Of a DNA stretch of 64,000 nucleotides, positions 1 to 64,000 are shown in pieces. This DNA is from a virus. Within the stretch, counting starts at the first letter, position 1. Each line of letters opens with the position of its first letter. Both the position numbers and the translations under genes were made by a program. The stretch lies in IMG/VR virus record IMGVR_UViG_3300027985_000661, positions 1 to 64,000 of that record; one strand, given 5' to 3'. Below the pieces are notes generated by a model, which saw only the letters and a list, made by a program, of their open reading frames with translations, was not told where the DNA came from and searched no databases.

Positions 1-569
1 GCTGTTTGTTGTCGATTTTCTTTTAAAGCAGCAGCATTAGCATTAGCGGCAGCATAAGCAGCATTAGCGGCAGCATAAGCAGCATTAGAGGCATCTGCGT
101 AAGTATTAGCAGCATTAGCGGCAGCATAAGCAGCATTAGCGGCAGCATAAGCAGCATTAGCGGCATCTGCGTAAGTATTAGCAGCAGTAGCGGCAGCATA
201 AGCAGCAGTAGCAGAAGTAGCAGCGGCATAAGAGGCATTGGCAGTAACATCGGCATAAGCAGCATAAGCAGCAGTAGCAGCAATATCTAACTCTTCTTTA
301 GTAGCCAATCCGTTACCAAAATCTATAGCTACTTGTATGGCCTTTTTAGATCGCTCATCTTTCATTAGATGTTCTACAGTCTTAGCACAATACGCCTTGG
401 TTAATGTAAGGGTTCTCAAATTCATGCTTATGCTCTCATCAAACCATAACATCCAATCGCCTCTGTTACAATTCTCCCATGCTGTTTTGATATCGGGTTG
501 AGTGTTAAACCATTTTAGTCCTGGCCTGCATGGTATATATTTTTCAAGTATTTCTATATCTTTGTTCAT
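1..569 (-). CDS. Imm5-like putative immunity protein, Ala-rich repeat tail (3' end cut by window)
   Basis: The frame is open from ATG at 569 leftward to the window edge (189 complete codons). The N-terminal ~100 residues include NRGDWMLWF, a Cys-containing helix (KAYCAKTVEHLMKD) and FGNGLATKEELDIAA. They are followed by at least 80 residues of AAYAAANAAYA-type repeats. This is the layout of the phage and bacterial family annotated as 'putative immunity protein' (Imm5-like), whose biochemical role is not established. Family knowledge supports the name; actual immunity function is only inferred. The repeat tail should form a long Ala-rich helix or coiled coil. The gene is last in the leftward cluster seen here. 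A Leu/Met-rich frame overlapping it on the same strand is a by-product of the repeats. Confidence 0.72.
   Translation of the reverse strand, partial: MNKDIEILEKYIPCRPGLKWFNTQPDIKTAWENCNRGDWMLWFDESISMNLRTLTLTKAYCAKTVEHLMKDERSKKAIQVAIDFGNGLATKEELDIAATAAYAAYADVTANASYAAATSATAAYAAATAANTYADAANAAYAAANAAYAAANAANTYADASNAAYAAANAAYAAANANAAALKENRQQT
33..290 (-). repeat. Tandem 21-nt repeat with 72-nt higher-order period inside the Ala-rich gene
   Basis: Units close to AGCATTAGCGGCAGCATAAG plus one base repeat head to tail. The variant GCATCTGCGTAAGTATTAGC recurs at 91 and 163, giving a higher-order period of 72 nt. All periods are multiples of three, so copy-number change keeps the reading frame. The repeat encodes the AAYAAAN segments of the Imm5-like protein. 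Confidence 0.85.
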
Positions 570-575
570 TTTGAT

Positions 576-878
576 TTATTTAAGATTATATATCTCTTTT
601 TCTTCAACAAATTTCCACATTTTTAAAGCAAATTCTTCTATTAATTCTTTAGAAGATTCTGCTGTAGTTATTTCAAAAATATTACAATACTGCCCTGAAA
701 TAAAACATTCCCATACTCCGTCGTGAAATATAACTGCTATGTCTGGTGTATAGATTAGAAATTTAGTTTTTTTTGTTCTATTACTTTTACCTAAACATAA
801 TACTAAATATGTAAGTATGTTTAAAATATGAACTTTTATACTAGCTCTTATTATCTCTATGTGATGAGGAGTTGCCAT
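576..878 (-). CDS. Hypothetical protein, 100 aa
   Basis: The frame begins at ATG 878 and overlaps the end of the upstream membrane-protein gene by 38 nt, a typical phage operon junction. The product is mixed alpha/beta, with a hydrophobic patch (residues ~15-30), a middle part rich in beta-branched residues (FLIYTPDIAVIFHDG) and an acidic C-terminal helix (SSKELIEEFALKMWKFVEEK). I do not recognise the family. It lies between the Imm5-like gene and the membrane micropeptide genes, in what is probably an accessory or host-interaction cluster. Confidence 0.6.
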   Translation of the reverse strand: MATPHHIEIIRASIKVHILNILTYLVLCLGKSNRTKKTKFLIYTPDIAVIFHDGVWECFISGQYCNIFEITTAESSKELIEEFALKMWKFVEEKEIYNLK

Positions 879-1125
879 TTTTTAGATTTATTTGATTTAA
901 AATGACTATGTATTTATCTATTCCCCATAGGAATATACTTCCGTAAAAATAAACACCGAAAGAGTAGCCTCCTATTAAAGAAAATAATTCCACGTTATTT
1001 AGTAAAGTATTTTTACAAACTAACAGTCCTGCTAACAAGCAGAATGAAATTATAGACAGCAGTAAACTTCCTGCAATTAAGGTCGCTAAACCTATAATAT
1101 TAATTATTTTTATGATTATTTTCAT
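841..1125 (-). CDS. Small membrane protein, 94 aa, two predicted TM segments
   Basis: Starts at ATG 1125. Two hydrophobic stretches are visible: residues ~5-36 (IIGLATLIAGSLLLSIISF and on) and ~47-65 (LFSLIGGYSFGVYFYGSIFL). A polar, basic C-terminus follows. It overlaps the neighbours on both sides (26 nt upstream, 38 nt downstream), which supports expression from one message. It is one of several tiny membrane proteins in this leftward cluster; such clusters in phages often act at the host envelope, but nothing here fixes a function. Confidence 0.62.
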   Translation of the reverse strand: MKIIIKIINIIGLATLIAGSLLLSIISFCLLAGLLVCKNTLLNNVELFSLIGGYSFGVYFYGSIFLWGIDKYIVILNQINLKNGNSSSHRDNKS

Positions 1126-1246
1126 AATTTATAGGTTTTTTGTCTGTTTTCTGATTTAAAGTTTTAAATATTTTTTTCCCTTCTTTATTATAATATGTTC
1201 GTATTATATAAAAAGGCGTGACATAAATATGAAATCTAGTACTCAT
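1100..1246 (-). CDS. Hypothetical basic protein, 48 aa
   Basis: An in-frame ATG exists at 1288 (62 aa), but I chose the ATG at 1246. It forms an exact ATGA overlap with the stop codon of the upstream 33-aa micropeptide gene, suggesting translational coupling. The product has a hydrophobic and aromatic first half (STRFHIYVTPFYIIRTYY) and a Lys/Asn-rich tail. No family recognised. Confidence 0.5.
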   Translation of the reverse strand: MSTRFHIYVTPFYIIRTYYNKEGKKIFKTLNQKTDKKPINYENNHKNN

Positions 1247-1344
1247 GTTGTTAGAATATAAATGGTTAAACATCCTATACCTATACAAAAAGTAAATACA
1301 GATATAATAAAGAATACTAACAGTGCTATTTCTTTTAATTTCAT
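1243..1344 (-). CDS. Membrane micropeptide, 33 aa
   Basis: ATG at 1344 encodes a lysine-containing N-terminus (MKLKEIALL) followed by one continuous transmembrane segment (VFFIISVFTFCIGIGCLTIY) and a short tail. Its TGA overlaps the ATG of the next gene (ATGA), which is the main reason to believe it. No function can be assigned. Confidence 0.5.
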   Translation of the reverse strand: MKLKEIALLVFFIISVFTFCIGIGCLTIYILTT

Positions 1345-1349
1345 TTTGA

Positions 1350-1511
1350 TTAATTTAAAAGAGTTGCTGTTAAAATGGCGTAACCTACTAATATTACAAT
1401 CATACATAGTAGCGTTGTCCAAAATCCGTTTTCTAGGTTGATTTTTTTCATTTTTATAGATTTATAGTAATCATATAATGTTACTGCTATTATAACTATT
1501 AAATATTTCAT
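1350..1511 (-). CDS. Membrane micropeptide, 53 aa, two TM segments
   Basis: From ATG 1511 the frame gives hydrophobic segments at residues ~2-13 (KYLIVIIAVTLY) and ~30-51 (WTTLLCMIVILVGYAILTAT), separated by a basic linker. A second in-frame ATG at 1451 would give a 33-aa single-TM form. The gene ends 6 nt before the start of the 33-aa micropeptide gene. Function unknown. Confidence 0.45.
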   Translation of the reverse strand: MKYLIVIIAVTLYDYYKSIKMKKINLENGFWTTLLCMIVILVGYAILTATLLN

Positions 1512-1526
1512 TATTTAGATTATTAA

Positions 1527-1624
1527 ATAAAAGTAAGGCATTGGAACGCCGTGCCCTATCCCAAGTTTACGACTTTTTCCTTTGAACAAGCTTTAAGGAT
1601 TATCTATAAATACCTTACTTTTAT
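1527..1624. ncRNA. Candidate structured RNA element: 12-bp closing stem enclosing two hairpins
   Basis: A perfect 12-bp inverted repeat (1527-1538 with 1613-1624) encloses two further helices. One is TTGGAA (1541-1546) with TCCCAA just after 1558. The other is TCCTT with AAGGA around 1577-1600. This three-helix junction lies between a 98-aa gene and a membrane micropeptide gene. The strand is unknown, but surrounding genes read leftward, so a leader or processing element of the minus-strand message is the simplest idea. It does not match a riboswitch or ribozyme consensus I could verify by eye. Confidence 0.45.
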
Positions 1625-1637
1625 ATTGTTATTATCT

Positions 1638-1934
1638 CTAATTTAATTCGTACATTAAGTCTAATAGTCTAGCAGGGAAATGTATAATCCCTTTAGGGTA
1701 GTTCGACGGAGCCCCTTTAAATACATTTGCTGTATCTAATAAGTGGCTTTTAAATGTTTTTTCTCCAGAAGTGATACCTACAAGTATCATTTCTCTTTCT
1801 TCGTGGTATCCTAATATAAGTCCGTGGTTTATTTTATCTTCAGTTTGATTTGTTTGCTTGTCCACTATTTTATATATAAACTTTACGACTTTATATTTGT
1901 ACCTCTCAAAAATTTCTTTAGTATTCGATGTCAT
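1638..1934 (-). CDS. Hypothetical protein, 98 aa, probable small beta-barrel
   Basis: ATG at 1934. The product has an N-terminal charged helix, then alternating strands (YKVVKFIYKIVDK, INHGLILGYHEEREMILVGI) and a C-terminal helix (FPARLLDLMYEL). The strand pattern recalls small SH3-like barrels, but I see no diagnostic motif. It follows the 54-aa ORF at 1961-2125 in the same direction, with a 26-nt gap. Confidence 0.58.
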   Translation of the reverse strand: MTSNTKEIFERYKYKVVKFIYKIVDKQTNQTEDKINHGLILGYHEEREMILVGITSGEKTFKSHLLDTANVFKGAPSNYPKGIIHFPARLLDLMYELN

Positions 1935-1960
1935 TGATGTGTTTTGTGTGTATTTGTTTT

Positions 1961-2125
1961 TTAAATGATTATAAATCCTTTTATTATCTCTTCTAATTTA
2001 TATTCAAAATTAGTAGATTCTACAAACATATAAAATAACTTTTCTTCCGCTTCTTTGCGACTGGTGGCTATTATTAATATTGGCTTTTGTATTATGTCAG
2101 TAGTAAATTTGTATAAATTTAACAT
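1961..2125 (-). CDS. Hypothetical protein, 54 aa
   Basis: ATG at 2125, stop at 1961-1963. The sequence reads strand, helix, strand: KPILIIATSRKEAEEKLFYM is typical of a short beta-alpha unit. It fills what would otherwise be a gap between neighbours on the same strand. No family recognised; evidence rests on position and a protein-like composition. Confidence 0.45.
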   Translation of the reverse strand: MLNLYKFTTDIIQKPILIIATSRKEAEEKLFYMFVESTNFEYKLEEIIKGFIII

Positions 2126-2500
2126 GGCTAATTGATTTAGTTAATAAATATAAATTAATGTTATTAGGTTATATTTTCTTATTATATAGTGGGTGTGTCT
2201 CCAGCATATAAGTAAGTATAGTATAACCTAATTCGCACAATTAGTTTACTATTATTAGGACATTGTCTTAAAATAAAGAGCCTTAATGCTTTGTACGAAG
2301 CGTGCTTTTTCATAAACTATACGATAATACTTTTCAGTATTAAAGGCTTGAATTTTATTTATTTCATTTCAAGCTGCCTCCTCATTTTACCCTTATCATG
2401 AATAGATAAAATGATTTACATTGTCACCTATAACCTTCGCGACGGTTAAGTACAGTGCTTTGTCAGAGGGCATTTTATACTCTTGCCCAGGAGTGTTATT
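2126..2500. other. Mostly non-coding stretch with several inverted repeats
   Basis: No convincing gene fills this 375-nt stretch. It holds an 11-bp perfect inverted repeat (2163-2173 with 2222-2232). A second stem pairs GCCTT near 2280 with AAGGC near 2347, and a TTGAA/TTTCAAG hairpin follows. Farther on are an AACC/GGTT hairpin around 2431-2449 and a GGGC/GCCC hairpin around 2468-2489. This density of helices suggests structured leader or trailer RNA, or sites acting as DNA. A weak 43-codon ORF is listed separately. Confidence 0.4.
2182..2313 (-). CDS. Possible small basic protein, 43 aa (weak)
   Basis: ATG 2313 opens a 43-codon frame giving a basic, hydrophobic product (MKKHASYKALRLFILRQ at its start). 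It overlaps the 11-bp inverted repeat at 2163-2232, so either the repeat or the ORF may be incidental. There is no translational coupling or family match. Listed because neighbouring space is otherwise gene-free. Confidence 0.25.
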   Translation of the reverse strand: MKKHASYKALRLFILRQCPNNSKLIVRIRLYYTYLYAGDTPTI

Positions 2501-2911
2501 TTATTTCTTTTTTATATCTTTTAATTGCTCAGTTATATTCATTAGCTCCTCTCTATCCCATGTTAATGGAATTATAATCTCTGTTTTCATATATACTTTA
2601 GCTACTCTTTGTAGACTTAAAGTAAATACGTGTATCATCTCTTCTGCATATGTTGTGTAGAAATGAGAAGAAAAGATATTATTTTTTAAGTAGTTAGAAA
2701 TTTCATTCGGACTATGCATTACATAACTTAATGATAATGTTTTGTCCGTGTTTGGAAAATAGAATGAATAAATGTTATTTGGATTTTTTACCAATTCTAC
2801 TCCTTTGAATTTCTCTTCTACTATTTTTGAATTAATCATGATATTGTTATTTACGTGAATATTTTGATATTTCTGGCACCCAGCTAGAATAGTCACAATA
2901 ATCATAATCAT
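2501..2911 (-). CDS. Putative lipoprotein, 136 aa
   Basis: ATG at 2911 begins MIMIIVTILAGCQ, a short hydrophobic leader ending in a lipobox-like LAGC with Cys at position 12. A stop lies two codons upstream, so no longer leader is possible in this frame. The n-region lacks Lys or Arg, which weakens the call. The mature part is a mixed fold with a C-terminal helix (WDREELMNITEQLKDIKKK). Phage lipoproteins can block superinfection by masking receptors, but that role is only inferred. The start overlaps the upstream 74-aa gene by 65 nt. Confidence 0.5.
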   Translation of the reverse strand: MIMIIVTILAGCQKYQNIHVNNNIMINSKIVEEKFKGVELVKNPNNIYSFYFPNTDKTLSLSYVMHSPNEISNYLKNNIFSSHFYTTYAEEMIHVFTLSLQRVAKVYMKTEIIIPLTWDREELMNITEQLKDIKKK

Positions 2912-3071
2912 TGATTATGTTTTTATTATGTGGTATTTCTGGTTCGTCTATAAGATGAATATGAATATGATGTTTCCATACTCTCCTTATTGTCCGCCAA
3001 TACGTTGAAGTTCTTTTTACTCCGTGTTTTGGCTTATCTTTGATAAATGGTTTTCTGTAACTTCTGCTCAA
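2847..3071 (-). CDS. Hypothetical basic protein, 74 aa
   Basis: ATG 3071. The first half is strongly basic (SRSYRKPFIKDKPKHGVKR), followed by a His-rich run (WKHHIHIHLIDEPEIPHNK) and an acidic/aromatic tail (DYDYCDYSSWVPE). It overlaps the lipoprotein candidate by 65 nt, more than most junctions here, so one of the two starts may be wrong. The His cluster could bind metal; no family recognised. Confidence 0.45.
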   Translation of the reverse strand: MSRSYRKPFIKDKPKHGVKRTSTYWRTIRRVWKHHIHIHLIDEPEIPHNKNIINDYDYCDYSSWVPEISKYSRK

Positions 3072-3155
3072 ATTGTTAATTTAATAAAGTTAATACAAAC
3101 GCTATATAAGTGTCAATAAAATGATAATTTTAGGTGTATTGATATTGAGTGATAT

Positions 3156-3189
3156 AGAGGGTTGGGTTATAAACAACCCCTTACCCTCT
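3156..3189. terminator. Terminator-like hairpin
   Basis: Nested complementary segments: AGAGGG (3156-3161) with CCCTCT (3184-3189), and inside it GGGTTG with CAACCC. The hairpin lies just past the last codons of the 40-aa membrane peptide gene on the minus strand, whose stop codon falls inside it. A pyrimidine-rich tract follows on the plus side. It probably separates the gene at 3399-3974 and the micropeptide from the leftward genes beyond. Confidence 0.5.
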
Positions 3190-3289
3190 CATTTTCTTTA
3201 GCTTTTAAATACCTATTATAATGTATTTTTAATCTAAGTATGTTAATACTTGTGATTATTAAGCCTGCAATAATTACTAATATTATCAT
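3167..3289 (-). CDS. Membrane micropeptide, 40 aa
   Basis: ATG at 3289 gives MIILVIIAGLIITSINILRL, a single membrane helix, followed by a basic cytoplasmic-type tail (KIHYNRYLKAKENERVRGC). The stop lies within the hairpin at 3156-3189. No larger frame on this strand competes. Function unknown; it resembles the other one-helix peptides of this cluster in design only. Confidence 0.4.
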   Translation of the reverse strand: MIILVIIAGLIITSINILRLKIHYNRYLKAKENERVRGCL

Positions 3290-3398
3290 GTCGTTGTGTT
3301 TTAAATTAATAGTTAAAGTAGAGGATGTATACCCATTGATCACAATCCCCTACTATATGTCTGTGCGTGGCCCGCACAAGACGAGCCACTTACAGTAT

Positions 3399-3974
3399 TT
3401 AATCTTCAATATCAGCGCTCGTACTCTCAGGTTTGATACCCAATCTTTCTAGTGCGAAAGCATATTGTTGAGCTACTGCTTCAGGTCTTTCTTCCAGAGT
3501 ACCTCTGTTGATGAAGAAACTAACCTCATTTCTTTCTACTCCATCTTTATCTGCATAAGATACTGGAGTTGGCATAACAATGAATTTACCCTCCATTTCC
3601 ATCTTAGTTACTGGAATAGGAATATAGTCACCATTGTTATCAGTTTTTTCTGCTACAAGAATACCTTTATTGTTCTCTGTAGCCCATTCAGGTTCGATAC
3701 ATTCATCAATTAACCATTGGAAATCATCAGCATCATGTAGATCAGATAATGTGTGAATCTTTCTACCTGCTGCTTTCTGGCCTCCTCTACGCACACCACC
3801 TACTGTATGTGTACCATTAGTTAATTCAATTACTACATACCTCATGTCTTTACCTGCATGTTTAGATAATGATTTTTTATCGTATGTATATTCTCTGATT
3901 ACATTTCCTGTTTTAGCTTCAGGGATAATCTTAATTCCGTAGACTTTGTAGTCTCCAATTACTGCATTTGCCAT
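3399..3974 (-). CDS. Abundant unknown protein, 191 aa
   Basis: ATG 3974 is the first leftward gene of the divergent region. The product begins MANAVIGDYKVYGIKIIPEA and contains a Gly/Arg patch (GGVRRGGQKAAGRK) and an acidic C-terminus. Codon choice stands out: many C-ending codons (TAC, GAC, ATC, TTC, CAC), like the major capsid gene and unlike neighbouring small genes, which predicts high expression. With its own control region and a hairpin behind it, it looks like an independent, strongly transcribed unit. A nucleic-acid-binding or virion role is possible, but I recognise no family. Confidence 0.72.
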   Translation of the reverse strand: MANAVIGDYKVYGIKIIPEAKTGNVIREYTYDKKSLSKHAGKDMRYVVIELTNGTHTVGGVRRGGQKAAGRKIHTLSDLHDADDFQWLIDECIEPEWATENNKGILVAEKTDNNGDYIPIPVTKMEMEGKFIVMPTPVSYADKDGVERNEVSFFINRGTLEERPEAVAQQYAFALERLGIKPESTSADIED

Positions 3975-4303
3975 AGCGTTTTATCTTTATATTATTAATA
4001 CTCAACTGAATTTGATACGGGGGTCTTCCATCCCCATTCCGCATAGGGGGCACTTGAATTATGGTGGCTTAGACATTCTGATATATATATATATATATAT
4101 ATAAAATTTGGCGGGGGTACTTTTATTATATTGGGTTAGGCACTCTAATATACATATATAAAAAAATTATAAAAAAAATTTTACAACACTGGTTACTCTA
4201 CCCCATGATTGGGGTCTCGGGGGTTGAGGAGCGAACGCAGTGAGAGGTAACTATATTAATACATATTCGTATAAAATAGTTAGTTAACTAAATTATAATT
4301 ATA
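3975..4303. promoter_or_regulatory. Divergent control region with duplicated AT-rich element
   Basis: This gene-free region lies between the leftward 191-aa gene and the rightward ferritin gene, so it must carry promoters for both directions. A ~23-nt element beginning TTAG occurs at 4069-4091 and again at 4136-4158 with four differences; each copy runs into alternating AT, and the first includes a (TA)n tract near 4079-4102. Hairpins are visible at 4017-4053 (GGGG with CCCC) and 4200-4214 (ACCCC with GGGGT). I could not fix -33/-7 elements of the Bacteroidota type with confidence. Confidence 0.5.
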
Positions 4304-4849
4304 ATGGAAAAACAGATTAAGTATAGAGTACCCTCTTCTATAACTAAAACTACAGGTAGTAAAGAGAGGCTATCTAAAGATATTAAGGATAAATTAAATA
4401 CTCAAATAGAGAATGAGCTATACGCAGCTCACTTATATAGATCAGCTTATATATGGGCGAAATTTAATGGGCTAACAGGGACAGCTAAATTTTTAGAGAA
4501 TGCCCCGGCAGAGGAAACAGGCCATGCTAATAAAGTATATAGTTATCTAATGGATAAAAATTGTATGCCTATTACTCCTGCTGTAAAAGCTCCTATTAAT
4601 GAATTTAAAGGTATAAAAGACATTATAGAAAAAGGGTATGAACATGAAATATTTGTAACAACCTCCTATAATGAATTAGCAGATTTGGCTTTAAAAAATA
4701 AAGACTATAGTACACTTGAGTTCGCACAATCTGTGTTAAAAGAACAAGTAGAGGAAGAGGCTAAATTTCTAGATATACTAGATAGGATAGAATTCTTAGA
4801 AAAAGAGGGAGTAGGACTATTAGAAATAGATCACGAATTGGGAGATTAA
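4304..4849 (+). CDS. FtnA-type ferritin (non-haem iron storage), 181 aa
   Basis: A four-helix ferritin. Ferritins oxidise Fe(II) at a dinuclear centre and store it as mineral in a 24-subunit shell. Every ferroxidase residue of E. coli FtnA is present at identical spacing (offset +21): E17 is E38, E50 and H53 are E71 and H74, E94 is E115, Q127 is Q148. The third-iron-site residues E49, E126, E129 and E130 correspond to E70, E147, E150 and E151. The ~21-residue N-terminal extension is basic and polar. It is the first rightward gene of the divergent region and is followed by a structured RNA. No inactivating change is visible, so an active enzyme is expected; it may buffer host iron or oxidative stress during infection (inference). 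Confidence 0.93.
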   Translation: MEKQIKYRVPSSITKTTGSKERLSKDIKDKLNTQIENELYAAHLYRSAYIWAKFNGLTGTAKFLENAPAEETGHANKVYSYLMDKNCMPITPAVKAPINEFKGIKDIIEKGYEHEIFVTTSYNELADLALKNKDYSTLEFAQSVLKEQVEEEAKFLDILDRIEFLEKEGVGLLEIDHELGD

Positions 4850-4856
4850 TTTCTCC

Positions 4857-4869
4857 CTTTTGTAACCTT
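4857..4869 (+). promoter_or_regulatory. Shared motif TTTTGTAACCTTT, promoter candidate
   Basis: The 12-mer TTTTGTAACCTT occurs here just upstream of the structured RNA and again at 7610-7621 just upstream of the GroES-like gene. Both copies sit in gene-free sequence ahead of a new rightward unit. TTTG resembles the -33 box of Bacteroidota promoters, but a matching -7 box was not clear. Confidence 0.35.
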
Positions 4870-4880
4870 TATTTTTACTG

Positions 4881-5228
4881 TTCGTAAACACATAATTAGA
4901 AACTGAAGCATAAGATACTTCAGCGACTAGCGTTTAAAGTTCTCTTATAGTAGGGACACGATAAACTTCACTAACCTAATAAAAGATGGAAGAGTGTTGG
5001 ATCAGGCAAATTATCTACTGCATAAGTTCTGCTCTTACCGCCTTAACCGAGTAAGACAATACTGAAGGAGCAGGAGGTCGAGCATTTAGCTCCCTCGTAG
5101 GGAATTCACAAACCATGGGGGGACAAGGGTTTTCTTTTTTAGTACGTTCTAGTAATACTCCTGTTGTACTAGGACTACACTAACACCTTAACTTCCTTGG
5201 TTGTTAGTATTAATGCATGTTATGCGAA
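4881..5228 (+). ncRNA. Structured non-coding RNA of ~350 nt, unknown class
   Basis: No ORF of useful length lies in 4850-5316 on either strand. The ends pair: TTCGTAAACA (4881-4890) with TGTTATGCGAA (5218-5228, one bulge). Inside are CTGAAG/CTTCAG (4903-4908, 4918-4923) and TGCTC/GAGCA (5030-5034, 5068-5072) continuing into TTAC/GTAA. Then come GAGC/GCTC (5080-5083, 5089-5092), TCCCT/AGGGA (5091-5095, 5099-5103), a 9-bp stem (5146-5154 with 5167-5175, one G-U) and another 9-bp stem with a bulge (5179-5187 with 5199-5208). A promoter-like motif precedes it and an intrinsic terminator follows. I tested by eye for tRNA, tmRNA, RNase P and group I/II core motifs and found none. Confidence 0.6.
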
Positions 5229-5253
5229 TTAAAATAATATTAAAAAAAATAAT

Positions 5254-5280
5254 GGAATAAATTGAAACTTATTCCTTTTT
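5254..5280 (+). terminator. Intrinsic terminator after the structured RNA
   Basis: GGAATAA (5254-5260) pairs perfectly with TTATTCC (5269-5275) across an 8-nt loop and is followed by TTTTTATTT. It ends the transcript containing the structured RNA before the next gene at 5317. Confidence 0.72.
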
Positions 5281-5316
5281 ATTTCGTTATATAGTTATAA
5301 TTAAAATATAACTCTT

Positions 5317-5493
5317 ATGGAACATATATCTGAATGCCGGAGATGCAAAGAAATATTTATGGTAGAAGAAAGGGAAGATATTTGCCCAGACTGTTTAGAT
5401 AAAGATATTGCCTTTGCTTTATTTTGTAGGTCCAATAAATCTTTAGAGGGCAAAGACGTTAAGTATGATAGTCTTAAAGGATTAAAGAAATGA
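5317..5493 (+). CDS. Zn-ribbon miniprotein, 58 aa
   Basis: ATG 5317. Two Cys pairs, CRRC (residues 7-10) and CPDC (23-26), form a classic zinc knuckle pair, followed by a helical tail. First of a run of small genes joined by 1-35-nt overlaps; its stop overlaps the next ATG (ATGA at 5490-5493). Such miniproteins in phages often act as transcription or host-takeover factors, but no target can be named. Confidence 0.62.
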   Translation: MEHISECRRCKEIFMVEEREDICPDCLDKDIAFALFCRSNKSLEGKDVKYDSLKGLKK

Positions 5494-5666
5494 GAAATAA
5501 AGATAAAAAATGTATAAATTATTACGACTGTGATTCGTATAGTACAGACATTAAAAATGCAATACAAGAGTACCTAAAAAGTACGACAGAATGCAATACT
5601 TTAAAAATAGCACATAATTTATATAACGATACTGAAATTGTATATAATGTACGAACCGAAGAGTGA
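5490..5666 (+). CDS. Hypothetical protein, 58 aa
   Basis: ATG overlaps the preceding stop (ATGA). The product is acidic and polar, with three Cys (C8, C14, C38) but no paired zinc motif. Central helix around DIKNAIQEYLKSTTE. It overlaps the next gene by 20 nt. No family recognised. Confidence 0.52.
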   Translation: MRNKDKKCINYYDCDSYSTDIKNAIQEYLKSTTECNTLKIAHNLYNDTEIVYNVRTEE

Positions 5667-5994
5667 GCTACCTTATGAAACATTAACCCCTTCTCAAGTA
5701 AGGGAAATAGAGAACCTGGACAGATTACCAATCCCCTACTCCCAGTTACCCATCCGACCAAACTCTAAAATAGAAATAGAAGAGGAAATAATTAAGGGTA
5801 AAAAATGGACAGTTTATTATTATACTGTAAATGATTGGGATACCTACTTAAGAGTTAAAGTAAACGGCGCCACTATTAAATATGTGGAATATAAACAAGG
5901 TATCAGGGTCGTACCTACCTCCCCTATTATAGAAGATCCATTAATAAACGAAATATTAGAACTTATAGACGATGATCAAAACTTACCCTATTAA
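5647..5994 (+). CDS. Hypothetical protein, 115 aa
   Basis: I chose ATG 5647 over the in-frame TTG at 5638. The N-terminal third is Pro-rich and extended (PYSQLPIRPNSKIEIEEE); the middle has clear beta strands (KWTVYYYTVNDWDTYLRVKV, GATIKYVEYKQGIRVVP); the C-terminus is an acidic helix. A small beta-sandwich or barrel is likely. No family recognised. Confidence 0.6.
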   Translation: MYEPKSELPYETLTPSQVREIENLDRLPIPYSQLPIRPNSKIEIEEEIIKGKKWTVYYYTVNDWDTYLRVKVNGATIKYVEYKQGIRVVPTSPIIEDPLINEILELIDDDQNLPY

Positions 5995-6253
5995 AATATT
6001 CTATGAAAATAGTTTAGAAAAACTAGTTTACGGAGATAAAGTAGTAAATCTTAAGAACAATGGAGCAAGGGGCAGAATATACGGCCCCGCCCCTAAAAAC
6101 GATGATATGAGAGAATGGAGGCCTTTTGTGTACGCTTTAAGCGAAAGTGGATATGAAAAACATTCTAAGGAATGGGAGAATGATATAATAAACTCAGTTT
6201 TAGATAATTTAAAAGGAACCGATTTTAGTAAAATAACTAATATACTTTATTAA
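5972..6253 (+). CDS. Hypothetical protein, 93 aa
   Basis: Overlaps the previous gene by 23 nt. The product starts MIKTYPIKIFYENSLEKLVY and has a Gly/Arg/Pro loop (NNGARGRIYGPAPKNDD) before a Trp-rich helical part (MREWRPFVYALSESGYEK, SKEWENDII). No family recognised. Its TAA overlaps the ATG of the next gene by one base. Confidence 0.58.
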   Translation: MIKTYPIKIFYENSLEKLVYGDKVVNLKNNGARGRIYGPAPKNDDMREWRPFVYALSESGYEKHSKEWENDIINSVLDNLKGTDFSKITNILY

Positions 6254-6426
6254 TGGGATTTGGACAAGGACATTTGAGGTTAACGTGCATCGCTCCGGAA
6301 TGTACTAATAAAGTAGAAAGCAGCGTAGGGTTTGAAAACGTCTATTGCAAAGAATGCCTAGCAAGCATAGAGTTATACAATTCCCTGCTAAAAGTCAACA
6401 ACAATAAAAACGAAGAAGATGATTAG
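6253..6426 (+). CDS. Zn-binding miniprotein, 57 aa
   Basis: ATG 6253 shares one base with the preceding TAA. Cys pairs CIAPEC (14-19) and CKEC (34-37) suggest a small zinc ribbon, followed by a helix and an Asn/Lys/Glu/Asp tail. Overlaps the next gene by 8 nt. Second of four similar-sized Cys-rich proteins in this run. Confidence 0.55.
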   Translation: MGFGQGHLRLTCIAPECTNKVESSVGFENVYCKECLASIELYNSLLKVNNNKNEEDD

Positions 6427-6610
6427 TAAAGGAAGAGACGTAGAAGAACATATAAAGGCTGATATAGGGTATAGAGAAAGTAGTAATTCTTGCCAAAATT
6501 GTAAATATAGTATATGTGAAAGCCCCTCGTTTTTATACTGCCGTTATAATCCCTCATTTAAATTAAAAGTAAAACATTTAGGTATCTGCGATAAACAAAT
6601 TAGAATATGA
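6419..6610 (+). CDS. Cys-rich zinc-binding miniprotein, 63 aa
   Basis: Contains CQNCKYSIC, a Cys in FLYCRYNP and a final Cys in GICDKQ: the spacing resembles small phage zinc-finger-like proteins with CxxC and two distal Cys. The N-terminal ~20 residues are a charged helix. Its stop overlaps the ATG of the MazG-like gene (ATGA). Confidence 0.58.
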   Translation: MISKGRDVEEHIKADIGYRESSNSCQNCKYSICESPSFLYCRYNPSFKLKVKHLGICDKQIRI

Positions 6611-6963
6611 TAAATACATTTAATGACTACCAAGTCGCCGCTTTAACAACGGCACAATACCCAAGAACCGTAGTAATGAAGTCGGCTAAAACAGCCTCCT
6701 ACATTTATCCGGCCCTAGGCTTGGCCGGTGAAGCTGGCGAAGTAGCTGAGAAGGTTAAGAAATTATTACGGGATAAACTAGGGGACTGGGATGAACTTGA
6801 TAAAGAGAATATCAAAAAAGAACTAGGAGATGTATTATGGTATGTAGCTGTATTGGCACATGAATTCGGAATTGATTTGCAAGATGTTGCAAATGGTAAT
6901 ATAAATAAACTTTCTTCTAGAAAAGAAAGAGGGGTAATACACGGGTCTGGAGACAATAGATAA
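6607..6963 (+). CDS. MazG-like nucleoside triphosphate pyrophosphohydrolase, 118 aa
   Basis: Hydrolyses NTPs or dNTPs to monophosphates plus pyrophosphate. The Mg-binding signature is complete: E45xxE48 in GEAGEVAEK, then E72xxD75 in KELGDVLWYVA. The flanking sequence (YPALGLAGEAGEVAEKVKK, and the tail RKERGVIHGSGDNR) is that of the phage/bacterial MazG-like subgroup. Phage MazG proteins have been proposed to tune the host nucleotide pool or alarmone level; the substrate here cannot be read from sequence. The stop overlaps the next start by one base. Confidence 0.92.
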   Translation: MINTFNDYQVAALTTAQYPRTVVMKSAKTASYIYPALGLAGEAGEVAEKVKKLLRDKLGDWDELDKENIKKELGDVLWYVAVLAHEFGIDLQDVANGNINKLSSRKERGVIHGSGDNR

Positions 6964-7136
6964 TGGCACATTATAAGGATTTAACTAGAAAGAACTGTAT
7001 AGTATGCAATGAAACATACTTCGATAAGGATCCTAATTCATTAACCTGTTCCAAGGTATGTAAAGAAATAGCATTAGATAAAGTAAAAGAAAGAAGTAAA
7101 GATGTATACAGAAATGAAACTGATCCAAGGGGATGA
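6963..7136 (+). CDS. Zinc-finger-like miniprotein, 57 aa
   Basis: ATG 6963 overlaps the MazG stop. CIVC (13-16) and CSKVC (29-33) pattern a treble-clef or FCS-like knuckle, followed by a basic helix (EIALDKVKERSK). It overlaps the next gene by 35 nt. The CxxC...CxxxC pattern is common in phage DNA-associated miniproteins; no partner can be named. Confidence 0.55.
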   Translation: MAHYKDLTRKNCIVCNETYFDKDPNSLTCSKVCKEIALDKVKERSKDVYRNETDPRG

Positions 7137-7440
7137 TCCCTTTAAAAATTTAATACCCAGCTCTTTTGAACTTGGGGGAACTACTTATAAAGTAGAGCAG
7201 GTGGATAATTTATTAGAAGGAGATAACGTGGCATTCATTAACTTCCCTACATCCACTGTTAGAATAGCAAACCAATTTAAAGGGAGCACATGCTCTGCTT
7301 CCTATAAAGAGGTGTCCTTCTACCATGAATTAGTACACGGTATATTAGATACAATGGGGCAATCCGAACTATCCTCTGATGAGGTATTTGTAGAAGGATT
7401 TGCTAACTTGTTACATCAATATATAAAAACAGCCAAATAA
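7102..7440 (+). CDS. Small zincin-type metalloprotease, 112 aa
   Basis: HELVH at residues 75-79 is an HExxH zinc site, and E98 in FVEGFANLL 19 residues later is placed to be the third ligand (gluzincin-like arrangement). The rest is a small alpha/beta domain with a strand-rich N-terminus. At 112 aa it is a minimal protease core like those near ImmA/IrrE-type or phage 'M78-like' proteins, but the exact family is uncertain. The start could also be the internal ATG four codons later. Targets are unknown; cleavage of a host regulator or a phage protein is possible. Confidence 0.7.
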   Translation: MYTEMKLIQGDDPFKNLIPSSFELGGTTYKVEQVDNLLEGDNVAFINFPTSTVRIANQFKGSTCSASYKEVSFYHELVHGILDTMGQSELSSDEVFVEGFANLLHQYIKTAK

Positions 7441-7667
7441 AAAATGATTACCCACATGATAAAATATTAACAGAGGTAGAAAGAAAAAATATCCTAGGCT
7501 ATACACAATTATAGAAAAATACATTGAAGATTTTATCTTTATAAGTTTTGCATTAGTTTTTAATGCTACTTTAATTTTATTTGATATTTTGTTATAACTT
7601 TATTATATTTTTTGTAACCTTAAGTATATAATAACGTAAAAGAACGCATATAACCCAATAAATAATC
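7441..7667 (+). promoter_or_regulatory. Intergenic region: promoter candidate and possible ORF remnant
   Basis: Holds the second copy of TTTTGTAACCTT (7610-7621), followed by TATATAATAACG, ahead of the GroES-like gene. The first half contains two overlapping open frames without usable starts: one ends ...GYTQL, and the other reads EKYIEDFIFISFALVFNATL, a hydrophobic helix. They may be pieces of a decayed membrane-protein gene split by a frameshift, but this is weak. Confidence 0.35.
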
Positions 7668-8012
7668 ATGGTAAGTAAAAAAGTAAAGAACTTCGAGGAT
7701 TTAGAAAATATAATCCTTAGAAACGGCGTCATTTTAGTAAAAGCCGTAAATAAAAAACCTAAATCTAATATTGTCCTAACCAATGACTTAGGGTCCCCAA
7801 TAGAAGAGACAAACAGTGCTGTTTTTGACTATGCAATAATCGTTAATGCAAACGGATCTTCTAAATATAAAAATGGAGATATAGTAGTAGTCGCTAACTT
7901 TAGTACATTAGATGCTATAGCTATGAAGAATGCTGAAGATACTACTTATATTGTATTGCCAGAATATAATATTAGTTTGGCCGTTAAACCTGAAAATTTT
8001 AATTTTAATTAA
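7668..8012 (+). CDS. GroES-like co-chaperonin candidate, 114 aa
   Basis: The pattern follows GroES: an N-terminal strand (NGVILVKAVNKKPKSNIVL), a mobile-loop-like polar insertion, KYKNGDIVVVANF where GroES has the VKVGDKV strand, and a C-terminal strand TYIVLPEYNISLAVK where GroES has EYLILREDDILAV. Length is close to GroES (~97 aa). Phages such as T4 (Gp31) encode their own co-chaperonin for capsid folding, so the role would fit. The match is by eye and lacks a decisive motif; a generic small beta-barrel is the alternative. Confidence 0.5.
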   Translation: MVSKKVKNFEDLENIILRNGVILVKAVNKKPKSNIVLTNDLGSPIEETNSAVFDYAIIVNANGSSKYKNGDIVVVANFSTLDAIAMKNAEDTTYIVLPEYNISLAVKPENFNFN

Positions 8013-8019
8013 TAACCAA

Positions 8020-8463
8020 ATGAATTACTTTGTAAAAAAAGATCTTCCTTACTTAAACCTTACTAAAGGAGAGGAATTAGTTTATGACGAATCTTGCGAC
8101 GGCTATACTTTTAGTATAAAAGAGGAACATGTTGGGGAGTATGGCACTACAACTTCTTCACATGAGGTATTTGTAACAGAGGAATACCTTAAAAAATTTC
8201 CGGAACATTTTGAATCGGAATTTGTTGAAAGTGAGGTCTCCCCTAGTTTATATATAAATGACGCATACAATTCAAATATGAAATCTGAAAAGGATATAGA
8301 AGATAGAATAGAGTATCTAACTACTTTAATGGGTAATTTAGAGGCAGAGTTAGACTGTCCCATGCCCGACGAAGATAAAGTTATAGATTTAATTGACTTA
8401 ATCGAAAATATAAGAACAAAAGTAAATTTATTAAACTGGGTATTAAACGAAGATAAAGAATAG
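8020..8463 (+). CDS. Hypothetical protein, 147 aa
   Basis: ATG 8020 was chosen; the longer frame from 7930 would overlap the GroES-like gene by 83 nt. The product is acidic: a beta-rich N-terminal half (NYFVKKDLPYLNLTKGEEL, HEVFVTEEYLKKF) and a helical C-terminal half (EKDIEDRIEYLTTLMGNLE) that may form a coiled coil. No family recognised. Confidence 0.6.
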   Translation: MNYFVKKDLPYLNLTKGEELVYDESCDGYTFSIKEEHVGEYGTTTSSHEVFVTEEYLKKFPEHFESEFVESEVSPSLYINDAYNSNMKSEKDIEDRIEYLTTLMGNLEAELDCPMPDEDKVIDLIDLIENIRTKVNLLNWVLNEDKE

Positions 8464-8471
8464 TTAGTATT

Positions 8472-8855
8472 ATGGAAAATAAAGAATTAGAACAAAAAGT
8501 AGAAGAGGTAGTAAGCGTAGATCAGGATGTTGTAGAGGATACAGTGGTTGAAGAAGGGCCGGGTATTGTATTATTTGATTACGCTGATTTTAAATTAAAA
8601 TGTAATTGCGGGCATGTACAAACAATGCGTGAAAATGTACAAGGTGGGTTAGCCTTACAGTTATACTGTACAGATTATCATTCCTTAACCTTAGCCTGTG
8701 AAAAATGCGGAAATACCCTCACTGCTTTCTTTGAAGAAGCTTCTAATCCTCCCGTACAAACTATAGAAGAAATTATGGAGGACGTAGAAACATTAGACCA
8801 ATTAGGAAATGAAAACTCAGTACAAGAATCAGTTCAGGAAGAAGATAAAGCCTAA
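8472..8855 (+). CDS. Zn-ribbon protein with acidic flanks, 127 aa
   Basis: An acidic N-terminus (about 30 residues rich in Glu, Val and Asp) precedes a zinc ribbon made of CNCGH (44-48) and CEKCG (76-80), and an acidic C-terminal tail. Such a fold usually contacts nucleic acid or a transcription machine, while the acidic tails would disfavour direct DNA binding by the tails. Overlaps the next gene by 47 nt if that gene starts at 8809. Confidence 0.6.
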   Translation: MENKELEQKVEEVVSVDQDVVEDTVVEEGPGIVLFDYADFKLKCNCGHVQTMRENVQGGLALQLYCTDYHSLTLACEKCGNTLTAFFEEASNPPVQTIEEIMEDVETLDQLGNENSVQESVQEEDKA

Positions 8856-9192
8856 GAATAAGTACAGGGAGTTTGTTAAAATAATGAATGGGTTACTTCA
8901 GCTTTCTGAAAGGGAAGCTGAGGTACTTGCGTTACTAATGCAAGTAGACAACGATTGGAGCCCTGTTCTACAAAATGATATTAAAAACATCCTTAGTACA
9001 GATTCTAGAAGGGCAATAATGCAAGAAACGTATATTAACAAGAATAACCTTAGTAAGTATATTAAACTTCTTAAGGAAAAGGGTCTTGTATACGAGACTG
9101 CATTTGGAGGATACGAGGTATCCCCTTCTATTATGCCGGTAGAGAAAAATAATTTTATTGAAGTATTATTCACATTAGAAATAGGAGAATGA
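8809..9192 (+). CDS. Winged-helix (MarR-like) DNA-binding protein candidate, 127 aa
   Basis: LQLSEREAEVLALLMQ is the first helix of a winged-helix domain, followed by a recognition-helix-like segment (INKNNLSKYIKLLKEKGLVY) and a wing-like hairpin (ETAFGGYEVSP). Start at 8809 overlaps the upstream gene by 47 nt; a shorter start at 8884 (102 aa) is possible, but the residues in between (KYREFVKIMNGLL) look like genuine protein. A local transcription regulator is the natural inference. Confidence 0.58.
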   Translation: MKTQYKNQFRKKIKPKNKYREFVKIMNGLLQLSEREAEVLALLMQVDNDWSPVLQNDIKNILSTDSRRAIMQETYINKNNLSKYIKLLKEKGLVYETAFGGYEVSPSIMPVEKNNFIEVLFTLEIGE

Positions 9193-9392
9193 GTTTAATT
9201 GAAAAATTAATGTATAAGTTTGGGTATATTAAAATATCTGGGCATCTTCGACTTATAAAAGACGCAGAAAAAGAGGCTTTTTATGCAGGGTTGCAAAGTG
9301 CAAACGAAGTAGCAACGTCTAAAGATTCTGAGAGCGCGCCTTCCCCTAAAAAGAAACCCAATAAACGGAAACCTACTATAAAGACTAAATAA
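9189..9392 (+). CDS. Hypothetical protein with basic tail, 67 aa
   Basis: ATG overlaps the preceding stop (ATGA). An amphipathic N-terminal half (SLIEKLMYKFGYIKISGHLR) is followed by a helix and a strongly basic tail (PKKKPNKRKPTIKTK), which could bind nucleic acid. No family recognised. Ends exactly at the next start (TAATG). Confidence 0.52.
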   Translation: MSLIEKLMYKFGYIKISGHLRLIKDAEKEAFYAGLQSANEVATSKDSESAPSPKKKPNKRKPTIKTK

Positions 9393-9613
9393 TGAGAATT
9401 ACAGAATTTAAACCTGGGTACTCTTATTTAATCCAAAATAATGATAGCTGTATCAACTCCAGTATTGAAGAAAAAAAGTTTTTAAAAGAATCTAAAAATT
9501 GTATTTGTTTTGAAGTAGAAGAAGATGGCAAGCTAGTTAAAGAATGGTATATAAAAGAATATTTCATTAATGAATATACTATAATAGAGGAACTTAAAAA
9601 TGAAGAAAAATGA
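9392..9613 (+). CDS. Hypothetical protein, 73 aa
   Basis: Begins MRITEFKPGYSYLIQ, a form seen in small phage barrel proteins, and continues through strands (CICFEVEEDGKLVKEWYI) to an acidic end. Three Cys are present, unpaired. Overlaps the next gene by 14 nt. No family recognised. Confidence 0.52.
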   Translation: MRITEFKPGYSYLIQNNDSCINSSIEEKKFLKESKNCICFEVEEDGKLVKEWYIKEYFINEYTIIEELKNEEK

Positions 9614-9806
9614 TCTTATAAAAGAGATCTCTATAATGACAGGAGTAGATCAGCGAGTAGTTAGGCTAGTTGCGGACTACCCCTTAAAGTTTTCTAGGGA
9701 CCGTATGTCAGACCCAGACGACTGGAGAGCCATAATGATTAGATATTTTTGTAAGTTTGTACCCAAAAATAAAATATTAAAACAGTTAAAAGAAGATGGA
9801 AAGTAA
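9600..9806 (+). CDS. HU/IHF-like N-terminal helical protein, 68 aa
   Basis: KNDLIKEISIMTGVDQRVVR resembles the first two helices of HU/IHF proteins, and IRYFCKFVPK stands where HU has its central strand. The DNA-binding beta-arm is absent, so it would be a truncated relative or a look-alike. Related short proteins occur in Bacteroidota phages. It lies directly before the 141-aa gene, overlapping it by 11 nt. Confidence 0.42.
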   Translation: MKKNDLIKEISIMTGVDQRVVRLVADYPLKFSRDRMSDPDDWRAIMIRYFCKFVPKNKILKQLKEDGK

Positions 9807-10221
9807 TAAATACTACACTCCTGATATTGAAGAATTCTATGTCGGATTTGAATATGAATCCCTACAAGACGAAAGGTATCCAGAGAAAGACTCTTCTTGG
9901 GGGAAGCAAAGTATAGATGATGAATGGGAGATGAGGGCTTTTATAGGGTATTATTGCGGAGACCATTTAGCAGGCCTTAGAGTAAAATACTTAGACAAAG
10001 AAGATATTGAAAGTTTAGGGTTTGAAAGGCAAGTAGCACATAGTGTGTATTTTAAAAAAGATGGATATAGATTAGTTCATTGGGTTACTAAGACAAAAAT
10101 AAATAGAGAAGTAGATATATATAAAGTATTTGATAAAGATGACGAACAGCTTATATTTAGAGGTATTGTTAAAAATAAATCAGAACTAAAGAAATTATTA
10201 GATCAATTAGGTGTTATATAA
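9796..10221 (+). CDS. Conserved-type phage protein of unknown function, 141 aa
   Basis: The N-terminus YYTPDIEEFYVGFEYES is a form I associate with small conserved proteins of Bacteroidota phages. The rest alternates charged helices and strands (AHSVYFKKDGYRLVHWVTK, EQLIFRGIVKNKSELKKLLD). It is the last gene before a terminator and the virion block. No activity can be assigned. Confidence 0.62.
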   Translation: MESNKYYTPDIEEFYVGFEYESLQDERYPEKDSSWGKQSIDDEWEMRAFIGYYCGDHLAGLRVKYLDKEDIESLGFERQVAHSVYFKKDGYRLVHWVTKTKINREVDIYKVFDKDDEQLIFRGIVKNKSELKKLLDQLGVI

Positions 10222-10312
10222 CAATGATATCTAATCACGTAACAATCGTAGTATACAAACGTATTTATAAGTAACTTTACTTTACTTTACCTACGTTTAA
10301 GTTAGGAATAGG

Positions 10313-10370
10313 GCCTGTATTTAAGGGGGTAGCACTGAATAACCGCACCACTTATTATACAGGCTTTTTT
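10313..10370 (+). terminator. Strong intrinsic terminator before the virion block
   Basis: GCCTGTAT (10313-10320) pairs perfectly with ATACAGGC (10357-10364) and is followed by six T. The 36-nt apical part has additional G/C-rich pairing (TAAGGGG with CCACTTA), making an extended hairpin. It ends the early-type gene run and separates it from the terminase genes. Confidence 0.8.
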
Positions 10371-10383
10371 AATATAATAAAAT

Positions 10384-10902
10384 ATGAAGAGACTTTTTGA
10401 TATAGTTAAAGGTAAAGTTGTACTTAACCCTGCTACATTATGGATACCCGAATTTAAAATTTTATGGGACCGTGACACTACAGAAGAAAAAATAACAGCT
10501 TTATCTGAAATAACTTATATTGTTTTTCTTTGCGACTACAGATCTCCTTATAGAGACATGAGGGAAGATTTAAAAGAAAAGACAGTGCGAAAAGACATGT
10601 CGGTAGATTCTAAATGGAAACCCGATAAAGAAGTAATAAAAGCAAAAGAAAAATATATACTACTACAAGATACAGCTAATACCAGATTACTACAGGCCGC
10701 TAAAGTAGCAGCAGATAAATTGACTGACTATTTTACTACTGTGGATCCCTCAGATGCTAATAATATAGTTAGGAACTTGAAGGAATTAGGGTCTGTAGTT
10801 AAATCTTTAGACACTCTACAAAAACAAGTAGAGAAAGAGCAATTAGATAGAGAATCTGCTAAAGGTAGTAGGGATATAGGGCATTATGAAAAACCACGAT
10901 AA
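10384..10902 (+). CDS. Putative terminase small subunit, 172 aa
   Basis: Assigned by position directly before TerL (3-nt gap) and by its size and helical character; small terminase subunits recognise phage DNA for packaging. The N-terminal part (PATLWIPEFKILWDRD, YIVFLCDYRSPYRDM) resembles the crAss-like protein found at this spot, and the C-terminal half is a long helix with coiled-coil character (RNLKELGSVVKSLDTLQKQ). No helix-turn-helix is evident, so the functional name is inference. Confidence 0.55.
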   Translation: MKRLFDIVKGKVVLNPATLWIPEFKILWDRDTTEEKITALSEITYIVFLCDYRSPYRDMREDLKEKTVRKDMSVDSKWKPDKEVIKAKEKYILLQDTANTRLLQAAKVAADKLTDYFTTVDPSDANNIVRNLKELGSVVKSLDTLQKQVEKEQLDRESAKGSRDIGHYEKPR

Positions 10903-10905
10903 TAT

Positions 10906-12978
10906 ATGATGGCGAAAGATTTTGAAATGCTTAAGATTACGAATAACAAGAATAAATTTCGTAAACCTGCACTTCATTTTGAAAAACACGATTGCTATAC
11001 ATTTTCCCCACCCGGGACTAGTGAATACTATGAATATTGGGATAAAGAATTAGAGTATTGCAGGTATGGGTATACCGCAGAAGATGGGGATAGGATAACC
11101 GGATACAATTATTTCTACTTGAATTATTCTAGAATTATGCTAGTAAAGGATGTCAAAGTAGAATTACCAGACGGCTCTTTTAGAGTAAAGGCAGAAAGGA
11201 TAGAAGATTTCCCAAGGTTCTACGATTATGATAGGGCCTACTTTGATGCTATAGAAAAAGCAGAATTAGAAGAAAAGCATCTTGCAGTATTAAAGGCAAG
11301 GGGTAAGGGGTACTCATTTAAAAGTGCAAGTATGTTAGCACGTAATTATATGTGTATTCCTAATAGTGTATCCTATGCTATCGCGGCAGAAGCAGAGTAC
11401 CTAACAAAAGACGGCCTCTTGACCAAAGCATTTAACATGATTGAATGGTTAAATGATAATACAGCTTGGTATAAAACATCCGATAAGAAAGACACCGCTA
11501 TGCATAAACGTGCATCCTATGTGTATAAAAATGAACAAGGTGTATGGGTAGAAGATGGGTATAAATCAGAGATTATAGGTGTTACACTTAAAAATGATTA
11601 TCAAAAAGCTAGGGGTAAAAGGGGGAAGTTAATCTTATTTGAAGAGGCAGGTAAGTTCCCTAATCTTAAAGCAGCTTGGCAGATTGCAAGGCCTTCAGTA
11701 GAGGAAGACGGAAAGGCTTTCGGTCTTATGGTAGCATTTGGAACAGGGGGTACAGAAGGTGGAGACTTTGAAGGTCTAAAAGACCTGTTCTATGAAACAA
11801 AGGCTTATAACTGTTTAGGGTTTGAGAATGTTTGGGACGAAGGGATGCAAGGAACTAAATGTGGATTTTTTATTCCGCAGTCCTCTAATATGACTGAGAT
11901 ACCTAAAGAGTTCAGAAGTGAATTTCCAGAAGGAACTAAGACGATGGACGAAGATGGGAATACTAACTTTGAAGTATGCGAAAAAGTAATCCTACTCCAA
12001 CGTCAACATGTAATAGATAATGCATCTGATAGGAGAGCGGTAGATCGACATATAGCGGAGCAACCTTTAAATCCAAGTGAGGCGTGTTTAGATATAAGTA
12101 CTAATATATTTCCCAAAATGGACTTACAGCGTCATTTAGCTTATATCCGAAACAATGAAAAAATAAAAAATTATAAACAAGTAGGCGATCTATATTATGA
12201 TGACCTTGGGGCATTAAAGTGGCTACAGGAAGATCCTAAAAAAGCAAAAGATCTTACAAAGTACAGGCTTAATAAGGGTGACGATCCGGAAGGTCAAGTT
12301 GTTATATGGGAGCATCCTCCAAAAGAAATACCATTTGGTTTGTATATTGCAGGCTGTGACCCCTATGATCATGATAAGTCTGGGACTAATTCTTTAGGTT
12401 CTATATTTATATATAAACGTATTAACGGACTAGAAGAATATAATGATCTTCCAGTGGCGGAATATACCGGGAGACCAGATACAGCTAATGAATTTTACGA
12501 GACTGTAAGGAAATTACTGCAATACTATAACGCCTCCCTACTATATGAAAATGAAAAGAAAGGTTTATTCTTTTATTTTGAAAAGCATAATATTACACAT
12601 ATGCTTGCAGATCAACCTAATGATCTGATAGGGGATATTGTAAAAGAGACAAGTGTACAACGTAAGAAGGGTATACATATGAACCAGCATATAAAAGACT
12701 GGGGAGAGGGGGCAATAAGAGATTGGTTAATAGAAGAATATGCCCCTGGTAAAAAGAACTTAACCAAAATACTATCTGAACCATTAATAGAGGAATTGAT
12801 AGCCTATAACGATGAGGGTAACTTTGACCGCGTGATGAGTTTTATGATGGTAATGTTATATAGACAACAACTTCACAAAGTACATGTGAAAAATAAAAAT
12901 AAACTGAGTAGACGTACTCAACTGTTTCCAAATGGGTTATTTAACTCTGAGAAAGATTCAGTATATTTTAATATTTAA
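10906..12978 (+). CDS. terL: Terminase large subunit (packaging ATPase/nuclease), 690 aa
   Basis: The motor that drives DNA into the prohead. Variant Walker A is KARGKGYSFKSAS near residue 130-142, and Walker B with catalytic acid is LILFEEAG near 242-249. The RNase H-fold nuclease begins with AGCDPYDHDKSG (metal-binding Asp near 484) and continues with LLYENEKKG and a late Asp in FDRVMSFMMV. Length and motifs fit crAss-like TerL. The start may be the first or second ATG of ATGATG at 10906. The gene is uninterrupted. It is followed by the portal gene after 11 nt. Confidence 0.95.
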   Translation: MMAKDFEMLKITNNKNKFRKPALHFEKHDCYTFSPPGTSEYYEYWDKELEYCRYGYTAEDGDRITGYNYFYLNYSRIMLVKDVKVELPDGSFRVKAERIEDFPRFYDYDRAYFDAIEKAELEEKHLAVLKARGKGYSFKSASMLARNYMCIPNSVSYAIAAEAEYLTKDGLLTKAFNMIEWLNDNTAWYKTSDKKDTAMHKRASYVYKNEQGVWVEDGYKSEIIGVTLKNDYQKARGKRGKLILFEEAGKFPNLKAAWQIARPSVEEDGKAFGLMVAFGTGGTEGGDFEGLKDLFYETKAYNCLGFENVWDEGMQGTKCGFFIPQSSNMTEIPKEFRSEFPEGTKTMDEDGNTNFEVCEKVILLQRQHVIDNASDRRAVDRHIAEQPLNPSEACLDISTNIFPKMDLQRHLAYIRNNEKIKNYKQVGDLYYDDLGALKWLQEDPKKAKDLTKYRLNKGDDPEGQVVIWEHPPKEIPFGLYIAGCDPYDHDKSGTNSLGSIFIYKRINGLEEYNDLPVAEYTGRPDTANEFYETVRKLLQYYNASLLYENEKKGLFFYFEKHNITHMLADQPNDLIGDIVKETSVQRKKGIHMNQHIKDWGEGAIRDWLIEEYAPGKKNLTKILSEPLIEELIAYNDEGNFDRVMSFMMVMLYRQQLHKVHVKNKNKLSRRTQLFPNGLFNSEKDSVYFNI

Positions 12979-12989
12979 ACTAGTTTAAA

Positions 12990-15317
12990 ATGAGTCCAAA
13001 CACAAATCCTAGTGTAGTACCTCATCAAAAACTTTCGCTAAAAGAAAAGAATAAAGAGTGGAGAGAGGCCACTGTAAATTCTTATATAAGTAAATACTAC
13101 TTCGGTGGCAATAATCGTATACAGCGAAAAGAGGAGATGAAAATAGCTTACGATTTGTACAATGGGGTATTCAATGAAAAAGATCTTAAGTATGTTACAG
13201 ATCCTTATAAAGTTGAAGATTCGTTCCCTGCTGCATTGCAGAATATGAATGTTATAAAACCTAAAATTGATTTATTATTAGGAGAACAATCAGGGATGCC
13301 CGATAGTATGATAGTAGCACAAACAAATGAGGAAGCTACAACTAGACTACAAGAGAAGTATAACGAACTTCTAAAAAAGGCTACTATGGAATTAGTTTCG
13401 CAAGGCGGACCTAATGATCCAGTAACAGATAAGGATTTAGATTATTTAGAACAGATAGGTACTTATATGACGAGGGACTTTTCCGATACAGGGGAACAGC
13501 TTGCATATCATATACTTAACTATTTAAAAGAAAAAGAAAACATAAAAGAGAAATTCTTTAAAGGTTTTCAGGATTTACTAATTGCTAGTATGGCTGTTTT
13601 TTATAATGGACAGTCTAATGGCGAACCTATTTTTGAAAGGGTAAATCCCCTACAGTTCAGCTTCGATTATAGTCCTGAAGTTGAATATATAGAAGATGGA
13701 GAATGGGCGTGTAGAAGAATGCGGATGACTCCTTCAGCTATATATGATAGATTTTATGACCTAATGGACGAGCGTCAATTAGACGAATTGTTATCTCGTT
13801 TTAATAGCGGGTCTTCTGAAAGAGGGGCAAACAATGAATTCAAAGCTTTATACTGGAGAAACATTCCTACTACTGATTTTAACGATAGTGATAATTTTAC
13901 AAGCAATACTATAGATGTATGGCACGTAGTATGGAAATCATTTAAAAAAGTAGGCTTTATAACGTACACTGACGATGATGGCGAGGTGCAACAAGATGTT
14001 GTAGACGAAACTTATAAACCATCTGCTAATGAAGAGATTTATTGGGATTGGGTAACTGAAGTATGGGAAGGGTATAGAATAGGGCATGATTTATTTATAG
14101 GCATTCAGCCTATAGCAGAGCAGTCTATATCAATAGATAATCCGAATAGCAATAAGTTGCCATATAGCGGTATAGTTTATAATAACAATAATACTGCCCC
14201 TAAATCTTTAGTAGAGATAATGAAGCCGTTGCAGTATATGTATATTGTAGTATGGTATAGGTTAGAGACTGCATTAGCTAGAGATAAAGGTAAAGTATTA
14301 AATGTTGATATAACTCAAATACCGGTATCTATGGGAGTAGATACTAATAAATGGTTACATTATTTATCTTCTGCCGGTGTTAATTTTATAAATCCTTACG
14401 AAGATGGATGGGATATACCAGGTAGGGAAGGCGGCAAACCTTCTGCTTTTAATCAGTTTTCTTCTCAAGATTTGACAATGTCGAATGTTATCATTGAGTA
14501 TATAAACTTAATGAACAAGATAGAAGAAATGATAGGGGAATTATCAGGGGTATCTAGGCAACGGCAAGGTCAGGTGCAGACTAGCGAGTTAGTAGGCAAT
14601 GTTCAACAAACTATAATACAATCGTCGCATATTACTAAAGGGTTGTTTTTTGCATATAGTCAAGTTAAAAAGAGAGCACTTAATAATTTATTAAATAGTG
14701 CCAAGAACATTTATAAGAACTCTGGTAAAAAGAAGTTGCATTATTTTACCGACGACATGACTAGGGTTTTTATGGATATTACTGATGACTTTTTATTTTC
14801 TGATTTTGATATCTTTATTACAGATAGCACTAAAGAAAATCAAGATTTAGAAATGCTAAGACAGTTATACCAACCTGCTATGCAAAATGGAGCATCCCTA
14901 CTTGATATTGCAGAAATAGCTTCCTCTACTAATATGACGGATATTAAAACCAAATTAGATAGGATAGAAAAACAAAGAAAACAACAAGAAATGCAAATGG
15001 TAGAAGCTCAGCAGCAGGCACAAACTGAGGCAGCGGCTATACAATCGCAAATGCAACAAGCTCAAATGCAACTTGAATTGGAAAAACTACGAGTAGATGA
15101 GGCCGATTCTATTAGGAGGGCAGAGACTGCTATACAAGTTGCTTTAATAAATGCAAGTAAAACAAATGAAGTAAAAGATACTTCTGTCCCTGATCTGGAT
15201 ATTAAAAAGTTTGATGAGGAATCCAAACTTAAAAGAGATCAGTTAAATGAACAAATTAGACACAATAAAGCTACTGAGTCAATCAGTAAGATAAAATCAA
15301 ATTCTAGTACTAAGTAA
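12990..15317 (+). CDS. Portal protein, 775 aa
   Basis: The dodecameric ring through which DNA enters and leaves the head. It lies between TerL and the scaffold-like gene, as in crAss-like phages. Typical features are the N-terminal NSYISKYYFGGNNRIQRKEE and LLLGEQSGMPDS segments, a middle strand/helix clip-stem region (LVEIMKPLQYMYIVVWYRLE), and a C-terminal Gln-rich helical barrel (residues ~660-715, e.g. QQQAQTEAAAIQSQMQQAQM). The long Gln-rich C-terminus matches a barrel extending into the head. Confidence 0.93.
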   Translation: MSPNTNPSVVPHQKLSLKEKNKEWREATVNSYISKYYFGGNNRIQRKEEMKIAYDLYNGVFNEKDLKYVTDPYKVEDSFPAALQNMNVIKPKIDLLLGEQSGMPDSMIVAQTNEEATTRLQEKYNELLKKATMELVSQGGPNDPVTDKDLDYLEQIGTYMTRDFSDTGEQLAYHILNYLKEKENIKEKFFKGFQDLLIASMAVFYNGQSNGEPIFERVNPLQFSFDYSPEVEYIEDGEWACRRMRMTPSAIYDRFYDLMDERQLDELLSRFNSGSSERGANNEFKALYWRNIPTTDFNDSDNFTSNTIDVWHVVWKSFKKVGFITYTDDDGEVQQDVVDETYKPSANEEIYWDWVTEVWEGYRIGHDLFIGIQPIAEQSISIDNPNSNKLPYSGIVYNNNNTAPKSLVEIMKPLQYMYIVVWYRLETALARDKGKVLNVDITQIPVSMGVDTNKWLHYLSSAGVNFINPYEDGWDIPGREGGKPSAFNQFSSQDLTMSNVIIEYINLMNKIEEMIGELSGVSRQRQGQVQTSELVGNVQQTIIQSSHITKGLFFAYSQVKKRALNNLLNSAKNIYKNSGKKKLHYFTDDMTRVFMDITDDFLFSDFDIFITDSTKENQDLEMLRQLYQPAMQNGASLLDIAEIASSTNMTDIKTKLDRIEKQRKQQEMQMVEAQQQAQTEAAAIQSQMQQAQMQLELEKLRVDEADSIRRAETAIQVALINASKTNEVKDTSVPDLDIKKFDEESKLKRDQLNEQIRHNKATESISKIKSNSSTK

Positions 15318-15319
15318 CT

Positions 15320-16450
15320 ATGAAAAAAGAAGAAGCAATATTAGATTTAGGAGGGTTTTCCGCCGCATTTGGGGCCTTATCTAATGAAGGAGAATCCGGT
15401 AGTAATACGCCTGTAAACGAATTACCTATTGTAGATCCTAGTGAAATAACAGAAACCGAAGAAGAGGAAGAAGAGGAAGACCTGCAAGAAGATGAAGTTG
15501 AAGAAGTAGAAGAAGAGGAAGAGGAAGAGGAAGAAATTCTAGATCCGGACAAATCTTCTACTAAAGAAGAGGAAGTTGATGTAATAGAAGGATTTGGGGA
15601 TTATGAACCCGAATTAGCTTCTGTAGTACAAGAAAAACTTTTTGAATCTTTCGGATGGGAAATTGAAGAAGGAGAGCAATTTAATTCTATTGATGATATC
15701 TCTAAATTCATACAAAAAACTATAGATGATAATTCTATACCTGTGTATGCCAGCGAAGAGGTCAAGGCCATGGATGAGTATGTAAGAAATGGGGGAGAGT
15801 TATCTAAGTATTTCGATAGTGTACATAAAGGAGTACAGGTAGATAATTTCGATATAGATAATGTCAAGGATCAAAAAGAAGTTGTAAAAGAAAATCTTAA
15901 GCTAAAAGGTTATACAGAAGAAAGGATAACACGAGCCCTAGAACGGTACGAAGATGCTGGAACTTTAAAAGAAGAAGCCGAAGATGCTTTAGATTTAGTT
16001 ATAGAATATAAAAATAAAATTTCAGAAAGGCTATTAGAAGAGCAAAGAAATGAGCAAGCTGCTATACGCGAGCGCCAACAAAAATATCTAGAGGACGTAG
16101 AAAATGAAATAGAAGGACTATCTGATATACGAGGTATTGCCATATCCAAAGCTGAAAAGAAGCAACTTATGGATTACATGTTTAAGCCTACTTCAAATGG
16201 AAGATCGCAATACCAAAATGATTATGAGAAAAGTCAAAAGAATCTTATTGAGTCGGCTTATTTTACTATGAAGGGGGATAAGTTGGTTCAGAAAGTCACG
16301 AAGAAAGCAAATTCTGAAGCTGCGCAAAAACTTAGGGATAAACTTGCAAGTAAAGGCAAACGAGGAAAAGATCAAGGTGATGGTAATAGCGGCGGTTCGT
16401 ACTTAAGCTTTTTAGAAGCTGCAAATAGACAGCTTAAAAAACCCTTCTAA
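15320..16450 (+). CDS. Acidic scaffold-like head assembly protein, 376 aa
   Basis: Located between portal and MCP, where scaffolding or head-maturation proteins lie. Residues ~47-75 are almost all Glu with a few Asp and Leu; the rest is helical with coiled-coil stretches (AGTLKEEAEDALDLVIEYKN, LLEEQRNEQAAIRERQQKYL) and a basic C-terminus (SKGKRGKDQGDG) that could contact the capsid shell. These are typical scaffold properties, but no conserved motif proves it. Starts 2 nt after the portal stop. Confidence 0.65.
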   Translation: MKKEEAILDLGGFSAAFGALSNEGESGSNTPVNELPIVDPSEITETEEEEEEEDLQEDEVEEVEEEEEEEEEILDPDKSSTKEEEVDVIEGFGDYEPELASVVQEKLFESFGWEIEEGEQFNSIDDISKFIQKTIDDNSIPVYASEEVKAMDEYVRNGGELSKYFDSVHKGVQVDNFDIDNVKDQKEVVKENLKLKGYTEERITRALERYEDAGTLKEEAEDALDLVIEYKNKISERLLEEQRNEQAAIRERQQKYLEDVENEIEGLSDIRGIAISKAEKKQLMDYMFKPTSNGRSQYQNDYEKSQKNLIESAYFTMKGDKLVQKVTKKANSEAAQKLRDKLASKGKRGKDQGDGNSGGSYLSFLEAANRQLKKPF

Positions 16451-16483
16451 AATTAATATAAAGTTAAATTAAATTAATATATA

Positions 16484-17950
16484 ATGCAAAATAACGTTTT
16501 AAACGGCCTGCAATTATATCGTACTAAATGGTTTTCAGACTTAGTAGATGAGAATATGTTGTCTAATGCTCTTATGACTAGGCCTCATGAAGTATCTACA
16601 GTGCTTTCGTACATCTTTGGTACTTTCGAAAACAACAGTGTTATTGATTTCCTTACTTCTGGTATGGGTAAAACAATGACAGTGGCTAACCGCCAGTACG
16701 AATGGCCAGTTATGATTCAACATGACAAAGCTATCGAGATTTATGACGCTAAATGGAACGGAGCTTCTATTACAGCTACAGATACTCCTGGTATCAATAA
16801 CACTCCAGTTCAAATCTATGTAAAAGAAAAATGGTTTGGTCCGGGTGCTATATTAGCATTTGATACACGTGAGTTCCAAGCTCGTATAGCAGGGGAACCT
16901 TTCCAGGACGGGGATTACTTTGTTTATACTTTAGTAACAGCGGATGGTCAGGCAGGTTCTTATATTCCACCTTCATTATTAGAGGCTGGTAAAAAAGTAT
17001 CACGTGAAGGTTCTGCGTACGAAGAGTACAGTGAAGAAGCTGACATCGTAAACTACAATACTCCATTCAAGTTGAGAAACCACTTGACTACTATGCGTCT
17101 TTCTTATGATATTACAGGAGATGCTTATTCAAGTGTGATGGTAATCGCAATGAAAGATCCTAAATCAGGTAAACAATCTTATTTATGGTCAGATTACCAA
17201 GAGTGGGTAGCGTTACGTCAATGGTATGAAACAATCGACCGTTTCTTAGTATACTCTCAGTATAATGCTAATCAAGATGGTACTACTTCTGTAAAAGGAA
17301 CTAATGGCCGTCCAGTATATATTGGGGCAGGTTTACTTCAACAAATCGCTTCTTCTAACCGTGAGTACTATACTAAACTTACTACTGATTTATTAGAAGA
17401 TTACTTATTTAACTTATCTTACAACCTTTTAGGTCGTGGGGAACGTAAATTCGTAGCTTTTACAGGTGAGATGGGTATGAAAGAGTTTGATCGCGTTTTA
17501 CGTGAGAAGGCCTCTGGTTACCAATTAGTAGATACTAAATTTATTTCTGGTTCTGGTCAAGAGCTTACTTTAGGTGGCCAATTCACTACTTATAAGATGC
17601 TTAATGGTATAGAGTTGACATTGAGACACATGCCTCTATATGATAACCCAGTGTATAACCGTAATTTACACCCTGTATCTGGTAAACCTTTAGAGTCTTA
17701 CAGAATGACATTCTTAGATTTTGGAATGCGTGATGGGGAATCTAATATTCAAAAGGTAGTTCGTAAAGACCGTGAAATGTCAATGTGGCATATCGCAGGT
17801 TCTGTAGCACCAGGCGTAGGACACGCTAAATCTATCTCTACTCTTAGAGCTAATGCTAAAGATGGTTACTCGGTTAATTTCTTAACAGAGCAAGGAGTTA
17901 TGATGAAAGATCCTACAACTAGTGGTGAATTAATCATGGAAGTAGAATAA
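16484..17950 (+). CDS. Major capsid protein (crAss-like, HK97 fold), 488 aa
   Basis: The shell-building protein. Recognised from its crAss-type N-terminus (NGLQLYRTKWFSDLVDENML), the segment NRQYEWPVMIQHDKAIEI and the C-terminal part FLDFGMRDGESNIQKVVRKD, as well as position after the scaffold-like gene. Codons are strongly optimised (CGT for Arg, TAC, TTC, GGT), unlike most neighbours, as expected for the most abundant virion protein. A terminator follows directly. No N-terminal cleavage site is obvious. Confidence 0.95.
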   Translation: MQNNVLNGLQLYRTKWFSDLVDENMLSNALMTRPHEVSTVLSYIFGTFENNSVIDFLTSGMGKTMTVANRQYEWPVMIQHDKAIEIYDAKWNGASITATDTPGINNTPVQIYVKEKWFGPGAILAFDTREFQARIAGEPFQDGDYFVYTLVTADGQAGSYIPPSLLEAGKKVSREGSAYEEYSEEADIVNYNTPFKLRNHLTTMRLSYDITGDAYSSVMVIAMKDPKSGKQSYLWSDYQEWVALRQWYETIDRFLVYSQYNANQDGTTSVKGTNGRPVYIGAGLLQQIASSNREYYTKLTTDLLEDYLFNLSYNLLGRGERKFVAFTGEMGMKEFDRVLREKASGYQLVDTKFISGSGQELTLGGQFTTYKMLNGIELTLRHMPLYDNPVYNRNLHPVSGKPLESYRMTFLDFGMRDGESNIQKVVRKDREMSMWHIAGSVAPGVGHAKSISTLRANAKDGYSVNFLTEQGVMMKDPTTSGELIMEVE

Positions 17951-17960
17951 TAAGGCTTTA

Positions 17961-17990
17961 GGGGCAGCCCGTTAATGCCCCTTTATTTAT
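17961..17990 (+). terminator. Terminator after the major capsid gene
   Basis: GGGGCA (17961-17966) pairs with TGCCCC (17976-17981) across a 9-nt loop, followed by TTTATTTATTT. It allows the capsid message to be made in excess of downstream genes. Confidence 0.7.
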
Positions 17991-18013
17991 TTAAAATCTT
18001 CTAACAAAAAGTT

Positions 18014-18760
18014 ATGGAAGTAAGAATTAGACATATTCGATCACAAGAGTGGTCTGGAATACATAAATACCCTAATTGTGCAGATGCTTTAGGATCTTAT
18101 TATACAAGATCCGGCAATAGATATACAGGGCTTACAAAAGAGGAAGCGACAGAACTAGGTGAAATTTTGGGTTTTGATTTAAGACCACAATCTAATTTTT
18201 GGGATACCTTTAGAATTAGAATAGGATCGGAAGACATTGTTTTAAATCCAGAAAAGGATGCGATGGATAAATTAAAATATTTATTTTTAAAAAGCCACAA
18301 AAGAGTAGCGGAATCCATAAGTAACCAAAAACCAGGAGCTTATTATTATATAAGTATAAAAGAACAAGAGGCTCAAAAAGCTAATGAGTATAGCCGTAAT
18401 AAACGTAAGGCATACAAAGAGTTTGATAAAATGAAGCCTGAAGACATTAAGAAATGTTTGAGGATTTATGGATATAAATCGGATAATGTTTCAGACGAGG
18501 TTGCTGAAGATAGGTTGATGACATTGTTAGAGCAGAACCCTGCTAGATTTTTTGAAAAGTGGGTAGATAACAAAAATAGAGCTTCAGAGTTCTTACTTGA
18601 AGATGCTGTAGCTAAAAATGTTATTCGCAGAAATAAAGGAATGCATACATACGGTACAACTACTTTAGGTAATACAAAAGAATTTGCAATTGCATTTTTA
18701 GATAGTCCTGAAAATTCAGAAATTAAAGCAGCTATTATAAACGATACAAACGTTAAGTAA
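18014..18760 (+). CDS. Conserved-type crAss structural-block protein, 248 aa
   Basis: Lies between MCP and the connector paralogues. The N-terminal ~110 residues are strand-rich (MEVRIRHIRSQEWSGIHKY, NFWDTFRIRIGSEDIVLNP); the C-terminal half is helical, with a region (KMKPEDIKKCLRIYGYKSD) that looks like a small helical SAP-type or three-helix unit. Position suggests a virion or head-completion protein. I cannot assign a specific role. Its stop overlaps the next start (TAATG). Confidence 0.6.
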   Translation: MEVRIRHIRSQEWSGIHKYPNCADALGSYYTRSGNRYTGLTKEEATELGEILGFDLRPQSNFWDTFRIRIGSEDIVLNPEKDAMDKLKYLFLKSHKRVAESISNQKPGAYYYISIKEQEAQKANEYSRNKRKAYKEFDKMKPEDIKKCLRIYGYKSDNVSDEVAEDRLMTLLEQNPARFFEKWVDNKNRASEFLLEDAVAKNVIRRNKGMHTYGTTTLGNTKEFAIAFLDSPENSEIKAAIINDTNVK

Positions 18761-19356
18761 TGACTGTTTTACAGATGCATGATTTGTTAGATAAAAAGCT
18801 GGGAGAATATCCTGGCTTTGAATCTTACGAGTGGAATTTAGATATAGACGATAAAGACCATTGGCTTACTCAGGCACAGAGAATGTATACTGAACAATTA
18901 TTTAAAGTTGATAAAACTCAACTTAATGGCCTTGTCGAGTATAAAGAAGTGGGTTTAGAAACTAACTTTAGAAATAACAGAAACGCCTTTATTTTTCCTG
19001 CTAATTCTGATACTTACGTTGGGGTATTGGATATTAAAGTAGGTGATAAAAAAATACAGGAAGTATTATTACATTCTATTATTGAAATTTTACGTAAAGA
19101 GGATCCTTATTTACCATCTCCTTATTATGCTACGGACAGAAATAAGGTAATAGTAGCTAAAGATCCATATAGTAAAATAAATAAAATTGAAATAGGGTAT
19201 ATTAAATATCCTTTAAAGTTAAGATCGTTTAAAGAAACTTTAGAAGATACAGACATGTGCCAATTACCTGAAAGGTATCATATAGAGATAGTCAGATTGG
19301 CAGTTAAATTAATAATAGAGATGTTAGAATCTCGTAAAATAAGTATAATACTATGA
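18760..19356 (+). CDS. Connector-like virion protein, paralogue 1 of 4, 198 aa
   Basis: First of four consecutive paralogues. Shared marks are the start MTVLQMHDLLDKKL, a helix with WLTQAQRMYTEQLF, a variable beta domain, and a C-terminal helix (LPERYHIEIVRLAVKLIIEM). The layout resembles head-tail connector (gp4-like) proteins that form rings under the portal. This copy ends shortly after the conserved helix. Its stop overlaps the next start (ATGA). Confidence 0.62.
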   Translation: MTVLQMHDLLDKKLGEYPGFESYEWNLDIDDKDHWLTQAQRMYTEQLFKVDKTQLNGLVEYKEVGLETNFRNNRNAFIFPANSDTYVGVLDIKVGDKKIQEVLLHSIIEILRKEDPYLPSPYYATDRNKVIVAKDPYSKINKIEIGYIKYPLKLRSFKETLEDTDMCQLPERYHIEIVRLAVKLIIEMLESRKISIIL

Positions 19357-20081
19357 CAGTATTAGAAATGCATGAAGCTATAAGACTTCAATTAGATAAG
19401 ACTAATAACTTCGCTGCTCCTGATTTTCTAGATGAAGAATTAGACTATTGGCTTAATGAGGCTCAGTTAGAACTCATAAAGCAAAAGATGTTCGGCAATA
19501 ACTATCGAAAAGAAGATTTCGATATGGGCACAAAAAGAGCGGACGACTTAAGTATATTAATGAGGTATTCAAATGAATTAACTTATAATGTAGCTAATGG
19601 ATCTCCTTATTTTAGGCCACATGCTTACCATCCAAATGTTGCAGTAGTAAATATAGTAGAAGATACTATGCCGGAGTACTTATTTTATATAGGAGCTGAC
19701 TTTTTAGTTACAGATCCTAATGCCCCCAATCCTACTGTAAAGCCAATGGAAACTACAGTAATAGAGCAAAAACATATAGGTAAATTAGTAGAAACTCCTT
19801 ATAATAAACCCTTTTTAAAAAATGGGTATGTTTATTTAAAAGAAGGAGAAGTGAATGTTATTTACGACCCCTACTCTACTCCAATATCTATATATGTATC
19901 CTATTTAAGAAAACCCGCTACTTTGACTAGCGGCATACCGGGGATAGGAGAATTGGGTACATCTGAATTGCCTGAACAAGTACATCCAGAAATAGTATCT
20001 TTAGCTGTAAAGTTACTTCTAGAGAATATAGAGTCGCCAAGACAACAAACAAATGAATTTGAATTAAGTAGAAAAGAATAA
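19353..20081 (+). CDS. Connector-like virion protein, paralogue 2 of 4, 242 aa
   Basis: Second paralogue, with MTVLEMHEAIRLQLDK at the start, YWLNEAQLELIKQKMF in the first domain, and LPEQVHPEIVSLAVKLLLEN at the end. The middle beta domain is longer than in copy 1. Coupled to copy 1 by an ATGA overlap; 2-nt gap to copy 3. Confidence 0.62.
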   Translation: MTVLEMHEAIRLQLDKTNNFAAPDFLDEELDYWLNEAQLELIKQKMFGNNYRKEDFDMGTKRADDLSILMRYSNELTYNVANGSPYFRPHAYHPNVAVVNIVEDTMPEYLFYIGADFLVTDPNAPNPTVKPMETTVIEQKHIGKLVETPYNKPFLKNGYVYLKEGEVNVIYDPYSTPISIYVSYLRKPATLTSGIPGIGELGTSELPEQVHPEIVSLAVKLLLENIESPRQQTNEFELSRKE

Positions 20082-20083
20082 AC

Positions 20084-20776
20084 ATGACAGTACGTGAAAT
20101 GCAAATGGCTTTCGATACAAGAATTCAATTAGTATCTGAAAGAGAAGAGGTTATGGAAAAACCCGATTCATATACTATACTTCAATTCTTAAATAGAGCT
20201 CAAGAAAAATATATAAATGATAATTTTTTAAGTGAGGGTACTTTAAAGGAAAATATAGAGTTTATACAGAAAAGATCTGATATACTTAGAAATATTATAA
20301 AAAGGCATACTAATGTAGAAAGTCTTATTCCTATGTCCTCTACTGAAGTTGATGGCGGTATAGAAATGGAATTACCGTCAGATTATTTATATTATTTGAA
20401 ATCCTTTTCTTATGCAACTAACTCATTAGCCGGTATTTCAACTAAAACTTGGACTCCTAATAGAGTAGTTAACCATAGCGAATTAGATATGATTACTAAT
20501 GGGGTATTTAATACTCCTATACTTAGAAAGCCATGTGTAGTATTCGAAGAGGATGATAAAGCAATACTTTATAAAGATAGAGATACAGAAGTATATAATT
20601 TAAATTATATATACCTTAGAAAACCTTATGAAATGTCATTAGAGGCCACGGCCCCTAATACACCAGCAGGATTAACTAATGTATGTGATTTAGATAGTTA
20701 CACACATTTAGATATAGTAGAATTAGCTGTATCTATGTATATAAAAGATTACAAGTACAAATTAAGTCAGCAGTAA
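20084..20776 (+). CDS. Connector-like virion protein, paralogue 3 of 4, 230 aa
   Basis: Third paralogue, starting MTVREMQMAFDTRIQL, with FLNRAQEKYINDNFL in the first domain and SYTHLDIVELAVSMYIKDYK at the end. The segment MELPSDYLYYLKSFSYATNS in the middle parallels LPADYYHKVGESSTIEFTS in copy 4, so copies 3 and 4 look closer to each other than to copy 1. Confidence 0.62.
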   Translation: MTVREMQMAFDTRIQLVSEREEVMEKPDSYTILQFLNRAQEKYINDNFLSEGTLKENIEFIQKRSDILRNIIKRHTNVESLIPMSSTEVDGGIEMELPSDYLYYLKSFSYATNSLAGISTKTWTPNRVVNHSELDMITNGVFNTPILRKPCVVFEEDDKAILYKDRDTEVYNLNYIYLRKPYEMSLEATAPNTPAGLTNVCDLDSYTHLDIVELAVSMYIKDYKYKLSQQ

Positions 20777-20782
20777 TAAGAT

Positions 20783-21469
20783 ATGACAGCTAGAGAAATG
20801 CAAAGCAGTTTTGAGTATAAAGCTAACCAATATGATTCAGAAGCAATAATGCATTCTCATCTTATTTTCCATTGGCTTAATGAAGCTCAAAATGAAATTG
20901 TAAAAAGTTTATTTGAGGGAGATACTAAAGATAAAATAGCCTTCGGGCAAACACAAAGAATAGTAGATGATTTAAGTATACTAGTTAAAGAATCAAAAAT
21001 TCCCACATCTTCTGGGTCTTCTTTGACTATAAAACCTAATTCTTTTGTAGCTACTTTGCCTGCTGATTATTACCATAAGGTAGGGGAATCGAGCACAATA
21101 GAGTTTACTAGTTTAAATGGGGGTAGTACTATAGTTAAAGTTCAGGGTGTAACTGAAAGTACATCTGATACTTTTAATAGTCAGTACAGTGATCCATATA
21201 GTGAACATAAGTTACACTATGAGACTGCTAAACCACTTAGATTATTTAAACAGAACTTTGTAGAATTGATCACAGATGGTAACTATAGTGTTACTTTTTA
21301 CCATTTGAGATACCTTAGATTGCCTGTTACAATAGGTTTAGATTTAAATGATTGCGAGTTGCCGGAACATCTTCATTATGAAGTTGTTAATTATGCTTTA
21401 AGTTTATATTTTAAATCTATAGGGGATAATAGATATCCTGCTTATAAACAGGATTTAAACCAAAATTAA
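20783..21469 (+). CDS. Connector-like virion protein, paralogue 4 of 4, 228 aa
   Basis: Fourth paralogue: MTAREMQSSFEYKANQ at the start, HWLNEAQNEIVKSLFEGD in the first domain, and LPEHLHYEVVNYALSLYFKS at the end. Lies directly before a gene with capsid-like codon optimisation, closing this head-connector group. Confidence 0.62.
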   Translation: MTAREMQSSFEYKANQYDSEAIMHSHLIFHWLNEAQNEIVKSLFEGDTKDKIAFGQTQRIVDDLSILVKESKIPTSSGSSLTIKPNSFVATLPADYYHKVGESSTIEFTSLNGGSTIVKVQGVTESTSDTFNSQYSDPYSEHKLHYETAKPLRLFKQNFVELITDGNYSVTFYHLRYLRLPVTIGLDLNDCELPEHLHYEVVNYALSLYFKSIGDNRYPAYKQDLNQN

Positions 21470-21479
21470 ATAAAACACT

Positions 21480-22547
21480 ATGTTAAAAGGAGTAAATGAG
21501 ATATTAATCGGGAAGGATATTACCCGCACAGCAGCCCTAGTAGACGGCGCAGATGTGAAAACTATCCAAGAAAACATCGTAGAGGGAGAAGTTGTAGTTT
21601 TAAATAAAGACTTCGAAGTAGCTGCTGCCGCAATTACCTACTCTGACTCAGATGTTTTATATATAGCAGAAGGTTCTAGCGAAACTTTTGATTATGCTAA
21701 TGAGGCCGGTACTGCGTTTTCAGGTCGTAGACTTATCTTGTCTGCGCCTATTAATGGTAAGGGCGTTAAATTGTATAGTGGGAAAGCCTACAGCGCCAAG
21801 CCCGAACAAGTCACTACTATCCCTGCTATAAGCGATTCTATCGTTGCAGGTACTGAGTATGTTTTACGTTTAGTATATAAAGATATTCCTGAACACCCTG
21901 GTCAATTTACTCAAACTTATCGTTATGTAGCTAAATCTGGAGATACTTCTACAGATGTATTTGATGGATTACGTAAGCGTATTGTAAAACATACAGGTAG
22001 ATTAGCTATCTCTGGAAAAGGAGGTTCACGTGTAACTGCTAATGCTTTAGGTCAAGCTAGTTTAATCTTAACTGGTAAAGCCATTCCTGAGTGCACTACT
22101 TCAGTAAAAGATATAGATGAGTTAACTCAAGTATATTTTGAAGCCTACTTAAACTATGTTGATAGTAATGGCTTCTGGACAGAAGTTGGTCTTTCTACTG
22201 CTAAATCTACAGTAGCTCATGGTAGAGGAAATGGTACTTGGGAGGTTATTAGGGATGTTGAAAAACGCGCTAAGAGTTACAGAGGTATCGAGAATCGTAT
22301 TTGGTTCCCTGTATTTGAACCTGAATTCCGTACACTTAAAGGTGCAGAGTATGGTCAAATAGTTATCGAACACGATGCTGAATATCGTTCTTCTGACAAT
22401 CAGTACAATAAAGAAACTTCATTAACTACTGTTATCGCAGTAGCCAATGAAACTGGAACTAACCAGGGAGTGAATATCCAAACAAGATTGAATGCTTGGA
22501 TGACTTCATTACCTAAAAGTTTTGCTGCTATTGCAATATTCTCATAG
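21480..22547 (+). CDS. Second abundant virion protein, auxiliary-capsid candidate, 355 aa
   Basis: Codon use is as optimised as in the MCP (CGT, GGT, TAC), and the gene has its own terminator, so it should be made in large amounts. The product is mostly beta with few charges at the N-terminus (MLKGVNEILIGKDITRTAAL) and a conserved-looking C-terminal domain (IWFPVFEPEFRTLKGAEYG, LNAWMTSLPKSFAAIAIFS). CrAss-like virions contain an auxiliary capsid protein besides the MCP, encoded a few genes downstream of it; this gene fits by position and expression. A tail-tube-type protein is the alternative. Confidence 0.55.
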   Translation: MLKGVNEILIGKDITRTAALVDGADVKTIQENIVEGEVVVLNKDFEVAAAAITYSDSDVLYIAEGSSETFDYANEAGTAFSGRRLILSAPINGKGVKLYSGKAYSAKPEQVTTIPAISDSIVAGTEYVLRLVYKDIPEHPGQFTQTYRYVAKSGDTSTDVFDGLRKRIVKHTGRLAISGKGGSRVTANALGQASLILTGKAIPECTTSVKDIDELTQVYFEAYLNYVDSNGFWTEVGLSTAKSTVAHGRGNGTWEVIRDVEKRAKSYRGIENRIWFPVFEPEFRTLKGAEYGQIVIEHDAEYRSSDNQYNKETSLTTVIAVANETGTNQGVNIQTRLNAWMTSLPKSFAAIAIFS

Positions 22548-22569
22548 TCTATAGTTATAGATAATACAA

Positions 22570-22602
22570 GGGCGGTCGAGTAAAATCGTCCGTCCTTTTT
22601 TT
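22570..22602 (+). terminator. Terminator after the abundant virion protein gene
   Basis: GGGCGGTCGA pairs with TCGTCCGTCC (two G-U pairs) across a short loop, followed by seven or more T. Clear intrinsic terminator separating the capsid genes from the fibre region. Confidence 0.8.
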
Positions 22603-22628
22603 GTTTAATAAAATAAATAAATACTAAT

Positions 22629-25600
22629 ATGGCAACACCACCAGGAAATACAAATTTTATACCGGGTGATATACTTTCTGCAAGTCAATATAATACTACA
22701 AATAATGCAGTTAACAAACTAGCTATAGAAGATAATGAAAGGGTTGTTTTTCCAGGCAGTTTACCTCCGGCAGATATAGCTAATGGACATTGGGTAATAA
22801 CTGTAATGGGAGGAGATTATTCTAATTTCCCTGACATATCTCCTTATGAGATTACATCCCCTTCTGTATTGCAATACAACTCCTCTACTTTAAAATGGAC
22901 AAGTTATCCTTTAGCACCTAGTACATCAGGTAGAACAGTCTCGGTATGGGATAATAGTATAACATATAATATAAATGACTACGTTACTTATAAAAACGCC
23001 TTTTCTTCTTCTGAAGTATATAAAATAGAATATTTATATAGATGCAAGGAATCGTCTTCTATTACAGAATCTCCAGAAAGTACTCCTTCTAAATGGGAAA
23101 GAGTGGGGCAATTCTATGATTCTTCTACATTAAGTAGTCACATAGATAATACAGAAAATCCCCATAATGTAACAAAAACCCAATTAGGTTTAGATCAAGT
23201 AGATAATACAAGTGACTTAAATAAACCTATATCATCATCTACTCAAATTGCTTTGAATACCAAAACAAATAATGTAGATTTTACAGGGCATACTTTTAAT
23301 TCAAATAATCCGCATTCGGTTACTAAAGTGCAACTTGGGTTAAGTCAGGTAGATAATACTACAGATCTTGATAAGCCTATATCTACAGCTACACAAGCGG
23401 CAATTAACTTGAAGGCAAATGCAATTGATTTTAATAACCACGTTGTTACTTCTAGTATACACTTTACAGAAGGTGATATAGACCATGTGAATATTAAAAA
23501 TAAAGGTGTGCTTACACATAACCAAATAGATTCACATATACTTAGTAATTCTATACACTTTACAGAAGGGGCTATAAATCATGCCAATATAACTAATATT
23601 GGAACTAATTCCCATTCTCAGATAGATACTCACATTTCAAATAGCACAGTACATTTTACAGAGGGTTCTATAAATCACCTTAATATATCTAATAAAGGTA
23701 CAAATACCCATGCTCAAATAGACACACACATTGCAGATGCTACGAAGCACTTTACTGAGAGTTCTATAGATCATACAAATATAACAAATATAGGAACTAA
23801 TACCCATGCGCAAATAGATTCTCATATATCTAATACAAGTAACCCCCATTCTGTAGATAAAACAGATGTAGGACTTGCAAATGTGGATAATACATCTGAT
23901 CTAGATAAACCTATTTCTACGGCTACGCAAACAGCTTTAGATTCTAAATTAGATATTGAATCAGATTATTTAGATTTTGACAATGCCGTAGTTAATCCTT
24001 TATATAAAGAAGGAAGAGTATTTTACGATAATACTAAAAAGGCAGTATCCTACTATAATGATAAATCAGAATTAACTGTAAATTTAGGACAGGAAGTTTT
24101 ATTTAAAGTAGAAAACCAAACAGGTGGGTTTATACCTAATGGTACTGTTATATGTCCTGATATTACTACTGTTATAAGTTTAGCAGATGCTTATTTTAAA
24201 GATAAGTCTAGAATTGTAGCAGTAACTACACAAGATATAGACAATGGGGATACAGGTTATGCTACTAAATTAGGACAAGTTGGAGGATTAAATACATCTG
24301 CTTATGTAGAAGGTGAGATATTATACCTTGGTACGGACGGTCAGTTTACAAATACTACTCCTATAGGTGGTGGGTATATTGTAGTAATCGGTGTAGTAGA
24401 TGTGGTGGATGCTACCGAAGGGATTATTACTGTAGATACTAAATCTAGTGATTTGACAGTAGAAGTAACCGATACTAATGGGTTTCCAACAGACCAAAGA
24501 ACTAATACCACTTTATCTTTTGTAGAAGGAACTAGGACATTTACAATAGCTCCTGTAGGCGTTTCATTTCATTATTATCAATTTGGTGATAAATTTTTAA
24601 AGACATCTTCGGATAGTATAGTTATTACAGATGTTACAGGAGGGCATTTAATTTATTACGACGGTTATACACTGTCTGAGATAGCCAATCCTACAGAGGC
24701 CCAAGCTAAAGATATTATATTAAATAAAGTAATAGTATCTTATGTATATTGGAATTCCACTACAGCGCAGGCTGTATTAGTATGGGATGAAAGACACGGT
24801 ATAAATATGTCACCTACTGTCCATGAATATCTGCACTCTACAAGGGGATCGCAATTTGTAAGTGGGCTAGCCTTAAATGGTATAATTATAGATAATGGAT
24901 CTTTAGATTCACATGCTCAATTTGGTAACGTATCGGGTAGTACTAGAGATGAGGATATAGATTTTGAAATAACCTCTACTGCTAGTACAATAGGGTATGA
25001 ATATTTATATAGAAGTGGTGCATCAGGTTATTGGGTAAAAGCATCAAGGTCTGGATTTTCATTTCCTATAGGAGCTACCCCATTGCCGCAATATAATCAA
25101 TATACCGGAGCAACTTATCAATTGACTGAAGTTACAAGTGGTAATTTTATGTTAATACATGTATTTGGTAGTAATAATGTTAATCTTAAACCTTTAGTTA
25201 TAATAGGGGATTCCCAATATACTTCAGTAGCTGCTGCTACTACCGGGGCTAATGATGAGGTATCTAGAATACTAACTACCTTGCCTTTGCCTGAGTTCGT
25301 ACCTATTGGGTCAATTATATTAGAAGGTAAAACAAATTTTACTAACTCCCAAAATACTAGGATTGTACAAACTAGTTTTGCGGAGGACTATAAAGATTGG
25401 AGAACTACAGAATTATCTTCTGGGGCAGCTCCAACAAATCATAATAATCTTTCAGGATTGCAAGTAGCTAATACAGGAGTAAATTGGGGACACGTAGACA
25501 ATAACTACCCTTTACAACTTCCTAGTCTAACTACTACAGAGCGGGATGCCGTTGTTGCACCTAATGCTGGAATGATAATATACAACTCAACAACCGGAAC

Positions 25601-25637
25601 TTTTCAAGGATACACTACTTCTTGGGGGGATATTTAA
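22629..25637 (+). CDS. Large fibre protein with two repeat families, 1002 aa
   Basis: A trimeric-fibre-like protein, probably head or tail fibre for host binding. After an N-terminal attachment-like region there are two repeat types. One is the widespread fibre motif LGLDQVDNTSDLNKPIS, occurring at least three times. The other is a ~32-residue repeat containing SHISNSTVHFTEGSINH, four to five copies between residues ~275 and 400. Such repeats form extended shafts. The C-terminal third (residues ~480-1000) is beta-rich and ends in MIIYNSTTGTFQGYTTSWGD, a common fibre C-terminus. No chaperone or self-cleavage motif was seen. Confidence 0.82.
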   Translation: MATPPGNTNFIPGDILSASQYNTTNNAVNKLAIEDNERVVFPGSLPPADIANGHWVITVMGGDYSNFPDISPYEITSPSVLQYNSSTLKWTSYPLAPSTSGRTVSVWDNSITYNINDYVTYKNAFSSSEVYKIEYLYRCKESSSITESPESTPSKWERVGQFYDSSTLSSHIDNTENPHNVTKTQLGLDQVDNTSDLNKPISSSTQIALNTKTNNVDFTGHTFNSNNPHSVTKVQLGLSQVDNTTDLDKPISTATQAAINLKANAIDFNNHVVTSSIHFTEGDIDHVNIKNKGVLTHNQIDSHILSNSIHFTEGAINHANITNIGTNSHSQIDTHISNSTVHFTEGSINHLNISNKGTNTHAQIDTHIADATKHFTESSIDHTNITNIGTNTHAQIDSHISNTSNPHSVDKTDVGLANVDNTSDLDKPISTATQTALDSKLDIESDYLDFDNAVVNPLYKEGRVFYDNTKKAVSYYNDKSELTVNLGQEVLFKVENQTGGFIPNGTVICPDITTVISLADAYFKDKSRIVAVTTQDIDNGDTGYATKLGQVGGLNTSAYVEGEILYLGTDGQFTNTTPIGGGYIVVIGVVDVVDATEGIITVDTKSSDLTVEVTDTNGFPTDQRTNTTLSFVEGTRTFTIAPVGVSFHYYQFGDKFLKTSSDSIVITDVTGGHLIYYDGYTLSEIANPTEAQAKDIILNKVIVSYVYWNSTTAQAVLVWDERHGINMSPTVHEYLHSTRGSQFVSGLALNGIIIDNGSLDSHAQFGNVSGSTRDEDIDFEITSTASTIGYEYLYRSGASGYWVKASRSGFSFPIGATPLPQYNQYTGATYQLTEVTSGNFMLIHVFGSNNVNLKPLVIIGDSQYTSVAAATTGANDEVSRILTTLPLPEFVPIGSIILEGKTNFTNSQNTRIVQTSFAEDYKDWRTTELSSGAAPTNHNNLSGLQVANTGVNWGHVDNNYPLQLPSLTTTERDAVVAPNAGMIIYNSTTGTFQGYTTSWGDI

Positions 25638-25647
25638 TATTTAAGAT

Positions 25648-26028
25648 ATGTCTATAAATAAAGATGAAACTTTAGAAAAATTGAAAGAAGAAAATTTAGA
25701 GCTCAAATTAAATTCTATTAGGGAAGAAATAAATTCATTAAAGAAGGATTTATATTCCAAATTAGATTTAATTTTAGAGCAAACTGGTAAAACAAATGGT
25801 AGTGTAGCCCGGACAATGGAGAAAATCATTACTATTGAAAAACAAGATACCCTTACTAAACTAGAAGAATTAAAAACAAGATTAGATCAACAAGTAAATG
25901 ATACTAAATTTTGGACTATTATCTCTACTAATAAATGGGTAACTGTAATGGCATCTATTTCATTATATGCATTGACTTATACAGAATTTAGAACTTTGGT
26001 TGGTAACGTATTTAAATTAATATTCTAA
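25648..26028 (+). CDS. Coiled-coil membrane protein, possible holin or XhlA-like factor, 126 aa
   Basis: Residues ~5-75 form a charged coiled coil (KLKEENLELKLNSIREEINS and on). One membrane segment follows near residues 90-115 (WTIISTNKWVTVMASISLYA). This coiled-coil-plus-TM layout is seen in XhlA-type proteins that help lysis. The next gene, with which it overlaps by one base, is an endolysin, which supports a lysis role by context. Confidence 0.5.
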   Translation: MSINKDETLEKLKEENLELKLNSIREEINSLKKDLYSKLDLILEQTGKTNGSVARTMEKIITIEKQDTLTKLEELKTRLDQQVNDTKFWTIISTNKWVTVMASISLYALTYTEFRTLVGNVFKLIF

Positions 26029-26510
26029 TGGATAATGTAAGTAAATATATATCATATAAAGAAGCTACTAATTCGGAAACTGCTAAACGTAGGGGTATTT
26101 CTAATATTCCTACACAAGCTCAGTTGGAAAATATGAAGTTAGTAGGGGTAAATGTATTCGATAAAATTAGAGAGCATTTTAATACTCCTATATTTGTATC
26201 AAGTATGTTCCGTTCAGAAGAATTAAATAAGGCTATAGGAGGCTCTAAAACGAGCCAGCATTGCGCTAATAATGGGGCTGCTATAGATATAGATGCCGAC
26301 AGATATGGTATGGTAACAAATAAAGAGATCTTTTCGTATATATTAAATAACCTTGAATTTGATCAATTAATATGGGAATTCGGAAATGAGGACAATCCTG
26401 CTTGGGTACACGTGTCTTATAAAGAAAAGTATAATAGAAATCAAATATTGATTGCGTTTAAAGACGAAAGTGGAAAAACAAAATATAAAGAATATATAAA
26501 TTTTAAATAA
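26028..26510 (+). CDS. Endolysin, M15 peptidase (D,D/L,D-carboxypeptidase fold), 160 aa
   Basis: Cleaves peptidoglycan cross-links at lysis. The zinc-site signature SxH...GxAxD is present as S76-Q-H78...G83-A-A85-I-D87, and the second zinc histidine is H128 in WVHVSY; R62 in SSMFRSEELN matches the substrate-binding Arg of the family. No signal peptide, so a holin should be needed; candidates are the preceding gene and the gene at 27488. Length is normal for a single-domain M15 endolysin. Confidence 0.9.
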   Translation: MDNVSKYISYKEATNSETAKRRGISNIPTQAQLENMKLVGVNVFDKIREHFNTPIFVSSMFRSEELNKAIGGSKTSQHCANNGAAIDIDADRYGMVTNKEIFSYILNNLEFDQLIWEFGNEDNPAWVHVSYKEKYNRNQILIAFKDESGKTKYKEYINFK

Positions 26511-26511
26511 A

Positions 26512-27483
26512 ATGGCAACATTCGGTGAAATTATAAATTTACAACCTTATATATTAAATTGGCTTGTAAATGGAGATAATGCAGATTTAGCAGAAAGAAA
26601 GGTATCAAGTGAGAAATTGGTAGGGAATGGGTTTAAAAAAGTTACATATGAAGGTATATATACAGATTTTTTAAATAGATTTTTAAAACCAGAATCTTTA
26701 ACTACTGATGTATACCCAGATAGAAAACCTTATTTTACTAATATAAATAAAGGTAAATTATTATCTTCTTTAATAGAGTATAAACGCAGATGGAATATTA
26801 ATGAGGACTCTGCTACTTTAAAAATAGATTACGTAGGGTTTAAAGGTAAATATTTAGTAATTAAAACTACAGAATCTATAACAAAACCATTACCAGCCGC
26901 TGCATTTTTTAATGGGACTAGCTCATTTTTAGCTATTGAACCTTATGATTTATCAGCTGCTGCAACTTTTACCTCTAATGCTGATATAGAACTTGAAGTT
27001 AGGGCTACTACAGATATGGGGTCTTCTGCTCAAGATTCTACATTATTTTTTATACAAGTTATAGGCCCTACTTATATTATTTTAGATGGCGGTGTTTCTA
27101 AACTTAATATAAATGCTTTTGGGAATACTACTATTAGTTTAACTGAGGATTTATTTGATAGTGAATGGCATTCTATAAAATTATCTATTCCTTTAAGCCC
27201 GGCCGTTACTACTAAATTAACTGTAGATGGCAACGAATATGATACTGGAATTGTAGGTACAGGGGCTCCTAATTGGGGGTCATTTTGGGGAGCGACTTCA
27301 TACATACATTGGGGAGCAGGTTATGTATCTCCGGGCGTAGCTAATAATTTTTATGAGGGCTGGCTAAGAAACTTAAAAATGACTATTCAAGGTACTGAAT
27401 TTATTAATATTGCTGACCCTTCTACAGGTACTAATACAGGAACTGCTGCTGATGCTTCTGTAACAGATGTAATCACACAATAA
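26512..27483 (+). CDS. Virion-associated protein with LamG/concanavalin-like domain, 323 aa
   Basis: Residues ~1-120 form an attachment domain. Residues ~128-305 show the jelly-roll pattern of LamG-like domains: FFNGTSSFLAI, a strand ending in DSEWHSIKLSI, LTVDGNEYDTG, and FYEGWLRNLKMTI near the end. This fold commonly binds sugars, so a receptor-binding or capsid-decorating role is likely. Ends in a Thr/Ala/Gly-rich tail. It lies between the endolysin and a holin candidate, inside the fibre region. Confidence 0.65.
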   Translation: MATFGEIINLQPYILNWLVNGDNADLAERKVSSEKLVGNGFKKVTYEGIYTDFLNRFLKPESLTTDVYPDRKPYFTNINKGKLLSSLIEYKRRWNINEDSATLKIDYVGFKGKYLVIKTTESITKPLPAAAFFNGTSSFLAIEPYDLSAAATFTSNADIELEVRATTDMGSSAQDSTLFFIQVIGPTYIILDGGVSKLNINAFGNTTISLTEDLFDSEWHSIKLSIPLSPAVTTKLTVDGNEYDTGIVGTGAPNWGSFWGATSYIHWGAGYVSPGVANNFYEGWLRNLKMTIQGTEFINIADPSTGTNTGTAADASVTDVITQ

Positions 27484-27487
27484 TATT

Positions 27488-27697
27488 ATGAAATCTAATA
27501 GTAAAAAATTAGCCTATTTACTAGTAGGGGTAACTTCTATCCTTACTAGTTTTGCTATTTATAAAAGTTTAGAAGGTATAGGTACTGCTATATGGTCGAC
27601 TGGTATACCAAGTGCAATAGCCTTATATGCTAATAAACAATTCCAAGATAGGAAATGGGGAGAAATAAATAAAGATAATAAAAATGGCAATAGTTAA
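27488..27697 (+). CDS. Holin candidate, 69 aa, two TM segments
   Basis: Basic N-terminus (MKSNSKKLAYL), hydrophobic segments at ~8-25 and ~31-50, and a polar, charged C-terminal tail: the size and topology of a class II holin, which would release the endolysin. Located 1 kb after the M15 peptidase gene. Overlaps the next fibre gene by 14 nt. Holin identity is inferred from topology and neighbourhood only. Confidence 0.52.
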   Translation: MKSNSKKLAYLLVGVTSILTSFAIYKSLEGIGTAIWSTGIPSAIALYANKQFQDRKWGEINKDNKNGNS

Positions 27698-30440
27698 TAC
27701 AAACGAATTAAAAGGTACCAAAGGTATTAAGGAGATTAGATATCCTGATGAAAATGTAATGTTTAGATTTACATCTAAAGATTACACTGGGTACCTTATA
27801 CTTAATAATGAAACAGGGCTATTTGAATTCAATCCTCCATTAGATTTAGGTGCTTCTACTGGTACTACCTTTGAACATTACCAAGAGAATCATGGTTTTG
27901 CTGTAGGCACTCCTATATATCATGATGGTATATCATTTAAAAAAGCTTCATCCTCAAGTGAGGATAAACTAGCAATATGGGTAGTAGTAGAAGCTGAAGA
28001 TACTAATAACTTTGTTGCAGCGCAAAGCGGTAGGTTTACTATTACTGCTCATGGGCTACAACCAGGTAATTTTTATTTTGTAGGGGAGACGGACGGGTCT
28101 TTAACTCCTACTGAACCTGCTAGTTATAGCAACCCTGTAATATACGTTGAGAGTACAGAAGTATTTCACGTGCTACCTTATAGACCTTCTACTACTGCGG
28201 TTAACGGAGGTGGAGGAGGAGGCACAGGGGCTGTATCTTCAGTATTTGGAAGAATAGGGGATGTAACAGCACAGTCGGGAGATTACACTGCCTCTCAAGT
28301 AGGGCTAGGGAATGTTTTAAACGTAGCCCAAATACCCGCCTCTGAAAAGGGAGCTAATAATGGTGTAGCTACTCTAGACTCTGGAGGTAAGATTCTAGTT
28401 TCTCAGTTACCTGTAACCATACAAGGAGGTATTAGAGTTGTAGGTTTTTGGAATGCAAATAATAATACTCCTGATTTAAGTTCTTTATCGCTTCAAGATG
28501 GGGAGGCCTATCAGGTATCTGTTGCGGGGTCAACTGCACTGAATGGTATTACTAACTGGGAGGTTTATGACTTGGCAGTATACAGTAGTAGCGTGGCCGG
28601 TAATTGGTTTAAAATTACAAGTTCGAATAAAGTTCTTTCTGTAAATAATCAAACTGGTAATGTATCTTTAACTACAACACATATACCACAGGGTACTAAT
28701 TTATATTATAGCGATGCTTTAGTATCTTCTAATCCAAGTGTAGTTGCTAACACTTCTAAAATATCTGCCAGTGGTTCTATTAATACCCATTCAGATGTAG
28801 ACACGGATACCTTGGCTCCTGCTAATGGGCAGTTTCTAGGGTGGCAGGATGATCAATGGGTGCCTATGACTCCTCCTAGTGGCATAACTGGTGGAAATAA
28901 TATAGGTTTAGAAAGTGGGGTCGGACTTGTTATAGAAGGTTACCCTTTTTCACCAGATAGGATACCTTTGTGGAAATTGATAGAGGGAAGCGGGATATCT
29001 ATTAATACTATATCTGGAGGTATTCAGATATCTTCTACTGTGGCCGGGGGCGTAAGTTCTGTTAACGGAAGAGTAGGCGCAGTGACTTTAGATACAGATG
29101 ATATAGCTGAAGGCACTGTAAATAAATATTGGGAAGAAGCCCCTTTAGATGGCAGGGACTACGTTCGTAATTCAGGTAATTGGGTAAGAGATAGTAGGGT
29201 AACTGAAGTTATAGTTGTAAATGGAACTACTACAATAGCAGATATAAATAATATTTTAGATGCTATTCCTAGGGACCTAAAAGGAGGTTATATATATCTT
29301 AGTTTCGAAGCCGGCTCTTATATATTAAATGCTTTTTATAATATAGTAGGATTTCGTAATGGTACTATTTATGTAACAGGAGGTGAGGTAAGTAATATAG
29401 CAGACCCTAGACTTGTAAATATAAATGTACAAAATAGCTTCTTTAGTACTAATCCAGAAGATAACATTAGTATAGAATTTAAAAATATAGGATTTATATG
29501 GACAGCTAATTATTTCAACCCTGTTTATTATGGAGAAGGGGACAAAAACATTAAATTTTATAAATGCCATTTTGACTATTCCTCTACTTCTAATACATCT
29601 TCTATATATTCTATAGCTGCCAGATCTTATAATAAAATATACTTAGATGAAAATTATTTAATTGGGTCAGGAATTCCAAGTAGTATATCTCTTGTTAATG
29701 AAGATACTTTATCAATTTCAAGAATAGGAAGTTTGACCACATTTAGAGATAATACATCTAGCGCAGCTAAATTTGATTATTTTTATACAGGGAGAAGTTC
29801 TGTTATAGATGATGGTGGAAATACAGGGGCCGATAATTTTACAAACGGGTTAGCCACAATACTATCCCCTGCTTCTATGGGATCTTCTGTAGAAAGTGTT
29901 AATGGTCAAACAGGAATTGTAGTTTTAAATACGGATGATATAGATGATTCTACTTCAACTAATAAATACGCTAACGGTTCTATAAGTATCCACTCTGACG
30001 TAGATTTAACAGGTTTAGCAGATGGGCAAGTATTACAATATAATAGTACATCTGGTAATTTCGAACCTTATTCTATCTTAGAATCTTTTTCTTTCGCAAT
30101 TTCAGATTTTGAAACAGCTTTAGAAACAGGATTAAAGGATGTATTCAACTTTCCATTTGATTGTTATCTTGTCGATATATTTATAGCCGTTAATCCTAAT
30201 GATTTACCTACCGGGTCGCCATTTATCATTGATTTACATGGAGATGATAATGTTACAATTTTTACAACGCCTCCAAGTATAGATTCTGGAGAACAGAATA
30301 GTTTAACAGCTACTGTACCTCCTGTAATATCTACAAATACTTTTAATAGGGGAGATAAATTATATGGATATATAGATCAGGTTGGGGCTACAAATGCGGG
30401 AAGTGGCGCTAAAATTTATATGAATTTAAAAAGAAAATAG
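27684..30440 (+). CDS. Large fibre protein with beta-helix-like centre, 918 aa
   Basis: The N-terminus carries a ligand-poor attachment domain; residues ~180-215 contain the fibre motif VFGRIGDVTAQSGDYTASQ, which recurs in shortened form (SVNGRVGAVTLDTDDI near 450 and SVNGQTGIVVLNTDDI near 735). Residues ~505-730 form a parallel beta-helix-like block (GGYIYLSFEAGSYILNAFYN and following), homologous to the modules of the 813-aa fibre at 32872. A beta-sandwich tip follows (DLPTGSPFIIDLHGDDN). Likely a receptor-binding fibre with an exchangeable centre. Confidence 0.8.
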   Translation: MAIVNTNELKGTKGIKEIRYPDENVMFRFTSKDYTGYLILNNETGLFEFNPPLDLGASTGTTFEHYQENHGFAVGTPIYHDGISFKKASSSSEDKLAIWVVVEAEDTNNFVAAQSGRFTITAHGLQPGNFYFVGETDGSLTPTEPASYSNPVIYVESTEVFHVLPYRPSTTAVNGGGGGGTGAVSSVFGRIGDVTAQSGDYTASQVGLGNVLNVAQIPASEKGANNGVATLDSGGKILVSQLPVTIQGGIRVVGFWNANNNTPDLSSLSLQDGEAYQVSVAGSTALNGITNWEVYDLAVYSSSVAGNWFKITSSNKVLSVNNQTGNVSLTTTHIPQGTNLYYSDALVSSNPSVVANTSKISASGSINTHSDVDTDTLAPANGQFLGWQDDQWVPMTPPSGITGGNNIGLESGVGLVIEGYPFSPDRIPLWKLIEGSGISINTISGGIQISSTVAGGVSSVNGRVGAVTLDTDDIAEGTVNKYWEEAPLDGRDYVRNSGNWVRDSRVTEVIVVNGTTTIADINNILDAIPRDLKGGYIYLSFEAGSYILNAFYNIVGFRNGTIYVTGGEVSNIADPRLVNINVQNSFFSTNPEDNISIEFKNIGFIWTANYFNPVYYGEGDKNIKFYKCHFDYSSTSNTSSIYSIAARSYNKIYLDENYLIGSGIPSSISLVNEDTLSISRIGSLTTFRDNTSSAAKFDYFYTGRSSVIDDGGNTGADNFTNGLATILSPASMGSSVESVNGQTGIVVLNTDDIDDSTSTNKYANGSISIHSDVDLTGLADGQVLQYNSTSGNFEPYSILESFSFAISDFETALETGLKDVFNFPFDCYLVDIFIAVNPNDLPTGSPFIIDLHGDDNVTIFTTPPSIDSGEQNSLTATVPPVISTNTFNRGDKLYGYIDQVGATNAGSGAKIYMNLKRK

Positions 30441-30977
30441 ATGAATGTAATTAGAGTTTGTAATGGGGAATGTAAAGAAGTACCCTATCCTAGGAGGGAT
30501 ATTTCAAAACCTATTACTGGGTTAGAAGAAGGTGTTGTTTTTTATTATATAAAAGAAAATGAAAAACCTACCTATGATATAAATAAATCCAGATTAATCA
30601 AAAAAGACATACTGACTGATTCTAAATGTCATAAATATCCACATTTGCTTGTATGCGAGCGTATATATGAAGTAGTTGATTTCCCTATGGAATATGTTGT
30701 AAATATGTTAAAACAATCTATGGAAGATCACTTAACTCAGCAATTGCCTGCTATAGAACAAACTAGGAATATTACTAGGTATTTAACATTGAGGGAATAC
30801 CAAAAAGAAGACAGAATTACCGAAGGGCAGTTACGAGAGTTATCGTTTCTAAATGAACTTGACAAATGGGATATTGAACTTAGAAATGATTTAAACAATA
30901 GAATACTAGAATATAAAGAAAATAATATTTTCCCATCTTTTACAGGATGGTCTATAAAACCAGAATATTATGATTGA
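30441..30977 (+). CDS. Fibre-region accessory protein, 178 aa
   Basis: Starts directly after the fibre stop (TAGATG). Residues ~22-50 (PITGLEEGVVFYYIKE ... PTYDINKSRL) align by eye with PIIGLDDNLEVLVKRT ... PNYDPRLKV in the next protein, so the two may be related. The C-terminal half is helical. Position beside fibres suggests a fibre chaperone or attachment protein (inference). Confidence 0.52.
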   Translation: MNVIRVCNGECKEVPYPRRDISKPITGLEEGVVFYYIKENEKPTYDINKSRLIKKDILTDSKCHKYPHLLVCERIYEVVDFPMEYVVNMLKQSMEDHLTQQLPAIEQTRNITRYLTLREYQKEDRITEGQLRELSFLNELDKWDIELRNDLNNRILEYKENNIFPSFTGWSIKPEYYD

Positions 30978-31533
30978 TTGTGTAGTAATACAGTGGAATG
31001 CAGATAGGACAAGCTATTCAGTAGTTAATTATAACTATCAAGTATCTAACTTACCTATAATTGGATTAGACGATAATTTAGAAGTTTTAGTTAAACGTAC
31101 TCCATTTGTTAAACCAAATTACGATCCTAGACTTAAGGTTCTAATTACATTATTAGGCGTTTCTGAAGATTACGATACTGAATTCCCCTTAAATAGGAAA
31201 TGGGAAGAAACGTTCGAACTTCAAGATAGAAGTCTAGAAGACCAGAAGATTAGTATAGTAGAGGCTGAAAATTACGCAAATTTGAAAGTATTCCCTACGA
31301 ACAAGCAATTTAAGTACATTGTACTAATGTCTGCAATTACTTACAGATTGACCAGCGGGATGACGTTGACAACTAAAGAACAAGAAATAGCTGATATCTT
31401 TATAGCTAAGGCTCAAAAGATATTTACTAATTGTAATGTTTGTGAAAGTAAAAAAACAGCTTTAGACGATGGCGAACTAGTCGATCTAGATTCTGATTGG
31501 GAAAATACAGATCCGGAGGATGGGTTACTATGA
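30970..31533 (+). CDS. Fibre-region accessory protein, 187 aa
   Basis: Overlaps its neighbour by 8 nt. The N-terminal part contains PIIGLDDNLEVLVKRT and KPNYDPRLKVLITLL, resembling the preceding protein; the C-terminal part has a Cys pair (CNVC near 158-161) and an acidic tail. The next gene starts inside its stop codon (ATGA at 31530-31533), indicating coupling to the LRR gene. Confidence 0.52.
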   Translation: MIDCVVIQWNADRTSYSVVNYNYQVSNLPIIGLDDNLEVLVKRTPFVKPNYDPRLKVLITLLGVSEDYDTEFPLNRKWEETFELQDRSLEDQKISIVEAENYANLKVFPTNKQFKYIVLMSAITYRLTSGMTLTTKEQEIADIFIAKAQKIFTNCNVCESKKTALDDGELVDLDSDWENTDPEDGLL

Positions 31534-32816
31534 AATCTATTTTGAATTTTAAAGATAAAATTAATAGAACTATGGTTATAAATGGGAACAGGTTTGCTGC
31601 CAAGCAAGCGCCAATCATGTCTTTTCAGACAAGCAAAAATGGAACTTTTAATCCTTCTATTGAAACCTCAACGGGAAATACATTAAAATGGGTAGTTGAT
31701 GGAGTTGAGTATATTACAAATACTCTTAGCGTTGAGCTAACAGGGGATGTTGTAGACGTACAGGTTTATGCAAATAACTTTCAAGAGGGTGACCAAATAT
31801 CTGACGTAAACTTTTCAGGTCAAAATATAATTGGAGAGTTAGATTTTAGTTATTTTGCTCTGAGAGGGAACTTTTATGCGCACACAAATGCAGGATTAAC
31901 AAATGTGCGTTACAGTACTGATAATATAGTAAGTAATCTATATTTATATAGTACTGGTTTGATAGGAGTTTTGAATTTATCAACTGTGGTATTCAATGGG
32001 TATTTCTATGTTCACAATTGCCCCTCATTGACAAATATTACCTTCAGTTCATCTTTATCAACTCCTATCTTAGTTCGTGCTTACAGTAATTCTTTCACTG
32101 GGACGTTAGATTTTTCAACTGTAAAATGCACAAATTACGACATATCAAATAATAGTAATCTGACAGACTTGGTGATGTATGAAGATAACACTTTGAAATC
32201 GCTAACAGCTATAAATTGTGGTTTTACAAGTTTAAATTTCAGTAATACCCGCATGGCATCTGTAAATGTTCAGAATAATACATCGTTGTCAGCAATGACA
32301 TTTAGTAATTTAGATAATTCAGGCGCGATAACTATATCAGGGTGTTCATCACTATTGACATTAGATTTAAGTAATTATCAGTTATCTTATCTTGCTGCAA
32401 ATACAGTGAGTTCATTAAGTTCAATCACATTTAAAAATGCGCCACAAACGCTATCTTTATGCAGTATAACAAATACGCAAATAAGTTCATTAGATTTAAG
32501 CAACTTCACCGTAACCGCCTTTTATTGTTATTTTTACAACAATCCTAATTTAAGTAGTGTATCAATGCCTACTATAACTGCAAATATGCAATTAATAAGA
32601 GGTTATAATTGTGCATTATCTCAAGCGTCAGTAGATAGCATATTTAGCTATTTAAATACCTTTTTTAGTTCGACAACTCCTATCAAATCATTAGATGTTC
32701 AATTAAATGGCGGCACGAATGCAAGCCCAACAGGAGGGGCGAATAATGCAGATATTTTAAATCTGATCTCAATATATAATGCGGCAGGTTTCACATTTAC
32801 TTATACAATAAATTAA
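31530..32816 (+). CDS. Leucine-rich-repeat solenoid protein, 428 aa
   Basis: ATG 31530 overlaps the preceding TGA; a longer frame from 31497 would overlap more and is not preferred. After ~100 N-terminal residues, residues ~110-390 are LRR-like repeats of ~20-25 residues with LxLxxxxL/NxSLxxI marks (GTLDFSTVKCTNYDISNNSN, SLLTLDLSNYQLSYLAANTV, ISSLDLSNFTVTAFYCYFYN). LRR solenoids bind proteins or carbohydrates; in a fibre region this suggests receptor binding or a decoration protein. LRR proteins are abundant in Bacteroidota, so capture from a host is plausible. Confidence 0.78.
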   Translation: MKSILNFKDKINRTMVINGNRFAAKQAPIMSFQTSKNGTFNPSIETSTGNTLKWVVDGVEYITNTLSVELTGDVVDVQVYANNFQEGDQISDVNFSGQNIIGELDFSYFALRGNFYAHTNAGLTNVRYSTDNIVSNLYLYSTGLIGVLNLSTVVFNGYFYVHNCPSLTNITFSSSLSTPILVRAYSNSFTGTLDFSTVKCTNYDISNNSNLTDLVMYEDNTLKSLTAINCGFTSLNFSNTRMASVNVQNNTSLSAMTFSNLDNSGAITISGCSSLLTLDLSNYQLSYLAANTVSSLSSITFKNAPQTLSLCSITNTQISSLDLSNFTVTAFYCYFYNNPNLSSVSMPTITANMQLIRGYNCALSQASVDSIFSYLNTFFSSTTPIKSLDVQLNGGTNASPTGGANNADILNLISIYNAAGFTFTYTIN

Positions 32817-32871
32817 ATCTATATCATATAACAAGTATTAATTATTGAATTTAAATATATAAATAAAAATA

Positions 32872-35313
32872 ATGGCAAATAACGCATTAGTAAACATTCC
32901 CGTACTTTCCGTTAATGGACTTACAGGTAATGTAAATATAACCTATACAGATTTAGGAGCTATAGAAGAAGCTCCTAATGATGGTAGTATATACGCAAGG
33001 CAGAATGAAGGGTGGGTGATATCTAGCTCGGGCGTGCCCGCACCTGCATCAGATAACTACACTTATTCATATAGAAATAATGATTGGGTAAGAACAGTAT
33101 ATAGCAACTACGCTAGTAATATTATTATTAATAAATCTACTTCTGAGACTAGACAAGGTTTACAAAATAAGTTAGATGCTTTACCTAAAGATTTAAATGG
33201 CGGTACCTTAACTATAGTTCTAGATGCAGGAACCCATTCTGGAGATGGTACCTCATTGAAGGTATCTGGATTTACAAATTGTACTATTGAAATAAAAGGT
33301 TCTGGAATATACACATCTGGGCAACAAGCGCCAACTGTATGGACAGGTTCTTTACTGGAAGTGAATAATATCCCCCATAGTATAACTATAGAAAAAATAC
33401 ATTTTTTGGATTCACTAGATCTTAAAAATATTAATAATATATACATAAAAAATTGTTCATTTGGAACAGGGTATGTAAATATTGCTTCAGGTTCTAAAAC
33501 TAATTGTTATATATTTGATAGTTTCTTCAATAATAATATATTAGGGTACTTTAACGCAAGAACCAATAATGTAATATTAGATAGTGTAACAGGGAGCGTA
33601 ACTTCATATTTCATACCTACTTCTCCTGGTAGAGTTTTAAGTATACAATATACAGGTTTTGATTATGTGGCGTTTTTTAGTGGACTAGATCCGGTAGGGG
33701 ACAGTACCGCTAACGATAACTTTTATTTTGGCAAATATGGTGAGAAAATAGAAAGTATTGAAGAAGCCCCTAATGATGGAAATATATATGCTAGGCAAAA
33801 CGAAGGATGGTCAATACTCCCAAGTTCAGGCATTTCCGCCCCAGCCGCGGATGGATATACCTACTCATATAAAAATAATGATTGGGTTAGGACAGTATAT
33901 AATAGTCATGGTAGTAATATAGTAGTTACTAAATCTATTGTTGAGACTAGGCAAGACCTCCAGGATAAATTAGATGCACTGCCTAAAGATTTAAATGGGG
34001 GTATCTTATATGTCTCTTTAGCTGGAGGTACCCATACAACAGACGGTGTAGATTTGGAGATAGAAGGTTTTAGAAATGGATCAGTAATAGTGGCAGGTGG
34101 CGGTACTTACGTACCTGGACAACCAGCTTCAGCAGTATGGGTAGGATCTTTCATAAATATGTCAAATTTAAAAACTTATACTGTTGTAGAGAGGATTCAT
34201 TTTTTAAATTCATTAAATATATATAACTGTCCTGATGTATATATAAAAAGTTGTTCTTTTGGAACTGGATATGTATATACTAATAATTCAGCTAGAGAAA
34301 ATATATATTTATATGATTGTTACTTTGACAATAATATATTAGGCTATTTTAATGGAAAAGAAAGCCATGTCATTTTAGACAGTCTTACTGGAAATATAAC
34401 AGCTTACAATTTCCGCACTAATTACGGAAGTACTTTAAAAATGGAGTATACAGGATTCGATTATACTACTTTCTTTAGTGGTTTAGATCCAGTGGGAGAT
34501 AGCGCATCCAATGATAATTTTTATTTTGGTAAGTATGGAGAAACTTCACCGGGTATAGAAGAAGCACCTATAAATGGAAGTGCCTATGTTAGAAAAGATG
34601 GCGGTTGGGAAGTAAGTGATGCTAGTTATTTAGAAAACGATGCAGTATATTATATGGTTGCCGGTACAACTCATACCGATATAAATTCTTTTCTAGATAC
34701 CCTACCTAAAAATTTGGGGGGTAAGCATGTTAGATTTTATTTTTCAGAAGGTTTTATGGATATGGAATGGACTGACAATGTTAATTTTAATGAGTTTTAT
34801 AATGGTAATATATCCTTTTTGAATAGTGCTTCTATTGACAACTCTTTAAATATATATGAGAGCATTAAGTTTAATAATTGCAGTAGTTTAAATATTAATT
34901 TTTATAGATTTAGTATTACAAAAACTGGAGGGGCTTCTAATACAACCTTTATAGAACTGACAGATAGTTTATCTATTAATGTTGAATTTGATCGAATAGC
35001 ATTTATATATAGTGTTGCTGGGACTTCAAGTTTGGTTTACTCTCCTAATGCAAGTATTATAAATTTTTCCGAGTGTAGTATTACAGGCGTGACAGGATTT
35101 GTAACTACAAGTACTAGAAAGGCAGCCTCTATTGAATTACATATTTATAATTGCACAGGAGATTCTACTTATATTATATATAAATCATTTGCAGAACAGA
35201 CTATATATTCACCTTTCAATATATATACAGATGGGATATCCTCTATATATACTACAGGAGTAGCAGTTTCAGGAGTCCCTTATACATTGTCAACCTACAC
35301 AATAGCACCTTAA
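32872..35313 (+). CDS. Modular fibre protein with two ~260-aa internal repeats, 813 aa
   Basis: A short N-terminal fibre motif (LSVNGLTGNVNITYTDLGAI) is followed by two near-identical modules. Each starts near EEAPNDG and YTYSYxNNDWVRTVY and ends in FSGLDPVGDS.xNDNFYFGKYG (residues ~25-285 and ~290-555). A third, diverged module without the full tail follows. Each module contains a beta-helix-type block with NC repeats (IYIKNCSFGTGY, VYIKSCSFGTGY). The same module occurs once in the fibre at 27684. Probably a receptor-binding fibre that grew by module duplication. Confidence 0.8.
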   Translation: MANNALVNIPVLSVNGLTGNVNITYTDLGAIEEAPNDGSIYARQNEGWVISSSGVPAPASDNYTYSYRNNDWVRTVYSNYASNIIINKSTSETRQGLQNKLDALPKDLNGGTLTIVLDAGTHSGDGTSLKVSGFTNCTIEIKGSGIYTSGQQAPTVWTGSLLEVNNIPHSITIEKIHFLDSLDLKNINNIYIKNCSFGTGYVNIASGSKTNCYIFDSFFNNNILGYFNARTNNVILDSVTGSVTSYFIPTSPGRVLSIQYTGFDYVAFFSGLDPVGDSTANDNFYFGKYGEKIESIEEAPNDGNIYARQNEGWSILPSSGISAPAADGYTYSYKNNDWVRTVYNSHGSNIVVTKSIVETRQDLQDKLDALPKDLNGGILYVSLAGGTHTTDGVDLEIEGFRNGSVIVAGGGTYVPGQPASAVWVGSFINMSNLKTYTVVERIHFLNSLNIYNCPDVYIKSCSFGTGYVYTNNSARENIYLYDCYFDNNILGYFNGKESHVILDSLTGNITAYNFRTNYGSTLKMEYTGFDYTTFFSGLDPVGDSASNDNFYFGKYGETSPGIEEAPINGSAYVRKDGGWEVSDASYLENDAVYYMVAGTTHTDINSFLDTLPKNLGGKHVRFYFSEGFMDMEWTDNVNFNEFYNGNISFLNSASIDNSLNIYESIKFNNCSSLNINFYRFSITKTGGASNTTFIELTDSLSINVEFDRIAFIYSVAGTSSLVYSPNASIINFSECSITGVTGFVTTSTRKAASIELHIYNCTGDSTYIIYKSFAEQTIYSPFNIYTDGISSIYTTGVAVSGVPYTLSTYTIAP

Positions 35314-35314
35314 T

Positions 35315-35986
35315 ATGATAGGAAATTTAATATCTAATATAAAAGACGCGATCACTATAATATCTATAGTTGTCACGCTAGGCCTAGGATACTGGGGTAA
35401 GGTACAACAAGAAGAGGCAAGTAGGGCTACTAATAACCTTTATTCTAAAACGGTAGAGTGGAAGGACGAGAAAGGGAGGTTAGTGACGGAAGTAACAGAG
35501 TTACGTTACACTACTAAAGAGTTGAAGGATATAGCTAAACTAGACTCTACTAAATTAAGTAGGGCACAGAAAGATTTGCTACAGGCTAACAATTTAGTTA
35601 AAGAACTTAAACTTAAAGAACGTAATGTAGAAAGTGTTAATATAGCCGATTTAAGAGTACATAACGACTCTTTGGTATCTACTATAACGTACGATAAAAA
35701 TAACAAATTAGAAGCCCTAAAACCTATCAAAACAGAACATTTATATATAGATTTTAAAGTAGAAGGTGATACCGTACTTGTTGATCATAAATATAATGTT
35801 AATATTAATACTGTAGTTAGAAGGGAAAGGGATAAAGTAACTAAAGCAGGCAATCCTAGATTTTTTATTGCTAGATGGGTAAACCCTAGATGGCAGTATT
35901 CTGCTATTAATGTAGCAGATGATGATAAGGCTAAGATAGACTCCGCTATACATATTAACTTTCAAAATAAAAAAGGAAAGAGATGA
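35315..35986 (+). CDS. Rz-like inner-membrane spanin candidate, 223 aa
   Basis: One N-terminal membrane segment (residues ~9-27, AITIISIVVTLGLGYWGK) followed by a long periplasmic-type coiled coil (EELRYTTKELKDIAKLD region, residues ~35-105) and a beta-rich C-terminus. This resembles i-spanins that help break the outer membrane, or a related Bacteroidota phage family of unknown function. No outer-membrane partner (o-spanin lipoprotein) is visible nearby. Overlaps the next gene by 4 nt. Confidence 0.45.
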   Translation: MIGNLISNIKDAITIISIVVTLGLGYWGKVQQEEASRATNNLYSKTVEWKDEKGRLVTEVTELRYTTKELKDIAKLDSTKLSRAQKDLLQANNLVKELKLKERNVESVNIADLRVHNDSLVSTITYDKNNKLEALKPIKTEHLYIDFKVEGDTVLVDHKYNVNINTVVRRERDKVTKAGNPRFFIARWVNPRWQYSAINVADDDKAKIDSAIHINFQNKKGKR

Positions 35987-36735
35987 TTTTTGAAACATTA
36001 AATACTATTGTAAATGATATCTTAAAAATAGCTAGGGGATCTGAAGTATCCTCTAGTGAGCCTATATCTAAAAGGCAAGTAGAGAATTGGGTTCATCAAT
36101 ACAGAGCGTTACTATTATCTAGAGATTTAGAAAAAGGATATTACCCTAATCCTGCTTATATACAAGAGATACCTTTATTACAAATAGAACAAGTACGAAG
36201 AGAAGGCGGGGGAGCTTTAAATGCCCAGTCTTTTCCTTATACATTTGACTTCCCATTACAGGCTGGGGATAGGCAAGTAGGTAATGAGTATTTTCTTAGG
36301 ACTGTGCTTGATATACCTAAAGTAATAGATATAAATTATAAACCCGGGTTTACGTACATAGGGGATACTTCTGGTAATGAATATCAATTTGTACCACAGC
36401 ACAGGGAAATATGGCAGCAATATAAAAGATATACCTCTAATTCTACTTTGAGCTTTGAATTAAATAATAAGATATATCTTACTAATAACAATCCTGATAT
36501 AGAGTATATATCTATAAGAGGTATATTTGAAAATCCTATGGAGGTAGGTAGGTTCCAAAATCCAGTAACAGATTTACCATTAGCAGATTGGGACACTCCT
36601 TACCCTATCCCTAATAACCTTCTCCCTACTCTAAAAGGAATGATACTTGAGAAAGAATTAAAAATAGAAATATCTTCTCCTAACGATGATAAGAATGATA
36701 GTGATCACGGGTTAAGTAATAAAGCAGAAAAATAA
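35983..36735 (+). CDS. CrAss-like tail/connector ring protein, 250 aa
   Basis: ATG overlaps the upstream TGA. The N-terminal helices (MIFETLNTIVNDILKIARGS, RQVENWVHQYRALLLSRDL) and the C-terminal helical part (NNLLPTLKGMILEKELKIE) bracket a beta domain, the same order as in the connector-like paralogues at 18760-21469. It sits before the IHF-like and tail tubular-like genes, where crAss-like phages encode ring proteins. Assigned by architecture and context. Confidence 0.58.
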   Translation: MIFETLNTIVNDILKIARGSEVSSSEPISKRQVENWVHQYRALLLSRDLEKGYYPNPAYIQEIPLLQIEQVRREGGGALNAQSFPYTFDFPLQAGDRQVGNEYFLRTVLDIPKVIDINYKPGFTYIGDTSGNEYQFVPQHREIWQQYKRYTSNSTLSFELNNKIYLTNNNPDIEYISIRGIFENPMEVGRFQNPVTDLPLADWDTPYPIPNNLLPTLKGMILEKELKIEISSPNDDKNDSDHGLSNKAEK

Positions 36736-36736
36736 T

Positions 36737-37207
36737 ATGGCATTTTATAGCAGAGGACCAAATAAAGTTCAGAAACCTTATGTTCTAAAAGATATGTATT
36801 TAGAATACATTAAAGACAAGGAAGAAGGCTCTCCCTATTATATATCATATAATAAATTTGTTACTATATGTACCATGTATTATAAATCAATGGCAGAGTA
36901 TATTAAGGAAGGTAAACTATATTTATTGCCCTATAAGTTAGGGGAGGTTTCGGTATTAAAGAAGAAACCAAAAAACATGACAAGGGAAACAATGTCATTA
37001 GATTGGGAACAAACCCAAAAATTAGGAAAGCAAGTCTACCATACCAATGATCATACTAATTACTACAAGTATGTTTTTTCATGGGGAAAATTAAGAGCCC
37101 ACTTTAAACATAAAGGTAGTTATAGAATGGTATTTACAAGAGAACATAAAAGAGATTTGGCAAAGAAGATTAAATCAGGAGAATACGATTATTTTGAAAT
37201 AGATTAA
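36737..37207 (+). CDS. IHF/HU-like structural-block protein of crAss-like phages, 156 aa
   Basis: CrAss-like phages carry IHF-related genes next to tail genes, and this one fits: KDMYLEYIKDKEEGSPYYI and ISYNKFVTICTMYYKSMAEY match the HU-type helices, followed by EGKLYLLPYKLGEVSVLKKK, which is the usual Gly-Lys-Leu-Pro-Leu-Gly central strand. The second half (DWEQTQKLGKQVYHTND) is characteristic of the crAss version. It may be a virion protein rather than a free DNA-bending protein; role not established. Confidence 0.72.
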   Translation: MAFYSRGPNKVQKPYVLKDMYLEYIKDKEEGSPYYISYNKFVTICTMYYKSMAEYIKEGKLYLLPYKLGEVSVLKKKPKNMTRETMSLDWEQTQKLGKQVYHTNDHTNYYKYVFSWGKLRAHFKHKGSYRMVFTREHKRDLAKKIKSGEYDYFEID

Positions 37208-37210
37208 GTT

Positions 37211-38002
37211 ATGGTTTATAATACAGTTAGTGTAAAGCAAGTCATTGCAAAAGTAATGACAGATAATAACATACAAGAGGAAACTCACCGTATACCTGAT
37301 ATGATAGAATGGTGCGGAGAGGCATTGGAGAAGATAGGAGCGTTCCCTCAACTAGATACTGTCGTAACTGGTAAAGAAGGGGTTCCTCTATTAGAAATAA
37401 ATAATTATCAAACCCTTTTACCTTCAGGACTGCATACTATTATTCAAGCAGTGTACACTGAAACAGGCAATTATCCTTTTTCTGCTATGAGGTACGGCAC
37501 TGGAAGTTTCGATACTAAAAAAGGAATTACAACTAGCGCAGGAGTTAGTAGAGAGGAGTACAATAATGAAACTAGTTTTACTACCGATGTTACATATGTA
37601 GTGGTAGGTAATTATATGAAGTTTAATGTCCCTACTGGATATGTAATGTTGGCATATACTACTATACCTTTAGATGAAGAAGGCTTTCCAGTAGTTCCAG
37701 ATAATATAGGATTTATAGATGCGTTGTATTGGTATATAACCATGAAATTGTTATATCCTAAATGGGCAGAAGGAAGGGTAAGAGATGCTGTGTATTATGA
37801 TGCTAGGAGTTCTTGGAATTACTATAGGAAACAAGCATATGGAAATGCGATGATGCCTAATGGGGACCAATTAACTGCTATTAAAAATACATGGAATAAG
37901 TTAATTCCAGAGTTCAATGATCAGAATACTTTCTTTTCTACTACAGGTGAAAAACAAATAAAATATAATACAAATGGAGCAAGTTACACACATATTCTCT
38001 AA
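37211..38002 (+). CDS. Tail tubular-like / head-tail ring protein, 263 aa
   Basis: Occupies the tail tubular position between the IHF-like and tail-stabilization genes. The N-terminal helix (YNTVSVKQVIAKVMTDNNIQ) and RIPDMIEWCGEALEKIGAFP lead to a beta domain with a YVVVGNYMKFNVPTGYVML strand, and a helical end (FIDALYWYITMKLLYPKWAE). This order parallels P22 gp4/T7 gp11-type rings. Overlaps the following gene by 29 nt. Confidence 0.65.
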   Translation: MVYNTVSVKQVIAKVMTDNNIQEETHRIPDMIEWCGEALEKIGAFPQLDTVVTGKEGVPLLEINNYQTLLPSGLHTIIQAVYTETGNYPFSAMRYGTGSFDTKKGITTSAGVSREEYNNETSFTTDVTYVVVGNYMKFNVPTGYVMLAYTTIPLDEEGFPVVPDNIGFIDALYWYITMKLLYPKWAEGRVRDAVYYDARSSWNYYRKQAYGNAMMPNGDQLTAIKNTWNKLIPEFNDQNTFFSTTGEKQIKYNTNGASYTHIL

Positions 38003-41000
38003 TGGGATGGACACTGATACTTCTTTTGCTTTAAGAAGTGAAGGTACTTATCTATATGCTGAAAATTTAACTTTTACTAAGAGTGAAGATGGAGATATGG
38101 GAGCTATGCAGAATAGAGTAGGCAATTGGTCTCCTCCTTTTTCCGCAATGGCAACTGACTCTAATATAAAAGGTGCTTGTTATATAGATAATTGCGTAGT
38201 GTTATTTACAGTTAATAATAGTGGCAGTACGTCTAGGATATATAAATATGAAAATGGAGTTACGTATCTATTATATACAGATGCTTCTTCATCGGTTAAA
38301 TTAGGGTTTAGAAATGAAAGTGATTACCACATCTCTACTACAGGGGTAAAAGAATCTGAAGAACTCGTTAAAGTATATTGGGTAGATGGGGAGAACGGCC
38401 TTAGAGTTATAAATATAAAAGAAGATGTAACTGGGAAATCCGCTTCTTATTTTGATGCTGTAATGCCAATGTACGCCAGTTTAGATTACACACCTACTAT
38501 TCAAGCAGGGGCTGGTAGTTATAAAGCAGGGAAAGTATATCACGCTGTTCAGTTTTATAGATTGAATGGGGGATCTAGTACTATAATATCATTCCCAGAA
38601 GGTAATAACTTATCTAAATATATAGATAAAGATGGGGGTACGGATAAAGGAGAAAGCACAAACTGCGCTATTAAAATAGATATTTCTGGAATAAATAGTT
38701 CGTTGTTAGATTTGTATAATAGGTATAGAATCTATTCTATATTTTATGACACTTATAATACACCACAAGTTAGAGTAGTAATAGAAAATCCATTTGCTTC
38801 AACTTCTATAAGTACAGTTGACTACGGAGATTATATAGATGAAATAGGATTAGATGAGTTCATAACTAAAAACCAAACATCTTATTCGTCTACTAGTATA
38901 GAAAGCAAAGATAGCGTGTTATTTTTAGCTAATATAAGTGAAACTACTTTTGAAAGTGATATTATAGATGCCTGGGATTCTAGAGCTTATAGGTATAATC
39001 TTAGCGGGAGCGCTGCTATATATGATAGTGTAAATTTATCTAATTATATAGTATTAGGTAATGACTTAAAGATATCTCAAATATACGGTACTGTACCCGG
39101 GGCTTCTATAGGAGGTAATGTTCCTGAAGAATTTGATTGTTATAATAGATATAATCAAATATATACTTTTAGATTAAAGGATAGGAATACTAGTTATGGA
39201 TTTAAATATAATAAACTAGGAACAGCATTAGGCGGAAGCGGTTTAAATCTAAGTTATAGTTTTGTAACTAAGAGTGATACTATTGATGATCCGGGAAGTA
39301 TAGTAGATATAGGGGATACTAAAGATATAGTAAAGCATATACAGGAAGATAGGTATATAGAATGTGAAGATGGTGAAGTATATAGAATAGGTATAAAATT
39401 CTTTAATAAAAATGGACAATCCAGTCAAGTTAAATGGATAGGGGATGTACTTTGGGAAGAAGCTTATATAGATACCGGGAATCCCGATTCATTTCCAAAT
39501 GCCCCTGGATATGTAACAGGAAGTTATAGAGAATACGGGGACACTTTTAAAACAAACCCTTCTGTGGCCCCTCCTTATACAGATACATATGATGTGTTAA
39601 CTAATAAAAGTTATAGGATATTAAAAGTAACTATAGATAATTTACCAAATGATCCCAATATAAAAGGATGGCAAATAGTAAGGGCAGATAGGTCTGCTTC
39701 CACCTGTTCTGTAGTTGGTAATGGACTACTAGTAGCATCCGAGGTTAATGAAACTACTAAGACAAAATGGCCTTCCATTGCTACACAAAGTCCATCTACT
39801 AAACCTACATGTACTACTTTTAAATTTGTATCACCTGAACTTATGTTTAATGATCCTGAAAATTTATCTTTAAGTGGTTATAGAGTTAGGGTATATAATA
39901 GAGTATCTAGGGATGGGAGTTTACCTCTTAAATGGAATAGTATAAATATAATTCCTAATTCACCTTATTGGGCTACTACAGAGAAACTACCATATTTAGG
40001 AGGATTACCTGTAAGGTTCGGAGTTGGAGGTACTTATAATTATTTAGCATTAACTAATCTTTTTGATATTACTGATTCTGTATACTCTAAAATATCTCAC
40101 GCACAGGATAGTAAAGGTGATTCAAATGTAACTATAAATGGGTATACTTATAAAAATCAAGTTATGCCTAGTAGTGACAGGTCAGGAGGAGGATGTTCTT
40201 CTTTTATTATAGAACTAAATAGACAAATAGAAAGATTGGAAATTAACCCAATTAATGAAGATGGCGTTTATTATTATGGATCTATTATTAGAAATGCTGA
40301 TTTTTCTAGATATGGAGGATCTACTTATAATGAGATTTTAACTACGGAATATGTACCTTTTTCTAAAGTTGCACTAGAAACAACTACTAATGTAGAGTGT
40401 AAGTATGGAGATGTATATACACTAATGTATACTCATTACCTTAGTAATTATTACGATGACTCTGGCAATCCTACATTTTCACTAGAACATATTAGAACAT
40501 TCCCTGTACAAACAAAAATAGATTTGAGAAAAAGGCAAGATAGGATTTTAGATTACCATATACCTACTAGGCAGAAAGATGCAGGAGCTAAATATTTTAT
40601 ACAAGAAACTGTAGCAGAAGGAATAGAGTTTTATGGGGATAATTATCCTACCGAAATCGGAGACTTATATACATTTAATACAGCATATTTGTCACAGCCG
40701 AAACATGATGTTTCTTTTTCTACCCCTGCTGATTTTATAAATGTATCTGAGAATTCAGTTAAAATAATTAATTCTGAAAAGAAAATTAATGGGGAGCAGG
40801 AAGATAGCTGGTTACAATTTTTACCTACTAATTTTATAGAGGTAGATTCAAGGTATGGGGGTATTACAGAACTTAAAAGAGTAGATAATAAGTTATTTTT
40901 CTGGCAAGAAAATTCTACAGGGTTATTAGCGGTAAATGATAGGGCGATAATAACTGAAAGTAATGGAACTCCATTGTCATTAGGTACAGGAGGTGTACTA

Positions 41001-41813
41001 GAAAGATTTGATTACATCTCTACTACTATAGGTAATAAGTTAAAAAACAATATAGTAAATACAGAGAATGGAATATTTTGGTACAATGAGGGTAAGATAT
41101 ATCTATATGACAGTCAGATAAAAGAACTATCTACTACTAAAAGTGTAAATAAATATATTAAAGATATAGGGTATATTCCATCTGTAATGAATGCTGTAAG
41201 TTTAGAAGATAAGAAAGTATATTTTAAATTAGGAGCTGAGTTATTAGTGTACGACACCCTTCAAGGTGCTTTTACAGGAGTATATACTACAGATTCCGAT
41301 TGGAATAGTAGTTATGGCAATAAAGTACTAATGTATTTGAATAATAATACAGGTAGGTTATATGAAATGCCTCAGCAGAATGCGGAAAAAGGAAGTTTCT
41401 TTGGTACAGTTTATCCCTCCACAATAAAGTTACTATGTAATGGGAATAAATATCCAGTTACTAAAGTATTCGATTTACTAAGTTGGGAGTCCCAATCTAA
41501 AGATAGTAATGGCATTGTATACTATGACGATACTTTTAATAATATAAGAGTATATAATAGTTATCAGAATACAGATTGGCAACCCATAGAGTTCAAAAGA
41601 AAAGAGAGAACATTTAAATCTAAAATTCCTAGGGACAAAGTAATAATCAGCGAGATCTTCTCTGGGGATATATTTGATGCTGGTAATTTTGGGACACCTA
41701 AAAGAAGGATGAGAGATAAATATATTATACTAGATTTAGAATACGATAATGCGAGTAACAATACTTTTTCATTTCCGTATATAAATATAAACTATCGTAA
41801 TTCAATAAGATAA
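37974..41813 (+). CDS. Tail hub / tail stabilization protein (P22 gp10-like position), 1279 aa
   Basis: Large beta-rich protein (MEQVTHIFSNGMDTDTSFAL at the start). Proteins of this size and place in crAss-like phages build the tail hub below the rings; they are compared with P22 gp10. The sequence shows repeated beta-propeller-type strands (e.g. NGIFWYNEGKIYLYDSQIKE near residue 1030, LEDKKVYFKLGAELLVYDTL near 1080) consistent with a propeller or hub domain near the C-terminus. Its stop shares a base with the next start. Confidence 0.75.
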   Translation: MEQVTHIFSNGMDTDTSFALRSEGTYLYAENLTFTKSEDGDMGAMQNRVGNWSPPFSAMATDSNIKGACYIDNCVVLFTVNNSGSTSRIYKYENGVTYLLYTDASSSVKLGFRNESDYHISTTGVKESEELVKVYWVDGENGLRVINIKEDVTGKSASYFDAVMPMYASLDYTPTIQAGAGSYKAGKVYHAVQFYRLNGGSSTIISFPEGNNLSKYIDKDGGTDKGESTNCAIKIDISGINSSLLDLYNRYRIYSIFYDTYNTPQVRVVIENPFASTSISTVDYGDYIDEIGLDEFITKNQTSYSSTSIESKDSVLFLANISETTFESDIIDAWDSRAYRYNLSGSAAIYDSVNLSNYIVLGNDLKISQIYGTVPGASIGGNVPEEFDCYNRYNQIYTFRLKDRNTSYGFKYNKLGTALGGSGLNLSYSFVTKSDTIDDPGSIVDIGDTKDIVKHIQEDRYIECEDGEVYRIGIKFFNKNGQSSQVKWIGDVLWEEAYIDTGNPDSFPNAPGYVTGSYREYGDTFKTNPSVAPPYTDTYDVLTNKSYRILKVTIDNLPNDPNIKGWQIVRADRSASTCSVVGNGLLVASEVNETTKTKWPSIATQSPSTKPTCTTFKFVSPELMFNDPENLSLSGYRVRVYNRVSRDGSLPLKWNSINIIPNSPYWATTEKLPYLGGLPVRFGVGGTYNYLALTNLFDITDSVYSKISHAQDSKGDSNVTINGYTYKNQVMPSSDRSGGGCSSFIIELNRQIERLEINPINEDGVYYYGSIIRNADFSRYGGSTYNEILTTEYVPFSKVALETTTNVECKYGDVYTLMYTHYLSNYYDDSGNPTFSLEHIRTFPVQTKIDLRKRQDRILDYHIPTRQKDAGAKYFIQETVAEGIEFYGDNYPTEIGDLYTFNTAYLSQPKHDVSFSTPADFINVSENSVKIINSEKKINGEQEDSWLQFLPTNFIEVDSRYGGITELKRVDNKLFFWQENSTGLLAVNDRAIITESNGTPLSLGTGGVLERFDYISTTIGNKLKNNIVNTENGIFWYNEGKIYLYDSQIKELSTTKSVNKYIKDIGYIPSVMNAVSLEDKKVYFKLGAELLVYDTLQGAFTGVYTTDSDWNSSYGNKVLMYLNNNTGRLYEMPQQNAEKGSFFGTVYPSTIKLLCNGNKYPVTKVFDLLSWESQSKDSNGIVYYDDTFNNIRVYNSYQNTDWQPIEFKRKERTFKSKIPRDKVIISEIFSGDIFDAGNFGTPKRRMRDKYIILDLEYDNASNNTFSFPYININYRNSIR

Positions 41814-44449
41814 TGGCTAAATCAAAAATAATTAAACCTTTTAAAAAACAACAACTTAAAAATGCTAGAGCCAAGCAAGAACAGTTGCCTGAATATGGTC
41901 TTGGCGGAGATGTCTTCGCCGGGGCTGCTTCTGGCGCTGCGGCAGGCTCTGCGTTAGGTCCCTGGGGAGCAGCAGGAGGGGCAATAATAGGAGGGGCAGT
42001 TGCTTATTTTGGAAGTAAGAAAAAACAAGGGGCGGAAGATGCCGCAAAAATAGCCGCTAAGAAAGCGGAAGAATTTGAACAAGGTAGGCAAACTGCTTTA
42101 GCTAATTATACACCTTCACAAAGTTATAACCCTGTTAATTTTAAAATAGGCGGTATAGTAAAGGCGGGCAATGGACTTAAAGTATCTGACAAGGCCAAGA
42201 AACAAGCTGATTTTAATTACTATATACAAGATGTATATAATCGTCTAACTCCTGAGCAGAAAGTTGAAATTAGTTCTTTACAAGATATTGTAGATATAGG
42301 AACTAGATTAGGCAAAGCTGGAGAGTTAATGGAAGAAAGTCCTTCTTTATATACTCCTGTACAGGAAGCCGATTCCTCAGCTGTGAGATCCAGGACAGAG
42401 TTAGAAGGCGAGTATAAAATACCTACAGAAGGAAGATCTAAAGAATCCGATGCATTTGGAGCCAGATCTTTTTCTTATATAAACCCTGCTGTAGTTAAGA
42501 GGTATGATACCAAAGGTAACCTTAAAGAAAGCTACAAAGTAGTAAAAGACCCCAATACTAAAGAGGGGTATAGAAAAGCTACAGAAGGGGAGCCCCTTAT
42601 CAAATTTGAAGATGGGGGTGTATTTAGTATGTATACTAATAAGGCCAAAAAAGTAGCAAGGAATGTAATACAACAAGTAGTTCCGCCTAGGGGGTATTCA
42701 AATAAATTAGAAGATGTAGTAGATGTTGGAAAGGTCTCGATAGGAAATTTATTATCAGGAGAGCCTCGTAAAAGCGAAGGGGACTTAAGAGAGGATATGT
42801 GGAAGTACGCTTTAGGAACAAGTGATTCATTAGAGCACTTTGAAACTTCTCCCTACTCTCCAGCTTCTTCTAAAGACCCTAATGCAGTATATCATAGGGC
42901 TAAAAATATAGATAGGCAAGCTTTTCTTAATAATGCAAAAGAATATTTAGGTAGTAATGAAAGTATAGTAACTAAACAAGGACTTCCACTAAGTGTAGTA
43001 AATGAAGGGTTTAGAGACGTATATTCAGATGAAAATCCTGATGATGAAAAATTGAAATTTTCAGACGCTATGGGAAGATATACTATAGGTAGAGGGTCTG
43101 ATGACAAAGGTAATTATATATCTTACTATGATAAATGGGATTTAGCAAATCCAATAGCAAATAAGGTACTTAAAAGACAACCTGAAATTTATGATAGGGT
43201 GTACTATGAAGAAGATGATTTAGGTAATTATAACCTAATAGATGAATTTAAATGTGGAGGTAAAGTGAAAAAACCTAGAATAATGAGAAATGGAGGGGCA
43301 CAAATAGATACTGTTAATCCAAATGTAGAGGTAGAAGGAGGTGAGACTCTTTTAACTCCACAAGGTGATAATATAGCAGTAGAAGGCCCTAGCCATGAGC
43401 AGGGCGGTATCCCTATGAATTTGGAAGGGGGCACACAAGTGTTTAGTGATAGTTTAAAAGTACCTGGTACTAAAAAAACATTCTCAGATATTAATAAAAA
43501 ATTAATTAAAAAGATAGATCAGTATACTAAAGATTTAGAGTCCTCTAATTCTACTGGAATTACTAGAAAGACGGCTGAGAGAATGCTTTCTAAATTAAAA
43601 GGTGAACAACAAGATTTATTTGTAACCCAGGAAAGATTAAAGATTCCTACAAAAGGAATGCGTAAGAATGACGTAGCAAAAGCAGAGAACGGCTTATTAG
43701 TAAATAGAGTTCCTACATATAGTCAATTGCAAATGCCTAGCATACAAGCTGGGTTGGCTGATACATCGGCTACTCTAGCTACCCCTCAAGGAGGCTTCCC
43801 AGCATCCCCTGCTTTAGGCGGAGGAGGCAAAGGTCTTAATATGGGTAATGGTATATCTGCCGCAGCTACATTAGCGCCAGCTTTATATAATATCGGTCAA
43901 GGTTTATTTGGAGATGTAGAAATAGAAGAGCCTGTTAGATATGATAATTTTGCAGGGCAGGCTGCTGCTGCTAGATTAAGAGGTTTAAAAACAGATGTAT
44001 CTCCTCAATTAGAAGAAGCTAAACAAAGTTACAGAGTAGGGAGGCACAACCTATCTAAGGCAGCTAGGTCTAGAGGAGAATTGTTAAGCGGCCTAGGAGG
44101 ACTATCTGCTATGGAGGCTCAGACTAGAGCAGGTATACTGTCAAATGCTCAGAATTTAGATAATCAATACACTGTACAAGAAGCGCAGCTATCCTCTAAT
44201 TTGGGAGCACAACAAGCACAAATGGATTTCCAAGCGCGACAGGCTGCTAATTTAGCTAACCAGCAGGCGCGTACAGCGCAGAGTAATATGTTACGTACAG
44301 GACTTTCGCAAACTAGTCAAATAGTACAGAATAATCAATTAATGAGGAATCAACAACAGCGGGATGCCATGAGAATGGAATCTTTACAATCCCTACTTCC
44401 TAATTTCACGGTTGATCCTAGAACAGGAAAGATAATTTATAAAGGATAA
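41813..44449 (+). CDS. Virion cargo/ejection protein with glycine-zipper segment, 878 aa
   Basis: A basic N-terminus (AKSKIIKPFKKQQLKNARAK) precedes a Gly/Ala-zipper, membrane-active segment (GAASGAAAGSALGPWGAAGG, residues ~36-65), typical of proteins ejected into the cell. The middle holds a segment (RNGGAQIDTVNPNVEVEGGE ... GPSHEQGGIPMNLEGGTQVF) that I know from crAss-like virion proteins, and the C-terminus is a Gln/Ala-rich coiled coil (QARQAANLANQQARTAQSNM). Probably packaged with the RNA polymerase. Confidence 0.68.
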   Translation: MAKSKIIKPFKKQQLKNARAKQEQLPEYGLGGDVFAGAASGAAAGSALGPWGAAGGAIIGGAVAYFGSKKKQGAEDAAKIAAKKAEEFEQGRQTALANYTPSQSYNPVNFKIGGIVKAGNGLKVSDKAKKQADFNYYIQDVYNRLTPEQKVEISSLQDIVDIGTRLGKAGELMEESPSLYTPVQEADSSAVRSRTELEGEYKIPTEGRSKESDAFGARSFSYINPAVVKRYDTKGNLKESYKVVKDPNTKEGYRKATEGEPLIKFEDGGVFSMYTNKAKKVARNVIQQVVPPRGYSNKLEDVVDVGKVSIGNLLSGEPRKSEGDLREDMWKYALGTSDSLEHFETSPYSPASSKDPNAVYHRAKNIDRQAFLNNAKEYLGSNESIVTKQGLPLSVVNEGFRDVYSDENPDDEKLKFSDAMGRYTIGRGSDDKGNYISYYDKWDLANPIANKVLKRQPEIYDRVYYEEDDLGNYNLIDEFKCGGKVKKPRIMRNGGAQIDTVNPNVEVEGGETLLTPQGDNIAVEGPSHEQGGIPMNLEGGTQVFSDSLKVPGTKKTFSDINKKLIKKIDQYTKDLESSNSTGITRKTAERMLSKLKGEQQDLFVTQERLKIPTKGMRKNDVAKAENGLLVNRVPTYSQLQMPSIQAGLADTSATLATPQGGFPASPALGGGGKGLNMGNGISAAATLAPALYNIGQGLFGDVEIEEPVRYDNFAGQAAAARLRGLKTDVSPQLEEAKQSYRVGRHNLSKAARSRGELLSGLGGLSAMEAQTRAGILSNAQNLDNQYTVQEAQLSSNLGAQQAQMDFQARQAANLANQQARTAQSNMLRTGLSQTSQIVQNNQLMRNQQQRDAMRMESLQSLLPNFTVDPRTGKIIYKG

Positions 44450-44453
44450 TACA

Positions 44454-46523
44454 ATGGCAATTTCACGTTTCGATAGCCCTGCTGAAGCTCCAGTTATGAA
44501 CACTTATGTTCCTATTCCTTTTCAGGAATTGCAACAGGCGGCTTTAACAAGGCAACAAAGATTTGAAGAAGGTCTGGCAGCAGAAGAAGCCGTTGAGACC
44601 GAATTAGGCACTTTCTCAGGATTAGGGTCAGTATATTTACCACATAAGGGTAAAAGTGTAGCAGTAGGAGATAGAGATAGGGTATTAGAAAGGGTATCGC
44701 AATATAATAATCAGATAGACCAGTTAACTTCTAAATACCCTGATAAGTCTTCACCTGAATTTAGAACTGCTATTAGAAGTATAATAAGAAATATGCGAGC
44801 TGATAAGGCACCTACTGGATTATTTGGTAGGGCTGAGGCTACGACAGCAGCTTATAGAGACATACAAAAAAGGTTATCAGAAAATGAAGATTTGGCTACA
44901 AGTCCACATTTAGGGCAAGATATATACGCCGGCCTAGAGGATTTTGCAAATAAGTCTTTAAAAGAACAAGTAGATTTAGATATACCAGCATCTATAGGCA
45001 AACCTATGGATGTAGTCGGAGAGTTATCTGATCAGATTAAGAATATGAAAACCATGATAGGCGAGAACGCCTTTACTGAGGACGGTTATATAAAATCTGA
45101 GTATTTGGAAACACTTACTCCTGAAAGAATACAACAGGCCGCTATGGGAGTTATAAATTCTAGACCTGATTTACAAAGATATGTGGCTAGGGAAAGTCAG
45201 TATTACGGCAGAGATCCTCAAGAGGCTATCCAAGGATTAGCCAATACAATGGTTGATTTATTCCAAAAACAAGCGTACAAGAAAGATTTAAAAGGAGACC
45301 CTACTAACAAGGCTAATAAAAATAGATTATTATCTGGTATAGGAGAAGAGATAGCAGTAGCCGTTCCTGGGCAAGTGTATACTCCTAGGAAAGTAGAGGA
45401 TAATATAAAGGATCTTGGCAAATCCATACAGGATAAGGAAACTGAGATATCCCAGTTCAAACTGGATATGAATATACCACAAGGCTCTACTATAGGGGTA
45501 GATGAGTATGGTAATAAGAAAGACTTTGCATCTACCTTAGCTATTAAAAACAACGAGAAACAAAACATGCTGGATGAGAAGGCTAGGTTTGAAAAATTTA
45601 ATAGTTTAGCTAGGGAGCAGAGTGGCTGGACAGATGAATACTTATATACTAAATTAGAGGATCCTAAAGTTCAAGAAGAAGCTATTAAAGCAGCAGAAAA
45701 TGAATTTTACGCTTCCCTTAGATCTTTTAATCCTCATACAGGGGGTATAGATACTAAAAAGTATGAGTCCAAAGAACAAGAGAATGCAGAAAAAGAAGAC
45801 TATATAAATAATAATTGGCAACGTGTAGCTACTAATAAATTAAAGCAAGACGACACTAATTATAAAAAATATGAACAAGTACTACAAGGATTTGGAAATA
45901 CTTCTGCTGAAACTGCGGTTGTGTATCCTTTAACAAAGGAGTTAGTAGGTTCGGAAAATGTAGATTTTATAGAAGGTCTTGTTAATAAATATGGAACTTC
46001 TTTTGATATAGCAACTAAAGAAATAGTAAATACTAATACCGGATTGCCTATAGAAGATGAAGGGGAATGGAAAAAAATGAATTTTGAAAAAGCCAAATTC
46101 TTTGGGTACTTATTTGGACCAAGTGGGGAATTGAAACTGAATTATATAGTCCCTTCTAAAGATACAAATGGTGAGAATACTTCTATTGTAAGAAACGCCC
46201 CTAAAGGGTTAGAAAAAGCAGTATTAGAAGGCAATCAAGATTTCCTATTACAGAAAATAATAAAGGATCAAATATCTTATAATTTTAAAGATATAAGTGA
46301 AGATATGCAGCAAGATACTGTATATTTAGGTCTTGCAGGTCTTAAGAAAGAAATACCTGTTATAGGTCCAAACTTTAATAAAAGAAAAGGCAAATGGACA
46401 GCCGCTTATAAAATAGAAGGCGAAGAGGTGCCTTTAGAAATAGAAGCTGACAATAAAGAGGAATTAGTATCCAAGTTAGCTTTCGCTTATGAAATGGAAG
46501 CAAATAGTAAATATAATAAATAA
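44454..46523 (+). CDS. Virion cargo protein candidate, 689 aa
   Basis: Starts MAISRFDSPAEAPVMNTYVP, then a helical region with PFQELQQAALTRQQRFEEGL. Helices continue to ~residue 500 (coiled-coil stretches near 290-380), and a small beta-rich C-terminal domain follows. The opening resembles crAss-like 'ejected' proteins encoded just before the RNA polymerase. No enzymatic motif seen. Ends 4 nt before the polymerase ATG. Confidence 0.62.
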   Translation: MAISRFDSPAEAPVMNTYVPIPFQELQQAALTRQQRFEEGLAAEEAVETELGTFSGLGSVYLPHKGKSVAVGDRDRVLERVSQYNNQIDQLTSKYPDKSSPEFRTAIRSIIRNMRADKAPTGLFGRAEATTAAYRDIQKRLSENEDLATSPHLGQDIYAGLEDFANKSLKEQVDLDIPASIGKPMDVVGELSDQIKNMKTMIGENAFTEDGYIKSEYLETLTPERIQQAAMGVINSRPDLQRYVARESQYYGRDPQEAIQGLANTMVDLFQKQAYKKDLKGDPTNKANKNRLLSGIGEEIAVAVPGQVYTPRKVEDNIKDLGKSIQDKETEISQFKLDMNIPQGSTIGVDEYGNKKDFASTLAIKNNEKQNMLDEKARFEKFNSLAREQSGWTDEYLYTKLEDPKVQEEAIKAAENEFYASLRSFNPHTGGIDTKKYESKEQENAEKEDYINNNWQRVATNKLKQDDTNYKKYEQVLQGFGNTSAETAVVYPLTKELVGSENVDFIEGLVNKYGTSFDIATKEIVNTNTGLPIEDEGEWKKMNFEKAKFFGYLFGPSGELKLNYIVPSKDTNGENTSIVRNAPKGLEKAVLEGNQDFLLQKIIKDQISYNFKDISEDMQQDTVYLGLAGLKKEIPVIGPNFNKRKGKWTAAYKIEGEEVPLEIEADNKEELVSKLAFAYEMEANSKYNK

Positions 46524-46527
46524 CAAC

Positions 46528-49500
46528 ATGAGTAATAAACTTACTAACGAAAAATTACAGGTTTTATTAAATTCTAAAGTAGATCCGACGACGGGTTTAC
46601 AACAACCTGAGCGTAGTAGTAATCTTACAAATGAAGACTTAGCACGGGGGTTGAAGTACGCTTCACCCTCTTCTTTTTTAGGTGGTAAGGATTTGCAGCA
46701 AGACCCTACTAAATTTAATTTCGCTCTGAGGACAGATGCGGATAACCAAGAATTAAGGGCTCAAAACCAATCTTTTACACAACGTACTATGCATGGAGCT
46801 GGTAGGTTGATAGGAACTACTGTAACTAAGGCATTGTCAGGTCTAGGTTATGTAGGGTCTGGTATAGGAGCTTTAGCAAAAGGCGATATCAATGTCATGT
46901 TAGACAATGGGTGGTCTGCTGCTTTTAATGAGTTAGAAGAAGACATTAAAGAAGCACTTCCTATACACCATACTAGAAAATACTTAGAAGGAAATGTATG
47001 GGAGCAAATGGGTACATGGGGATTTTGGATGGACGATGTAGTAGACGGAGCAGCGTTTATGCTATCCTCTGCTATAGGAGCAAAGGGTCTAGACAAATTA
47101 GGTACCGCTACTAAAGTATACGGTAACCTTGCAAAAGCAGTATCTAAAGGACTTAGAGCTACTAAATTAGGTAAGGATATAGGTAAAACAAGTATCAGGT
47201 TAAAGAAAATAGCAGATGCGATGGATTTCGCTACTGTTACTGCTTATAATACTACAACAGAAGCTGCATTTGAAGCTAAGGATACTAAAGACCAAGTATT
47301 AAGATCTTTACAATCTAAAGTAGATAGGGGAGAAATATCTAAAGAAGAGGCTGATAAAATAGCTACAGGTGCTGCTAGAAATACATTTTGGTGGAACGCT
47401 GCTGCTATAGGACCGTCTAATGCTCTAGCTTTAGGCCAGATATTTAAAAAGTATGACTTTCTTAAGTTAGGTGCTAAAGGTACAGGACCTTTAAGTAAAA
47501 CACAAGTAGCTAGTATATTTGGCAAGAATGCTTTACTATCTGCTGCTTCTGAAGGGTTGTATGAAGAAAACATACAAAATGCTATTCAGTCTTATAATAC
47601 AGATGTTAATACTGGATTTGGACAGAATGGGGATTGGAAAGATCATTTAACAGGAGTATTAAGCAATGCTGCTAAAAACTTCACTACAGATGAAGGTCAA
47701 AAAGCAATGGCCTTAGGTGCTATTATAGGTCTAATACCAGGAGGTGTAGGTGGAGTAAGAAATGCCCAAGAATCTAATAAAAGAAATTCTATTTTAGCCA
47801 CTTCTAGAGGAGTACAGCTTAATTTACTTAAGCAAGGAATAGCTGATTTATACGAACGAGATAATGCAGGTAATGTTGTTCTAGATGAAAATAACAAAGC
47901 TAAACTAAACCTAGACAAAGTACAATCTGACTTTGCTAAATTGTACCAAGAACAGGCAGATCTAACCGCTATGTTAAAGGCCTCCAATTCTGGAAATGAA
48001 TTGATGGTAGATTTTCTAAAAGAACGCCAGGTACAAAGTGTGGCTAAACTACAAGCTGCTTCTAATTTAAATATTAATTCTTTTGAAGATTTCATAGATA
48101 CCTATGCTCAAAAAGAAATAGAAGAAGTAGGGGAAGAAAGTAGGGATGGAATAGAAGGCCAAGCTAAAGGCTATAAAGAAAGGGCTAAAGAATACTTCAA
48201 AATATATGATAGTATAACTAATAATTATGGTGGGTTATTTAATTTTGGAAATTCTAAAGAAGCTGTTGCTTTTAAAGAAAGCGTAATAGATTCACAATTT
48301 AATGAGGCCGCTACTCAATATTTTTGGGAAACTAAAAAGAAAGAGTTAGAGGAGTCTTTAAAAGTAGCAGAGGATTCTGCTAATGTATTGGATTTAGATA
48401 ATAAACTAAACGCATTAAAAAGGGAAAAAGGAGTAGAAGTAACTGAAGAAGAAGCTAAACTTCGCATAGCTCCAGAAGCGGCTAAACGTATAGAGTCTAC
48501 TAAGAAACGCATTAAAGAGATTGATAATATTCTATTAGAGTCCTATGAGAATATGAAAGATCTTCTTAATGAAGGTAAGCAAAAAGAAAGATTCGAAGAA
48601 GAAAAAAGACTTATCGAAAATTTCAAACAAGTTGTAGATGATGCAGTTCAGCAACAAAAAACTAATACTAGGAGCGAAGCAGATAAAACATCAACTAAAG
48701 ATAGAAGTGGTAAAGAAGTTAATCTTTCTAAGTTCTCCTACGAAGATGCTTTTAGACAAGGGTATGAAATAGACCAGCCTGCTACTGATATTAATAACAA
48801 ACTTAATAATATCACTCCTGGCGCTATTACAGCGTATTCTATTAAAAATGATGAAGCTAACCATAAACAAACTGTATTTACAAATGGAGATCCTAGTAAT
48901 GATGTATTAGGGGTATCGGATGTATTCTCTAGAAAGTTACAAAATATAAATACAGGCGAGGAAGTAGATGCTAATATAAGATTTAAAAATAATCAATTAG
49001 TAAATATAACTTATAAAGACACCAATAAAGGAGAGGAAGTTTCTTTTACTTTACCTACTAAAGAAGATGGTACTAAATATACACTAGATGACTTCAATGA
49101 AGTATTAGACTTAATCCCTGCTATATCTGCGTTTGAGGTTAAAGAAATAGAAGGTGAATATACATATTTAGGTAGAAAAAAAGTATCTGATTTTGATGCA
49201 TTGGCTAGTCAAACAAGACTAGAAATGAAAAGAGGTAATAGAGAAGTGCAACGTAGTATTTCAGACAAGGTCTCACAGATTAAAAGAGATATTGAAAATG
49301 GAATATCTAAAGGTTATGCTGACAGTAGGTACGGTAATACAACTTTTAAAGAACTGTTTAAAGATGCCGCTATACAGCATTACCCCGCTATTCATGCAGG
49401 TAAAGTAGGTATCCTTTCTTTGGAAGGAGGTAGTGTTATCTTTAAAGAAACTACTTTAGTACAAGATGACCTTAAGTTAGTTAAAAATATATCCGCTGTA

Positions 49501-52500
49501 GCTTCTATAGAGGACACTACAAAGTTAAGTGACCTTGAAATTTATATAGCTAAAGATATACCATTTAATATTAGTATAGAAGAATCTGGAAGTACATATA
49601 AAATACAGGATAAATTATATACAAATAGGCTTGTAAATAAAATAGATGCTGTAGAAGAAGATAGTAAAGGTAATCCAATATCTGTAACTCTTACAAATGA
49701 GTTAGGAGAAAATATAAAATTCACTACTCCTAATATAGTAGACAGTATAGCTAGTAATTTACTGCTGTTTGAGATGGGCAAGGATAAAACTATTATAGAT
49801 TTATTCGGTACAGATTATTCTGACTTTGTTGTAATTAGAAAAGAAAATACTAAATACCCTGAGAATTACACAGTATATAGAAAAGGAGGTAGGTACACAA
49901 TTTATACAGAAAGAGGTACCTTAGTTAAACCTCACTTTAAAAATTATAAAACTATAGCATTTCAAGTAGATAATGAAATTTCTAAATTGGCTATTGCTTA
50001 CGCCGATAAATTAAAGTATAACTATAATAAAAAAGAAGTTAAAGATGAACTCACTAGACTTACTAGGATTTTTAACTCCCCAACAACAGGAGAGGCTCTT
50101 AAGTACCCCACTAAATCAGAGGTACTCGCTACTGAAAGAGTGGAGAGACCAAAAGGAGAATTAAAAGAAAAAGAAGAGCAGGATATAGTAAATAGCTCTA
50201 TAGAAGATGACGCTATATCTGAAAGTGCTTTAGAGCAGAGAGAAGGGCAGAAGGCTGTAATTGCAGAGGAAGCTACAACTGATGATCTAATTAAACTAAC
50301 CGATAGTATAGAACCTATAGAGCCAAGTGAGGTAGAAGATAGGCAATATGAGAATGAGGTTTTATCTAGAGGTGTAAGACATACAGCTAGTGCTATAGGC
50401 TATGTAGCTAATATAGACGGGCAGCCTAGACCTATTAATGAAGAGTTTGGTAAGTATGTAATTAATCAAAATATCAAGGGAGATTATGTTACTCCTGATT
50501 TGGATATGGAGAATGATTGGTGGAATACCGACCAAGATTACTCAATAGAAGATAAGCAGAAAGTTAAAGATGCTATAAAAAAAGGATTAACAGCCGAGCA
50601 AATAGATAGGTTATTAGATTCTAAAAAACCAGGGTTTACAAATTGGGTAGATTCATTACCTATTAAAATAGAGTATGGTGAATTTGATTACGGCATTTAT
50701 ATGCATAGGTCAGATTATCCTCATATTAGAGTACCTAAAGATATAGAGTACGCTAACTATAAAAATAACGGTGAATATCTAGATGCTATAGACAAATATA
50801 AGAATAAAATAAAGTCTCAAACAAAAGCGGCTAGGTATAAAATAATAGAATCCCTACTTAAAGGTAATGTTGTTAACATTCCTGTGGAAGGTAAATCTAT
50901 GGGTACACCTAACAATATAGGAAATAAAAGAAATCTAGCAGAGGTATTAACCAAGATAGAGTCTAATATAGATCTTAGAGAGGTTACTTTAGGAGTAGCT
51001 ACTAAAGATGGGTCTATTGATAAAGGCAATGGAAGAAAAATGGTAGGTAAGGGTAGTCAAGGGAATATATTCTTAGAGACTTCTTATACTGCTAATGGTG
51101 AGGTAGGGAACTTTAAATTAAATCCTGGATATTTATCTCAAGAGCATGCTATTATTGTGTTAGAGACATTACAGCAAGCTTACGATCGTAAAAGTGGAGG
51201 ATTTAAAGGTAAGTACGAAGGTAAAGGAGTTACAGGTGATTTAACAAGATCTCAGATTTTAAAACTTCTTGTAGTATATGGGGAAGATAATACTAAAGTA
51301 GAAAATGACCCTAATAAACAGCATTTAAAAGAAAAACAACTTTGGGTAAAAAATGCTAGAATACTACATTATGGTACTAAGACTATGCCTTTACATAATC
51401 CAAGTAAAGAGCAGCTATCTGATTTTATAACTTGGGCAACTACTAAGAAAACATACGCTATTAATAGGGATCAACTTAATACAGGTGTTTATAATAAAGA
51501 CTTTACAATTGGTAATATAAAGTTCATTAAAGGTAAGGACAACTATAATAGCATGGTATTAAAGTCAGGTATGGTTCTTACAGATTTAGATGTAGTAGAA
51601 GGTACTAAATCTTTAACTAAAGATCCTGCTGTAATAATGGACTTAGAAGCTGCCGGAATTTCATATAGCGAAGTTATACCTACTAAAAAGAATGAGGTAG
51701 TACCTAAAGAAAGTAAGGTAGTACACACCTCTCCTAAAAAGGTAGCTAACGAGGTTAAACCTAAAGTTACAGAGGCTTCCGAATCTTCATCTGATGAGGT
51801 TAAACAAAAAGTTACTAAAAGAAGAAAAAATGCAGCAGGAGGTGTAGCAGGAGATAAGTTAGGAAACTTTACTAAAATTACTTCCATAGGAGTAGGAGGT
51901 AGTGTATATTTAGAAATAGAAAACGAGGAGGGTGATATATCTAAGAGAGTACTAGGAACAGTTGAACAAGACGAAGAAGGTCTATATTTTAGTTTAAAAG
52001 GAGTTGGTGCCGAATTCATTATTGTAGATAACGCCTTTAAGTCAGAAGGCGGGGATATCAGTTTGAATGATGCTAAAGCTTTCCAACGTATTAATGCTAA
52101 AGTTGGCATATTTAGTCATATGTTTAAGTATGATTCTCCTGGTATATCTGAGAGTAAAGTAGAAGAGTTAGAAAATAAAACTGCTGATATACAAGCGGAA
52201 ACTCCAGAGGTAAAAGTAGTTAATCCGCCATCTCAGGAGCAATCTAATCCTTCCCCTACTAAAGCTTTCAAAAATACAGGTAAGACAGGGTTACATCAGT
52301 TAGGTAGAAGTCCATTTAAAATGGCTACTAAAAAGCCAGGTACTTATACTTTAGCGGATCTCCAAAAGGAAACAAAATGGATTAAAGATAGATTTTCAGA
52401 TGTTGAAGTAGATATAATAGATAATTTTATAGAGTTGGCCGGAGATAGAAGAGCTATGGGGCAATCTAGAAGAGATTCTATTTTATTAGCTACAATGGCT

Positions 52501-55500
52501 GAGGCTGGTACAGCATACCACGAAGCTTTCCACCGTGTATCTCTTTTTTACTTAACAGATGAAGAAAGACAAGGTATATATAATGAAGCTAAATCTATAT
52601 ACCCAGGCTTAGAAAATAAGAAGGACTCAGAGATAGAAGAATTTTTAGCAGAGCGTTTCCGTAATTTTATTATAAGAGAGCAAGATAAACGTAATTCTAA
52701 AAAGAGTTGGGGAGCTAAAATATGGGATGCATTTAAAAAGATATGGAATGCTATTTCAAATTTATGGATTAAGCCGAGTAGATTTGATGAATTGACCTTG
52801 GATAGATTATTTAGTGATATAGAGCAAGGAAGGTATAAAAGAACTAAGATAGATCCTACTAAATATAAAGACTTAACTGATACAAGTGTAAACTCTGTAG
52901 TTAAAGGATTTGAATTAAAAGGGACTAGGCTTTATTCTATACAGACTGAACAACAACTTAAAGAAGTTGTGCAATCTATGTTTTATACTTTAGCTGAAAC
53001 CAATTTACTTGTTCAATACGATGAGGAGACAGGTGAACGCACCTTAGGCCTAAGTTCTGTAGAGGATCTTAAAGATATAAAATACGGTCCAATGTTTGAA
53101 GCTATAGAACAGGAGTATAACGATGCCTTATCTATAGGTGAAAGTAATGAAGCTTTCTTATTAGAAATACCCACAGCTACGCCCTCTAGACTTCGTGAAA
53201 TTAGAGAACAAGCTTTTGGAGATCCTAATTTCCAAGGAGATTTACAAGCAGAATTAAGACAGCAAGCGGATAGTGCATTTAATATAGGACTTATTTATGA
53301 AGAAATTTTAGACCATAGTGAAGTATTTACAGAGGTATTGGAAGATTACCTTAATGGTCTTAATATTAGAACTGTAAATAAAGATACCGATATAGATTTA
53401 GACGAATCCCCTGATGAATTAGATGGAAGTACTAGATCAGATTTTGATAAGTATAATAAGATAGCGTTCGAGTCATCGGCTAAACACAATGTAGCAGCCA
53501 ATATCAAGTTATTATTATCTATTCTCCCTGCTTCTAATGAACGTAGTGAATTGACTGGGTTATATACATTTGCAGAATTTGGGCAGCTAATGTCTAAGAT
53601 ATATAGAGATCTTAGAGGTATTAGAGACGCGCAATCTATGATGGATAAACTTGTAGAATTATCAGAAGGTAATATTACCTATTCTGTTCTTGTTAAGCAT
53701 TTAAATAAAGACGAAACACTTAAAACACAGTTCTTTAGAACAGTTAATAAAAATGCTCTTGACTTTGTAAATGCCTTAGTATCAGTAGAAGATGGTAAGC
53801 CTAGGATTACTTTTGGAGCATCTGCTATACAAACAGCAGGGGCAAGGAAGTTAAAAGAATGGAACAATTCTTTGATAAGATCTGGTTTATTTAAACATAG
53901 TAGAGGTGGTGAACCTATCCCTAATATCGAAGCCTTTAATAAATTACAAAATAAATTTATTGATCTATATGATAATATTAAATTTCAGGTAGATAGAAAG
54001 AAGAGTATTAATAATTTAGAAGAATTAAAAACTGATCTTATTTCTATTTTAAATGAAGCTGGTATTGAAATAGATATTAAAGGATTAGAATTAGCTTTAT
54101 CAGATATTAACGATATTCAATCAGAAGCTTTATTAGATTTAATTCAAGGAAGTGAGACATTTAAATCTCCTATATATTATATATTAGGTAAAGAGGGAAG
54201 TTTAGATAAACTTTTTAGAAGTAAAAACGGCACTTATAAAAATGATAAAGGAAAGTTTATCAATTTTGAAAATGTCTACACAGATGAAAAAGGAGCCAAA
54301 TACTTATCTAATAAACAAGCTGAAACTAACCCTTATGAAGAGGGAGATTCTATATTCGGAGCTGGTGGAAACAGGTATTACACTATTATGCAGCACACCT
54401 ATACTAGTAATACTTTTAATGAGTTTGCTAAGAATCCTGAGGTTATAGAAGCTAAATTAAATGCTGTATATAATAAAAATAGTAGATTTCTTAATGCTTT
54501 GAAAGACGACCCTAAATTGGCAGAGATAGTAGGCATGAAGACTATGGCCGCTATAGTTAGGGAGGATGAATATGATACTGGTAGAGAGTACCAAGGAATT
54601 ACTGAATTAGAGGATTATTTGCTTCGTATAGCCGCAAATGAGAAAGGACTATTCACACCCCCTACTCCTGCGGATCGTAGATTTTACGCTTTCTATCAAG
54701 GTTTTAATGACCTTAAATTAGATGGTACTATGGATACAGAAGGCAATATTAATGAGGAAGTATTAGAAGTATTTTCAGATTACGTTAAAGACGAAGAGGC
54801 CCGCATGAGAGTTGTAAGGGCAGATATAGACAAAGTTATCAAGGGACAACGCGATTCCTCTACTTTATTCGAAAATTACCATTATAAATATTTTGGAGCA
54901 GGCGAGACTGTACAAGAAGGGCAAGTGGTTATTGAGGGAAATGATATAGTTCCTGTAGGGAAGAAAGTTAAAAATGGAGGTAAGTTACTTAAGCGGAATA
55001 ATAAATATGTAGGAGGCGGAGCTAACTATACCAACTTTGCATCTTTTAACAACAATACACCTACTAATGTAAAGCAGGCATTACAGAGTATTATAAGAGA
55101 TCGTTTAAATGATGAAATTAAATACATTACAGACTTAGGAATTGTAGAATCAGAATTAGATAACGGGAATTATAGAATTACTAAGAATTTACTTTTGGAC
55201 GACGGTATGTTAGATCGTTATAAGAAAGAATTAGTAACAGAAGACGAAGAGTATGCTGCCGAGAATATAGTATTAGACAATTTAATTAATACTATGATGG
55301 CCAGCATTGAGACAGGTAAACTTATTACTGGTGACCCTGCTTCGTATAAATCTCCTGAAGATCATGTTAAACGTCTTCCTGGCTATACCTCTACTGGGGA
55401 TAATACACGGAATGACTTCCCTGCTGAATATTATACAGATAGTCCATTAGTGCATTCTAATAAATATAATGTAACTACTTTCACAAGTAAAATAATAGAA

Positions 55501-56816
55501 TCTACATATTACGATACTTTGTTAGATATACATACTAATGCACTTATATCTGAGGGGGTAGTAGCTAATAAAAATGAGGCTAGATCTATAGCAAAATTAA
55601 AATTGGAAGCTTATTTAAATGTAGATCAAACAGATGCTCAAACTTTTATTACACCTGAAATGTACAGGGCTGTTGCTATCAAATTAGGTGAATGGAATAA
55701 TGTAAAAGAACAAGCATATCAGCAGATATTAAATGGAGAGGGTAGTAATATGACAACTAAAGACGTTGTTTTCCAACCTCTTAAAATGACATATGTAAAT
55801 GTACAATATGTGGATGGCCATGCTATAGCAAAATTCGATAAAATGTCTATGGCTACTTTATTTAGAGCGGATATTAAAGGCACTAAAATGGAGAAGTTGT
55901 TAGATAGAATGGAAGCTGTAGGAGAGTTCAAAGGTCTAGAACCTATACACCAAGTTAAATTCCACACTGCTGAAAAAGTAGGGGGTAGAGATAGAAAAGA
56001 GATATTCCAAGATAATGGTGAATTTGTAGAACTATCTGAGCTTAACTACTACGATCAGGACTTTGATATGCTTAGGTTACAGCTTGTAACAGATCCCCAT
56101 GAAGTTAATGAAACTTTAGTAGGTTCTCAGTTTAAGAAAGTGGGTATGTCTAATGTTAAGTTAACCGAGACATACGGTAACGGTAAAACAGGGGCCGAAA
56201 TAGTAGAGGAAATAAATAGTATGCTTTCTGAATTATCGAATAGAGGTAAAGATTCCTTATCTGAGGAATTCAATCTAGATAAAAGTAATAAGATAGTAGA
56301 TAAGCAAGTATTTATGGATAAATTAAAAGAAGAAGGTAAAAAAGCAGGGATGCCTGATTATATACTTGATACTTTTAAATTGAATGAAAATGGAGATTAT
56401 TACGTAGAACCTGACGCTCATCCTGGTAATAGAAAATGGATACAGAATAGGGTGTTGTCTATAATTAAGAAGGCTACTATTGATTTGAAACTTCCAGGCA
56501 ATGTATTTATTCAAATGTCTAATATAGGTATAGCTAAGGATAAAGAACTTAGGCTTATGGATGAAGAAGGATACATAGAAGCTAAAATATCTGTAAGTGT
56601 ATTTAAAAATATGATACCTTCATATAATACTAAAACACATGCAGAAAGAGTTGAATTCTTGCGTTCTAGACCCGACATCACTGCTATGGCATATAGGATA
56701 CCTACTCAAGGACAGAACTCGACATTCGGTCTTAAAGTGGTTGATTTCTTAGATGAGAGAGTGGGAGATGTTATAGTATTGCCTGCTGAAGGTACTGCTG
56801 TTGGAGGTTTTGACTT
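46528..56816 (+). CDS. Virion RNA polymerase, exon 1 (of a ~4,322-aa spliced protein)
   Basis: ATG 46528 is preferred because it follows the previous stop by 4 nt; an in-frame ATG at 46489 lies inside the previous gene. N-terminal ~250 residues contain Gly-rich, membrane-active segments (GLGYVGSGIGALAKGD, FMLSSAIGAKGL) like ejection proteins. Coiled coils follow. A zincin site HEAFH lies at 1998-2002, with SKSWGAKIWDAFKKIWNAI after it. The last ~1000 residues lead to GTAVGGFDF, cut by the intron inside the catalytic motif; exon 2 supplies DID, giving DFDID at 3429-3433. This is the metal-binding motif of crAss-like virion RNA polymerases (phi14:2 gp66). Without splicing, translation stops at TAG 56836-56838. 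Confidence 0.88.
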
Positions 56817-57644
56817 TAATTATAGAGTCACTGCGTAGAAATACGCTGAAACCTTTCAAATATATCAATCGTATAACCACATAAAGGTTATACAATGGAA
56901 AAAGAAATATTTAATAATTATAGTATATCGAATACCGGAATTATAAAAAGTAAATTTACCGGTAAAGAAATGAAACAATATATAAGTAATGTAGGATATT
57001 CTGCGGTTAGACTTACAATAGAAAAAGGAAAAACAAAATTATTCCACGTACATGTTTTAATCGCAATTGCTTTTTTAGATTATAGTTTAAGTAGTAATTT
57101 AGTTGTAGATCATAAAAATAATATAAGGACAGATAATAGATTAGAGAATTTACAATTAGTAACTAGAAGATTAAATAATACTAAAGAATTTACAGGGAAA
57201 GTAAAATATCCAGGAGTACATATAGAAAAAGGAAGAAGGCATTATAGAGCTCGGATAAAAAATAAAGATAAGTATTTATCATTAGGTTCCTACTTAGATC
57301 CTAAGGATGCATACAGAGCTTATATGAAATCTTTAAAAGAAATAGATATACAGGCTTATAATTATTATAAAGATATATTTGGAGAATAAATAACTCCTTT
57401 AATTGCTGGGAACTCCTATAATAGAGTATAGGGCAATCAGCAGCCAAGCTTCGAAAGAAGAAGGTTCAACGACTAGTCCGGCACGTTAAAAAGTGCGGTA
57501 GAAGGACGTACATCCAAGTGGATGGAAATGGGGAGCACCTTACTAGATAATGCTAAAGGTGAAGATATAGTCTAGTCTGTATGGTAACATACAGCAGTTC
57601 ATAAGAGAACGGGTACAGATTAACGACCTGTATTGAATATTACG
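56817..57644 (+). ncRNA. Group I self-splicing intron, 828 nt, in the RNA polymerase gene
   Basis: The 5' site is supported by P1: exon bases TGACTT (56811-56816) pair with intron GAGTCA (56825-56830), ending in the required U-G pair at the splice site. The core is typical: AATCAGCAGCC (around 57435-57445, P/Q side), GTTCAACGACTAG (R) and GAAGATATAGTC (S). P7 forms between GACTA (57471-57475) and TAGTC (57568-57572). The intron ends in G57644, and joining T56816 to T57645 restores the frame GAC TTT GAC ATT GAT. An HNH endonuclease gene lies in its 5' half. I see one intron only. Confidence 0.9.
56895..57389 (+). CDS. Intron-encoded homing endonuclease: NUMOD4 + HNH + AP2-like, 164 aa
   Basis: Residues ~1-45 are NUMOD4-like (YSISNTGIIKSKFTGKEMKQ). 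Residues ~48-91 are the HNH nuclease (FHVHVLIAIAFLDY, then VVDHKNNIRTDNRLENLQLV, with D72-H73 and the terminal Asn in place). Residues ~104-146 are an AP2-type DNA-binding domain (YPGVHIEKGRRHYRARIKNK, LSLGSYLDPKDAYRAY). Such enzymes cut the intron-less allele and spread the intron. It is free-standing inside the intron, not fused to the exon. No inactivating change is visible. Confidence 0.9.
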   Translation: MEKEIFNNYSISNTGIIKSKFTGKEMKQYISNVGYSAVRLTIEKGKTKLFHVHVLIAIAFLDYSLSSNLVVDHKNNIRTDNRLENLQLVTRRLNNTKEFTGKVKYPGVHIEKGRRHYRARIKNKDKYLSLGSYLDPKDAYRAYMKSLKEIDIQAYNYYKDIFGE

Positions 57645-60324
57645 TGACATTGATAAATTGTATTTTATACGCCATAATTATACCAAAGATGGATATAAGA
57701 TAGAGTACTTAACTGATGACAATTCTACTCTTGAAGAAAGAATGGAGGCGTATGCAGAAGAAGTATTAAAAGATAGATTTAAAGATATTAAAAGAAAGTA
57801 TAAAGGTGAAGAAATAGATAAGAGGATTAAACTTGAAATACTTAATTGGAAAAACAATAATAGAATTAGTTTTGAAAAAAGAAGTATTAAAGCTCAAAAT
57901 ACTAAAGAAGCTGTACAGAATAGGTTATTAGATATGTATTTTGATATTTATAGGGATAGTAAGCATGCTGCACATAGAACTCAACCTTTAGGATATGGAG
58001 CCGACCAATTGAAAAAGCTTGCAAAAGATATAAGAAAATGGAATGGTACTATAAGAACTGATAAAGAAGGAAATGTAATAGAAACAGACGTTGAATCACT
58101 TAAATCTACTACTCCAGTATTTAACTTAGATGTTAAAGCTAGGTATAAATTAGGTAAAGCTTTAGGTTCTTATGCTCTTTCTAACGTTCACCATGCTTTA
58201 GGTCAGACAGTAGGACTTTCCCTTAACCAGAATATAGGATCTGGAAACCTAAATGAATTTGGAAATACCAGTCTTGCAGGATTATTAGGTAGGGATAATG
58301 AGTATATAATGGAGTGGTTCTCTGCTCTTATTGATGCTCACGTTGATATAGCAGCCGATCCTTTCATTTACTTCTTAAATGCCAATGATTATACAGTTAA
58401 AGAACTTTCGTTACTATTAAGAGCCGGTGTTGGCGGTATTAAGACGTTTAAATTTATAGCCCAACCTATACTGTCTTCTATTGCAAAAGAAGTAGAAAAT
58501 GCTAAAAATAATATAGGTCTTGATATTCGAATTGCCGATGTTGTAGCTTCAATTAGAAAGAAATATGAAGCACAAGCTAGAAAACATGGAGTTTCGTATG
58601 TAGAGTATAACCCCTCTATAGATAATTTCGATTCTATATTAAATGAAGCAGAATTAGAAGATGCTTTTAAAGAATCTGCAAAAGAGAATCCAAAAGGAAG
58701 TTTTTACGTACAACAATTAAGGGTATTAGATGCTTTCCAAAGTATATCCTTACCTGCCCAGATGCTATCAGAAGCTGTAATGGCTAGTAGGATTGATACT
58801 AAGAAATTTGGTACATCGTTCTCAGAGGTAGAGAATTATACTATTAGAGTACAGAAAGCTTTAGATGACGAGGCAAAAGGAGCGGGAATTCAAGGTTTCA
58901 AGAAGTTTATTGAAGATACTTATTTAGGTGCCTATACCAACAATAGTATAGATCTATCTTATGGTATGTTATCTAATATATCTTTAGAGACCAAGCCTGC
59001 TTTTCGTAAAGCTGTTAGAAATATCTTAACAAGTGTAAATAAGAGGTATACTGCAAGTGAGAAACTAATAAAGACAGTATCTGATGAGATATATACTAAC
59101 CTTACTGCTGCTTATTTTAAAGAAAAAGGTATACTTGAAGAAAGTATGATCAAATCGCTTATATATGGAAATAACAGTATTCCTAAAAGAGTAGAGGATA
59201 TAAAAAATGGCAGTATTAAAGGATTTGAGAAGTATAAAGACTCAGGATTACTTTCTAAATTAGTACCTTACTATAAGCAGGATGCTCCTGATATGTTAAT
59301 ATTTAATAAGCCTGATGATAAGTATGAAAAGGATTCGTTAGTTAGATCTTGGAAAGATATGGCAAACAGTACTAATCCAGATGTTAGAGCTTTTGCACAA
59401 GATTTATTCTACTACTCCTATTTAACTAGTGGTTTTAAAAATACTCTTAATTCATTTTACGATCTCGCCCCTAGAGAATTATTAATAGATGAGGGCTATA
59501 ATGAGTTTATTAAAGAATATTTTAGTAAACTTAACGATCCTGATTATTTTGATATGTTCTTAGATGAATTCTACTTAAATAGTTGGAATAATAGTGAGTT
59601 AGTACCTGAAATTAAGGATAAGAGTATTAAAAGTAAGAAAAGTGCTAGTAAAGGAGGTACATACATGCTATTTACTGATAATATTTCTTTTTATGTAGGT
59701 AAGAATAATAAAGGCCAGTCTATTTATAGACCTTATATTAAGTATAAAGGGCCTGAAGGTTTAGAACTATATAAGTATACAGGTACTATATCAGAAAGAG
59801 GCAAAGAATTTGCAATTTATTATAGGGTAGAAAAGAAAGGTTATAATAAGAATGGATTTGTCGTAAAAGAGAATTTAACTAAAGGTACAATATTCTCTTC
59901 TAATAGGACTGGATTACCTGATAGCGTTACTAAATATCTAAACCCTACTAATATATCTTCTATAGCGAATGCTAAAAATAAAGACGGTATTAAAATATTC
60001 GATTTCCTAAGTAAGGCAGATTTCGTTAATATTGAGGATATGGTAGTGTCCCAATATAAAAATGATATAAGGGATTTCGATTCAGAAACACAGGCTAAAA
60101 TAAACAGAATTAGACCTTTAGATTTGACCGATGAAGCCACTAAATTATTTAGTACCCAAGAGATTGTGACTACTAGTTTAGATATACAAAAAGGTTTCTA
60201 TACTTTGAATAATAATAAAATTGTATTTATTGATAAAATAGAAGAAGATTCTTATTTGGTTGAACAGTGGGGATACCAAACACCTACTTCTGAACAGATA
60301 GATGCTAATATGAAAGAATGTTAA
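57645..60324 (+). CDS. Virion RNA polymerase, exon 2
   Basis: The first base (T57645) completes the split Phe codon; the product continues DIDKLYFIRHNY, the second half of the catalytic DFDID motif and the following strand. An apparent TTG start at 57658 is a by-product of the intron and should not be used. The ~893 residues contain further polymerase core (ARYKLGKALGSYALSNVHHA, NIGSGNLNEFGNTSLAGLLG, LNANDYTVKELSLLLRAGVG) and a lysine-rich C-terminal region. Ends 11 nt before the partner gene. All together the protein is about 4,322 aa. Confidence 0.88.
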
Positions 60325-60335
60325 AATAATAAATA

Positions 60336-63300
60336 ATGAGTTGTCCTAATAAGAATTTAATAGATTACCAACGATTGGTCGACAGTCTTGGGGAGAAAGG
60401 GGCATTCCATGTATTTATAAAGAACGGTAATAAAGTTCCCTATATACAAAATAGGGAACAAAACCGTTTTATATGGGATGTAGAAAATAAGTTTGGATTA
60501 GTTGATTGGCCCTCTACAAATATAAAAGGCCTTAATCAAAAACAATATAAAGGATTCGATAGATTCACTACTGAAAAACTTATTAACCAAATACGTGAAC
60601 AATATGTAGGTGACTATACTATTAAACGTGTATCTCCGTATGGGAAAGGGGAATTCGGATTGAAGATAGAGGGTACTCCAGTTTCTAAAGAAGAACTAGA
60701 TAGTTTTTACCCTACTTTAGAGCATAGCGAAGCTTTACATAAGTACCTCTATTACAAAGAATTTCAAATAAGGGAAGAAGAGGCAAATGAGGATATACTT
60801 CCTTTAGATACGTATGATCAGAAAATAATGGACTTGAGTTCGGGCAATTCTGATTTAAGAATATCTAAAAGAGGTGTAGAAAAGACACTCCTCAAAATGC
60901 AAGCTACTTTAATGTCTAATATGCCTAGAATAAAAGAGGTTATATATGATAGTACTTTAGAAGTAGCGGGTAGATTAGAGGCAGGAGGAGAGATAATAAA
61001 AGTAAACCCTGAGTACATGACTACTGATACATTAGGTCATGAATTTGGGCACTTACTTATAGATTTGAGAGGAGGATTAAGAGACCCTTTTATACTACAA
61101 GCTATTGAACAATTAGAAAATACTGAATTAGCACAAGGAGTAAGAGAGAGGTACCCTGAATTAAAGGGAACTGAAAAATTGCAGAAAGAGATACTAGCCC
61201 AAGCTATAGGTAAAGAAGTAGTTGATTTATTTCAAGAGCAGGAGGAAAATAATAAATTTGAAAGATGGCTACTTAGATTATTTAGATGGCTAAAGTCTCG
61301 TTTAGGTATTGAAAAAAATAACGCTAGAGAGTTAGCAGGGATGCTAATAGGGGAAGTATCTTTAGATGAGAGTAAGTTTCTATTTTCACCATCCGATTAT
61401 CCGCAGGAACAAAAGTTAGCAGAAGATGGGGATATAGTTGATGAAGAGCTTGAAGATAGAAAAGACGCTTTAGAAAATTTACAAACTGCTGCTAAGATTA
61501 AAAATAAGTATCAACAAATACGTGACAAGGCTATTGATCTTATTAACACTCGTATACGTAGAGAGACAAGCGCAGGTAGGGCAGGTAGTTTACAGTCTTT
61601 AAAAGAAGTATTAGAAAAGTTACAAAATGAAGGAATAGATGATAAAATAGCTATCGCTTCCTTTGTAGACAACGCAGTTACAGCTATTAATTCCATATAC
61701 AAAGACTATAAAATTAGGAAAGAAGAATATGATAATGGAGACCCTGATGCTATAACTATCAAAATGCTTAATAGATGGACTAATATACTATCAGCATACG
61801 ATACTTTGGACACAGTCTCCTACTCTATTATGGAGGACGAATTCAACGTGGAAGGTATTTCCAAAGAAGATCTAAATAATATGCGTAGGGATGTGGATGA
61901 CGCTATTAAGAAGAAAAACCTAGTAAAAGAACTTTACAAGACTTTAGGGGGAGATTTAATGTCTAAGACATTAGCTAGATATACTACTAAAATATTGGCT
62001 GAGAAGCGTAATCAATTTAAAAGGGAATGGCTGTCTAAAAATAAAAACGATTATAGTAAAACAAAAGATCGTAATAAGGCATTACAAGAAGCTACAGATG
62101 CTTATATGAAGGACAAAATTTCTGACCTTACAGAAGAGACTACTATTAAATTGAGGGCGGAAATGCAGAAAGCCTCTACAGGAGATATAAATATGCTCGC
62201 TGCTTGGTTCGATACTGTATTAGATACTGACGATATGGTTGTTGGCGCTATGGTTAAAAAGTTTGTCATAGCAGATCGAAAAGCTAGACAAAGAGCTATA
62301 GATTTTAGGAATAGAATGTTGCCAATTCTAAAAGAACTGGAACAATTTACAGGGTATACAACAAATACCGCTCCTGAAAAAATGTACGATTTTATGCTAG
62401 AAAAGAATGAAAAAGGAGAGTATACAGGTCATGTTCTTTCACAATTTAGCAGCGGTCTTATAAACGAATTTGATAGGATTAAAAGAGAGTACCAAGATCT
62501 ACCTGAGAAAGAAAGGCGCATAGAAGTTTATAAATGGAAGCAGGAAAATATGCCCACAAATGAAGCTAAAAAAACAAAAGCTTTTCAAGAATTTTTGGGG
62601 GAATTGAAAGATAGTAAAATAATAAATGAAGAGGACATTAAAAGGATAAATTCTAACTTGGAATTACCATTCGAAAGGCAGAAAAACCCTGAGTCTTTTT
62701 TAAGTTTTGAAGCAGCTAATGAAATTACAACATGGTTTAGGAGTAATTCATTTAAATTTAGAGAGCCTACATCTAAATGGGAAAATAAAGAATGGAGGCA
62801 ATTAGAACGTATTTTAGAGGATAAAAATGATCCTAGAACTAAATTCTATGAATTAATAGCAGAAGCTAAAAATGAGGCGGACTCACAACTCCCATTTAAC
62901 AAGAGACAGCATGATAGACTCCCATTTGTAATAAAAAGTACACGGGAAAGAATGCTATCAGGTCAAACTCTTAAAAATATAGTACAGGATAAAATAAAAG
63001 ATCTTACACAAGTCCGAGAGGATGATACAGAAAGAGGGTCAGTATTAACAGATGAGAACGATAAACCTATAGATTTCGTACCTATACATTATATTAGAAG
63101 CTCAGATTATAATGTGAATGATCAATCTTTTGACTTAGCCACTGTTTACTATAAGTATTTTAAAATGGCAACTAATTATGGGGAAAAATCAGATCTTATA
63201 GCAGAAGCAGAATATACAAAAAAGATAATTTCAGAAAGAGAGATGCCGGTATATGATTCTAAAGGTAATCCTATTAAGGCATACTTGGGTAATTTATCAC

Positions 63301-64000
63301 AGAAAGATTTAACTAAAAGTGGTAAAAACTCTCAATTACTTGTTCAATACGAACAGTTTCTTAAATCCCTACTATACGGCCAAACGAAAATAGATCATGG
63401 GGAATGGGACGTGTTAGGATATAAAATAGATAAAGCAAAAGTAGGGGATAACCTTAATAAGTTCACTGCTTATAATATGTTAGGTTTCAATATGTTACAG
63501 GCCGTATCTAACGTTACGTTAGGTGAAACTACTCAAATATTGGAGGCTAAAGCAGGTTCTAAATTTAATATGCAAGATTTACATGATGCTACAGTAGAGT
63601 ACTATGCTAAGATGCCTGAGATAGTAGGTGATATAGGCCTTAGGGCTCCTGAGTCTAAAATAGGCCTATTAAACGAGAAATTCGATATACTTAACGAATA
63701 TGAAGGCGGAGTATATAGAAAGAACACTAGGTGGTCTAATTTGATGAATTCTAGTGCGTTATTCTTCATGTCTCATGCAGGTGAGCATTTTATGCAGACA
63801 CGTGTAATGATGGCAATGCTAAAGAAGAAAAGGGCATTTGATAAAGAAGGTAACGACATAGGTAGTATATACGATATGTACTCTACTGAAAATAATAAAT
63901 TGGTGTTAGACGAGAGGGTAGATATAGTAAAATCAGGATGGGATGAAGAAAATCAAATACTATTTGGAGAGGAAGTAAAAGCTTTACTAATGACCTTGCA
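60336..64000 (+). CDS. Giant RNA-polymerase-associated virion polypeptide with zincin site (3' end cut by window)
   Basis: ATG 60336 opens a frame of at least 1,221 codons that runs off the right edge without a stop. A zinc-protease motif HEFGH lies at residues 235-239 (TLGHEFGHLLIDLRGG). Then come a basic, amphipathic stretch (FERWLLRLFRWLKSRLGIEK, ~310-330), long charged helices, and a Gly/Asn-containing region near the end (YNMLGFNMLQAVSNVTLGET). In crAss-like phages several giant polypeptides flank the polymerase and are packaged with it; this is one of them by position and style. The function beyond protease is not readable. Confidence 0.75.
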   Translation, partial: MSCPNKNLIDYQRLVDSLGEKGAFHVFIKNGNKVPYIQNREQNRFIWDVENKFGLVDWPSTNIKGLNQKQYKGFDRFTTEKLINQIREQYVGDYTIKRVSPYGKGEFGLKIEGTPVSKEELDSFYPTLEHSEALHKYLYYKEFQIREEEANEDILPLDTYDQKIMDLSSGNSDLRISKRGVEKTLLKMQATLMSNMPRIKEVIYDSTLEVAGRLEAGGEIIKVNPEYMTTDTLGHEFGHLLIDLRGGLRDPFILQAIEQLENTELAQGVRERYPELKGTEKLQKEILAQAIGKEVVDLFQEQEENNKFERWLLRLFRWLKSRLGIEKNNARELAGMLIGEVSLDESKFLFSPSDYPQEQKLAEDGDIVDEELEDRKDALENLQTAAKIKNKYQQIRDKAIDLINTRIRRETSAGRAGSLQSLKEVLEKLQNEGIDDKIAIASFVDNAVTAINSIYKDYKIRKEEYDNGDPDAITIKMLNRWTNILSAYDTLDTVSYSIMEDEFNVEGISKEDLNNMRRDVDDAIKKKNLVKELYKTLGGDLMSKTLARYTTKILAEKRNQFKREWLSKNKNDYSKTKDRNKALQEATDAYMKDKISDLTEETTIKLRAEMQKASTGDINMLAAWFDTVLDTDDMVVGAMVKKFVIADRKARQRAIDFRNRMLPILKELEQFTGYTTNTAPEKMYDFMLEKNEKGEYTGHVLSQFSSGLINEFDRIKREYQDLPEKERRIEVYKWKQENMPTNEAKKTKAFQEFLGELKDSKIINEEDIKRINSNLELPFERQKNPESFLSFEAANEITTWFRSNSFKFREPTSKWENKEWRQLERILEDKNDPRTKFYELIAEAKNEADSQLPFNKRQHDRLPFVIKSTRERMLSGQTLKNIVQDKIKDLTQVREDDTERGSVLTDENDKPIDFVPIHYIRSSDYNVNDQSFDLATVYYKYFKMATNYGEKSDLIAEAEYTKKIISEREMPVYDSKGNPIKAYLGNLSQKDLTKSGKNSQLLVQYEQFLKSLLYGQTKIDHGEWDVLGYKIDKAKVGDNLNKFTAYNMLGFNMLQAVSNVTLGETTQILEAKAGSKFNMQDLHDATVEYYAKMPEIVGDIGLRAPESKIGLLNEKFDILNEYEGGVYRKNTRWSNLMNSSALFFMSHAGEHFMQTRVMMAMLKKKRAFDKEGNDIGSIYDMYSTENNKLVLDERVDIVKSGWDEENQILFGEEVKALLMTL

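Follow-up and report, generated by a model that had tools for sequence, protein, structure and literature searches.

Between two genes of a crAss-like phage, downstream of one for a ferritin-like protein, lies a stretch of DNA with almost no coding capacity, and the question that it raises is whether it encodes an RNA and, if so, what that RNA might do. The window analysed comprises the first 64,000 nucleotides of a virus record of 96,402 bases (IMGVR_UViG_3300027985_000661). Judged by its terminase, which is 58% identical to that of the Crassvirales phage cr118_1, the window phage is crAss-like. A first-pass annotation had proposed that the gap contains an unassigned structured RNA, about 350 nt long, with a promoter and a terminator to itself, and had named an Rfam search and a covariation test on homologues as checks. 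Of this proposal, the unassigned structured RNA and its dedicated promoter are supported here, on other grounds, namely conserved position, a conserved core, covariation and promoters. Comparison among phage genomes establishes positions 4959-5017 as a conserved RNA element that is preceded by promoters, is mostly present as a single strong copy, and has a known location and spread.

The gap and its surroundings

The gap is bounded by the ferritin-like gene (4304-4849) and by small ORFs from 5317 on, where the rightward gene arm begins. It had been described as 468 nt free of ORFs on both strands; the 467 nt from 4850 to 5316 indeed hold no ORF of at least 40 aa, but on the minus strand the margin of a weak ORF with a TTG start intrudes. 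The GC content of the gap stretch is 0.39-0.44 versus 0.32 in the flanks. The ferritin-like protein (Pfam PF00210, 7e-28) is encoded by a gene with its own promoter and terminator. A TA microsatellite is located at 4083-4104, where the two gene arms diverge. A 22-aa peptide ORF at about 4988 was considered and rejected: reading of the sequences revealed a stop at that place in one relative (L045) and no ATG in another (L018).

With Rfam 15, no family was found at the element at the gathering cut-off, the only matches elsewhere being tRNAs, and the E-value mode gave no credible match; the check named beforehand thus returned no known class. The absence of tRNA and tmRNA from the gap is confirmed by ARAGORN and Rfam, and that of group I or group II intron and RNase P signatures by the lack of any Rfam match there.

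Other parts of the first-pass annotation have not stood. The "seven or more helices" were offered as evidence of structure, but the folding energy is at chance level (z -1.44, with 10 of 100 shuffles equally good, and -1.3; z -1.62 for the fold of 4897-5283 versus shuffled sequence). With so ordinary an energy, helices picked out by eye carry no weight as evidence. The helix said to join both ends (4881-4890 with 5218-5228) is also doubtful, since its 5' arm takes in the second box (CGTA, 4883-4886) of a promoter that is conserved among relatives, and this arm is therefore probably not transcribed.

Table 1. Features of the RNA locus in the window (all on the + strand).
Feature	Positions	Strand	Description
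Intrinsic terminator for the ferritin-like gene upstream	4840..4857	+	Terminator scan: 6 bp stem and T-run; strong; parts this gene from the RNA gene
Promoter of the RNA	4858..4893	+	TTTTGTAACC (4858-4867) ... CGTA (4883-4886)
Conserved core (models R1, R2)	4959..5017	+	R1 53.1 bits, R2 59.6 bits; both models included the window sequence in training, so these scores are not independent evidence
P1 hairpin	4964..4998	+	4964-4966/4996-4998, UUC bulge 4967-4969, 4970-4972/4993-4995; covariation in 31 aligned, 8 crAss-like and 41 non-redundant sequences
Conserved GGAUCAGGCA, probably single-stranded	4999..5008	+	Family GGAUCAG-RYA; alignments A4, A8
P2, likely	5018..5073	+	CUGC 5018-5021 with GCAG 5070-5073; inner helix 5033-5038/5051-5056
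P3 hairpin GAGC/GCUC, directly after P2	5080..5092	+	Read from sequence
Conserved G block GGGAAUUCACAAACCAUGGGGGGACAAG	5099..5126	+	Family GGGnGGGAUA; seen in crAss-like RNAs by eye, unscored
Probable intrinsic terminator	5254..5281	+	GGAATAA/TTATTCC and T-run; read from sequence; weak stem

Relatives of the core and covariation in P1

Two features were looked for in a new RNA family, covariation in P1 and a promoter of its own. A terminase-alignment scan provided 80 loci, among which a profile of the gap matched L026 (E 3e-5) and, more weakly, L018 and L045, in every case over the same 40-nt segment upstream of the terminase gene. Promoter-anchored inspection added L021, L036, L042 and L068. 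L027 was contributed by model R2, for which 8 crAss-like copies were the sole training set (E 1.5e-6; model E-values are rough). The crAss-like RNAs therefore total nine, that of the window and those of eight phages carrying the hairpin and GGAUCAG at the same place, upstream of the terminase. The same R2 model recovers members in phages that are not crAss-like, i.e. L119 (1.5e-5), L117, L129, L144, L209, L141 and L116.

A search of IMG/VR with the exact core pattern, extended by three bases, returned 69 stretches that reduce to 41 non-redundant sequences. Many matches lie outside coding sequence, in phages of quite another kind. Those of L202, L282, L289 and L296 lie in long open frames and are probably due to chance; since a few of the 41 are of this kind, credible family members number roughly 30. 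The pattern fixed the core, including GGATCAG in the non-crAss hits, so the invariance of the core proves nothing. The two P1 pairs left free by the search are informative: they are formed in 39 and 34 of the 41 sequences (22 and 20 in shuffles) and, among 31 aligned sequences, in 31/31 and 30/31, with five pair types each. The crAss-like set alone (8 sequences, found by other routes) also covaries in P1. Covariation in P1 is thus seen in three sequence sets, and the first of the two family features is present.

The P1 consensus is AAC-UUC bulge-A-NN...NN-U-GUU, followed by GGAUCAG. Among the crAss-like relatives the common core reads AACUUCA-N-UGUUGGAUCAG, and the GGAUCAGGCA element varies as GGA[UCA]CAG. 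Their anatomy comprises, from 5' to 3', P1, GGAUCAGG, the CUG...CAGG helix P2, an adjoining P3, and the G block GGGAAUUCA...GGGnGGGAUA. An equivalent of P2 (CUGN...NCAGG) is present in most of these RNAs, for instance with a CAGUC/GACUG flip in L042 and as CUGA/UCAG in L027; taken in each sequence separately, the stem does not reach significance and is suggestive only. At the place of P3, reading of the other crAss-like RNAs reveals a hairpin of differing sequence. Both P2 and P3 rest on nine sequences, and no counterpart of the window's 3' part (5130-5230) was seen in relatives. Firm support is limited to P1, and the window's RNA lacks support over its 3' third.

Behind the core, several small phages have a G-run and a long U/C tract, which together are terminator-like. 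A G-run and a pyrimidine tract of about 50 nt (UUUUUCUUUUCUUUUUC) after the hairpin were observed in L090, L096, L102, L120, L124, L125, L128, L137, L144 and L146; this tract is conserved regardless of the direction of the neighbouring genes.

Promoters and extent of the transcript

The promoter-like motif noticed ahead of the RNA is genuine in so far as its class, GTAACC-N-CGTA, is conserved in crAss-like relatives. The form GTAAC[C]-N-CGTA is located by pattern 100-175 nt upstream of the core in 8/9 crAss-like loci, compared with 5/1800 shuffles; in the ninth (L027) a promoter can be read at 6159, some 150 nt ahead of a core that lies at about 6309. Outside the crAss-like group, the Bacteroidetes -7 box TAnnTTTG lies within 100 nt upstream in 25/34 loci, where 2.8 are expected and 2 are found on the reverse strand. 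The second family feature, a promoter of its own, is therefore present in both groups of phages.

In the window, the same promoter class also precedes the ferritin gene (4247) and an ORF at 7668. More generally, the strong motif TTTTGTAACCTTTTT-N-CGTATAATA is common to metagenomic crAss-like phages (window 4247, 4862 and 7614; L014, L016, L018, L026, L036, L045, L047, L067 and others), mostly ahead of genes, and possibly represents a phage-specific promoter class.

Transcription of the window RNA is predicted to start at about 4893-4900. As to the terminator, a hairpin and a T-run do exist at 5254-5281, but the stem has only 2 G-C pairs and was not reported by the terminator scan. The proposed length of about 350 nt can be refined accordingly: the conserved RNA spans about 4893-5126, and the transcript would reach about 390 nt if it ended at the weak terminator near 5281, both ends being predicted positions.

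The reading of the gap as variable intergenic DNA, conserved by chance, fits the ordinary folding energy and the fact that the bare pattern scan also returns coding matches. Against it stand the relatives, the covariation, the promoters and the recovery of members by R2, which refute it for the 4959-5017 core, and its overall probability is close to negligible.

Distribution among phages and bacteria

Most of the whole records contain one strong copy of the RNA; two are present in G025. Carriers include crAss-like phages and small phages whose genes run in one direction, and no protein family is common to all the RNA-bearing genomes compared. They appear to infect Bacteroidota, an assignment based on gene content and the -7 box.

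Several searches were negative; the collections may omit close relatives. BLAST of the whole gap against isolates and BLAST of the core gave chance matches only, the route through the ferritin protein led to no related loci, and no credible match was found in the isolates phi14:2, Panino, PT33, ten other Cellulophaga, Maribacter and Polaribacter phages, cr118_1 and cr52_1. A match in phi46:3 was discarded as a family member because it falls within a coding gene. A narrow literature search found no paper on such an RNA.

Among bacteria, the pattern occurs only in two related Cryomorphaceae MAGs, and the model finds the RNA in 0/86 other Cryomorphaceae genomes and in 1/395 Bacteroidota genomes. 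This near absence led us to reject the reading of the RNA as a host gene. In the two MAGs (L213/L214, first 1.8 kb) the RNA is situated downstream of a tRNA gene at a contig end. tRNA genes are common integration sites, and the position is possibly the edge of an integrated element.

Orientation and possible function

In most lineages the RNA lies directly ahead of an operon on the same strand. However, G011, G012, G022 and their relatives (L123, L128, L137, L146 and L171) carry it antisense to the genes beside it, as does L116; in G011, G012 and G022 it opposes genes that all run one way. The RNA of L310/L302 is probably antisense to its neighbours too. Opposition to neighbouring genes is thus found in at least two lineages and probably in a third, and this speaks for a small RNA that acts in trans rather than for an operon leader.

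A cis-acting leader would allow RNA polymerase to read through the terminator behind it in a late or early operon, as in HK022 put, lambda nut and lambda pR'-6S RNA-tR'. P1 is close to where the predicted transcripts begin, the RNA opens the right arm in crAss-like genomes and precedes the first operon gene in many other phages, terminator-like hairpins lie between RNA and gene at several loci, and in the window a strict search finds no further + strand promoter after that of the RNA until 7614. This arrangement is at odds with the orientation of the RNA in the L123/L128/L137/L146 group, in L116 and, with respect to all genes, in G011 and G012. It also fails to account for L026, where the gene downstream has its own promoter and a terminator can be seen between it and the RNA, or for L141, where a TATATTTG box precedes the next gene. 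We consider a leader function unlikely, though it is the strongest of the alternatives.

Another possibility is a transcript that primes replication from an R-loop origin, with the G block stabilising the hybrid. The usual single copy per genome, the orientation independent of genes, the G-rich blocks and the proximity to the GC-skew minimum of several large genomes would agree with such a primer. Nevertheless, divergent gene arms explain the skew minimum, and the skew is unchanged at the element in the single-direction genomes G010, G011, G012, G014, G015 and G022, which makes this role improbable. Still less probable, to the point of being hardly credible, is a mimic or sponge of rRNA. It draws on the resemblance of GUUGGAUCA to the 16S 3' end of some bacteria, whereas the 16S ends with CGGCTGGAATACCTCC in the one Bacteroidota genome checked and the longest words shared with, or complementary to, its 16S/23S are of 7-8 nt.

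For the window, the reading that we favour is a phage small RNA gene (4893 to about 5281, + strand) acting in trans with a host partner, and we regard the chances for and against it as evenly balanced. The RNA would be transcribed from its own promoter (4858-4893) and would fold into P1 followed by GGAUCAG, to which crAss-like phages would add two hairpins and a G-rich block; the transcript would probably end at the terminator near 5281. P1 and GGAUCAG could constitute a binding site for a conserved Bacteroidota host factor, candidates being RNA polymerase, an RNA-binding protein, a nuclease or a defence component, which the phage may recruit or sequester during infection. A host partner is the best inference because the RNA-bearing phages share no protein. 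A broader proposal, made somewhat more tentatively, is that a small RNA shared horizontally across Bacteroidota phages, crAss-like and small unidirectional ones without common proteins, targets a conserved host component in trans as a general RNA-based tool for host takeover or counter-defence.

Comparison with known phage RNAs

That crAss-like and marine phages carry a conserved hairpin, usually in a single copy and with a promoter of its own, suggests that they have a host target in common, and to our knowledge few RNAs are common to phages without shared proteins. R1 and R2 are concrete models for searching phage-infection transcriptomes, and the results indicate that crAss-like genomes contain unannotated RNA genes.

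Other RNAs are found in crAss-like phages. For instance, cr52_1 (L011) carries RAGATH-20 (2501-2603), RAGATH-9 (3843-3996), a hatchet ribozyme (5606-5731), a tmRNA (1795-2175) and a tRNA with anticodon CTA (13911-13986). The RAGATH and hatchet RNAs belong to different families and have no match in the window. The tmRNA was found only in cr52_1, and the group I intron model finds one intron in cr118_1. The terminase frame of cr52_1 has several in-frame stops with table 11, which suggests stop-codon recoding.

Lambda pR'-6S RNA and HK022 put RNA are short structured transcripts that have a promoter to themselves and often precede an operon and its terminator. In a comparison of context only, the window RNA family resembles them as a short structured transcript with its own promoter and a frequent place ahead of an operon; unlike them, it opposes the neighbouring genes in several lineages. 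Among larger RNAs, GOLLD and ROOL occur in phages or prophages. Both are known structured non-coding RNAs (PMC12286853), and the first-pass claim that a large phage non-coding RNA would be new is therefore wrong as a concept, although the present RNA family is absent from Rfam 15. The window RNA is likewise a structured non-coding RNA, but it is much smaller than GOLLD and ROOL and has no Rfam match. Phage structured RNAs are already known as a kind; the novelty lies in a small RNA family that occurs across unrelated phages of Bacteroidota.
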